NCBI GenBank assembly: GCA_947587025.1
Contig: CANPXW010000018.1
Coordinates: forward strand, 1 to 34,153
Direction of reading: 5' to 3'
Source of the DNA: an uncultured Oscillospiraceae bacterium
Lineage (GTDB): Bacteria > Bacillota > Clostridia > Oscillospirales > Oscillospiraceae
Length of the DNA: 34,153 bases
This document shows positions 1-34,153 of the stretch, piece after piece (position 1 is the stretch's first letter; every line of letters begins with the position of its first letter). The position numbers and the translations under genes are program-made. Under the pieces are notes generated by a model. That model was not told the DNA's origin. It saw only the letters and a list, made by a program, of their open reading frames with translations, and did not search any database.

Positions 1-1145
1 TCCCCTGACTTCACGGTGTAGATGATGTCGTCCCCGCTGGTTTCCGGCTGAGGCGTGACCGGCGTTGCCGTGCCGCCCATCGCTTTCACAATAGCAGCGA
101 AGTCCGGGCAGATAAAGCCCCGGATGTACCGGCCATTGACCTGCATCTGGCGGGTGCCGACTACGCCGCCGCTCATGTTGCCCTCGGTGACGGTGAAGCT
201 GGTGCTGCCCGTTTTGGAGACAATGCCGATGTGGTCGCCGCTGCCCCGGTTGTCCCCGGCCCCGCTGTCGTCCCAGTCGTAGACGACGGCCTCCGCCAGC
301 TTCGGGACATGAGCATCGTTTTCGACCCAGATGCCTTTTTTCTGGGCGATTTCGACATACTTCTCGACCCCACACTCCGTCCCGGTGCAGTCGGCGATTC
401 CGGCCTTGATGTAGGCCGCGCTGACCGTGGTCGCGCAGTATGCGTCATAGGTCTGGACGGCGTACCCTCTGGCAAGGGGCTTGTGGCCGTTATAGATGCT
501 CAGGATTTCCTTATGCTTTGCGCTGCCTTTTGTCGCGCCAATCCATCCGTTGATGATGTTGACGACATTCTGTCTGAGTTGGTTTTCCGTCATGGTAGTT
601 GTACCTCCTGTCTGCGGGGATGTAGAGCCGCCTGCGTACTTGTTGAAATAGGTTTGCCCATAACCCGCTCTTTTCTGTTTGACCGTTTCGCTCTGGTCGG
701 CTGGCCGCTCGAAGTTGAGCAGCACGCTGTCCGATGCCGCCCGGATGCTCCCCGCCGCCTTTAAGGTGGCAAAGACCGATTTATAGCTTTCGGACAATTC
801 CCTGATAAGGAAATCAAGCTGCATTTCGAGGTCGCCAATCGAAGTCCCGGCCTTTTTGCAAAAGTCGTAAAGGGCCTGCTTGCGGGACCAATATGTCCAC
901 TGGCAGAGGCCGTACCCGGCGCTGTCCCGGACAAAATTGCCGTAGGAGCCGGAATCGACCGCCGCCGTGTAGGTGGCATCCGTAAAGCCCAGTGACTTTT
1001 CATAGCTGTTCTGCAGGTTCGTAGGGATGAACCCGCTTTCTGCAAAGATGTTCCCCATAAGACCGGCCACACCGTAGTCGGTGAGGCCCTTGCCCTTGAG
1101 GTAGTTCCAGATTTTTTCTTCGTTCGTTTTCCCAGTCAGTGCCAT
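1..1145 (-). CDS. Endolysin, lysozyme-like + CHAP-like + LysM (3' end cut by window)
   Basis: Cell-wall hydrolase for host lysis; 381 codons are visible and the frame is still open at the window edge. Residues about 8-120 resemble the phage tail-lysozyme (glucosaminidase/lysozyme-like) family, with a likely catalytic Glu36 in GNIFAESGF. Residues about 190-350 look like a CHAP/NlpC-type cysteine peptidase or amidase, with Cys237 in YDAYCATT and His305 in GDHIGIV. The last visible residues, IYTVKSG, are the start of a LysM peptidoglycan-binding motif, so the missing part is probably one or more LysM repeats. The ATG at 1145 follows AAAGGGAGG by 8 nt. It is the last gene of the lysis group, after two small membrane proteins. 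A Gly/Ser/Thr linker near residues 171-184 separates the two enzyme domains and holds an internal start site. The overall class is firm; the exact bonds cut are inferred. Confidence 0.9.
   Translation of the reverse strand, partial: MALTGKTNEEKIWNYLKGKGLTDYGVAGLMGNIFAESGFIPTNLQNSYEKSLGFTDATYTAAVDSGSYGNFVRDSAGYGLCQWTYWSRKQALYDFCKKAGTSIGDLEMQLDFLIRELSESYKSVFATLKAAGSIRAASDSVLLNFERPADQSETVKQKRAGYGQTYFNKYAGGSTSPQTGGTTTMTENQLRQNVVNIINGWIGATKGSAKHKEILSIYNGHKPLARGYAVQTYDAYCATTVSAAYIKAGIADCTGTECGVEKYVEIAQKKGIWVENDAHVPKLAEAVVYDWDDSGAGDNRGSGDHIGIVSKTGSTSFTVTEGNMSGGVVGTRQMQVNGRYIRGFICPDFAAIVKAMGGTATPVTPQPETSGDDIIYTVKSG
591..609 (-). promoter_or_regulatory. Internal Shine-Dalgarno and in-frame start inside the endolysin
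   Basis: On the coding strand AGGAGGT is followed after 9 nt by ATG (593-591), in frame at Met185 of the endolysin. The site lies in the linker between the two catalytic domains. Initiation here would give a shorter protein made of the CHAP-like domain and the LysM region. Some Gram-positive phage endolysins are known to use such in-frame starts; use of this one is inferred. Confidence 0.5.
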
Positions 1146-1161
1146 AGTGCATACCTCCCTT

Positions 1162-1479
1162 TCAGCACGTCCCGTCCGGCGGTTCCTGAGCCTGTTTCAT
1201 GGCGGCCTCCCGGTCGTCCAGCTCCCACTTGCGGCTCTGGTTCCGCTCTTTGGTTGTCTTAATCCACCCCATGATGCCAAACTCCCCTCCGCAGGCTGCA
1301 AAGACGCAGGTTACGAGGGTGTCCGGCACGGCCCCGTAGATGGTGAACAGGTGTATCATGGTAATGGTAAAGACCACGAGAATGAGGCCCACGACAACGA
1401 GGATGATGTTCATCACGCCGGGGCTTTTCCGCTTTTTGGCGTGGGAGGGCCTCTTTCGTCTGGATTGCGTTTCATTCAT
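1162..1479 (-). CDS. Small two-helix membrane protein, candidate holin
   Basis: 105 residues. A very basic N-terminus (Arg/Lys-rich to about residue 20) is followed by a strong hydrophobic helix at about 23-45 (IILVVVGLILVVF) and a second, weaker one at about 50-73. The tail is charged. The size, two helices and position directly before the endolysin fit a class II-type holin or lysis accessory protein. The ATG at 1479 follows GGAGG by 7 nt. No family is recognised from sequence, so the holin role rests on position and topology. Confidence 0.55.
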   Translation of the reverse strand: MNETQSRRKRPSHAKKRKSPGVMNIILVVVGLILVVFTITMIHLFTIYGAVPDTLVTCVFAACGGEFGIMGWIKTTKERNQSRKWELDDREAAMKQAQEPPDGTC

Positions 1480-1492
1480 GTTCCCGCCTCCG

Positions 1493-1915
1493 TTATAAAA
1501 AAGTCTTTTCCTTGAGGCACTTGTCATAGACCCTGCGGATGTTGGCAATCGTTGCCACCGCGATGCTGTTCCTGAATTTCGGATGCTCGTCGCAGTACGT
1601 TTCATAGAACGTGATGTCAAGCAAGGTCTGGTCGAAGTGTTCTTTCGTGTGTTCCTTTCCCTGCAGGATTTCGTCACCGAAGCGCATGATTCTGGCCCGG
1701 CAGGTCGTGGCCTCCCGTTCCTCGCTTTCTACCCTGAGCAGGTTCAGGTCGTTGGAGAGATTGTCCACCTTTTCGATGATTTCCCCATTGATGGCCCGCC
1801 CGAGCTTCCGCGCCAGCCAGCTCCACGGGTTTATCTGGATTTTTGAAATCTGGACAAACGTCATAATCAGTACCAGAAGTCCGCCGCCCCCGGCGAACAC
1901 TTCCCATAGGTTCAT
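1493..1915 (-). CDS. Membrane-anchored protein of the lysis region, unknown function
   Basis: 140 residues. An N-terminal hydrophobic segment (about residues 6-24, GGGGLLVLIMTFVQI) is followed by a helical, charged soluble part with a possible coiled coil at about 45-75. The start ATG at 1915 lies just past the reverse transcriptase stop, with a G-rich ribosome-binding site overlapping the end of that gene. It sits between the DGR and the candidate holin, so it may be a holin-like or lysis-regulating protein. I do not recognise the family. The Asn/Glu/Asp-rich C-terminal half has no visible catalytic motif. Confidence 0.6.
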   Translation of the reverse strand: MNLWEVFAGGGGLLVLIMTFVQISKIQINPWSWLARKLGRAINGEIIEKVDNLSNDLNLLRVESEEREATTCRARIMRFGDEILQGKEHTKEHFDQTLLDITFYETYCDEHPKFRNSIAVATIANIRRVYDKCLKEKTFL

Positions 1916-1916
1916 T

Positions 1917-3119
1917 TCATGTCCCACCCCTTTCCGATGATGTTTTTGCCTCAAATTCCGCGCAGTTGGTGGCAGGTGTCTGAGGCTCCGGCGGCTTTTC
2001 TGTGGCCGCCTTGCTATACCGGGCAAATATGGCGTTGAGCTTCCGGCGGAGGCCCCTGCTGTTGCAGTGGCTTAAAATGCCCCGGTAGGAAGCGGCTGCC
2101 CGGTCGAACTGAACCCTTGTCATCAGGCCGTCACGGAGGCGCTTGCTCATGTTCTTGACATGACGGGTGATTTTCCGGGCCGTCTGGCGTTTCATCTTGC
2201 GATGGGTCGCCCAGATTTTGAACCCGCAGAACTCTACGCCGAGCCTGCACGGACGGATTGCTGTCTTGCGGTTAAGGTCAAGATGCAGGATGTCCCGCAG
2301 GAACGCCTCGATTTCATCCTTGACCCGGCGCAGCTCCGCCTTGTCGTCGGATAATATCACGATGTCGTCCATGTACCTGATGTAGTAATGCAGGCCGAGT
2401 TCGTGCTTGCAGTACTGGTCGAGTTCGTTCAGGTAGATATTTGCAAAAAGTTGAGACGTGAGGTTGCCAATCGGCATCCCGACATCGGAGCGCCACATAT
2501 CCGCCGTGCAGTCCTCCGGGCTGTACCCGGCAGGCAGGCCGAAGCGCACGTCCTCGCTGTTGATGATTTTTTCCAGCAGGCGCATGAGCTTTTCGTCCTT
2601 TATCCGTCGGCGGAGGATGTCTATCAATACGCGGTGGTCTATCCGGTAGAAATACTTCGATATATCCAGCTTGAGGTAGTACCATTTCTTCGGTTTCCTA
2701 TCCACCTGCCGGAGCCAGTATTGCAGCCGGTCAACCGCCTTATGTACGCCCTTTCCGATGCGGCAGGCGTAGCTGTCCTCGATGAACAGCTTGTCATAGA
2801 ACGGGTTAAGCTGGCGGTAGATGTCCCACTGCACCACGCGGTCGCGGTATTGCAGGGCCATGACAAGCCGCAGCTTTGGTTCATGGACATAGAACGGTCT
2901 GTATCTGCCGACCTCGTAGGTTTCCCAGATAAGTTCGTTCTGCAGCTCAATGAGGTTTTCTTCCAGCCGGTCGGTGAACAGGAGAACATCGTCCCGGTAG
3001 CGCTTGCCCTTGCGGGCCTTTAGGTGTGACTGATAAAGTTCCTCGTAGTCGCACATTTTTTCGTAAACGCCGGAGAGTGTTTTCATGCCGCACTCCCCGG
3101 CAAGCCTTTCGTTTTCCAT
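1917..3119 (-). CDS. DGR reverse transcriptase
   Basis: Error-prone reverse transcriptase of a diversity-generating retroelement. It copies the template repeat RNA with adenine-directed errors and feeds cDNA to the variable repeat. In a 400-residue numbering the catalytic YMDD is at 249-252 and the first palm Asp is in LDIS at about 152. The DGR signature replacing the usual QG motif is IGNLTSQ at 217-223. The basic C-terminal thumb (about 330-370) is followed by a Pro/Ala-rich tail. The ATG at 3119 follows GGGAGG by 8 nt. A second ATG at 3086 (behind GGGGAG, 6 nt) matches the usual N-terminus of the family better, giving 389 residues. The gene lies directly downstream of the template repeat, and the order target, avd, TR, RT is the same as in Bordetella phage BPP-1. 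Confidence 0.95.
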   Translation of the reverse strand: MENERLAGECGMKTLSGVYEKMCDYEELYQSHLKARKGKRYRDDVLLFTDRLEENLIELQNELIWETYEVGRYRPFYVHEPKLRLVMALQYRDRVVQWDIYRQLNPFYDKLFIEDSYACRIGKGVHKAVDRLQYWLRQVDRKPKKWYYLKLDISKYFYRIDHRVLIDILRRRIKDEKLMRLLEKIINSEDVRFGLPAGYSPEDCTADMWRSDVGMPIGNLTSQLFANIYLNELDQYCKHELGLHYYIRYMDDIVILSDDKAELRRVKDEIEAFLRDILHLDLNRKTAIRPCRLGVEFCGFKIWATHRKMKRQTARKITRHVKNMSKRLRDGLMTRVQFDRAAASYRGILSHCNSRGLRRKLNAIFARYSKAATEKPPEPQTPATNCAEFEAKTSSERGGT

Positions 3120-3285
3120 TGGCATCGCCTCCCGCCTCAAACGCCGTGTGTGACGTTCCCGCCTCCACGGCAATAGAATCTTTTCCTTTTGGCACTTCCG
3201 CCGCAGGAGGGAAACAGACCCCTTTAAGGCTGCGCTCCGTGCCATGCCCCTTGAGGCGATGGCCTGTCATCTGTCGCAGCCGCAG

Positions 3286-3404
3286 AGCGGAGCGGAACCC
3301 CACGTTGTGGTTGGAATTGGACCGCGCATTGTTGAAGTTGGAATTGAACACCCCAGCGTTCGCGCCGTTGTTCCAGTTGCCACCGCGATTCAGGAACCGC
3401 TTTG
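3286..3404 (-). repeat. DGR template repeat (TR)
   Basis: 119 bp in the 181-nt spacer between avd and the reverse transcriptase. It aligns without gaps to the variable repeat at 3905-4023, offset 619, with 103 identical positions. On the coding strand it holds 28 adenines, many in AAC/AAT codons, and read in the target frame it is strongly Asn-rich (for example FLNRGGNWNNGANAG). Asn codons are typical of TRs because changes at their two adenines reach many amino acids and no stops. Fourteen of the 28 adenines differ in the variable repeat. The 3' end on the coding strand (3305-3286, ending GTTCCGCTCCGCT) is identical in both repeats and marks the IMH-like end. The RNA template probably spans this repeat and extends toward the reverse transcriptase gene. 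Confidence 0.95.
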
Positions 3405-3426
3405 GCCTGCTCCCCATAGGGAAAAG

Positions 3427-3813
3427 TTATTTTACAAACTTCATGTAGCCGCCGATGATTCGGCCAATTTCATTCAGGAGCTTGCTCCAATACTCATATT
3501 TTTTGAACGGCAGAGGTGGGGCGACGTTGGGGCCGTAGTAGTCTTTATCCATCGCCACCCGGATGAAGTGGCGCAGGACATCCAGCTCGATGTCAAGCTC
3601 CTGCAGCGTGGTCTTTTTGTAGTATTTCTTCTCTATCTGGATTGCCAGACGGAGCATGGCGTACATAGACCGCTGGATATTGTCGGCGAGCTTCCTGTCC
3701 CGGCGCGGGAAATTTGACGTTGCCGGGTTGCCGTACTTTATCATGTCGGAGATTTTCTCCTTGAGGATGAAAGAAGTCGTTTCTTTCGAGTAGTTGACCT
3801 TTTGCTCCTCCAT
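3427..3813 (-). CDS. avd: DGR accessory variability determinant (Avd)
   Basis: 128 residues, basic and almost wholly helical, with features of the Avd/bAvd four-helix-bundle family: many Lys/Arg on helix faces and a C-terminal YWSKLLNEIGRIIGGY segment. Avd forms a pentamer that binds the reverse transcriptase and template RNA and is needed for mutagenic retrohoming. Its size and place between the variable gene and the TR are standard for the family. The ATG at 3813 follows AGGAGG by 8 nt. The gene ends 22 nt before the TR homology begins. Confidence 0.9.
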   Translation of the reverse strand: MEEQKVNYSKETTSFILKEKISDMIKYGNPATSNFPRRDRKLADNIQRSMYAMLRLAIQIEKKYYKKTTLQELDIELDVLRHFIRVAMDKDYYGPNVAPPLPFKKYEYWSKLLNEIGRIIGGYMKFVK

Positions 3814-3843
3814 CGCCTGAGCCTCCTATCCGTGCAAAATTAA

Positions 3844-3865
3844 GGGGCGGGCTACCGCCCACCCC
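3844..3865 (-). other. GC-rich hairpin downstream of the variable repeat
   Basis: On the coding strand GGGGTGGGC and GCCCGCCCC form a 9-bp stem (one T-G wobble) closed by a GGTA loop. It starts 39 nt past the end of the variable repeat and 21 nt past the target gene stop. A GC-rich stem with a 4-nt GRNA loop just after the VR is a known DGR target-recognition element in BPP-1 and relatives, and GGTA fits GRNA. The run TTAATTTT follows, so it could also, or instead, act as a weak intrinsic terminator. Confidence 0.7.
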
Positions 3866-3886
3866 ATCAGTTATTCAGTCATCAGT

Positions 3887-4954
3887 TTACAGTTTGCCAT
3901 AAAAAGCGGAGCGGAACCCCACGTCGTGGCTGGAATCGGACCGCGCCCTGTCGAAGTGGGAATCGAACGCCCCAGCGCCCGCGCCGTCGCCCCAGTAGCC
4001 ACCGCGATTCAGGAACCGCTCTGCCTCGGCGTTGTTCGCCCAGAAGTAGTCGCCGCTGTATTCCCCGGAATCCTCCGGCATGAGGGTCATCAACTGCAAG
4101 ATGGCCTTTGCGTTGGCCCCCACGCCCTCGTCTGCGGTGATGTCATTAAACAGACAGCCGCGCCCGGTGTTGCTGGAATCCGAGATTTCCCCGGTAATCC
4201 ACTTCCACTTGCTGGTAACGTAGTCCAGCTTGAGGGTGTTCGCGGAACCCGGCGCGACGAAGTTGCCGTCCTTATCCAGCGCCCTCCACTCTGCGGAGCT
4301 TGCGCCCATGTCGCAGGTTGCGAGGATGCTGTTCGCGTTGATGATGAACTGGACTTCGCCTTTTACGAGGCGGATGCCCGCGCACCACTCCCAGACGTTT
4401 CCGTTCATGTCGGCGATGCCGGAGTAGTCGCCATTGTGATACCACGTCGCCGGGCCGGAGCCGGTCGCCGTCCTGCCGTTCTTCGTGCCGCTGTCCTCAT
4501 AGGTGTAGGTCACGACACCCTTTTCCCATGTGGATGCGATGTCATGGCCGAACTGGTTATTGCCGTGCGGCTGGAAGCCGTTTTTCTTGCACCACAGGGC
4601 GATTGCAGACCAGAGGGCCGCAGGCTGAACTCCCCAGCCCTCGCCCTTTTTGCGGCAAGCCTCAAGTGCTTGGTCGAACGTGATGTTCGCACGGGGGTCC
4701 TGCATCGGCAGGGAGTAGGCCCGGCTGTTCTGGACGATGTTCTGATATTTGCTCATGTAGGCGACGCTCTGCGTGTTGCCGTCCACGATAAAGCCGGGAT
4801 GTGCATCCGCGGCCCCTGCCGTGATAAGCTCGGAGCGGGCAAGCATAGGGACAGCCACCATGATAGAGGGCATCCCGATGTCGTCAAAAATGACCGTGTT
4901 CGTACCGCCGGACAGCATTTCCACCGCCAGCTTCAAATCGTCAAAATTATTCAT
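3887..4954 (-). CDS. DGR target: variable protein with C-type-lectin/FGE-sulfatase fold
   Basis: 355 residues. DMNGNVWEWC (about 182-191) is the hallmark of the formylglycine-generating-enzyme/SUMF1-like version of the C-type lectin fold, the usual scaffold for DGR-diversified proteins. The C-terminal stretch RFLNRGG...VGFRSA (residues 312-350) is encoded by the variable repeat. Compared with the TR frame, residues 312, 320, 322, 323, 326, 329, 331, 333, 335, 336, 340, 342 and 344 differ, mostly Asn replaced by Asp, Gly, Ser, His, Tyr or Arg. The N-terminal 60 residues probably attach it to the particle. The gene follows small tail-tip or fibre genes, so a receptor-binding role at the tail tip is likely. 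The ATG at 4954 follows GGAGG by about 9 nt. Confidence 0.93.
   Translation of the reverse strand: MNNFDDLKLAVEMLSGGTNTVIFDDIGMPSIMVAVPMLARSELITAGAADAHPGFIVDGNTQSVAYMSKYQNIVQNSRAYSLPMQDPRANITFDQALEACRKKGEGWGVQPAALWSAIALWCKKNGFQPHGNNQFGHDIASTWEKGVVTYTYEDSGTKNGRTATGSGPATWYHNGDYSGIADMNGNVWEWCAGIRLVKGEVQFIINANSILATCDMGASSAEWRALDKDGNFVAPGSANTLKLDYVTSKWKWITGEISDSSNTGRGCLFNDITADEGVGANAKAILQLMTLMPEDSGEYSGDYFWANNAEAERFLNRGGYWGDGAGAGAFDSHFDRARSDSSHDVGFRSAFYGKL
3905..4023 (-). repeat. DGR variable repeat (VR)
   Basis: This is the 3' end of the target gene, aligned base for base with the TR at 3286-3404. Sixteen substitutions are seen. Fourteen replace a TR adenine (coding strand) with G, C or T, mostly G. 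Two replace a TR thymine: 3947 (T to G) and 3969 (T to C). The last 20 bp on the coding strand (3924-3905) are unchanged and form the likely initiation-of-mutagenic-homing region, followed by the hairpin at 3844-3865. Confidence 0.95.
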
Positions 4955-4975
4955 GATATTTTCCTCCTCTGATGA

Positions 4976-5320
4976 TTAGATGCTCCACAAATAAAGGGTG
5001 CAGTTGTCGATGTTGAACGGGACGGGTACAAACACCGTGATGGTGTTCGGCTCGCCCTCCTGACCCTTGTTCGGGTTCTCCTGCTCCTCCTCGGTGTACT
5101 GGCGCGGCGGAATCTCGACCTGCGCGGCGTAGCGAAGCCCGGCGGCGGTTCCCATCGTGAGATTGCCGTCCCGGTCAAAGCAGATGTCAATGACGACCTT
5201 GTCGTCCGCCTCGCGGTTCTTGAGGTTGATGCTCAAGTCCTCGTCCTCACCGAAGATGATGCTCTTTGCCGTGGTTTCATACTCGATGTAATTGCCCGGC
5301 GTTACGTTGATGACTTTCAT
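4976..5320 (-). CDS. Hypothetical protein upstream of the DGR target
   Basis: 114 residues, acidic, probably beta-rich (VTPGNYIEYETTAKSIIF; VVIDICFDRDGNLTMG). No family recognised. The middle (about 75-95) is a Glu/Asn/Gly-rich linker. It overlaps the 59-residue gene before it by ATGA and stands 21 nt before the DGR target gene, so the two are probably cotranslated. A role as adaptor or chaperone for the diversified tip protein is possible but rests only on position. Confidence 0.75.
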   Translation of the reverse strand: MKVINVTPGNYIEYETTAKSIIFGEDEDLSINLKNREADDKVVIDICFDRDGNLTMGTAAGLRYAAQVEIPPRQYTEEEQENPNKGQEGEPNTITVFVPVPFNIDNCTLYLWSI

Positions 5321-5496
5321 CTGTGTCTTTCCTCCATTCTTTTTAATTCGCGGTGTGCCTCCATAGACCGGGCGGCGACCGCTTCCGCCTGCTCCCGGTG
5401 GGCCGCGCTCATGCGGCTGGGGTCGTAGCCGAAGTCGCGGGCGACCTTATTCGTAAGGGCCTCGCGCTCCGCTGATTTGATGATGACGTTCGCCAT
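5317..5496 (-). CDS. Small helical hypothetical protein
   Basis: 59 residues, highly charged and helical (KSAEREALTNKVARDFG; AEAVAARSMEAHRELKRM). The ATG at 5496 is chosen because GGAGG lies 9 nt upstream, while the longer frame lacks a good site. It overlaps the next gene by ATGA and follows the fibre-like gene after 2 nt. No domain is recognised. Small helical proteins in this place are often fibre assembly factors, but nothing in the sequence proves that here. Confidence 0.65.
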   Translation of the reverse strand: MANVIIKSAEREALTNKVARDFGYDPSRMSAAHREQAEAVAARSMEAHRELKRMEERHR

Positions 5497-5498
5497 AG

Positions 5499-5990
5499 TT
5501 ACCTGCCTCCCTGCACATAGCACTTGACAGCGACCTTTTTCGCGCTGCCGGTGTATTCCAGCTTGAAGCCGTTCAGGAGCTTGTCGGAAACAATGAGGTC
5601 GCCGACGAAGCCGTCCTCTGCCTGAGCCTCGACGATGATGGTGTAGTCCGTCGTGTAGCGCTCATTCTGATTGCCGAACGGAATCGTCGTCTTGCTCCCG
5701 TTGAACGGGTACTTGCTGGAATTGGTGAGCGTGGCGGTCAAGACCAAGCCCTCAAGGGCATCCGCCTTGTCCTGCAGGCCGCGAATGAGCCGCAAAGCCT
5801 CCGCAGCGGAGATATTCGCCGCGAGGATGCCATACTCCATGTTGTTGAAGTTGGCCGCGCTCATGTTTGTTCCCTGCTGGATGACAGTCCCGGCCCTGAC
5901 CGCCGTTACGGTGCCGTCGTGGTTGTCGGTGATTTTGTAAAGGTTTTCCGGCGTGACGGCGTGGTCTTTCCAGACTAATGCTGCATACAT
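5499..5990 (-). CDS. Putative tail fibre or tail-tip protein
   Basis: 163 residues. The N-terminus (WKDHAVTPENLYKITDNHDG, then NMEYGILAA) resembles short attachment regions of Firmicutes phage fibre proteins. The middle is helical (about 55-80) and the C-terminal half looks beta-rich (TTDYTIIVEAQAEDGF; LEYTGSAKKVAVKCYV). It follows the baseplate genes and precedes the DGR target, which fits a tip or short fibre role. No enzymatic motif is visible. The ATG at 5990 has an AAGGAGG site upstream. Confidence 0.6.
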   Translation of the reverse strand: MYAALVWKDHAVTPENLYKITDNHDGTVTAVRAGTVIQQGTNMSAANFNNMEYGILAANISAAEALRLIRGLQDKADALEGLVLTATLTNSSKYPFNGSKTTIPFGNQNERYTTDYTIIVEAQAEDGFVGDLIVSDKLLNGFKLEYTGSAKKVAVKCYVQGGR

Positions 5991-6008
5991 AGCCTGTCCC
6001 TCCTTTCT

Positions 6009-6314
6009 TTAGGTGATGATTTCGTATAAGGGAAACTCCCAGAGGGTTATTACGCCCTGACCGGCGGTTTTCCTGATACTCTCTGATATTTGCCCGGCGA
6101 CATCGCCGCTGGTGTCGAGGATGCGAACGCTCGTGATTGTGGTGTCCACGCTGTCGGTCGTCTGGGTCGTGACCTTGAGGGTGTTCCCCTCGATGGACTT
6201 GTCCGTAATCTGAGCGTCGTACCATGTCCCACCGGCCAGATACTGGATTCTTGCAATCCGGCGGAGCCATTCAGTCCGCATCTTGTTCATGAAAGATTCC
6301 GTCCAAAAAGCCAT
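6009..6314 (-). CDS. Hypothetical tail-region protein
   Basis: 101 residues. The N-terminus is helical and basic (ESFMNKMRTEWLRRIARIQ); the rest is probably beta strands rich in Thr/Val/Asp (KVTTQTTDSVDTTITSVRIL). It lies between the repeat-bearing XkdU-like protein and the fibre-like gene. The ATG at 6314 follows AGGAGG by 8 nt. The family is not recognised; a structural role at the tail tip is inferred from position. Confidence 0.6.
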   Translation of the reverse strand: MAFWTESFMNKMRTEWLRRIARIQYLAGGTWYDAQITDKSIEGNTLKVTTQTTDSVDTTITSVRILDTSGDVAGQISESIRKTAGQGVITLWEFPLYEIIT

Positions 6315-6332
6315 TGTCTTACCTCCTGTCTT

Positions 6333-7391
6333 TTAAGTGTGGGCTACGGTCGTGCCGCAGAATTTGTAATCAGCGCCGTAGCTGGTGGCCTTGACCTCAG
6401 CCTGAGCGGTGATACCTGAATGTAGATTGCCGTGCGCGGCGGCCTCCGGGAATAACCCGGAAACCCCTTTATCGCCGCTGGCAGCGTGTTTGTGGCCGTA
6501 GATGGTACTTTCTTCGGTGGCCCCGATAACGGCCCCAAAATCAAGCCTCTGGCCCTGTGTTGCGATGCCCGGCGTTGTGCCTGCCAGCTCCCCGGCTTCA
6601 TCCGCCTGCCGGTAGTCCGTGAGCTGGGTGCTGCGGCCAGCCTCGACCGCAACGTCCACACGGCTGAGGCTCCCGTGCATGGCGATGTCAGGGTACACGC
6701 CGGAGATTTCCCGGTCTTTGTCTGCCTGCCGGTAGCCGGTGACTTTGTTCCGGCGGTCGGCCTCGACGACTACTTCCACATGATTGAGGTCGCCATGCAG
6801 AGTGATGTCCGGCTTCGTCCCGGTAAGGTCATAGCTGAAACGGTAGTGCTTCCGGCTGGCCCCGACGACGACGGCCCGCTTATAGACCACCGCCGCAATC
6901 CAGTTGATATGCGCCGGGATTTTCTTGCTCAACAGCAGGCTGATGTCGGACATATAGAGGGTGTCCACGTCGCCGCGCTGGATGTAGATGTAAAGCGTGT
7001 TGTTCCGTTCCTCGTCGGACGGTTCAAAAACCATGTCCACGTCCGCCCCGGTGTAGCTCTTTATCATTTCCTTGAGCATGGAGGCGGAAACCTTTCCGAA
7101 CCCGACGAAGAATGATTTCACCAGCCTGCGGCGTTCCTCCAATGAGCGCTCTTTGTCGAGGCCGATTTGCAGGAACAGTTCAAGCCGGGACAGCGTTTCC
7201 TCGTCCATGTCGTCGATGAAACTGTTCTGATAGACCCTTTCGATGTCGTCCTGCATCATGTCGGCCAGATGGCCGTGCGCGTGGAGGATGGCGACCATTT
7301 CAAGGACTTCCCGGTAAAAGCGCGGGTAGTAGGTTATCAATTCCTCGTAGCAGTCCGGCCAGTAGTAGTCATAGAATTTGATTTTGCTCAT
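6333..7391 (-). CDS. XkdU-like (DUF2313-type) tail protein with C-terminal repeats
   Basis: 352 residues. Residues 1-170 fit the DUF2313/YmfQ-XkdU family that follows baseplate protein J in contractile tails (PRFYREVLEMVAILHAHG; LQIGLDKERSLEERRRLVKSFF; IPAHINWIAAV). The part after residue 173 is not in short family members. It consists of about four units of 40 residues, marked by a recurring P-x(4)-HG motif and G-Y-R-Q-A-D segments. It overlaps the XkdT gene by ATGA. The head part probably caps the baseplate wedge, while the repeats may extend outward as a fibre-like arm. Confidence 0.8.
   Translation of the reverse strand: MSKIKFYDYYWPDCYEELITYYPRFYREVLEMVAILHAHGHLADMMQDDIERVYQNSFIDDMDEETLSRLELFLQIGLDKERSLEERRRLVKSFFVGFGKVSASMLKEMIKSYTGADVDMVFEPSDEERNNTLYIYIQRGDVDTLYMSDISLLLSKKIPAHINWIAAVVYKRAVVVGASRKHYRFSYDLTGTKPDITLHGDLNHVEVVVEADRRNKVTGYRQADKDREISGVYPDIAMHGSLSRVDVAVEAGRSTQLTDYRQADEAGELAGTTPGIATQGQRLDFGAVIGATEESTIYGHKHAASGDKGVSGLFPEAAAHGNLHSGITAQAEVKATSYGADYKFCGTTVAHT
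6372..6875 (-). repeat. Four to five 40-residue protein repeats (XkdU-like gene)
   Basis: Encodes residues about 173-340. The HG (or QG) pair recurs at residues 199-200, 239-240, 279-280 and 320-321, a spacing of 40, 40 and 41. GYRQAD and DYRQAD recur at 219 and 259. The nucleotide repeats are diverged, so this is an old duplication rather than a recent expansion. Confidence 0.7.
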
Positions 7392-8497
7392 GTGACTGCC
7401 ACCTCCCCGACGACAGGAACATCATCCTCGCCCGGCGTGATGTTTTCGGCCTTGCCGTTCAGGGTCAGCTCACTGTAATCAAGGACGGAGTGCAGCCCGC
7501 TGATGATGGCCCCGACCTGAGAGAGCCGGACGACGGTATCTTCCGCGTCGTTGGCGCTGAGTACCATGTCCCTGAAATGCTCCTCGATGGCCGCTTTCGC
7601 CTCCTGTGCTGCCGTGTCGGTGCTGCCCCCGGACCGAAGCTGCGCCTTGAACGCCACATTGACGGTGAGGGCCGTCGCAGCCGCCGCCGTGAAGTGTGCG
7701 CCGAGGTTCGCCACGCCCTCGCCCAGACCGTCGCCAACGGTGTAGACCTTGCCGTTGACTTCGGCGGTGTAGCCCTTTGTGGCCGGGTCGATGTATTCCT
7801 GCACTTCCCTGACCTTTTCCTCGGAGCAGGGCTTTCCTACGCCGTCGATAAGCACCGCCTTGACGGTGTTCGGGCCGTTCCATAGCGGATAAATCCGCGC
7901 CCTGCCGATGCCGTCCACGCTCTCGCACCATGTCTTATAGTGCTGCTTGTTCCCGTTTTCGGCTGGCCCGGCGATTTTCTCCTGAACCCGCTGCCGGAGG
8001 CTGTCGTCGCTCTCCGCGTCGGTGCCGTTCTCATAGATGGCCCCGAACGTGGCAGATTCCAGCCCCTCGATGGTGTTGACCGGCACCGCGTTCGTCCCGG
8101 CGTAGACGTTGTTCCCCTCGATGCCTGCGACCTCCGCTTCCAGATAGAGCGTCCCGGTTTCCTCGTCCTCTTTCAAGATGAAATACTGCCCGTCGGTGTA
8201 GAACCGCTCTCCGAGCTGAGGCGTTACCCCGGTAAACGATACCCGGTACTTCGCTTTCGTGGCCTGCAGGCGTTCAATGCCGTACTCCCCGGCGCGGAGG
8301 TCGAGCGCGTCCCCGGTCGCCGTTGCAACGCTGGTCATTTCCACGATTAAGTCCAAATCCGTGTAGAGCTTTGCAATCTTGATACAGATGCCGGAAACCG
8401 CGTCAAAGAAGATGCTGCCCTGCCGGGTGTCCACGCCCTCCGGCGCTCCGCTTAAAACGTCGGCCATCAGGATTTCATAAGTCATTCCCTCGAACAT
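7388..8497 (-). CDS. xkdT: Baseplate protein J-like (XkdT)
   Basis: 369 residues, baseplate_J family, the wedge protein that links the baseplate centre to the fibres in contractile tails. Typical parts are the N-terminal region with VDTRQGSIFFDAVSG, the central GIERLQATKAKYRVSFTG strand region, and EDTVVRLSQVGAIISG near the end. The ATG at 8497 overlaps the preceding stop (TGATG) and has AAGGAGG 7 nt upstream. The order XkdR, S, T, U is that of PBSX. Confidence 0.92.
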   Translation of the reverse strand: MFEGMTYEILMADVLSGAPEGVDTRQGSIFFDAVSGICIKIAKLYTDLDLIVEMTSVATATGDALDLRAGEYGIERLQATKAKYRVSFTGVTPQLGERFYTDGQYFILKEDEETGTLYLEAEVAGIEGNNVYAGTNAVPVNTIEGLESATFGAIYENGTDAESDDSLRQRVQEKIAGPAENGNKQHYKTWCESVDGIGRARIYPLWNGPNTVKAVLIDGVGKPCSEEKVREVQEYIDPATKGYTAEVNGKVYTVGDGLGEGVANLGAHFTAAAATALTVNVAFKAQLRSGGSTDTAAQEAKAAIEEHFRDMVLSANDAEDTVVRLSQVGAIISGLHSVLDYSELTLNGKAENITPGEDDVPVVGEVAVT

Positions 8498-8904
8498 CAA
8501 ATCACCTCCTTTATCTCGGTTTCGCCGTAGATGGTGTCGGCCTTGAAATAGATGTATGCCTGATTATCCATGAACTCAAAATCGAAGTCGTGCACGCCAA
8601 GAACCCGCGTGTCCGGCTTGAGGCAGTCTTTTATAAACCCCTCGGTGGCCGCCCGGATATATTCATAGCTTGCGTCCTTTGCGATGAAAGCGTCCTCGAT
8701 TTCGCTGCCGTACTGGTTATCGTAAATCAGGCACTTGAACCGGGGCGTGATGATGGCTTTTCGGATGGCCTGCTCGACCGCCGTTAAGCCGTCCACCATG
8801 CCGACGATGCGCCCCGCGTCAAGGTCTAAACGGTAGGTGAGGGACGGCTGTTCTTCCGCCTCCGTGACCGTTTCGACCGGTATCGGAATATAGGTTTCTG
8901 GCAT
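8497..8904 (-). CDS. xkdS: XkdS-like (DUF2634, gp25-like) baseplate protein
   Basis: 135 residues of the DUF2634 family, related in role to the T4 gp25 lysozyme-like wedge protein. Visible family features are TYRLDLDAGRIVGMVDG, AVEQAIRKAIITPRF, and YGSEIEDAF in the middle. The gene lies between XkdR and XkdT, 15 nt after XkdR and sharing one base with XkdT. An ancestral enzymatic activity is not expected. Confidence 0.9.
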   Translation of the reverse strand: MPETYIPIPVETVTEAEEQPSLTYRLDLDAGRIVGMVDGLTAVEQAIRKAIITPRFKCLIYDNQYGSEIEDAFIAKDASYEYIRAATEGFIKDCLKPDTRVLGVHDFDFEFMDNQAYIYFKADTIYGETEIKEVI

Positions 8905-8919
8905 GGCCGCATCCCTCCT

Positions 8920-9294
8920 TTATACCCTGTCCAGAATGTAATATTGCTTCCCGTGGTTAAGGGAAAGCAGATGCACGATCTCCCCGGCCTTGAGGGCGTT
9001 ATGCACGACGATGGTTCCCCCGAACGCAAAGCTCGTAAGCCTGCTCCCGTCTGAGGTCGGCCCGGTGACATACGAGTGTTCCCCGCCCATCGACAGCTCA
9101 CAGCTCGTGGTGTAGTCTGTCAGATGGCGGGGAACGAACAGGCTGTTCTGGTATATCATGAGCTTGTCGTCGTTGACGGCCTGAATTTTCAGCGGGGATG
9201 TAGAAACGACCTTGCCCTGAATGACGGTCACTTCGCCGCCGGTCATGCCCTGAATAAGCTGCTTTATACTGGTTTTCTCGGTTTCTTCTGCCAT
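8920..9294 (-). CDS. xkdR: XkdR-like (DUF2577) baseplate or tail protein
   Basis: 124 residues, DUF2577 family. It has an OB-like beta pattern with GKVVSTSPLKIQAVNDD and the C-terminal GEIVHLLSLNHGKQYYILDRV typical of XkdR. The ATG at 9294 is preferred to the one at 9300 because GGAGG is then 8 nt away rather than 2. Probably part of the spike or hub region next to XkdQ. Confidence 0.85.
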   Translation of the reverse strand: MAEETEKTSIKQLIQGMTGGEVTVIQGKVVSTSPLKIQAVNDDKLMIYQNSLFVPRHLTDYTTSCELSMGGEHSYVTGPTSDGSRLTSFAFGGTIVVHNALKAGEIVHLLSLNHGKQYYILDRV

Positions 9295-9309
9295 GTGCAT
9301 CCCCTCCTG

Positions 9310-10542
9310 TTACTCAAACGTGCCGTCGTCCACCCAGCCGTAGACGTGCGTCCGGCTCCAATCCGTGGTTATGAGGTGCCACGGGTGCGCCTTGCCGGAG
9401 CCGTTCATAATGGTAATTTTTGCAGGCCCGGCCCCGACCTGATACCCTTTCGCCCCCGGATAGCTGGAAACGTAATGCGTGCCGCCCTTGAACTGGACGA
9501 CATCGCCGACCTTGTAATCCTTTTTCTTCTGTTCCTCGGTCTGCTCCTTTTCCGCCTTGTCCAAGTCCGTCGCATAGGTGAGCTTCAAGTTCATGGTGTG
9601 CATATTGTCGGCAAACGTGTGGGTGTCGCTGTCCACATAAAAGGTACGGGACAGCCCCAGCTCCGGGATGATGATAAACACCCCGATGCCGGAGACGACA
9701 TCCGGGATGCCGACCGCATCCAGCGACAAGGTGCGCTCCGGGGTTCCCTTTTCGGAAAGTATGCTGTCAATCAGGTCTTTGACCTGCGCGGTGGTGAGGC
9801 TTTCGTCCGGGGTGTCCACTTCCTGAAAGATGCCGATTTTCTTTTCCATGCCTGAGTTGCTTTTCTCGGCGACGGTGGTTCCCTCTTTGGAGACCATTTT
9901 CACCCGTGTCTTGATGTCCTCAATGCTTTTGGAGTAGGTATAGCTTTCAAGGTTCTGGCCTACCTCGATGACCCACTGCTTTATATTGTCCCGGCGCGTT
10001 ATTAGGCTCAGGGAGCCTTTTTCGCTGGTGATGTAGTGTCTTATCCCGGTCGCGTCAAAGTCCAGCGAGAGCGCGTCGCAGATGACATCAAAGGCCGTGG
10101 TCTTTGGTTTGGTAAGCTCCGGGATTCGGTAGGAGCATTTCGCCACGCTGCCGACCTGCAGGCCGAAGCGCGTACAGCAGTCCTTGAAAATATCGGAGGC
10201 GGTCTTATTCTCGTAGGAGAACGTGTCCTTGTTATTGGACAGGTAGATGCCGCAGTCGTAGGCCGTGATGTTCATCTTCTTTTTGTTGCTCTGGGTCGAA
10301 CTCATGATGATGCCCCGGAACAGCTCGGTGCCGGAGTAGGAAAAAATACATTGATAGCCCTGCTCTACGTCGATGCCGCTCCGGGCGTGCTTGTAGCCGT
10401 CGTCGTCAATGAGCGTGGCGGTAAGCGTGCGGGAGGCCGAGCCTTTCCGGCCTTTCCACTTGACCGATTCGACCAGCGATGAAATATCCGTGCCGGTGCT
10501 TTCCCCGTTCTTAAAAATGATAAGGCTGATTTTCCCGGCCAT
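9310..10542 (-). CDS. xkdQ: XkdQ-like tail hub protein with SH3-like C-terminus
   Basis: 410 residues. The main part resembles the XkdQ/late-control-D family that forms the tail hub (WKGRKGSASRTLTATLIDDD near the N-terminus; FSYSGTELFRGIIMSSTQ; DVICDALSLDFDATGI). After a Lys/Glu-rich linker (about 328-342) comes an extra segment of about 65 residues beginning VGDVVQFKGGTHYVSS and ending GWVDDGTFE, which looks like a bacterial SH3-type ligand-binding domain. Such a domain on the hub could bind cell wall. The gene follows XkdP after 13 nt. Confidence 0.87.
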   Translation of the reverse strand: MAGKISLIIFKNGESTGTDISSLVESVKWKGRKGSASRTLTATLIDDDGYKHARSGIDVEQGYQCIFSYSGTELFRGIIMSSTQSNKKKMNITAYDCGIYLSNNKDTFSYENKTASDIFKDCCTRFGLQVGSVAKCSYRIPELTKPKTTAFDVICDALSLDFDATGIRHYITSEKGSLSLITRRDNIKQWVIEVGQNLESYTYSKSIEDIKTRVKMVSKEGTTVAEKSNSGMEKKIGIFQEVDTPDESLTTAQVKDLIDSILSEKGTPERTLSLDAVGIPDVVSGIGVFIIIPELGLSRTFYVDSDTHTFADNMHTMNLKLTYATDLDKAEKEQTEEQKKKDYKVGDVVQFKGGTHYVSSYPGAKGYQVGAGPAKITIMNGSGKAHPWHLITTDWSRTHVYGWVDDGTFE

Positions 10543-10555
10543 GATTTCACCCCCC

Positions 10556-11212
10556 TTATGGAATCGTAAAAACCTGCCCCGGATAAATCAGGTTCGGGTT
10601 CTTGATTTTGTCCCGGTTGGCGTTGTAGATTTTGGTGTACTGGGAGCCGTTGCCATAATATTTCTTCGCAATATTCCACAAGCAGTCCCCGCTCTTTACC
10701 GTGTAGGTTCTGGGCTGCACGGTGTTGTCCACCCTCGGCTCCGTCTTTTGGACGGTGGCCTTTTTCTTCGGAATGTCCACCTTGACCTGCCGGACGGTGA
10801 TTTCCCGGTACTCCTTGAGGGTGATGCTGTACTGATACGTTCCGGGGTCGCCCCCGGCCTCGTAGTAGGTAAAATCCTCGATGGCCGCGTACATATCTAC
10901 CCCGCAGGATGTCACGATAAAATGCACCGGCTTGTCGCTGGCTTTCCAGTCGTTTATCTTCTGGATAAGGGACAGCGGCGAGGTCAGGCTCTTGACCTGA
11001 ACCCCCGGAAACGATGTCGCCGGAAAAAAGCTCGAAAAGGAAATTTGCAGGGCTGGGCGGCTCTGCAGTATTACGATTTCGCCCAGCCCCGCCACGTCAA
11101 TGGTGTCGTTATGGCTGCCGTTCTTGACCTCGAACGTTTCCGGGTGGACCGGGAGCTGAATCTTTTCCTTTTCCGCGTTGTGGGTAATCCACATTTCGTA
11201 CTTAGTAGTCAT
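10556..11212 (-). CDS. xkdP: XkdP-like tail protein with LysM domain
   Basis: 218 residues. A C-terminal LysM motif starts at [20 protein letters not shown] (about 167-186) and ends [11 protein letters not shown], a peptidoglycan- or chitin-type binding fold that here probably serves as a connector at the baseplate centre (compare T4 gp53-like LysM proteins). The N-terminal part has the family phrase [17 protein letters not shown]. It overlaps the end of the tape-measure gene by 11 nt, so translation is probably coupled. Confidence 0.9.
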
Positions 11213-14200
11213 AGCTCAAGTCCCCCTCCTCATAGATTTCCGACTGGATAAGGTTCATCAGTACCGGCTTTAAGTGTTCCTGCAGGATGCTGAGAACCGT
11301 TTCCGTGTTCGCGCCGGAGCCTACGTCGATGCTGCCGCTCCCGGCAATTTCCAGAATGATGCGCTTGATTTGCTCCCCGGCGGTCATGCGGCTGCTTTCG
11401 CCCCTGCCCCCGGTGTCCGCCGTGATGTTGAGAGGACGGCGGCGCTCGTCCAGCGCGTTGATGATGCGGTCGGTTTCCTCGGTCGGGAACACGGTGCTGC
11501 CCTGCTGCCCGATGATAAGCTCAGGCCCGTTCTCCCCCGCGAGGTAGTACCCGGTGCTGTTGGTGGTGCCGTTGGCGTATGCTTCCGCCGCCCGGACAAT
11601 CAGCTCGTGGCCCTGTTCGCCAGCGACGAAAACATTCTCCGCGTTGGTGGTGCCGCGTGCGTGGCCCGGTGCAGACACGCCGACGTTGACCGTAGTCCGT
11701 GCGCTCGCAAGGGCGGCAGATACCTGGTCGGCGATGCTCTGGGCCGCCTGAACCGCCGCGCCCCCTGAGGTCCGTATCTGGTTCGCGTATGCGTCGATGG
11801 TAGCCTTTGCGGATGCAGATGCCTCGCTGTCAAGGTTCAGCTCGTCCACGGTGGTGTCCATCTTCTGCACCAGCTCGTCCATGGTGGCGTTGAAGTTGGT
11901 CTGCCAGTCTGCCGTTTCCGCCGCGATGGTTTCCCGCGTAGACTGGACTTCCCCGGCGGTGTTCGCCAGCTCCGCGACGGCCTCCGTGTTGCCGTTCTGG
12001 ATGGCCTCGACCATGGAATTGGCAAGCCCGGCGGCTTCCTCGCTGCCGTCCTGAACGTAGGACATGAGCAGGTCGTAATTCTCCTGCGTGATGCCGAGGT
12101 CTTCCGCTGAGGTATCTTTCAATACCTGCACGTTGGCGAGGTAGCTGTCCCAGTACGCAAGCTGGGAATCAAGCGCCGCCTGAGCGTTTGCGACGGTGGC
12201 GTTCATGTACTCCTCGCTGGTGGTGGATGCCTCGTCAAAGAGGCCAAACTGCCCCTCGAACGAAGATTTTGCCGCCTCATAGGCTTCATCGTAGGCCGCG
12301 CAAAGCTCCTCGATTTCCTCTTGCACCGACTGGTAGGCGGTGGCGGCTGCCTCCTCGTAGGACATGGTCTGTTCTGCGGCTTCCTCCTCCGCGTCGGCGA
12401 TGTCCTGCCACTGCTGTTCTATCTCGGCAATCGTAGCGTTGTTTTCGGCCTCCGCAGCCTGCAAATCCTCAAGGGCCGCCTGATATGCTTCGAGGTCGTC
12501 CCATTCGCCGCCCGTCCAGAAATGCGTCCACCCGGACATATTATCCATGCGCTCCTGCTCAAGAGCGATGTTCTCCTGAGCCTTTGCGATTTCGTCCGTG
12601 AGTTCCTGCCGCTTCTGTAATGCCTGAATGTAGGTGTCCTCCGCCTCTTGTAGACGCTGCTGCTCCGCCTGCTGTTCGCAGGCCCGTTTCATCGCGTCCA
12701 CCATGCCCTCGGTGTTCTCAGTGACAGACTCGATGCTGACACCAAGCTCCGGGTAAGCGGTGGCGAGTTTGTTCGTGAGGGCTTCCAGTTCCTTTTGCTC
12801 GACGGCTGTCCGGTTGCTCTGGGTAGCCAAGTCCTGCAGCTTTTGGATAAGGGACAGCGCCCCGGTTTCCTCGGTGTTGATGGAGGTTATATTCTGGTCG
12901 TACTGGGAGGACAGCTCGCTGGTGCTGGTGCAGAGGTTATCTACCTCGGCGGTAAATTCCTCCACGGTCTGCCGGTTGGCCTCGAACGAAGCGTTGAGGT
13001 CGTCCAGTTGGTACTTGAGCCGCAGAGCTTCCTCCGAGTTCTCGCCATACTTTGCGACCGCCTCCTCGTACTGGGAATTAAGGTCTTGTACTGCGTAATA
13101 CTGGTCGCGGGTGGCCGCCGTCATGCCCTCGGTTTCTCCCAAGTCCTCCTCAAAAGCGTCTATCAGGAAAAAGACCGCAGCGGTTACGGCTGCCACGGCT
13201 GCCGCGATTGCGGTCAGCGGCCAGATGGCGGCGGACAGTGTAGTCCCGAACAGGGCCGTTGCCGCCGTTGCGATGCCTGAGGCGATTTCATAGGCGGCGA
13301 ACGCTCCGACGGCTACTCCGAGGCCGACACCTATCGCGGTGATGGCCTTTGTAAATGCCGGATGTTCGTTCAGGAAATTTCCGATGCCCGCAACGATGTC
13401 CGCAAGCCCGCTCGATATTTTGTCAAGGGTCGGCTGCAGCGCCGAGGTAAATGCCGCCTCCATGCTGCGGTTTGCCTGATTCCATTTCTCGGACAGGGTT
13501 TGCGAGGTTTCCGCCGTTTTGGTAAGTGTCCCCTGAGCCGCGTCCATCGTGCTGTTGAACGTGTCGATGGAAACGGTTCCGTTCTGGATGGCGAGGGCAA
13601 GCTGCTGCCCGGCCCGGCTGCCGAATGTTTCCACGGCAAGGGCGGTCGCGTCGCTCTGGTTCTCCATCGTTGCTATCTGGGTGATGACTTCCTGCAGGGC
13701 GGTGTTCGCGTCCAGCCCGTCCTTGCTGAAATTGTTTACCGCCGTCCGCATGGCGGTGATGGCGGTCGTGGAGTTGATACCGGCCAGCTCGAAGTCGGCC
13801 AGCATCTGGATGGTGTTGTCAAGGGACAGGCCCGCGTTCTGGAATGAGGCCGCCCCGGTTATGAGGGTGCTGCTGAGGTTGTCCACGGAAATCCCGGAAA
13901 TCTGCCCCGCATAGGCGAGCTTGTCCATGAGGCTTTCCATGTCGGAAGCCTCAACGCCCCACTGGTTCATAACCTTTGTGACATTCTGGACGGAGCCGAC
14001 GACGTTCGTGCCGGTGATGTTGGCGTAGTCCATGAATTTGTTCGTCACGTCGGTGAGTTCGGACCCCGTGAGGCCCATCCGGGTATTGATTTCACCTATC
14101 GCGGAGGATATGCTGTCCATGTCCCCGCTCTTTGCGGTGGCGTAGACCTCCATCGTGGACTGCATGAGGCCGTCCAGAGCGTCGCCGCTTGCGCCGGTGG

Positions 14201-14858
14201 CCTTTACGACGGTACTCTCCGCCTCGCTGAAAGCGTCCACAAGTTCATAGGCGGCCTGAGCTATCTCCGTGACCTTTGCGGTGATGCCTGCGGCTGCAAG
14301 CGCCCCTGCGATGCTTTCTATCGCGTCGGTTCCCTTTTTCCCCGCGTCCTCGGATTTATCGGCGGCATCCTCCGTCTGTTTGCCAAGGTCTTCCTGAGCG
14401 TCGGCCAGCCTCCCGGCGGCCTGCTCTGCCTCCTGCATGGCCTGTTGTTCAGCTTCCAGAGCGTCGGCAGATTTGAGGCCCATGTCCACCAATTCCTCGG
14501 TGGTGTAGATGGCCTCAAGCGCCCCCTTGTCGTAGTTCCCCACCGCGTCAGTCCAGTAATCCGTCTGCTCCGCCGCTTTCTCGGCGGCGTTCTCGTATTC
14601 GCCGAAACTGTCCGCGAGGTTTTCCGCAGACGAGGCAGCATCCCCGGCGGCGGAGTTGATGTCCGCAATCGAGGTCGCCACCCCATCGGCGGAGGACACG
14701 GCAGAGGAAAGACCGCTTTCCATGTCCCCGAACGCGGAGTTCGCCGCGTCCCCGGCATCCTCGAAAGATGTCACCATCTGCTGGCCCCGGTCTGCCATAG
14801 ATGCCAGCTTGTCAGAAAGCTCGTCAATGAGCTTAAACCGGGCGGTTAAGTCAGCCAT
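11202..14858 (-). CDS. Tail tape measure protein
   Basis: 1218 residues, by far the longest gene, as expected of the tape measure that sets tail length. It is Ala/Glu/Asp-rich and mainly coiled coil at both ends, with three hydrophobic helices at about 500-570 that probably insert into the host membrane for DNA entry. Near the C-terminus are [21 protein letters not shown] and [13 protein letters not shown], phrases common in Firmicutes tape measures. By the usual scale of about 0.15 nm per residue the tail would be near 180 nm. It follows the chaperone frameshift product without a gap, the standard order. Confidence 0.95.
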
Positions 14859-15505
14859 TTATCTGCCGCCTCCTTTCATCGAGATTGTGTCGCGCCGTTT
14901 CGGATGTTCGTCCTCCTCAAGCTCCGACGCTATATAAAAGAGCTGCATCCGGCGCGGCATGAATGCGAACTCCTCCGGGCGCAGTCCGTGGCGCTGCCAT
15001 AGGACCGAAGCCCAGTACGAATCGGAACCCTCGGAGCTTATAAGTTTTTTGCCGCTTCCAGCTCCTCGCCGTCATCGACCCCGGAAACGAGGCCCAGTGC
15101 CTGCATGACGATACGCATGACGTACTGGAAGTCGTCGGTTTTCGGGAATACCTTGAGGGGCATTTCCGTGACATCCACGCAGCCGTAGAAGTCCATCAGC
15201 TCCTTGTCTTTCAGGTCTGGGTACTGCAGGGCCTCCACAATCATGTGGCGGGAGGCGCGGGCGGAATCGCGTTCGGTTTTCCACACCACTTCCCCGTTGG
15301 CAATCAGCGGGTTGCCCTTTTTGTCGGTGGCGATGCTGCGGCGGCGGTATGCGTCATTGATACGCTGAATCTCGGCCTGAGAAAGAACCTTGATTTCAAA
15401 CTGGACGACGTTGCCGTCCTCGTCCTTGAAGCAGTCCGGGCCGGGTACGGTTACGATTTCCGGCTCGTCCTTACGCATGAAATATTTCAAATCCTTTTTT
15501 GCCAT
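14859..15505 (-). CDS. Tail assembly chaperone, -1 frameshift fusion product
   Basis: XkdN is read to the slippery site at 15050-15044, then continues in the -1 frame from 15044 to a stop at 14859-14861. The result is about 215 residues: 154 of XkdN plus 61 new ones. The added part starts LISSEGSDSYWASVLWQRHG and has a typical chaperone C-terminus (RPEEFAFMPRRMQLFYIASE). It has no start or ribosome-binding site of its own, and its stop touches the tape-measure ATG. Long-form chaperones made this way (as lambda gpGT) bind the tape measure during tail assembly. The frameshift is inferred from the heptamer and the frame layout. Confidence 0.8.
15038..15505 (-). CDS. xkdN: XkdN-like tail assembly chaperone, short form
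   Basis: 155 residues, acidic, of the XkdN family (KYFMRKDEPEIVTVPG; EIKVLSQAEIQRINDAYRRR). It acts in tail assembly and is probably not part of the finished virion. It lies between the tail tube and tape measure, as in PBSX. The ATG at 15505 follows AAGGAGG by 10 nt. The zero-frame stop TAA is 4 nt past the slippery heptamer. Confidence 0.88.
   Translation of the reverse strand: MAKKDLKYFMRKDEPEIVTVPGPDCFKDEDGNVVQFEIKVLSQAEIQRINDAYRRRSIATDKKGNPLIANGEVVWKTERDSARASRHMIVEALQYPDLKDKELMDFYGCVDVTEMPLKVFPKTDDFQYVMRIVMQALGLVSGVDDGEELEAAKNL
15044..15050 (-). other. -1 programmed frameshift heptamer A_AAA_AAC
   Basis: On the coding strand the sequence in frame is GCA AAA AAC TTA TAA. A_AAA_AAC matches the X_XXY_YYZ rule exactly in the zero frame and is one of the strongest known bacterial slippery sites. 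The -1 frame after it is open for 61 codons up to the tape-measure start. I see no clear strong hairpin downstream, although GCTCCGAG and CTTCGG segments could pair weakly. Confidence 0.8.
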
Positions 15506-15534
15506 GATGAATATTCCTCCTTAAAGTTTTTGAT

Positions 15535-15573
15535 AAAAAATGCCCCTCCATAGCCGGAAAGCTACAGAGGGGC
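15535..15573 (-). terminator. Intrinsic terminator between tail tube and chaperone genes
   Basis: A 13-bp stem (15542-15554 with 15561-15573, two G-T wobbles), loop of 6 nt, and six T residues on the coding strand directly after it. It lies between the tail tube stop and the XkdN ribosome-binding site, so it may reduce read-through from the highly expressed sheath and tube genes into the assembly genes. Confidence 0.82.
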
Positions 15574-15605
15574 TTGTGCTTACGATGCGCCCCGGCCTGC
15601 GCTGA

Positions 15606-16046
15606 TTAGACGATGCTGACCGCGTTGAACCCGATGCTGTCATCCACGACCTGACCGGCGGAATCCAACCGAGTGAGGGGCAAGTCCCCGGTGAGGACGC
15701 AGCCTACGCAGGTTACGGTATTCGCGCCGTTGGCCGCGTAGTAGTCGCTGTTCTCGTCGTTCATGATGCCCTGAATCGTGATTTCAGGGGTTGCGCCGCT
15801 GTTCAGATATTCCTTGATTTTGACCTCAAGCCAGTTCGTGGAGCGGCGGCGGGTGATGGTGCCGGTGATGGTATAGCCAAGCCAGCGGCTCGACTGACCG
15901 CGTTCGCCGAGCTGCCTGCCAGTCCAGACATCCGGCGTGAAATTGATAGTCGCATTGACGGAATCGAGGACTTCCACGCCGTCAATGAAAACCTTGCCCT
16001 CGCGCAAGGAAATCGGGTTTTTATTGTACTGCATGAGCTGAGACAT
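15606..16046 (-). CDS. xkdM: Tail tube protein (XkdM)
   Basis: 146 residues, usual length for the XkdM family of contractile-tail tube proteins. Family features are NPISLREGKVFIDGVEVLDS at the N-terminus and a central GYTITGTITRRRSTNWLEVK. Hexamers stack to form the inner tube around which the sheath contracts. It follows the sheath gene by 14 nt and is followed by a strong terminator. Confidence 0.95.
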   Translation of the reverse strand: MSQLMQYNKNPISLREGKVFIDGVEVLDSVNATINFTPDVWTGRQLGERGQSSRWLGYTITGTITRRRSTNWLEVKIKEYLNSGATPEITIQGIMNDENSDYYAANGANTVTCVGCVLTGDLPLTRLDSAGQVVDDSIGFNAVSIV

Positions 16047-16060
16047 ATTCCTTTACCTCC

Positions 16061-17413
16061 TTATCTCGTGGCGATGGTGAAGTAGAGCTTCTCAGCAGAA
16101 TCCACGGCCTGCAGCCCGACGTTGAAATAGGTTTCATCGCCCTGCGACAAGCTCTGGTCTACCTTGAAGTCTGCGTCATAGTCCACGTTGGTGATTGCCC
16201 CGGCATCCGCGAACTGCCGGAGGATGGTCTTTCCGATGCCCTCCATGATGGCCCAGCCGTCCGGGCTGTTGTCATACTTGTTAGGCGGGAAATTAAGCTG
16301 CACGGCCTCGGCAAAGGTATCAAACACCCGGATGACCCTGTTCTTGCGGTAGGTCTTGTCCTTGCCGTCCTTGAAAGAGGTCAGCGAGTTGATGTCGTAT
16401 TCCACAACGACCTCGCCCTCCTCGGAGACGGAGAAGAAAAACTCTCCCGCATTGATAGCGGCGACGGCCTCTTCATGGGTCTTCGGGTCTACGACTTCCT
16501 CCGCCCCCTCATACGCAACATAGGTGTTGCTCTGGGTGTTGGAGGCCCCGGCGGTCACGCCAGCCACCCACGCGCAAGCCTCAGCATGAGTAAGAGGCCC
16601 GGAGGACAGCTTGACGGAGTTCGTCACGTTAATGACCCCCTCGTAGTCCTTTGCCTTTGTGTCGGGCATTACGACCTGAACGCCCCGGCCCACGCTCTCG
16701 CGGATGTAGGTAATCTTATTCTTCGCGGCGGTATGCAGGTCGTCGTCGGTGGACGGGAACGCCAGAGTATTCCAGCGAATCCTTTCCAGAGCGTCAAGGA
16801 AAGACGTAACCTCCTGCTTCTGGGCCGTCGCGTCGGTGCCGCCCGTGAGGATTAAGCCAGCCTGAGCGGACAGGGCGCCGGACCCGGTAAAGGTGACGTA
16901 ATCGTCCTCGACCGCTGCCAAGTCGGCCACGTTCTCAAGGCCCTCATATACGGACACCTTGCTGCCGCCCAGATAGACGGAAACGTCAAAGCCGCCGGTC
17001 GGGTTCTCCACGATGGCGACCGTGAGGTCGTTGCCTCTGGTGCCGGGATATTTCGCCTCGACGGTGAGGGTCGGCGTTTCCTCGTTCTCGATTTTGGCCT
17101 TTACGCCCTCGGTGCCGTTCACGCGGTAGACGTAGACGGTGGAGGCGTTCTTGAAAGCCTCACGAATGAGAAGCATCTGCCTGTTCGGGTCGTTGTCATA
17201 GATGCTGTAACCCAGCTTTGCATACTGGGCATCCGGGGCCGCGCCGGTGAGCTGGATAAACTCTCCGACCGGGCCATAGTTGTGATTGAGCAGAGGGACG
17301 ACAACGATGCCCCTCTCGTTGATGCCGACCGTGTCGTGACGGGTGCTGACAAAATTGATGTAAGTACCCGGACGGACTTTCCCGGCCAGCTTATCAAAGG
17401 TTCCACCTGCCAT
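16061..17413 (-). CDS. xkdK: Tail sheath protein (XkdK)
   Basis: 450 residues, contractile tail sheath family. The N-terminal PGTYINFVSTRHD and ERGIVVVPLL phrases and the C-terminal DQSLSQGDETYFNVGLQAVD and LYFTIATR are characteristic; the C-terminal arm interlocks neighbouring subunits. Its presence shows this is a myovirus. The inserted middle (about 115-180, beta-rich) is the usual variable protruding domain. Confidence 0.96.
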   Translation of the reverse strand: MAGGTFDKLAGKVRPGTYINFVSTRHDTVGINERGIVVVPLLNHNYGPVGEFIQLTGAAPDAQYAKLGYSIYDNDPNRQMLLIREAFKNASTVYVYRVNGTEGVKAKIENEETPTLTVEAKYPGTRGNDLTVAIVENPTGGFDVSVYLGGSKVSVYEGLENVADLAAVEDDYVTFTGSGALSAQAGLILTGGTDATAQKQEVTSFLDALERIRWNTLAFPSTDDDLHTAAKNKITYIRESVGRGVQVVMPDTKAKDYEGVINVTNSVKLSSGPLTHAEACAWVAGVTAGASNTQSNTYVAYEGAEEVVDPKTHEEAVAAINAGEFFFSVSEEGEVVVEYDINSLTSFKDGKDKTYRKNRVIRVFDTFAEAVQLNFPPNKYDNSPDGWAIMEGIGKTILRQFADAGAITNVDYDADFKVDQSLSQGDETYFNVGLQAVDSAEKLYFTIATR

Positions 17414-17414
17414 G

Positions 17415-17630
17415 TTAATTTACCTCCTGTCTTTTCCATTTCTCGATGATGGATTTCATTTCAGCGACGGTGTAGCTGCCAGACAGCCCATGCGTAGCCC
17501 CTGCGAACGTGCAGGAGGACACGCCGAACAGCTTTCGGCAGTGTGCCGCCAGAGTTTCCAGCGGGAATTTATGCGGGGCCTGAACGACCGGCGCTTCCTC
17601 CCCGGTGGTGATGGGTTTTGCTTTGCTCAT
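17415..17630 (-). CDS. Small YqzN/YkzM-like protein
   Basis: 71 residues. The core LAAHCRKLFGVSSCTFAGA and the ending YTVAEMKSIIEKWKRQEV resemble the small YqzN/YkzM family found between XkdJ and the sheath gene in PBSX-like elements. Function unknown; possibly a sheath assembly factor or terminator. It overlaps the XkdJ gene by 4 nt and stops one base before the sheath start, so it is probably translationally coupled to both. Confidence 0.8.
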   Translation of the reverse strand: MSKAKPITTGEEAPVVQAPHKFPLETLAAHCRKLFGVSSCTFAGATHGLSGSYTVAEMKSIIEKWKRQEVN

Positions 17631-18145
17631 AAGCTCCCTCCTTTTGGTTCTGTGATGTAGCGTTCCAATTCGGCCTCCATAGCCGCGTCCACCGTTTTGG
17701 TGACGCTGTTCAAATCGTATGTGACCATTTTCATCGGAACCTCGTCGTCGTATGGCCTGCGGCTGCGCCAGCTTACTTTGACCTGAGCCGCGCCATCATC
17801 CAGCATTTTCAAGTCCGGGTCATTCACCCGGATGCCCTTGCCCGGTATGTCCTCCCCGTCCTCCTCTATCAGCGGTATGAGGTTCCTTTTCCCCCGGATG
17901 GCTGTCACGGCCATGAGGCCCAGCCGGTAAGCATCCTCCGTTGTCCTCGCAAAGAATTTGACATAGAGGGTGTAGTCCATGTTGTAGGTGATAAGGGTCT
18001 CTCCGCCGGTTTCGATTTCGGCCTGAGGGAAGAACGCCGCAGGCACCGCAAAGCTCTGCGGCACCTTGTAGTAATACGGGGAGGGGCGGCCCGTGCGGGC
18101 GAGCAAAAACTTGATGATGCTTGCAATCTCCTGTTCAAGTACCAT
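17627..18145 (-). CDS. xkdJ: XkdJ-like tail completion protein
   Basis: 172 residues. Position and sequence (EIASIIKFLLARTGRPSPYY; SWRSRRPYDDEVPMKMVTYD) fit the XkdJ/YqbJ family, thought to complete the tail or join it to the head. The ATG at 18145 is chosen because GGAGGAGG lies 6 nt upstream; the frame stays open farther upstream into the previous gene but lacks a good start. Confidence 0.8.
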   Translation of the reverse strand: MVLEQEIASIIKFLLARTGRPSPYYYKVPQSFAVPAAFFPQAEIETGGETLITYNMDYTLYVKFFARTTEDAYRLGLMAVTAIRGKRNLIPLIEEDGEDIPGKGIRVNDPDLKMLDDGAAQVKVSWRSRRPYDDEVPMKMVTYDLNSVTKTVDAAMEAELERYITEPKGGSL

Positions 18146-18159
18146 GTCCGTCCTCCTCC

Positions 18160-18675
18160 CTATGCGAAGTATTTGTCCATCCACTGCTGGAGCTTCGCTT
18201 CCAGTAGCTGCGGGAGCATCCTGTCCATGATACGCAGGGCGCTGTCGAAGTAGTGCTTCCCCTCGACCCAGTGCTGTTTTAAGACCATGCCGCCCTCGGC
18301 TCCGGGGTCGTAGATGAATTTATCCCCCTCCCAGTAGCCCGGTACGAACCGCATAGCCACTCCCTTTGTATTCGTCCAGTGTCCGTCATTGACATATCCG
18401 GCGTAGCTGGTGCATGAGCCGACTTCCAGCGTGAGGCCGTCGTCCTCCATCTTCCAGATGTTTTCCGCCGCGTCCTTGTGGAATGAGGCCAAGAGCTGCC
18501 TGCTGTCCATGACCTGCAGGCACTTTATCTCCTCCTCGACGATGCGGAGAAATTCGTTCCCCACACCGTCAAGGAATGTTTCAAGCTCCCGCTTAAAGTC
18601 GCCGCTGGCGGCCTTTTCCAGCTTTCCGAAGAACTCCCGGTATTCTGACATATCAATGTCTAATGTGGATGCCAT
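18160..18675 (-). CDS. xkdI: XkdI-like (HK97 gp10-like) head-tail joining protein
   Basis: 171 residues. The N-terminal helix (EYREFFGKLEKAASGDFKRE), the central YAGYVNDGHWT and the following RFVPGYWEG are typical of the gp10/XkdI tail-completion family. It shares one base with the preceding gene (TAATG). Likely role: neck or tail terminator protein, added before head and tail join. Confidence 0.88.
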   Translation of the reverse strand: MASTLDIDMSEYREFFGKLEKAASGDFKRELETFLDGVGNEFLRIVEEEIKCLQVMDSRQLLASFHKDAAENIWKMEDDGLTLEVGSCTSYAGYVNDGHWTNTKGVAMRFVPGYWEGDKFIYDPGAEGGMVLKQHWVEGKHYFDSALRIMDRMLPQLLEAKLQQWMDKYFA

Positions 18676-19046
18676 TACAAGTCCTTTTGCCGTCCCATGT
18701 CCTTTTTCCTGACATAGACGAAAACGTGATGCCCCCGGATGTTATGAGGGACCTCAGCCGTGTACTCGTAGCCGGTGCCGCAGTCCACAATCTTGTCATT
18801 GAGCCTTACGTCCGTCCCCGCTGGGAGAACGAGCTTGATGCCTGCGTCCATGAGGTTGACCGGCTGGCCCTGAGTGATTGTCACGCTCTGGCTTTTGACC
18901 TCGAAGTGACAGCTCAGTCCGGCGATGTCCGGCTCGTCCGGGTATGAAAATTCAGGAGACGCGGGCAGGTTATAACCCGGCGAAGCCCCGCGCTCCTGAA
19001 TGTGGAAGATGTTGCAAGAGTGGTCGAAAAAGTCCTCCAATGCCAT
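18675..19046 (-). CDS. xkdH: XkdH-like (DUF3599) head closure protein
   Basis: 123 residues, DUF3599/YqbH-like: short beta-barrel protein with LEDFFDHSCNIFHIQERG at the N-terminus and VPHNIRGHHVFVYVRKKD near the end. Proteins of this kind act as stoppers that hold packaged DNA between connector and tail. It is 9 nt downstream of the DUF3199-like connector gene. Confidence 0.85.
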   Translation of the reverse strand: MALEDFFDHSCNIFHIQERGASPGYNLPASPEFSYPDEPDIAGLSCHFEVKSQSVTITQGQPVNLMDAGIKLVLPAGTDVRLNDKIVDCGTGYEYTAEVPHNIRGHHVFVYVRKKDMGRQKDL

Positions 19047-19055
19047 GCCGCCACC

Positions 19056-19439
19056 TCACAATCTGCGCATCCGCATCGTGACCGTGCCGTTCGCGCCCTT
19101 TTTGATGAAATCATCCAAGAGGGCCGCAAGGTCAAGGTCGCCAATGGCGAACGCGGAATCTGCTGCGGTGTAGCTGTAATCGTCGAATGTTTCCGATTTT
19201 ACCCCTTTAGATACCAAGACGGCATTATGACCGTAGTTCTCGGCAAGTATAAGCACGGCGGTTTTGACCGACGGTGGTATCTCCTCTACGTCGGCAAAAT
19301 CGTTGTGCGTGTATGTGATGACATACTGTTCTGCCCTTGCGATGTCTACGGCCAGCCGTGCATCCGAACGGTTTTGCACCGCCGGAACCTCGGAGTATTC
19401 TCTTACTTCATCCGGTGTGACCCACGGTCTTTTTGCCAT
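19056..19439 (-). CDS. YqbG-like (DUF3199) head-tail connector
   Basis: 127 residues, helical, fitting the gp6/YqbG connector class: WVTPDEVREYSEVPAVQNRS at the start, then DIARAEQYVITYTHNDF and a C-terminal Arg-rich end (TVTMRMRRL). It forms the ring under the portal. It is immediately before the XkdH and XkdI genes, the normal PBSX order. Confidence 0.85.
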   Translation of the reverse strand: MAKRPWVTPDEVREYSEVPAVQNRSDARLAVDIARAEQYVITYTHNDFADVEEIPPSVKTAVLILAENYGHNAVLVSKGVKSETFDDYSYTAADSAFAIGDLDLAALLDDFIKKGANGTVTMRMRRL

Positions 19440-19460
19440 AAGGCCACCTCCTCCCTGTCT

Positions 19461-19832
19461 TTACACCGCCAGACGGATAATCGTCGCAAAGATGTCCACG
19501 GTGCCAGCGGTGAGGGCCGCGCCCAGCTTGACCGTAACCTTGCCGGAGGTCAGCTCCTTGAGTTTGGTGTCCTCGACCGCGACCTCTCCTGCGGTGATGG
19601 TGGCCGCATCCGCATAGGCTTTTTCGTTCACGCCGTCGCCCACGGTGACGGAAGTGCCGCCCTCTGCGTCAGCGGAGGGAATAACGGTCAGGCTGACGAG
19701 CCTTGCCCCGATGGGGAGCGCCCCGTCGAAAACGACCGCAGCTTCATCCGCTTTGGAATCCTTGTTCAGCGTTCCAATGTGGCCGGTGATGTTGATGCCA
19801 CAAACGCCGGTGTCGAAAAATGGTACGTTCAT
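19461..19832 (-). CDS. Possible nested product: C-terminal half made from an internal start
   Basis: 123 residues, same frame as the 252-residue gene. On the coding strand AAAGGAG is followed after 8 nt by ATG at 19832-19830, which is as good a start as those of the independent genes around it. The product would be a compact beta-rich protein beginning MNVPFFDTG. A decoration or head-fibre role is a guess from position and composition. Not certain that it is made. Confidence 0.45.
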   Translation of the reverse strand: MNVPFFDTGVCGINITGHIGTLNKDSKADEAAVVFDGALPIGARLVSLTVIPSADAEGGTSVTVGDGVNEKAYADAATITAGEVAVEDTKLKELTSGKVTVKLGAALTAGTVDIFATIIRLAV

Positions 19833-20219
19833 TTTGCTATCTCCTTTCGGTTCATCGAATCTGGCCTGCGAAAAATCAAGCCGGGCTACGGTGCGGCCAT
19901 CCACCTTTAGCTCGAATGTAGACCCCTGTTTCACCCTGAGGATGATTTTCGGGTCAAAGTCCACGTCCGTCCACTGGACTTTCCCGTTCGTGATAAGTTC
20001 CATCTTCTTACCGGGCTCGGTGACGATGAACGGGAAATAGTAGCCGCTCTGCTGTTCCACGTTTCCGCTGAACTGCTTAAAATCCGTGACGTGATGCAGA
20101 CGGGCCTTGACCTTGCCGTCAATCTGTACCCTCGCGCCCTGCCGGATGAATACCCCGGCGGGTACGCCGAAAAATGTTTCATTCGGGCGGGGGATTCTGA
20201 TGCTCGTTAAATATTCCAT
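19461..20219 (-). CDS. Two-part head-region protein of unknown function
   Basis: 252 residues. The N-terminal half (1-129) is beta-rich and ends near FSQARFDEPKGDSK. The C-terminal half starts with Met130 (MNVPFFDTGVCGINITG) and is also beta-rich, Ala/Val/Thr-heavy, resembling small capsid-associated or decoration proteins. I do not recognise either half. An in-frame ATG at 19832 with its own strong ribosome-binding site lies at the junction, so this may be two former genes fused by loss of a stop, or one gene with two products. It lies between a small HeH-like protein and the connector genes. Confidence 0.75.
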   Translation of the reverse strand: MEYLTSIRIPRPNETFFGVPAGVFIRQGARVQIDGKVKARLHHVTDFKQFSGNVEQQSGYYFPFIVTEPGKKMELITNGKVQWTDVDFDPKIILRVKQGSTFELKVDGRTVARLDFSQARFDEPKGDSKMNVPFFDTGVCGINITGHIGTLNKDSKADEAAVVFDGALPIGARLVSLTVIPSADAEGGTSVTVGDGVNEKAYADAATITAGEVAVEDTKLKELTSGKVTVKLGAALTAGTVDIFATIIRLAV

Positions 20220-20222
20220 GTG

Positions 20223-20588
20223 TCAGACCTCCTTTTGAAGCTCCATCATCGTGTAGCTTCCGCCGTTGGCGGCGCTGATGGCTTCCAGAATGTCGGGCTT
20301 CGTCCTGCATCCCTCAAGACTGATGCCGTGCGCCTGAGCGTAGGCCGTCAGCTCTGCTTTGGTCTGTTTGGACAATGCCTCGTAGTCCGGGATTTCACCA
20401 GCGGGTTCATCCGGGGCGGCCGGAGGCGTTTCCTGAGGTTCCCCCGGCTGCTCCACAAGGATGAAATACCCGGATGCTACCGCCGCGTCGGCGATGGCCC
20501 TGTCCTCGGTGTAGACATCCGGGTTCTCTCTGGTCGCGCTGATGGTGCCGTTGTAGGAGAGAGCTTTTACCAGTCTTAAATGGAACAT
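20223..20588 (-). CDS. Small protein with HeH/SAP-like C-terminal motif
   Basis: 121 residues. Residues about 75-105 (LSKQTKAELTAYAQAHGISL, then TKPDILEAI) match the helix-extended-loop-helix/SAP-like pattern found in phage head genes, often tied to nucleic-acid contact. The middle is a Pro/Glu/Ala-rich linker (about 46-68). The N-terminus is a short beta segment (FHLRLVKALSYNGTISA). It follows the major capsid gene and may be a minor capsid or head assembly protein. Confidence 0.75.
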   Translation of the reverse strand: MFHLRLVKALSYNGTISATRENPDVYTEDRAIADAAVASGYFILVEQPGEPQETPPAAPDEPAGEIPDYEALSKQTKAELTAYAQAHGISLEGCRTKPDILEAISAANGGSYTMMELQKEV

Positions 20589-20606
20589 GGCTGCCCCTCC
20601 TTTCGC

Positions 20607-21527
20607 TTATTTCAGGTTCTTGATGATGGCAGTCGCATCCAGCTCCTCGATGATGGGGTCATAATCGAGGTGGGTCACATAGAAGCGCTTATCCTGCATA
20701 ATTGCCTCTTTGCCCTCGGTGGTCTTGCGAATCTGCACGCCGTAGGTGTTTACGACGATAAGGTTCTTCGGGTCAGTCAGCAGGATGATGTCGTCGCTCA
20801 TGGACGGGCACTCGACCGCCGGAATCTTCGCCGGGGACGTGTAGATGCTGTCCGGGACGGCTCCGCCCTTGCCGATGACCTGATTCAGCAGGAACAGCTC
20901 CCACTGCTGGGCGCGGCGCGGAGACATGAGCCAGCGCAGCTTGCCGTTGTTGTACTTGTTCGGCATGGAGCCAAGCGCCCCATAGAACAGGTCAAGGGAC
21001 ATATCAGCTTTCTCTGCATCCTTGACGTGGCCGCCGTTGGAAATCTGCTTGACCCACCCGTCGTTGATTTTCAGGAAGTCGTAGTCCTTGTCGGACTTGT
21101 CGGTGGCCTCGTCGCCGTTCAGGTAGAGGTCCTCCATGTCAACGCCGAGCTGGGCGGTCATCAGGTCGGTGACAATCTGCTCGAAGTTCTGGCCCTCGAT
21201 GTTCTCCCGCAGGGTTTCCTCCGTGATTTCCCACGGCAGACGCACGGCGGTGGTGGCGTACTCAATCTGAGACGTGTTCACCTGTGCGCGGTAGTTGTCG
21301 TCGGTGTTCTCGGTTTTCTTACGGACGATACGGGAGGCGATACCAATCTTGTCGATTTCGCCGGTCTTTGCCGTCCGCATTTCGTGACGGACGAGGCCGC
21401 CGAGGTTGGTCGCATCGAACGTCTGCTGAATGAATTTCCGGGCCTGTTCAGGATTGAGCAGCCCGGAGGCAAGCGTGCCGGTAGCGATGGCCGCTTTTCT
21501 GATGACAGTGCTGTTGTCGATAGGCAT
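20607..21527 (-). CDS. xkdG: Major capsid protein (XkdG-like)
   Basis: 306 residues. Phrases typical of the XkdG-type HK97-fold capsid protein include NTSQIEYATTAVRLPWEI, ETLRENIEGQNFEQIVTDLM, LRWLMSPRRAQQWELFLLNQ, and PSMSDDIILLTDPKNLIVVN. It follows the protease and scaffold gene, the standard order. The AAAGGAGG site before the ATG at 21527 is strong, as expected of a highly expressed gene. Confidence 0.93.
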   Translation of the reverse strand: MPIDNSTVIRKAAIATGTLASGLLNPEQARKFIQQTFDATNLGGLVRHEMRTAKTGEIDKIGIASRIVRKKTENTDDNYRAQVNTSQIEYATTAVRLPWEITEETLRENIEGQNFEQIVTDLMTAQLGVDMEDLYLNGDEATDKSDKDYDFLKINDGWVKQISNGGHVKDAEKADMSLDLFYGALGSMPNKYNNGKLRWLMSPRRAQQWELFLLNQVIGKGGAVPDSIYTSPAKIPAVECPSMSDDIILLTDPKNLIVVNTYGVQIRKTTEGKEAIMQDKRFYVTHLDYDPIIEELDATAIIKNLK

Positions 21528-21552
21528 AATATTTTCCTCCTTTATGGTGATA

Positions 21553-21900
21553 TTAGAGAATGCCGTGCAGGTAATGTTCCCCGCCAGCGTTCTTCTCTAC
21601 GGTGTCGCTGCCGTTCAGGTTGGTCGGCAGGCCTTTGGCCTTGAGGATAGGAGCGACGGCGTTGTCCACGGCTTTCTGAATCATGTCAGCAAGCCCCTCT
21701 GCCGTTACCTGCTCCGGCTCCTGCTCCTGCTTCTGGACGGGTTCAAGTGCCTTTGCCACGGCCTGCTCGACCATGGCCTGAATCCCCTCCGGTGTGACGG
21801 CTTTTTCGACCGTCTTTTGTGCGCCATCCTGCGGCTGGGTGGTTCCCATAGCCTTTGCGATGGCGGAGGCGATAGCCGCCTCAAACTCCTGATTCGTCAT
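21553..21900 (-). CDS. Nested scaffold protein from an internal start in xkdF
   Basis: 115 residues in the xkdF frame. Coding-strand AAAAAGGAGG is followed after 8 nt by ATG at 21900, exactly where the acidic linker ends and the helical scaffold-like part begins. This matches the lambda C/Nu3 arrangement, in which scaffold is made separately from the 3' end of the protease gene. Its use is inferred from the site quality and the domain boundary. Confidence 0.6.
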   Translation of the reverse strand: MTNQEFEAAIASAIAKAMGTTQPQDGAQKTVEKAVTPEGIQAMVEQAVAKALEPVQKQEQEPEQVTAEGLADMIQKAVDNAVAPILKAKGLPTNLNGSDTVEKNAGGEHYLHGIL

Positions 21901-23019
21901 GTTGATGTCCTCCTTTTTGACGGATTTTCCTTTCTTGTCCTCCGGGTCATCGTCCGGGTCGTCCTGCTCGCCGCTGCCGGTGTCCCCGGTGGAGGCGGCG
22001 CTGCCGGAACCCTCGCCGGTATTGCTGCCGGTGCCGGTTCCTTTCTTCTGCTTATCATCCGGGTCGTCATCGTCCGGGTCGTCGTCCGGCTCCGGCTCAA
22101 ACGCCTTGATGAAAGCATCCAGACTTTCCTTGATGCCGTGGAGGGTTTCAAGGTTTTTGCTACTCATGGCTTTCCCGGCTTTTTCTACCGGGCGGTCTGT
22201 CTGAATAGCTTTTGCAATCGGCTCGCTGCTGGACAGAATCGAGGTCACGATGCTGTTGAAGTCCTCAAGGCACTCCCGGACTTTTGCATCGTCCGTTTCG
22301 TAGATGTAGGTATCGGTCACGGGGTCGTAATGCCTGAGCGTGGTTTCAAGGGAAGAAACAGCATCCCAAAAACGGGTGCCTTTCGTCCTCTTGTCGTACA
22401 GCTCTGCGACCGCTCCCTTTTCCACAATGCCGAATCCCAGCGCGTCGGCCAACTGCTTGAGCAGACCTTTCTTGTTGCCGGTGTTGTCCCCGGCGTTTTT
22501 GCTTACGGTTTCCAAATCGACATCCTCCTCGCTATAATCTCCAATGCCGCCCATGCTGAACCCCGTGATTTCGCCCTTTTCGATGCCGTCCCAGACAGCA
22601 TCGTCGGAGACTTCCACGGTCATCAGCCATGTGCCTTTCCTTATGGTTTCGCCGTCAATATCGAAGTCGGCCTTTGCGACCCAGCTCTCCACGACGGAGG
22701 CCCCGTCCAGCGGTTCAAAGCTGTGCTGCAGGTCAACCATATTGCCGTTCTTCATGAACCAATGAGCCGCCTTGACGATTTCATCCTCGGTCATATAGTT
22801 GCCGTGGGTGTCCTCCTCCATCGGCTCGTAGACGATGCCGGTGACGTAGTGGGTTTCCGCCTCGGCCTTGATGATGCGCCCGTAGGTCGTGAACGTCGCC
22901 TTTCCGTCCTGAGCTTTCTTCATGAGGAACGTGCGCTTATTGGCGGCCTTATCGACCAGAGATACAAACGAGATTTTTGCGTTCGTGATTTCGTAAGCCT
23001 TTCGCAAGCTCCTGTTCAT
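21553..23019 (-). CDS. xkdF: XkdF-like prohead protease fused to scaffold
   Basis: 488 residues. Residues about 1-175 match the XkdF family of phage serine proteases (KISFVSLVDKAANKRTFLMK; VTGIVYEPMEEDTHGNYM; MVDLQHSFEPL with a likely catalytic His; VVESW with a likely catalytic Ser). A long Asp/Pro/Gly/Ser/Glu-rich linker (about 305-370) leads to a helical, Ala/Gln/Glu-rich end from about residue 374 (MTNQEFEAAIASAIAKAMG) that looks like a capsid scaffold. The protease matures the prohead and removes the scaffold. It directly precedes the major capsid gene. Confidence 0.87.
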   Translation of the reverse strand: MNRSLRKAYEITNAKISFVSLVDKAANKRTFLMKKAQDGKATFTTYGRIIKAEAETHYVTGIVYEPMEEDTHGNYMTEDEIVKAAHWFMKNGNMVDLQHSFEPLDGASVVESWVAKADFDIDGETIRKGTWLMTVEVSDDAVWDGIEKGEITGFSMGGIGDYSEEDVDLETVSKNAGDNTGNKKGLLKQLADALGFGIVEKGAVAELYDKRTKGTRFWDAVSSLETTLRHYDPVTDTYIYETDDAKVRECLEDFNSIVTSILSSSEPIAKAIQTDRPVEKAGKAMSSKNLETLHGIKESLDAFIKAFEPEPDDDPDDDDPDDKQKKGTGTGSNTGEGSGSAASTGDTGSGEQDDPDDDPEDKKGKSVKKEDINMTNQEFEAAIASAIAKAMGTTQPQDGAQKTVEKAVTPEGIQAMVEQAVAKALEPVQKQEQEPEQVTAEGLADMIQKAVDNAVAPILKAKGLPTNLNGSDTVEKNAGGEHYLHGIL

Positions 23020-23062
23020 GCTCCCTCACCTCCTTTCAATGGGTAGCCTGTTTTGGGTATAT

Positions 23063-23090
23063 AAAAAGCAGGACCGCCTTTCGTCCCGCT
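23063..23090 (-). terminator. Terminator-like hairpin between MuF and xkdF
   Basis: On the coding strand AGCGGGAC pairs with GTCCTGCT (8 bp, one G-T) around an 8-nt loop, followed by TTTTTATAT. It ends about 40 nt before the xkdF ribosome-binding site. The rest of the 189-nt spacer 23020-23208 holds no gene I can support; it includes an A/C-rich stretch at about 23140-23165 with little predicted structure. Confidence 0.6.
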
Positions 23091-23208
23091 TCTTATCGTG
23101 TTATCGCAGCCGTGGACGCGGTTTACGCGCCCGTGGGCCGTTTGTTTTGTTGTGGTTGATAAAATCCTTGCCCGCGCCTGAAATCGCCGTGTGCGCGGCC
23201 TGAGCGGA

Positions 23209-24177
23209 TTATTCGTCCTCTATCCCGGCTTTGGCCTTGTTCTGAGCGTCCAGCTCCGCCATCCACTCGTCGTCCATATCGTCAAGGGCCTGCTGTTGGA
23301 GCTGTTCGCGCTCCTCGATGGAGAGGCCCAGAACATCCGCATTGACAATCGGCTCGCTGATGCAGTGGCAGTTTATTCGCTCCCCGGCTGGCAGGGATGT
23401 GTCGCCGGGGTACATGGGGTAATATGTTTCCCCGTCGGCCCCCTGCAGCGTGTAGGGGCTTGCGACCGGCACCGTCTGGCCGTCCATGTCCTCATGGTTC
23501 GGGCGGGGCTGGTTTCGGTAGCTGCCGGTGTGGAGCCAGCGCTTTTTCTCGACCGATGGGGATTGCATGAAAGCCTCCTGCTGTGCTACCCGGTGGGCCG
23601 TCAGCACTTCGGTCAAGGATGCCCGGCGGGCCTTGTACCGCTCGTCCCGGATGCCGCTCTCCAGCAGCCTGCGGGTAAATTCCTCAACGCCCACGCCCTC
23701 AGTCAGCCCTTTGTCAAGGATGGACTGTATTTCGTTATGGGAGTTCAGCTTCATGAGGTCGCCGAGGTCTTTCGCCCAGCTATCTATCCAAGCCGTGGCC
23801 CGCTTGCTGAGGCGGGTGCAGGTGAGCGCCTTGTCCGTGGCCTTGATGTAGATGCCGGTGTAGTGCGGGACGTATTTCCGCAGGAGCGTGGAGACCACTT
23901 CGGCGATGTCCTCATTCACCAAGTCCTTGCCTTTGATTTTCGGCCAGACCTTTTTCGCAAAGGTTTTCAGGTCTTTGGAGGATTTGAGGCCAGCGACCAC
24001 GCGCCCGGTTTCCTTTTCCAGAGCGTCGGCGATGCCGTCCTCAAGGGTATTCGCCGCCTTGACGGTTTCGTCCGGCTCCGCATAGCCCTCCGCGTCCAGC
24101 GCGTCCGCGAGGTCGTCATCCGCTTTTATGAGGTATGCGTCTATTGCCTTGAGCAGCGGCCCGCAATACTGGCACAT
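23209..24177 (-). CDS. MuF-like minor head protein
   Basis: 322 residues. The C-terminal half fits the phage Mu gpF head-morphogenesis domain: ARRASLTEVLTAHRVAQQEA, W-x-H-x-G-S-Y near 215-222, PRPNHEDMDGQTVPV, and the end motif INCHC. The N-terminal part is helical. The N-terminus MCQYCGPLL has a CxxC pair. It follows the portal and a small acidic gene. Unlike many Firmicutes relatives it has no toxin domain at its C-terminus; the toxin-like module is on the portal instead. Confidence 0.9.
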   Translation of the reverse strand: MCQYCGPLLKAIDAYLIKADDDLADALDAEGYAEPDETVKAANTLEDGIADALEKETGRVVAGLKSSKDLKTFAKKVWPKIKGKDLVNEDIAEVVSTLLRKYVPHYTGIYIKATDKALTCTRLSKRATAWIDSWAKDLGDLMKLNSHNEIQSILDKGLTEGVGVEEFTRRLLESGIRDERYKARRASLTEVLTAHRVAQQEAFMQSPSVEKKRWLHTGSYRNQPRPNHEDMDGQTVPVASPYTLQGADGETYYPMYPGDTSLPAGERINCHCISEPIVNADVLGLSIEEREQLQQQALDDMDDEWMAELDAQNKAKAGIEDE

Positions 24178-24200
24178 GATGAACGCCTCCTTTCGGGCAT

Positions 24201-24234
24201 AAAAATAGCGGGCCGTCCGTGCTGGGCGCCCGCT
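24201..24234 (-). terminator. Terminator-like hairpin before the MuF gene
   Basis: Coding-strand AGCGGGC (24234-24228) pairs with GCCCGCT (24213-24207), 7 bp around a 14-nt loop, followed by ATTTTTA. It lies between the small acidic gene and the MuF ribosome-binding site. The loop is large, so efficiency may be partial. Confidence 0.55.
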
Positions 24235-24240
24235 TGCAGA

Positions 24241-24459
24241 TTATTCATTGACTTTGGTTACGATACCGGCAGCCGTTTCTCCCCGTTCGGAAAGCTCCCC
24301 GTCCTCCCCTGCGGCGACTGTTTCCTCCTCCTCGATGACGAAGCAGTCATCCGCGAGGTCGTACAGCTCGTCGGGGCTGAGGCCGTCCACCTGTTCTTTG
24401 GTGTAACCAAACTCCGATTCGATAAATTCATATTCCTTTTCGGTGAATTTGATGTCCAT
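24241..24459 (-). CDS. Small acidic protein, candidate immunity protein
   Basis: 72 residues, very acidic (many Glu/Asp, few Lys), with DIKFTEKEYEFIESEFGYTK at the start and helical LSPDELYDLADDCFVIEEEE in the middle. Family not recognised. It starts 8 nt after the portal gene, whose C-terminus carries a toxin-like domain, and is the only gene between portal and MuF. Its small size and acidity are usual for immunity proteins that neutralise basic nucleases. That role is inferred from context and charge only. Confidence 0.65.
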   Translation of the reverse strand: MDIKFTEKEYEFIESEFGYTKEQVDGLSPDELYDLADDCFVIEEEETVAAGEDGELSERGETAAGIVTKVNE

Positions 24460-24467
24460 GTTCTGCC

Positions 24468-26438
24468 TTACCCCTTTCTTATCATGCAGGTGACGACGTT
24501 CCCGGTGGCCTCGTCAAAGACTACCCTTGTACCGTCCTTTTCGTTGTAGTAGACCTTTGTGTTTGGCGTATGCCCCGGCGTGACCTTTGTGTCGGAGCTG
24601 GTGAGGGTGGCGGCCACTTTCGCAGCCGTGACGTGCCTCTGCCGCATACGCTGGACGGCGTGGCCTGATACGGAATTGACCTGCTTCCCGGTGCTTGTGG
24701 TCTGGCCGATGATTTTGCTCGTGCCATACCTGCCGGTCGTCCCCTTGCTGCTGCCTGAGGATGAACCGCCGGAGCTGTCCCCGGATGATTCTCCCCCGCC
24801 GCCTGAGCCGCCGCCGTCCGTGAACTGGCCGGTCTGCGGGTCGTGGTTGTCGTTGGATTTAATTATCATCCCGTTTTCCCCGGATGTCAACGGGGTAATT
24901 TGACCTTTCATCAGCAGCTTGCGGATTTCTTTCATCACGGCCACAACCTCGTCGTCGTGGTTGGCCGCCGCCTTTTCAATCTGGCGCTGCATGGTAAGCA
25001 TCATGCCGCCGAGGTCAAAGGATGTGGCGTTCTGCTTGTTCTGGATTGCCAGCGGCGTTTCTCCCCATTCATCCGGGAACGGTTCGGAGGTTTCGCCAAG
25101 CATCCCGTACACGATGTCCTTTGCCTTGTTTGGGGTGAGGCCCCCGGCGCTGTTTGCGATAGTGAGAATCTTCGCAAGGTCGTCCGGGTTGCTGATGTCC
25201 GGCTCCAAGAAATAAGCCTCGACAAAACGGAACTGGTAGCCGTTCAGCAGCCGGTTATTGATGGCCCATGCGAGGGACTTGCGCTCCGGCTGGAATACCT
25301 GTTCCTCCGTGACCTCCTGCGCGGTCTGGGCCGTGGCCCGGTTGAAGTCGGTCGTATATCCGACGTATAAATCCGGGAGCTGGAAAGAGGACTGCACCCG
25401 GCGGCGGTTATTGTCGAGGTATTCCTGAAACAGCTCGTCCTTTTGGAGAATGTCGGCCATCTTCTCAATGGTGACTTTGGGCTTTTCCTTGTCGTCGAAG
25501 TCCACGCGCCCGTCGGTGCTTTCCGCTTCCAGAACGATGAAAGCGTGCTGCCCGGCCTCGCCCTTGATGTCGTCCATGTAGCCCTGCAGCTTTTCAAAGC
25601 TCTCGTCCGTGAGGGAACCGCCCTCAATCATAATCATGAGGGGCGTGTGCCGCCCGTTCTGAAAATAGTTGTTGTTGAGAGATTCCGCCTTGCGGGAGCC
25701 GTCCACGCCAAGAACCTGACCTATCCAGCGCACTTCCCCGTAGGGTTCCGTGCCGATGGCAAATTCCATCAGCTCGTTAGCCTGATATTGCAGCTCAAGG
25801 GTTTCCCCGTCCTCAAGGTATTTTCCATCCCGCAAGTCCATGATGCGGGGGTCGCCAAACTCCCGGAAATAGACGGTCTTGCCGCCCACTTCCTGCCGGT
25901 ATTTGCAGTACCTTTTCCGGCGCATGGTTTCCTTGCCGTGGTGGTAGTACGGGGTTTCAATGTACGGGTCAAGCGGTCGCGTCTTTGTGATGGATGGAGT
26001 GTCCCGGATAAATTCAATCTGGACGACGTTCCCGGTCATATCCCGGATGACTTCGAGGTACGCTATCCCGTAGATTTCCCGCGCCTCCACCAAGTCCTCA
26101 AAGACTTCCTTTGTGTCCTGCTCGGTGTTGAGCAGTTCCAGAATTTCCTCCGCCGCTGCGAACTCGGCGGCCATTTCATCGGTTTCCTCCTCGTCGTCGA
26201 TGTACCGAACGCCGATGCCATAGCCGCAGATGTTGTTCTTGTAGGCCCGGATGCACTGCGGGAGGATGGAGCTGTTCTTGACGAGCGCCCGCAGCCCCCG
26301 CATATCTACCGGGTGGGCTATCCATTCCCCGGCGTTGACTGCCTCCTGAGGGGCGAGCTGCACGGATGTGTCCGCTTTTTCCACGGGCCGTCCCTTTATG
26401 ATGCGAACCTGCATCCCGGTCGTTTTCTTTTCTGCCAT
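24468..26438 (-). CDS. Portal protein with C-terminal toxin-like domain
   Basis: 656 residues. Residues 1-530 fit the PBSX-type portal family (NAGEWIAHPVDMRGLRALV; YKNNICGYGIGVRY; VLGVDGSRKAESLNNNYFQN; PDLYVGYTTDFNRATAQTAQ), the dodecamer through which DNA is packaged. After DPQTGQFTD comes a Gly/Ser linker (about 543-570) and a separate domain of about 70 residues (587-656). This starts VNSVSGHAVQRMRQRHVTAA and ends DEATGNVVTCMIRKG. The HAxxRMxxR pattern plus a two-strand VYYNEKDGTRVVFDE end resembles DUF4258/BECR-like RNase toxin domains. Portal alone is normally 450-530 residues, so the domain is an addition. Confidence 0.92.
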   Translation of the reverse strand: MAEKKTTGMQVRIIKGRPVEKADTSVQLAPQEAVNAGEWIAHPVDMRGLRALVKNSSILPQCIRAYKNNICGYGIGVRYIDDEEETDEMAAEFAAAEEILELLNTEQDTKEVFEDLVEAREIYGIAYLEVIRDMTGNVVQIEFIRDTPSITKTRPLDPYIETPYYHHGKETMRRKRYCKYRQEVGGKTVYFREFGDPRIMDLRDGKYLEDGETLELQYQANELMEFAIGTEPYGEVRWIGQVLGVDGSRKAESLNNNYFQNGRHTPLMIMIEGGSLTDESFEKLQGYMDDIKGEAGQHAFIVLEAESTDGRVDFDDKEKPKVTIEKMADILQKDELFQEYLDNNRRRVQSSFQLPDLYVGYTTDFNRATAQTAQEVTEEQVFQPERKSLAWAINNRLLNGYQFRFVEAYFLEPDISNPDDLAKILTIANSAGGLTPNKAKDIVYGMLGETSEPFPDEWGETPLAIQNKQNATSFDLGGMMLTMQRQIEKAAANHDDEVVAVMKEIRKLLMKGQITPLTSGENGMIIKSNDNHDPQTGQFTDGGGSGGGGESSGDSSGGSSSGSSKGTTGRYGTSKIIGQTTSTGKQVNSVSGHAVQRMRQRHVTAAKVAATLTSSDTKVTPGHTPNTKVYYNEKDGTRVVFDEATGNVVTCMIRKG

Positions 26439-26439
26439 C

Positions 26440-27852
26440 TTATGCGTTCACCCCTTTCTTGCGTTTTGGTGGCTTGATTGGCAGGCAGAGAAGCAGAACG
26501 CAGTCGGCCTCGTCCGGGGACGGCTGGCCGCGCTTCTTGACTGCCTCCTTGCTTTCTATCCTGATTTTGCTCTGGTCGGTGAGTGCGTACTTGCGCCCGG
26601 ATAGCTGGGCCACAAGGTCGTTGTCGTCCGGCAGAATAAGCTCCACCGGCTTCGGCTTGCCCTCCTCGTCGTGAGGCTGCAAGAGGTTTTTCACGACAGC
26701 CATCATGTAGGTGGTGGTGTCGTAATAGTGCTTATGGCTTATCCTCTGGCCGAACTTGACCGGGTATATATCCAGCCACCAGAGCTTTTCCGGGTTGTTC
26801 CGTTTCATCTGGCGGAGCCGGTCTACCACGCCGCCGCCCACGCCGCCGTCATCGACCTTGACGGGGATAGGGTCGTCCTCTGCTGCCGTGAGCTTATACC
26901 GTGCGACAAGCTCCTCGCCAAGCATTACAATGTCGTCCGCCGTTTTCATGGTGTCCTGACCTCGGCGTTTTTTCCAGAGAGTGACCTTTTCATCGGTCTT
27001 ATATCCAATGACGGTCTTATCGTCGCCGAACCGGGCCACGTCGCAGCCGATGTGTATCAGCCCCGGCCTGCCCTTTTCGGTGTACGGTGTCATGATGGAC
27101 TTTTCGACCAGCGGCAGGGGGATGAAGATGTCGTCCTCCTGCAGAGGGAAGTCCCCGGCCACGCGGACGCGGAACACGTCGCTGTCCTCGCCGTACATGG
27201 AAACGATGGTCTTTACAAAGTCCTGAGAAACCCGCGTGCTTTTCCGTCCGTCGATGTGAAACGCGGAATAGCTCGGCAGGTTCTTGTGGTGGCTGTCATA
27301 GAAGAACCCGGAAAGCTGGGTCGGGTTCCCACACATTAAGAGCCGCGCTCCCGGTGTGGATAGGGAGCCAAGGACCGGCTCGAAGATTTTGTCATCCACG
27401 CCTGAGGCCTCATCTATGATGTAAAGAACGTCCTCCGCGTGGAAGCCCTGCAGCGCGTCCGGCTTGCTGGCCGTCCGGGCCACCGCGAACCATTCCTCCG
27501 GGTAGCCTTTCATGTAGAGCTTTTCTTTCGTCCAGATTAGCTCCGTTCCAAGTGCTGGGTTATTCCTGAGCCACTTGCTGACCTCCGCCCATAGGATGTC
27601 AAATAGCTGGTGCTGGGTCGGAGCCGTGCAGGGGATTTTGGGAAATGGCCGCGTTACCATGAACCAGATTATCGTCCACGCCTCCACGGTGGATTTCCCT
27701 ACGCCGTGACCGCTTCGGACGGTCGTCATCGGGTTGGCCTCCACGCTGCGCAGGACGGCGGCCTGCTCCGGGTCTGGTATGGCCCCGATGATGTCCTCCA
27801 CAAATTCGACCGGGCGTGAGGCGTAGAAGTTGATTGCATCTTCTGTAATCAT
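26440..27852 (-). CDS. terL: Terminase large subunit
   Basis: 470 residues. Motor domain: Walker A SGHGVGKST (47-55), Walker B VLYIIDE (142-148), coupling motif near MCGNPTQ (173-179). RNase H-like nuclease: GCDVARFGDD (269-278), a second acid in VKVDDGG (331-337), and a third in SPDEADC near 446. It cuts and pumps phage DNA into proheads. The start overlaps the small-subunit stop by ATGA. Full length, no defect seen. Confidence 0.96.
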   Translation of the reverse strand: MITEDAINFYASRPVEFVEDIIGAIPDPEQAAVLRSVEANPMTTVRSGHGVGKSTVEAWTIIWFMVTRPFPKIPCTAPTQHQLFDILWAEVSKWLRNNPALGTELIWTKEKLYMKGYPEEWFAVARTASKPDALQGFHAEDVLYIIDEASGVDDKIFEPVLGSLSTPGARLLMCGNPTQLSGFFYDSHHKNLPSYSAFHIDGRKSTRVSQDFVKTIVSMYGEDSDVFRVRVAGDFPLQEDDIFIPLPLVEKSIMTPYTEKGRPGLIHIGCDVARFGDDKTVIGYKTDEKVTLWKKRRGQDTMKTADDIVMLGEELVARYKLTAAEDDPIPVKVDDGGVGGGVVDRLRQMKRNNPEKLWWLDIYPVKFGQRISHKHYYDTTTYMMAVVKNLLQPHDEEGKPKPVELILPDDNDLVAQLSGRKYALTDQSKIRIESKEAVKKRGQPSPDEADCVLLLCLPIKPPKRKKGVNA

Positions 27853-28343
27853 TTGCCGCCTCCTATCCGTTTCTCGTATGCGGAGATAATGCTGTCCGCG
27901 AGGCTTGTCCGGGCCTGCTCGGTTTCGGTGTTCTGCTCCGCTTCAATGAGGGTCTTTCTTTCGATGTCGGTCGCCAGCCTGAGCATTTCCTTGATGTCCC
28001 TCGCCGTCATGTCCTCCGGCTGTATCATGTTGAGGGCTTCGAGGGCCTTTTTCTCAAGCTGCATAGCGATTTGGAGCTGCCGCTTTCTGGTGTCCGCTAC
28101 GAGCTTTTGCTTTTCCCGGTGGGCCTGCCGTTCGAGGTCGTTGTCATAGGCAGATACCCTTTGTTCCCAGTCGAATTTATCTTTCCACCTGCGGATTAGG
28201 CTGCCACTTTTTTGCAACTTACCCGCCACCGCCGTGAATGTACGGCTCTCGCCCATGTCCCGGTAGCAGGCGAACGCCTCAAAAGCCTTTTCTGATTCCC
28301 CCGGCTGCCGTTCCCACGGTTTGATTTTTGATGTGTCGCCCAT
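27849..28343 (-). CDS. terS: Terminase small subunit
   Basis: 164 residues. The N-terminal helix-turn-helix part (SRTFTAVAGKLQKSGSLIRR, then WEQRVSAYD) is typical of Firmicutes small terminases; it binds the packaging site. The rest is a long helical oligomerisation part (LVADTRKRQLQIAMQLEKKA). It overlaps terL by ATGA. RBS GGAG 7 nt before the ATG. Confidence 0.93.
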   Translation of the reverse strand: MGDTSKIKPWERQPGESEKAFEAFACYRDMGESRTFTAVAGKLQKSGSLIRRWKDKFDWEQRVSAYDNDLERQAHREKQKLVADTRKRQLQIAMQLEKKALEALNMIQPEDMTARDIKEMLRLATDIERKTLIEAEQNTETEQARTSLADSIISAYEKRIGGGK

Positions 28344-28401
28344 GCGCTACCTCTCCTTTTCCACCGCAGGAAAGAAGCGGGTCTGCGTCACTTGCCTGCC
28401 A

Positions 28402-28977
28402 TTACGTTTCCCCTTTCGCCTTGCGCACAATAGCCATGACGATACCGTCCTCGCCGTTTTTCTTGATATAGGATTTCACGTCCTTTTCGTCCGCCTTGTC
28501 GAATGTGAGGGTCAGCAAGAAAAAGTCCTGCGGCGGCTCCTCCCCGGCGGGTTCCTCGTCCTCCTCGTCGTCGAAAAAGGTTTGAAGCTCGTTTTGCAGG
28601 ACTTCTATTTCCGGGAGCGTGAATCCCGTTTGCACCGCATCGTCGCCCAGTTCCAGCAGGATTTCAGACAGCTTCCTGTCGTCCCATTTGCCCTCCACCT
28701 TATTCAGCGCGATGTTGAGCTGCTTTTCCGCGATGCTGTCCAAGTCAACGACCGATACGTCCGCTTCCTGAATACCCATGTCGGAAAGCACCCGCAAGCG
28801 CTGATGCCCTCCGACGACCGTATTCGTTCTCCTGTTCCAGACTATGGGCTGAACCAGCCCGTATTTTTCAATACTCCTTTTGATGGTTTCATATTCCTCG
28901 TCACCGGGTTGGAGCGTGACCCGTGGGTTATATTCGGCGAGGTTCATTTCAGAGATTTTCTTCTTGATGATTTCCAT
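28402..28977 (-). CDS. ParB/Sulfiredoxin-domain protein, copy 2
   Basis: 191 residues. The N-terminal 90 residues are a ParB N-terminal domain: NLAEYNPR, RSIEKYGLVQPIVWNRRTN, and the nucleotide-binding TVVGGHQRLRVL. An acidic linker (about 136-150, EEDEEPAGEEPP) leads to a small beta-alpha C-terminal domain. It is a paralogue of the gene 5 nt upstream, with the same domain order but a diverged C-terminus. It lacks the typical ParB DNA-binding helix-turn-helix region. ParB-type domains bind or cleave nucleotides; the exact role in this phage is unknown, but the place next to terminase suggests a packaging or DNA-modification link. Confidence 0.85.
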   Translation of the reverse strand: MEIIKKKISEMNLAEYNPRVTLQPGDEEYETIKRSIEKYGLVQPIVWNRRTNTVVGGHQRLRVLSDMGIQEADVSVVDLDSIAEKQLNIALNKVEGKWDDRKLSEILLELGDDAVQTGFTLPEIEVLQNELQTFFDDEEDEEPAGEEPPQDFFLLTLTFDKADEKDVKSYIKKNGEDGIVMAIVRKAKGET

Positions 28978-28982
28978 GCCGC

Positions 28983-29591
28983 CTATTCCCCCATCCTGAC
29001 GAAGTTCACGACCGCCGCCGCCAGCTCTGCCTCCGGCTCCTCCGCCGTGTCCATGAACAGCTTTACGTCGTCCGCATATTCAACGGGTATCTGGAAAGCC
29101 ATTTCAAAGGTTTCCGGCTCCTGAGGCTCGTCCTCGGCTTCGCCGTCCCCGGCCTGCTGGTCGTCGTACCTGAGAACATCTTCCAGCCGGGAATAGTCCT
29201 CAAGTAAACCTTGTAGTTCCCATTCGTCGAACCCTGTCAGCTCGACTTCCCCCGCGTCGCTTAATTCCTGCATGAGAGCGGCCAGCTTTTCATTGTCCCA
29301 CCGGCCTTTCGTGCGGTTCAGCATGACGTTGAGGATTTTTTCTTCCCTGAGCGTGCAGTCAATGACGACCACTTCCGCCTCGGTCTGCCCCATGTTGAGC
29401 AGGACTTTCAGACGTTGGTGGCCGCCTACGACGTGCTGGGTCTGCCGGTTCCAGATGATAGGCTCCACGCATCCAAATTCCTGAATACTGCGGCGTATCT
29501 TCTGAAATTCCGGGTCGTCCGGCTGCAGGTCTTTTCGTGGGTTATACTCTGCCCCCTTGAGGGCTGAGAGTTCCATTCGTTGCAGATTCAT
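28983..29591 (-). CDS. ParB/Sulfiredoxin-domain protein, copy 1
   Basis: 202 residues. ParB domain with GAEYNPRKDL, RSIQEFGCVEPIIWNRQTQ, and HVVGGHQRLKVL. Then a helical part (KLAALMQELSDAG), an acidic linker (DGEAEDEPQEPE), and a short C-terminal domain (FEMAFQIPVEYADDVKLF). Same layout as copy 2. The ATG at 29591 lies inside the yhhQ-like gene, an overlap of 50 nt; a later in-frame ATG at 29576 would leave 35 nt. AAAGGGG 7 nt upstream supports 29591. Confidence 0.85.
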   Translation of the reverse strand: MNLQRMELSALKGAEYNPRKDLQPDDPEFQKIRRSIQEFGCVEPIIWNRQTQHVVGGHQRLKVLLNMGQTEAEVVVIDCTLREEKILNVMLNRTKGRWDNEKLAALMQELSDAGEVELTGFDEWELQGLLEDYSRLEDVLRYDDQQAGDGEAEDEPQEPETFEMAFQIPVEYADDVKLFMDTAEEPEAELAAAVVNFVRMGE

Positions 29592-30252
29592 CGTCCTGCC
29601 CCTTTCTCCTGCGGGTCATGATGTAGAAAAACGGAGTGTCCAGCGCGGCAAGGATGAATTTCAGAACGTACTGCCCCACCATCATCGCCAGCAGCGGCGC
29701 GTGCATGGCCGGGTCGAAGAACCATCCGAATCCAAGTCCGAACGATATTCCGATGAACAGCACCGTGTCGATGATTTGGCTCGTCATGGTAGAGCCGTTA
29801 TTCCAGAGCCACCGCTTGCGCGGGTCCGCCTCAAACCTGTCCCTGATTTTATGGAAAATCCAAACGTCCCAGCTCTGCGACGCGAAGTACGCCACCAATG
29901 AGCCGATGACGAATATCCAGTTCTGTCCGAGTAGGGTGTTATACGCCTCCTGCACCGTTCCATCTGCGGCGGGCAGATATTGTGTCGCCAGTATGAGCAG
30001 CGATGCAAGCGCCTGAGCGATAAAGCCCCAGCGCACCGTCCGGTTGGCTTCCTTTTTGCCCCATAGCTCCCCGATGACATCCGTCATCAAAAAGGTGATG
30101 GCGTAGCAGAGGGCCGCGCCCGGCAGCGTGATGGGGACGCCGAAAAGCGTCAGCCCGGTTGCGAACAGCTTCGCGGTTACGACATTCGAGATAACGAGAG
30201 CTACCGCGAATATCATGTTCAGACCAATCAAGTTCGAGTTGGTTTTTTTCAT
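29542..30252 (-). CDS. yhhQ: YhhQ-like 7-deazaguanine precursor transporter (VUT family)
   Basis: 236 residues with about six membrane helices (for example LIGLNMIFAVALVISNVVTA; PGAALCYAITFLMTDVIGEL; FVIGSLVAYFASQSWDVWIF; DTVLFIGISFGLGFGWFF). ITFLMTDVIGELWGKKEANR is the core motif of the YhhQ/VUT family (queuosine precursor import, preQ0/preQ1). Directly downstream of queC. In a phage, this would bring preQ0 from outside into the host cell. The short hydrophilic tail overlaps the ParB gene. Family firm; cargo inferred from neighbours. Confidence 0.92.
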   Translation of the reverse strand: MKKTNSNLIGLNMIFAVALVISNVVTAKLFATGLTLFGVPITLPGAALCYAITFLMTDVIGELWGKKEANRTVRWGFIAQALASLLILATQYLPAADGTVQEAYNTLLGQNWIFVIGSLVAYFASQSWDVWIFHKIRDRFEADPRKRWLWNNGSTMTSQIIDTVLFIGISFGLGFGWFFDPAMHAPLLAMMVGQYVLKFILAALDTPFFYIMTRRRKGQDDESATNGTLSPQGGRV

Positions 30253-30279
30253 TGTGGTTTCCTCACTTTCTGATTTTTG

Positions 30280-30972
30280 TTATTTTTTGAGTGCGGGGTC
30301 TTCGACCCCATTCGCAGCGAACGCCGCCGCCCTGTCGATGCAGGTTCCGCAGGTGCCGCATGGCCTGTCGCCGCCCTCATAGCACGACCATGTGAGTTCG
30401 TAGGGGACTTTCAGCCCCAGCCCGATTTTCACGACCCCTGCTTTATTGAGGTCTACCAGAGGGGCGACGACGTGAACCCTGCCATACGTCCCGATGCTGA
30501 TAGCCTTTTTCATCGCCTCCGTAAACTCCCGGCTGCAGTCCGCGTAAGCGTTGCCTGCCGCGTCGTCGGCGTGCGCTCCCAAGTAGATTTCCGTGTCCTC
30601 GTCCGGGTAGATGGACATTGCCAGTGCTGCCACGGCGGACAGGAGCAGCCCGTTCCTGAACGGGACATAGGTTCTGACCATGCCCTCGCCGTCCTGAGCT
30701 ATCTGCTCCGCATAGCTCTGGTGCCGGATGCCCTCGGTGCTGTGGGATAACAGCGGGCAGTTGGAGAATTTCATAATCTCGGACAGGTCAAGGACGAAGT
30801 GCGGCACCGCGTAGTAGTCCGCGATTTTGGCCGCGCACTCCAATTCCTTTTCATGCTTCTGCCCGTAGAATACGGAGACGGTAGAGATATTTCCCGCCCC
30901 CAGCTTGTCCACCGCGATGCCGATGCAGGTCGTGCTGTCCACGCCCCCGCTGCTGAGTACCAATGCTTTCAT
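30280..30972 (-). CDS. queC: QueC, 7-cyano-7-deazaguanine synthase
   Basis: 230 residues. PP-loop LSSGGVDSTT at 7-16, the substrate region GAHADDAAGNAYADCSREF, and the C-terminal zinc site built from SCYEGGDRPCGTCGTC followed by IDRAAAF are all canonical. It makes preQ0 from 7-carboxy-7-deazaguanine, using ATP and ammonia. Full length for the family. The ATG at 30972 follows AAAGGAGG by 7 nt. It is between the DpdA-like and YhhQ-like genes, so its product probably serves DNA modification rather than tRNA queuosine. Confidence 0.96.
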   Translation of the reverse strand: MKALVLSSGGVDSTTCIGIAVDKLGAGNISTVSVFYGQKHEKELECAAKIADYYAVPHFVLDLSEIMKFSNCPLLSHSTEGIRHQSYAEQIAQDGEGMVRTYVPFRNGLLLSAVAALAMSIYPDEDTEIYLGAHADDAAGNAYADCSREFTEAMKKAISIGTYGRVHVVAPLVDLNKAGVVKIGLGLKVPYELTWSCYEGGDRPCGTCGTCIDRAAAFAANGVEDPALKK

Positions 30973-30986
30973 GATGTGTCCTCCTT

Positions 30987-31886
30987 TTAATTCTGCGGCC
31001 CGGCTGTGAGCGAATACTGATTCCTGCAGATAGTCGCGCACAGGCTGGCGTTCGTTGTGTAGTCGAGATTCCTGCTCCCGGATGTGACCCCGCGCTTTGC
31101 AAGCTCCGCGATGATGGCCTCCCGGCGGGCCTCGAAAAGCTCCCTCTTAAAATTGCGGATGTGCCGCTTCTGGAAGCCGTCGTCGATGGTGCCGTACTTG
31201 ACCCCGGCCAGCCATGATGTGCTGTCGGAGGATGTGCAAAAGCTGTTTTCCTTGAGGATTCGCGCATCGGTGCAGCCAAGCAGGTGGATGTCGATTTCCG
31301 GCTTTTTGTTCTTGATGTAGTGGGTGATGTAGCGCACGTCGTCCTTGTGGCTGGCTTTCTTCGTGCGCCGCCACTCCGGCAGGCCGACCGCGAGGTAGTC
31401 CGAAAATTCAATCAGCCGGTCGAGGCCCTTGCGCCCGTCCTCAAAGTGCCAGACGTTCATGTGCCGGTGGTGAGGCAGGAGCTTTTTCATCCGCTCCCGG
31501 AAATACCATGCTTCATCCACGCCAAGGACTTTCTGGCAGTCGATTTCGACGAGGGTCGCGTCTATGTCGTTCTGCTGGACAAAGGCCACCATCTTATCCT
31601 GCCATTGCCTGAGGATTTCCAGCGTCATCGGCTGGCCTTTCCCCACGCCAAACATAAAGGTAAAGATGCCGCTGTCCTGAATGACGTGCTTCTGCTCCCG
31701 GCATTGCGCCCGGATGACGTGTTCATAGGGCAGGGTGAAGTCGCTGTCCGGCTTCTTGTTGACGATGTACTTATAGCAGGAATAAAGGCGGTAGCCCACG
31801 TCCGCCGCATTAAGGGCCGCATAAAAGTTTTCCTGACCGTCGCTCCCGGCGAAGTGTACCTTGCAGTTGTTCCCGAACAGGCCCAT
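30987..31886 (-). CDS. dpdA: DpdA-like DNA-guanine transglycosylase
   Basis: 299 residues, related to tRNA-guanine transglycosylase (TGT) but of the shorter phage DpdA type, which exchanges guanine for a 7-deazaguanine in DNA. QDSGIFTF (70-77) matches the TGT DSGG substrate region; LVEIDCQKVLG (112-122), YLAVGLPEW (164-172), IHLLGCTD (200-207) and SSDSTSWLAG (219-228, Asp221 as likely nucleophile) follow in TGT order. The usual TGT zinc cluster is not obvious. The ATG at 31886 is chosen because AAAGGAGG is 7 nt upstream. It precedes queC by 14 nt. The DNA-modifying role is inferred from homology and context. Confidence 0.85.
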   Translation of the reverse strand: MGLFGNNCKVHFAGSDGQENFYAALNAADVGYRLYSCYKYIVNKKPDSDFTLPYEHVIRAQCREQKHVIQDSGIFTFMFGVGKGQPMTLEILRQWQDKMVAFVQQNDIDATLVEIDCQKVLGVDEAWYFRERMKKLLPHHRHMNVWHFEDGRKGLDRLIEFSDYLAVGLPEWRRTKKASHKDDVRYITHYIKNKKPEIDIHLLGCTDARILKENSFCTSSDSTSWLAGVKYGTIDDGFQKRHIRNFKRELFEARREAIIAELAKRGVTSGSRNLDYTTNASLCATICRNQYSLTAGPQN

Positions 31887-31912
31887 GCGCCCGCCTCCTT
31901 TCATGGCAATAG

Positions 31913-31930
31913 AAAAACCGAACGGTTTTT
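31913..31930 (-). terminator. Possible terminator or operator palindrome before dpdA
   Basis: A perfect 8-bp inverted repeat, AAAAACCG and CGGTTTTT with a 2-nt centre, with A-rich and T-rich arms that could work in either direction. It ends 27 nt before the dpdA start. Only the inner bases are G/C, so as a terminator it is weak; a protein-binding palindrome is equally possible. Confidence 0.4.
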
Positions 31931-31970
31931 CTGGGTTTCTTTCGGTTTCCCTCGGTTCCGTTCGGTTCTT
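31921..31970 (-). repeat. Five tandem 10-bp imperfect repeats upstream of dpdA
   Basis: Read on the plus strand, five consecutive 10-bp units share a CGGTT core (GGGTT in the second): AACGGTTTTT, CTGGGTTTCT, TTCGGTTTCC, CTCGGTTCCG, TTCGGTTCTT. The period is near one helical turn, so a repeated protein site would lie on one face of the DNA. Not part of any supported coding sequence. Confidence 0.7.
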
Positions 31971-31996
31971 CCACTTTACTATTCTACTCATAAAAA

Positions 31997-32023
31997 TGTG
32001 ACATGTGTGACTTTTGTGACAGA
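31997..32023 (-). repeat. Three TGTGAC iterons with 9-bp period
   Basis: On the plus strand TGTGAC starts at 31997, 32006 and 32015, exactly 9 bp apart (GTCACA on the coding strand). The block ends one base before the stop codon of the DUF1492-like gene. It resembles an operator or terminase/replication-type iteron set; binding partner unknown. Confidence 0.6.
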
Positions 32024-32024
32024 T

Positions 32025-32453
32025 TTACTCATTTTCTTGAGTTTTTTCTGCCTCGTTGGCCGCCCTCAGGTATCTATGGAACGTCTGCCGGGCGTTTTCC
32101 TCGGACATTTTATGCCCCATGCCTGCGGCGACCTCCCGCCATGAGAACCCATCAATGCAGCGGAGTGTGAATACCATGCGGGTCATTGGGTCGTCAATGG
32201 AATAGATAAACCTCTCGATGCGCTGGCGCTGGTGGATGCACTCTATCTGTTTGGCGGCTATGATGGCCTCAAGGTCGGTTATCTCGGCCACCGCCACGGC
32301 CAGCTTATCCGACGGCCCGCCGCCTCCCGGCATCCCGGTCAGGCGTGTGGACTGGGGCGCACTGGCCCTTTCCCTCAGGGCGCGGAGCCGCTTTTCCATG
32401 TCCTCTATTTCCTTTTTCAGCCAATAGTATTGAGAAAGTTCTTTCTTCGTCAT
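32025..32453 (-). CDS. DUF1492-like / ArpU-RinA-type late regulator
   Basis: 142 residues. An N-terminal coiled coil (LKKEIEDMEKRLRALRERAS), a Gly/Pro-rich turn (GMPGGGGPSD), and a C-terminal sigma-region-4-like helix-turn-helix (MVFTLRCIDGFSWREVAAGM, then SEENARQTFHRYLR). Such proteins sit just before terminase genes in Firmicutes phages and activate late transcription. The ATG at 32453 follows GGAGG by 10 nt. It is the most likely regulator of this whole late block. Confidence 0.82.
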   Translation of the reverse strand: MTKKELSQYYWLKKEIEDMEKRLRALRERASAPQSTRLTGMPGGGGPSDKLAVAVAEITDLEAIIAAKQIECIHQRQRIERFIYSIDDPMTRMVFTLRCIDGFSWREVAAGMGHKMSEENARQTFHRYLRAANEAEKTQENE

Positions 32454-32568
32454 CAGATATTTGCCTCCATGCCCTTGACAGCCCCCGCGATGGTGTGCTA
32501 TCATAATTCTACCGTTTTTGTGTTGTGGCAATCGGCGGGCCTTATGGTCTGTCGGTTGCCATTTCCTT
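32454..32568 (-). promoter_or_regulatory. Leader of the late regulator with a weak promoter candidate
   Basis: A 115-nt spacer. On the coding strand TTGCCA (about 32531-32526) and, 17 nt on, AATTAT form a weak sigma-70-type match; TATGAT lies a few bases farther. No other signal is clear apart from the GGAGG ribosome-binding site near 32466. Confidence 0.25.
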
Positions 32569-32799
32569 TTATCCGCCTGCCCGGCCCGGCTGGGTTTCGA
32601 TGGCCTGCTCCGTCTTTTCTTCCCCTGCCAGCTTTCGGATGACCGAGAACATTTCCTTGTATGCCTCGGCCTTGCCGGTGGCGAAAGCCTCCCGCTGCTG
32701 CTGTGCCACAAAGCCTGTCAGGATGTCGAGCCGGTTGCTTTCCGCCATCTTCATCCGCATGATGCTCTGTATCTGCTTCCTTATTTCCACGCCCGTCAT
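32569..32799 (-). CDS. Small helical hypothetical protein
   Basis: 76 residues, strongly helical and Lys/Glu/Gln-rich (EIRKQIQSIMRMKMAESNRL; AFATGKAEAYKEMFSVIRKL). Overlaps the preceding gene by ATGA, so cotranslated. No known domain. It could be a small DNA- or protein-binding regulator; nothing decides this. Confidence 0.65.
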   Translation of the reverse strand: MTGVEIRKQIQSIMRMKMAESNRLDILTGFVAQQQREAFATGKAEAYKEMFSVIRKLAGEEKTEQAIETQPGRAGG

Positions 32800-33050
32800 T
32801 GCTCGCCCTCCTTTGGAGTGAGAACCTTTTCCAGAACCCGCCTTTTCAGGTGGATGTCGCTTTCAAAGGGTTTCCTCTTTACCCCGAACTGCTCCGCCTT
32901 TCTGGTGAGCTTCCTGCCCCTTGTGACCTTGCATGGAAGTTTGTACGCCCGGCGCCACTTCCAGATACGCAGGAGCTTCGGCCCGATGATGACGAGAGCT
33001 GTCGCCGCCGCGATGATGATTGCAATCAGAACCATTTCAAGACCTTTCAT
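32796..33050 (-). CDS. Small membrane protein with basic tail
   Basis: 84 residues. An N-terminal membrane helix (about 5-24, MVLIAIIIAAATALVIIG) is followed by a highly basic cytoplasmic part (RIWKWRRAYKLPCKVTRGRK). The ATG at 33050 is chosen: AAAGGAGG lies 9 nt upstream and it overlaps the previous stop (ATGA). The ATG at 33059 has the site too close. Function unknown. Confidence 0.65.
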   Translation of the reverse strand: MKGLEMVLIAIIIAAATALVIIGPKLLRIWKWRRAYKLPCKVTRGRKLTRKAEQFGVKRKPFESDIHLKRRVLEKVLTPKEGEQ

Positions 33051-33769
33051 TTTGAGCATCCTCCTTTTCCCATTTCAGCCCTGAGGCTGTCTTTTATGTA
33101 GTAATCCAGACCCATTTCCCGGCATAAGACTTCGGCCCTCCTGCCGAAGTCCGCCCAGTCAATATCCGACGGGTGATAGTTCAGCTTCCCGATTTTCACC
33201 TTATCGAACGCCGTCCCATATTTTTGCAATAGCTTCAAAACCCCGGTATCAATGACCGGCTCAAAAGATACCCACGTTCTTATTCCTCTTGCCTTTGCGT
33301 GGAGCAGGCCAGTCAAGCGGATTGCTGGGTCTGCAGCATATGGTTCGGCGATTCCGGCAAGGTGATTGTCCTGCGTAGAAATTGTCACTCCGTACCAATC
33401 TCCGCCATCCAGCAGGTCGAAGTCCCGGTGGCCATCCCCTTTCGTCAAAATCTGGACGTGGTTTCCTGAGGCTTTCAACAGCTTGATGATTTCGCGGGTC
33501 GGCGTGGTGTCGTAGCCGGTCGGATATGGGTCACAGGTAAAACAAAGATGTATCAGCTTCCCGGTGATGTGTTCCCGATCAAGCTGCTTTGCGACCTCCT
33601 GAACGATGTCCTTTCGAGGCTCCACGCAGGTGTGAAACTGTTCCCGGTCGCGCCTGAGTACAGTCGGGGCGAAACAGTAATAGCAGCGATGCGGGCAGCC
33701 GGTGTAAATGTTGATGGCCGCCTCCCCGTATTCTTTCGCCGCCCCTCTCGGTTCATAAATTGGTTTCAT
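33047..33769 (-). CDS. Radical SAM protein, spore-photoproduct-lyase-like
   Basis: 240 residues. The iron-sulfur motif CPHRCYYC (C-x3-C-x2-C, at about 25-32) after INIYTGC defines a radical SAM enzyme. FTCDPYPTGYD, VQILTKGD, YGVTISTQDN, and VSFEPVID are the usual barrel motifs of the SPL/PA0069-like group. These enzymes use S-adenosylmethionine to start radical chemistry; some repair DNA lesions. The substrate here is unknown; DNA or a nucleotide is possible. Overlaps its upstream neighbour by 17 nt and its downstream by ATGA, so it is cotranslated with the zinc-ribbon genes. Confidence 0.88.
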   Translation of the reverse strand: MKPIYEPRGAAKEYGEAAINIYTGCPHRCYYCFAPTVLRRDREQFHTCVEPRKDIVQEVAKQLDREHITGKLIHLCFTCDPYPTGYDTTPTREIIKLLKASGNHVQILTKGDGHRDFDLLDGGDWYGVTISTQDNHLAGIAEPYAADPAIRLTGLLHAKARGIRTWVSFEPVIDTGVLKLLQKYGTAFDKVKIGKLNYHPSDIDWADFGRRAEVLCREMGLDYYIKDSLRAEMGKGGCSK

Positions 33770-33941
33770 GGTGTTCCCCTTTCGTGTTGTGGTTTATTTC
33801 CCAGCGCGACGGTCTGTATTTTGCCGCGCAGTGCGGGCATAGGTAGCCGCCAAGCGGTATCTTCTGCTCGATGCTGATGTTCCACTCCCGCCCGCAGTCC
33901 TTACAGATTTCATAGCGGGCCTGCGGGTTCTTTCTTCTCAC
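33753..33941 (-). CDS. Small zinc-ribbon protein
   Basis: 62 residues with two CxxC pairs (ICKDCGREW at about 12-20; YLCPHCAAKYR at about 33-43), so a probable zinc ribbon. The start is GTG at 33941, overlapping the previous stop as GTGA. Role unknown; such small ribbons are common in phage early and middle regions. It overlaps the radical SAM gene by 17 nt. Confidence 0.65.
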   Translation of the reverse strand: MRRKNPQARYEICKDCGREWNISIEQKIPLGGYLCPHCAAKYRPSRWEINHNTKGEHHETNL

Positions 33942-34153
33942 GTTTCCGCCTCCCCGGCCTCCTTACCGGGATTAAACCGGCAGGTATCTGTCCGGGTGTC
34001 GTAGTCGCAGTCCTCGGTGCAGGCTCCGCCGGTGCGGTGCTGGCACTCGTCGCAGAGCATGAGGCGGTTCCCGCATACCGGGCAGAACGCCTTATAGCCC
34101 ATGCTTTCAATATCCCAGCGCATTTCTATTTCGGTTTCGCAGTTCGGGCAGTA
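33938..34153 (-). CDS. Cys-rich zinc-binding protein (5' end outside window)
   Basis: The frame is open at the window edge and starts with YCPNCETEIEM, a CxxC pair, so the gene begins to the right of the window. Further pairs are FCPVCGN and LCDECQH, and then CTEDCD, giving at least eight cysteines that could hold two or more zinc ions. It ends with a TGA that overlaps the next gene. Seventy-one codons are visible. A short form from the inside ATG at 34123 would lose the first CxxC and is unlikely. Function unknown. Confidence 0.65.
   Translation of the reverse strand, partial: YCPNCETEIEMRWDIESMGYKAFCPVCGNRLMLCDECQHRTGGACTEDCDYDTRTDTCRFNPGKEAGEAET

Follow-up and report, generated by a model that had tools for sequence, protein, structure and literature searches.

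We found that the window, a stretch of 34,153 bases that makes up one whole contig (C18) of an 80%-complete draft genome (2.3 Mb, 154 contigs), very probably carries a complete BPP-1-type diversity-generating retroelement (DGR) of a contractile-tailed phage, which would use a template repeat (TR) to rewrite the variable repeat (VR) of a TaqVP-like CLec target and in which a GC-rich VR end, an array of CTG triplets and a GRNA hairpin would mark the VR. The DGR itself is a known kind of system, closest to the cassettes of FP_Lagaffe, Dulem virus 37 and BalMu-1. The array, with its CTG/YTG units and period of ~7.5 nt, has in our judgement about an even chance of being a widespread target-site element of Avd-type DGRs, undescribed in the literature text searched (figures aside), that replaces or contains the 'directionality' part of the IMH and is read single-stranded, possibly by the Avd ring.

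Table 1. Positions of the cassette parts, of a distal gene run and of second targets in related elements (window coordinates unless another genome is named).
Feature	Position	Strand	Details
DGR reverse transcriptase (RT)	1917..3119 or 3125 (ORF open to ATG 3245)	-	phrog_1423 E 5.8e-140; RVT_1 E 1.4e-25
TR-to-RT spacer (Sp)	3120..3285	-	position as in BPP-1
Template repeat (TR)	3286..3404	-	119 nt, ungapped repeat of VR
Avd, accessory variability determinant, 128 aa	3427..3813	-	Pfam bAvd PF22296 E 2.5e-26; phrog_3206 'Avd protein of DGR' E 9.4e-30
Hairpin/cruciform sequence	3844..3865	-	9-bp GC-rich stem, one T.G, loop GGTA (fits GRNA)
Four CTG triplets, candidate target-site element	3868..3892 (3892-3890, 3885-3883, 3878-3876, 3870-3868)	-	start spacing 7, 7, 8
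DGR target (variable) protein, 355 aa, TaqVP-like, FGE-type CLec fold	3887..4954	-	phrog_2889
Variable repeat (VR)	3905..4023	-	target residues 311-350; ends in GC-rich core ..TTCCGCTCCGCT
Vut_1 transporter	29542-30252	-	
QueC	30280-31041	-	E 3.6e-53
Queuine tRNA-ribosyltransferase-like	30987-31991	-	phrog_887
Radical SAM protein	33047-33769	-	
Second DGR target far from cassette, FP_Lagaffe (L115)	31798-33060		
Second DGR target far from cassette, Dulem virus 37 (L116)	34247-35392		
Second DGR target far from cassette, genome G067 (L118)			

Profile searches of the window's genes returned tail sheath, tape measure, baseplate, an endolysin-like protein, terminase, portal and head. Because sheath, tape measure, baseplate, terminase, portal and head genes are present, gene content makes the window part of a phage or prophage with a contractile tail, and the contractile-tail setting given in the original prediction is borne out by the sheath, tape measure and baseplate genes. 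The host is probably a gut-type bacterium, and Clostridia-type given where relatives occur. On the minus strand the cassette runs toward the lysis genes in the order target, Avd, TR, RT; the target had been placed beside fibre genes, which did not hold, the adjoining genes matching tail/baseplate or unknown families and none being named fibre. Elsewhere in the window, we observed a 7-deazaguanine-type gene run (29542-33769, minus strand), possibly for phage DNA or tRNA modification, and an adjacent pair of ParB-like genes (28402-28977 and 28983-29591, minus strand) with several matched families in common.

RT, Avd, TR, VR and target were all identified, in agreement with the complete DGR that had been predicted. 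The RT contains both motifs claimed for it, YMDD and IGNLTSQ, which fit the DGR-clade motifs YxDD and (I/V/L)GxxxSQ and whose key columns were invariant across 11 RTs; it also matched PDB 8ub7 (E 4.6e-47; entry label 'Reverse transcriptase'), which we take to be the BPP-1 RT. Its start at 3245 is probably too early and 3119 or 3125 likelier, because a GGAGG read by eye stands ~8 nt before ATG 3119. The Avd-like gene likewise proved to match the accessory-protein families in both profile collections (Table 1). By analogy with BPP-1, Sp is expected to be part of the DGR RNA; 3120-3300 had a predicted fold of -80 kcal/mol (z -2.45), and Rfam gave no match at E 0.1 within 1900-5000. As separate observations, a 43-nt direct repeat (77%) has one copy inside this spacer (3155-3197) and one downstream of the RT gene (1480-1522), and among loci selected by RT alignment (mixed RT set) GCCAGAAG/GTCAGAAG-like words lie within ~20 nt after the TR end in many of 28 rows, perhaps as part of the spacer RNA.

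TR and VR align over 119 nt with no gaps and 87% identity, and 14 of the 16 mismatches fall at TR adenines (28 A in 119; hypergeometric P 6.2e-9), the other two being at T (T to C and T to G). The target's 3' end is thus an ungapped copy of the TR, as originally predicted, with adenine-directed changes at 14 of 16 sites and the two T changes outside that description. Reading the TR in the target's frame confirmed that it is Asn-rich, and this reading differs from the VR at 13 residues (312, 320, 322, 323, 326, 329, 331, 333, 335, 336, 340, 342 and 344), so that the predicted range of 320-344 was nearly right and missed residue 312. The C-type-lectin/FGE fold proposed for the target was recovered as a predicted FGE-type CLec fold with the VR in its variable end. 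TaqVP (Thermus aquaticus prophage DGR, PDB 5VF4) is a full-length homologue with the same fold type and a C-terminal VR, to which the target is 34% identical in structural alignment (VIA-align 2); the match to Pfam FGE-sulfatase scored 21.2 bits, below the curated cut-off of 23.3 bits. Position and fold make it probable that the target serves the tail in receptor binding or adhesion. At E 0.01 the window and the incomplete draft genome gave TR and VR as the sole matches, and since both contig and genome are incomplete a distant second target may lie elsewhere. If the cassette works as in BPP-1, an RNA of TR and spacer would be copied by an RT-Avd complex with errors opposite adenines and the cDNA would replace the VR; as many as 15 codons of the target's C-terminal part could then be rewritten. 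The GC-rich VR end, CTG array and GRNA hairpin together would mark the VR, not the TR, as recipient.

Nowhere else in the 34-kb window, on either strand, do four or more CTGs follow each other at 7/8 spacing as they do in the array of the VR flank. The hairpin behind it is predicted as single-stranded DNA (z -2.46), and its loop fits the GRNA type of phage DGRs. We then compared 40 family loci (39 loci of the target family and the window, with 12 near-duplicates left out). CTG chains at 6-9 spacing followed the VR with at least three units in 28 loci and at least four in 20, compared with 0.75% and 0.07% of background windows of the same loci; a chain of three was absent in 12/40, several of these having degenerate units. 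When all 64 trinucleotides were compared, the next after CTG was ACT (7/40). Chain lengths centred on 4-5 units, and TG-to-TG distances peaked at 7, 8, 15, 22 and 30 (z 9.4, 9.7, 10.0, 8.5 and 4.5 versus 300 shuffles), a period of ~7.5. CTG pairs at 7 or 8 numbered 86 after VR and 0 after TR. Perfect-stem GRNA hairpins followed the VR in 18/40 loci, outside which the window falls with its T.G in the stem, and GRNA hairpins followed the TR in 0/40. We rejected the idea that the array pairs with a matching CAG array of the DGR RNA, since in 39-40 loci the stretch between -200 and +300 of the TR end had no CAG chain of three (7/8).

YTG chains (three or more units) were counted in a fixed region after removal of sites >70% identical. 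For the target family, a stricter repeat filter gave 37 sites of the 40 loci and redundancy removal 28, and chains were present at 22/28 VRs and 0/28 TRs (dinucleotide shuffles mean 0.8, maximum 2). Loci selected with an 11-RT alignment (window included; best 80 matches) had them at 41/52 VRs and 1/52 TRs (shuffles mean 1.5, maximum 6). Among the best 80 matches selected with the nd4/nd12/FP_Brigit/BPP-1 RTs (tentaclin-type), YTG chains were found at 6/29 VRs and 0 TRs, chains of the unit TCT at 19/29 VRs and 0 TRs (shuffles mean 0.2, maximum 2), and a GRNA hairpin at 0/29. BPP-1-type loci had no YTG chain (23 VRs); their TG chains (20/23 VRs, 2/23 TRs; shuffles mean 2.4, maximum 6) are weak evidence, since the TG units belong to conserved coding sequence as well, and TCT and TG were both picked after seeing the sequences. 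A single-sequence RT probe of viral contigs gave no match, RT alignments being used instead, and a crAss RT probe matched 24 stretches, none a relative.

Searching 299 genomes of the phylum with bAvd yielded 22 fetched loci, 11 of them (window included) with TR/VR; of these, 10/11 had a chain of at least three, 9/11 of at least four and 8/11 of five. Two of the bAvd-found loci (L490 and L504) have the same array flank and a third (L503) nearly so. A search of viral contigs with the array pattern itself gave 56 distinct sites from 80 of 120 loci, 23 with a TR in the locus; a GRNA hairpin lay behind 20/56 sites versus 0/258 control segments, and behind 30/77 distinct sites when all 120 loci were used. 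The target-family viral contigs, the array-pattern loci and one RT-alignment set have some contigs in common. In individual phages, the array was absent from Pseudomonas phage Bise (bAvd and hairpin present), ANMV-1, vir525, crAssphage LMMB and Bacteroides phage p00, YPCBV-1 showed traces of it only, and no repeat was found in cr55_1 and cr52_1. Array-like flanks were seen in nd4 (with CTG), nd12 and FP_Brigit, where the ORFs tried as Avd (FP_Brigit's being its annotated Avd) had no Pfam match; one ORF tried in each of p00 and ANMV-1 had no bAvd match, and crAssphage LMMB is without Avd according to the abstract of its own paper.

FP_Lagaffe (Lagaffevirus) resembles the window in its baseplate-to-endolysin gene order, Avd, TR, homologous target (43.6% identity) and RT (48.9%), but differs in having a second VR, of which none was found in the window's incomplete contig or the 80%-complete genome. 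The accessible text of PMC11792537 describes variation and loss of adenine conservation between cognate genomes in the FP_Lagaffe VRs, and no variation signal in limited Lagaffe reads. Dulem virus 37 and Bacillus phage BalMu-1, which gave the best RT matches among the collected phages (59.6% and 53.1%), have the same gene order and, by eye, the CTG array and GRNA hairpin, although they are different phages and in Dulem virus 37 a separate array and hairpin accompany a second target. Bordetella phage BPP-1 (mtd-avd-TR-brt) shares order, Avd family, adenine rule and GRNA hairpin. In the portion of PMC3240598 available, the DGR hairpin is described as having a GRNA loop and standing at 4-34 bp, and the distinction of recipient from donor in BPP-1 is attributed to 21 bp that differ at five positions, no rule being stated there; 'CTG' is absent from its text, although printed sequences in the figures could still show the array. 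We found TGs 8 and 7 apart in the VR version of this 21-bp directionality element and no middle TG in the TR version.

Second targets far from their cassette were located in three elements (Table 1). That of Dulem virus 37 lies ~8 kb from the cassette, with a VR (20 mismatches to the cassette TR, 16 at A), array and hairpin, and no Avd is annotated behind its array. In genome G067 the distance is ~30 kb, the second VR has 10 mismatches to the cassette TR, all at A, array and hairpin are again present, and none of three ORFs behind the array has a bAvd match. FP_Lagaffe VR2 (32591-32706) is inside an ORF ~10 kb from the first VR and has 18 mismatches, 7 not at A; five CTGs follow at distances of 8, 8, 9 and 7, spread by our manual count over each of the three reading frames, and a search of up to 90 nt gave no hairpin with a perfect 6-bp stem and a 4-nt loop. 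One further locus, L136, has two array sites, VR-like by eye.

The array may therefore serve as a target-site mark: the VR carries it and the TR does not, so that only the VR would be rewritten. Reading as a single strand is suggested by the array's period, which does not match the helix, and by its typical length of 4-5 units; array and hairpin, exposed in this form, would recruit the RT-Avd complex to the VR. The Avd ring, a pentamer, is a candidate reader and possibly takes one unit per subunit, although Bise has bAvd without the array, nd4 has the array without a bAvd match, and the array-like flanks of nd12 and FP_Brigit likewise speak against this reader. It is unlikely, though worth weighing, that a host factor such as primase, and not the DGR's own Avd or RT, reads the array as single-stranded DNA: E. 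coli primase starts at CTG, the core of the array, but TCT is the unit in one RT set and we know of no need of primase for a 7.5-nt period. As far as the available text of PMC12875486 goes, homing in the reconstituted BPP-1 system follows the direction of replication, which is in line with a single-stranded target and would suit a host factor, but BPP-1 homing in E. coli was unaffected when DnaG activity was altered. It is less probable still that the array acts as a signal in transcription or translation of the Avd gene behind it, or that it arose by accident in an untranslated stretch. The array does sit between target end and Avd, with CTG 3892-3890 as the target's last codon, but it also follows the second VRs of Dulem virus 37 and G067 and the internal VR2 of FP_Lagaffe, and YTG chains at the VR (22/28 and 41/52) exceed both the shuffle maxima (2 and 6) and the TR flanks (0 and 1).

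Evidence that cassettes of this kind rewrite their targets came from 72 scanned target-family loci (58 viral contigs and 14 of 19 genome loci, the weak partial matches L104-L108 being left out). The TR was found as a direct repeat in 51/72, with a spurious inverted match in one, and was not found in 20/72, several at contig ends. At least 80% of mismatches fell at TR adenines in 49/51 loci with a TR, and across the 39 loci without near-duplicates the bases changed were A 516/954, C 9/1323, G 1/1192 and T 6/875. Among 12 aligned close pairs, some sharing members, nine combined identical TRs with VRs that differed at 11-19 adenines and at 0-4 non-adenine positions; the remaining three, near-identical or the same element, showed no VR difference. 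In three of the nine (L007/L010, L094/L097 and L028/L030) the rest of the target was identical over 950 nt and the VR adenine sites differed at 12/24, 14/25 and 13/22, respectively; in the other six the rest of the target differed at 1-41 of 950. These natural pairs are direct comparative evidence, at the sequence level, that the relatives' cassettes rewrite their targets, and speak to homing in the window's phage by proxy only. We also observed that T changes are mostly T to G (7/10 in the 51 loci; the L030 VR, 6987-7104, alone has three), and that in the L016 VR (6936-7047) 4/12 mismatches have the A in the VR instead of the TR, unlike other loci, through decay or reversed transfer. That the window holds a fossil, formerly active and now silent with its VR fixed as an ordinary gene end, is very improbable: the two T mismatches could be drift since the last homing and in some relatives no TR is detectable for the target, but the window's cassette still has its RT (motifs intact), Avd, TR, hairpin and array, and close relatives diversify their VRs.

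Together, the window's DGR is one more well-preserved case of a widespread phage family, in which near-identical natural pairs show adenine-site rewriting directly. The array matters more than the DGR itself and is the part worth following. A simple spaced signal after VRs across several RT groups, also where the GRNA hairpin is undetected, would make directionality a bench question, and such a signal would help to locate targets that lie far from their cassette.
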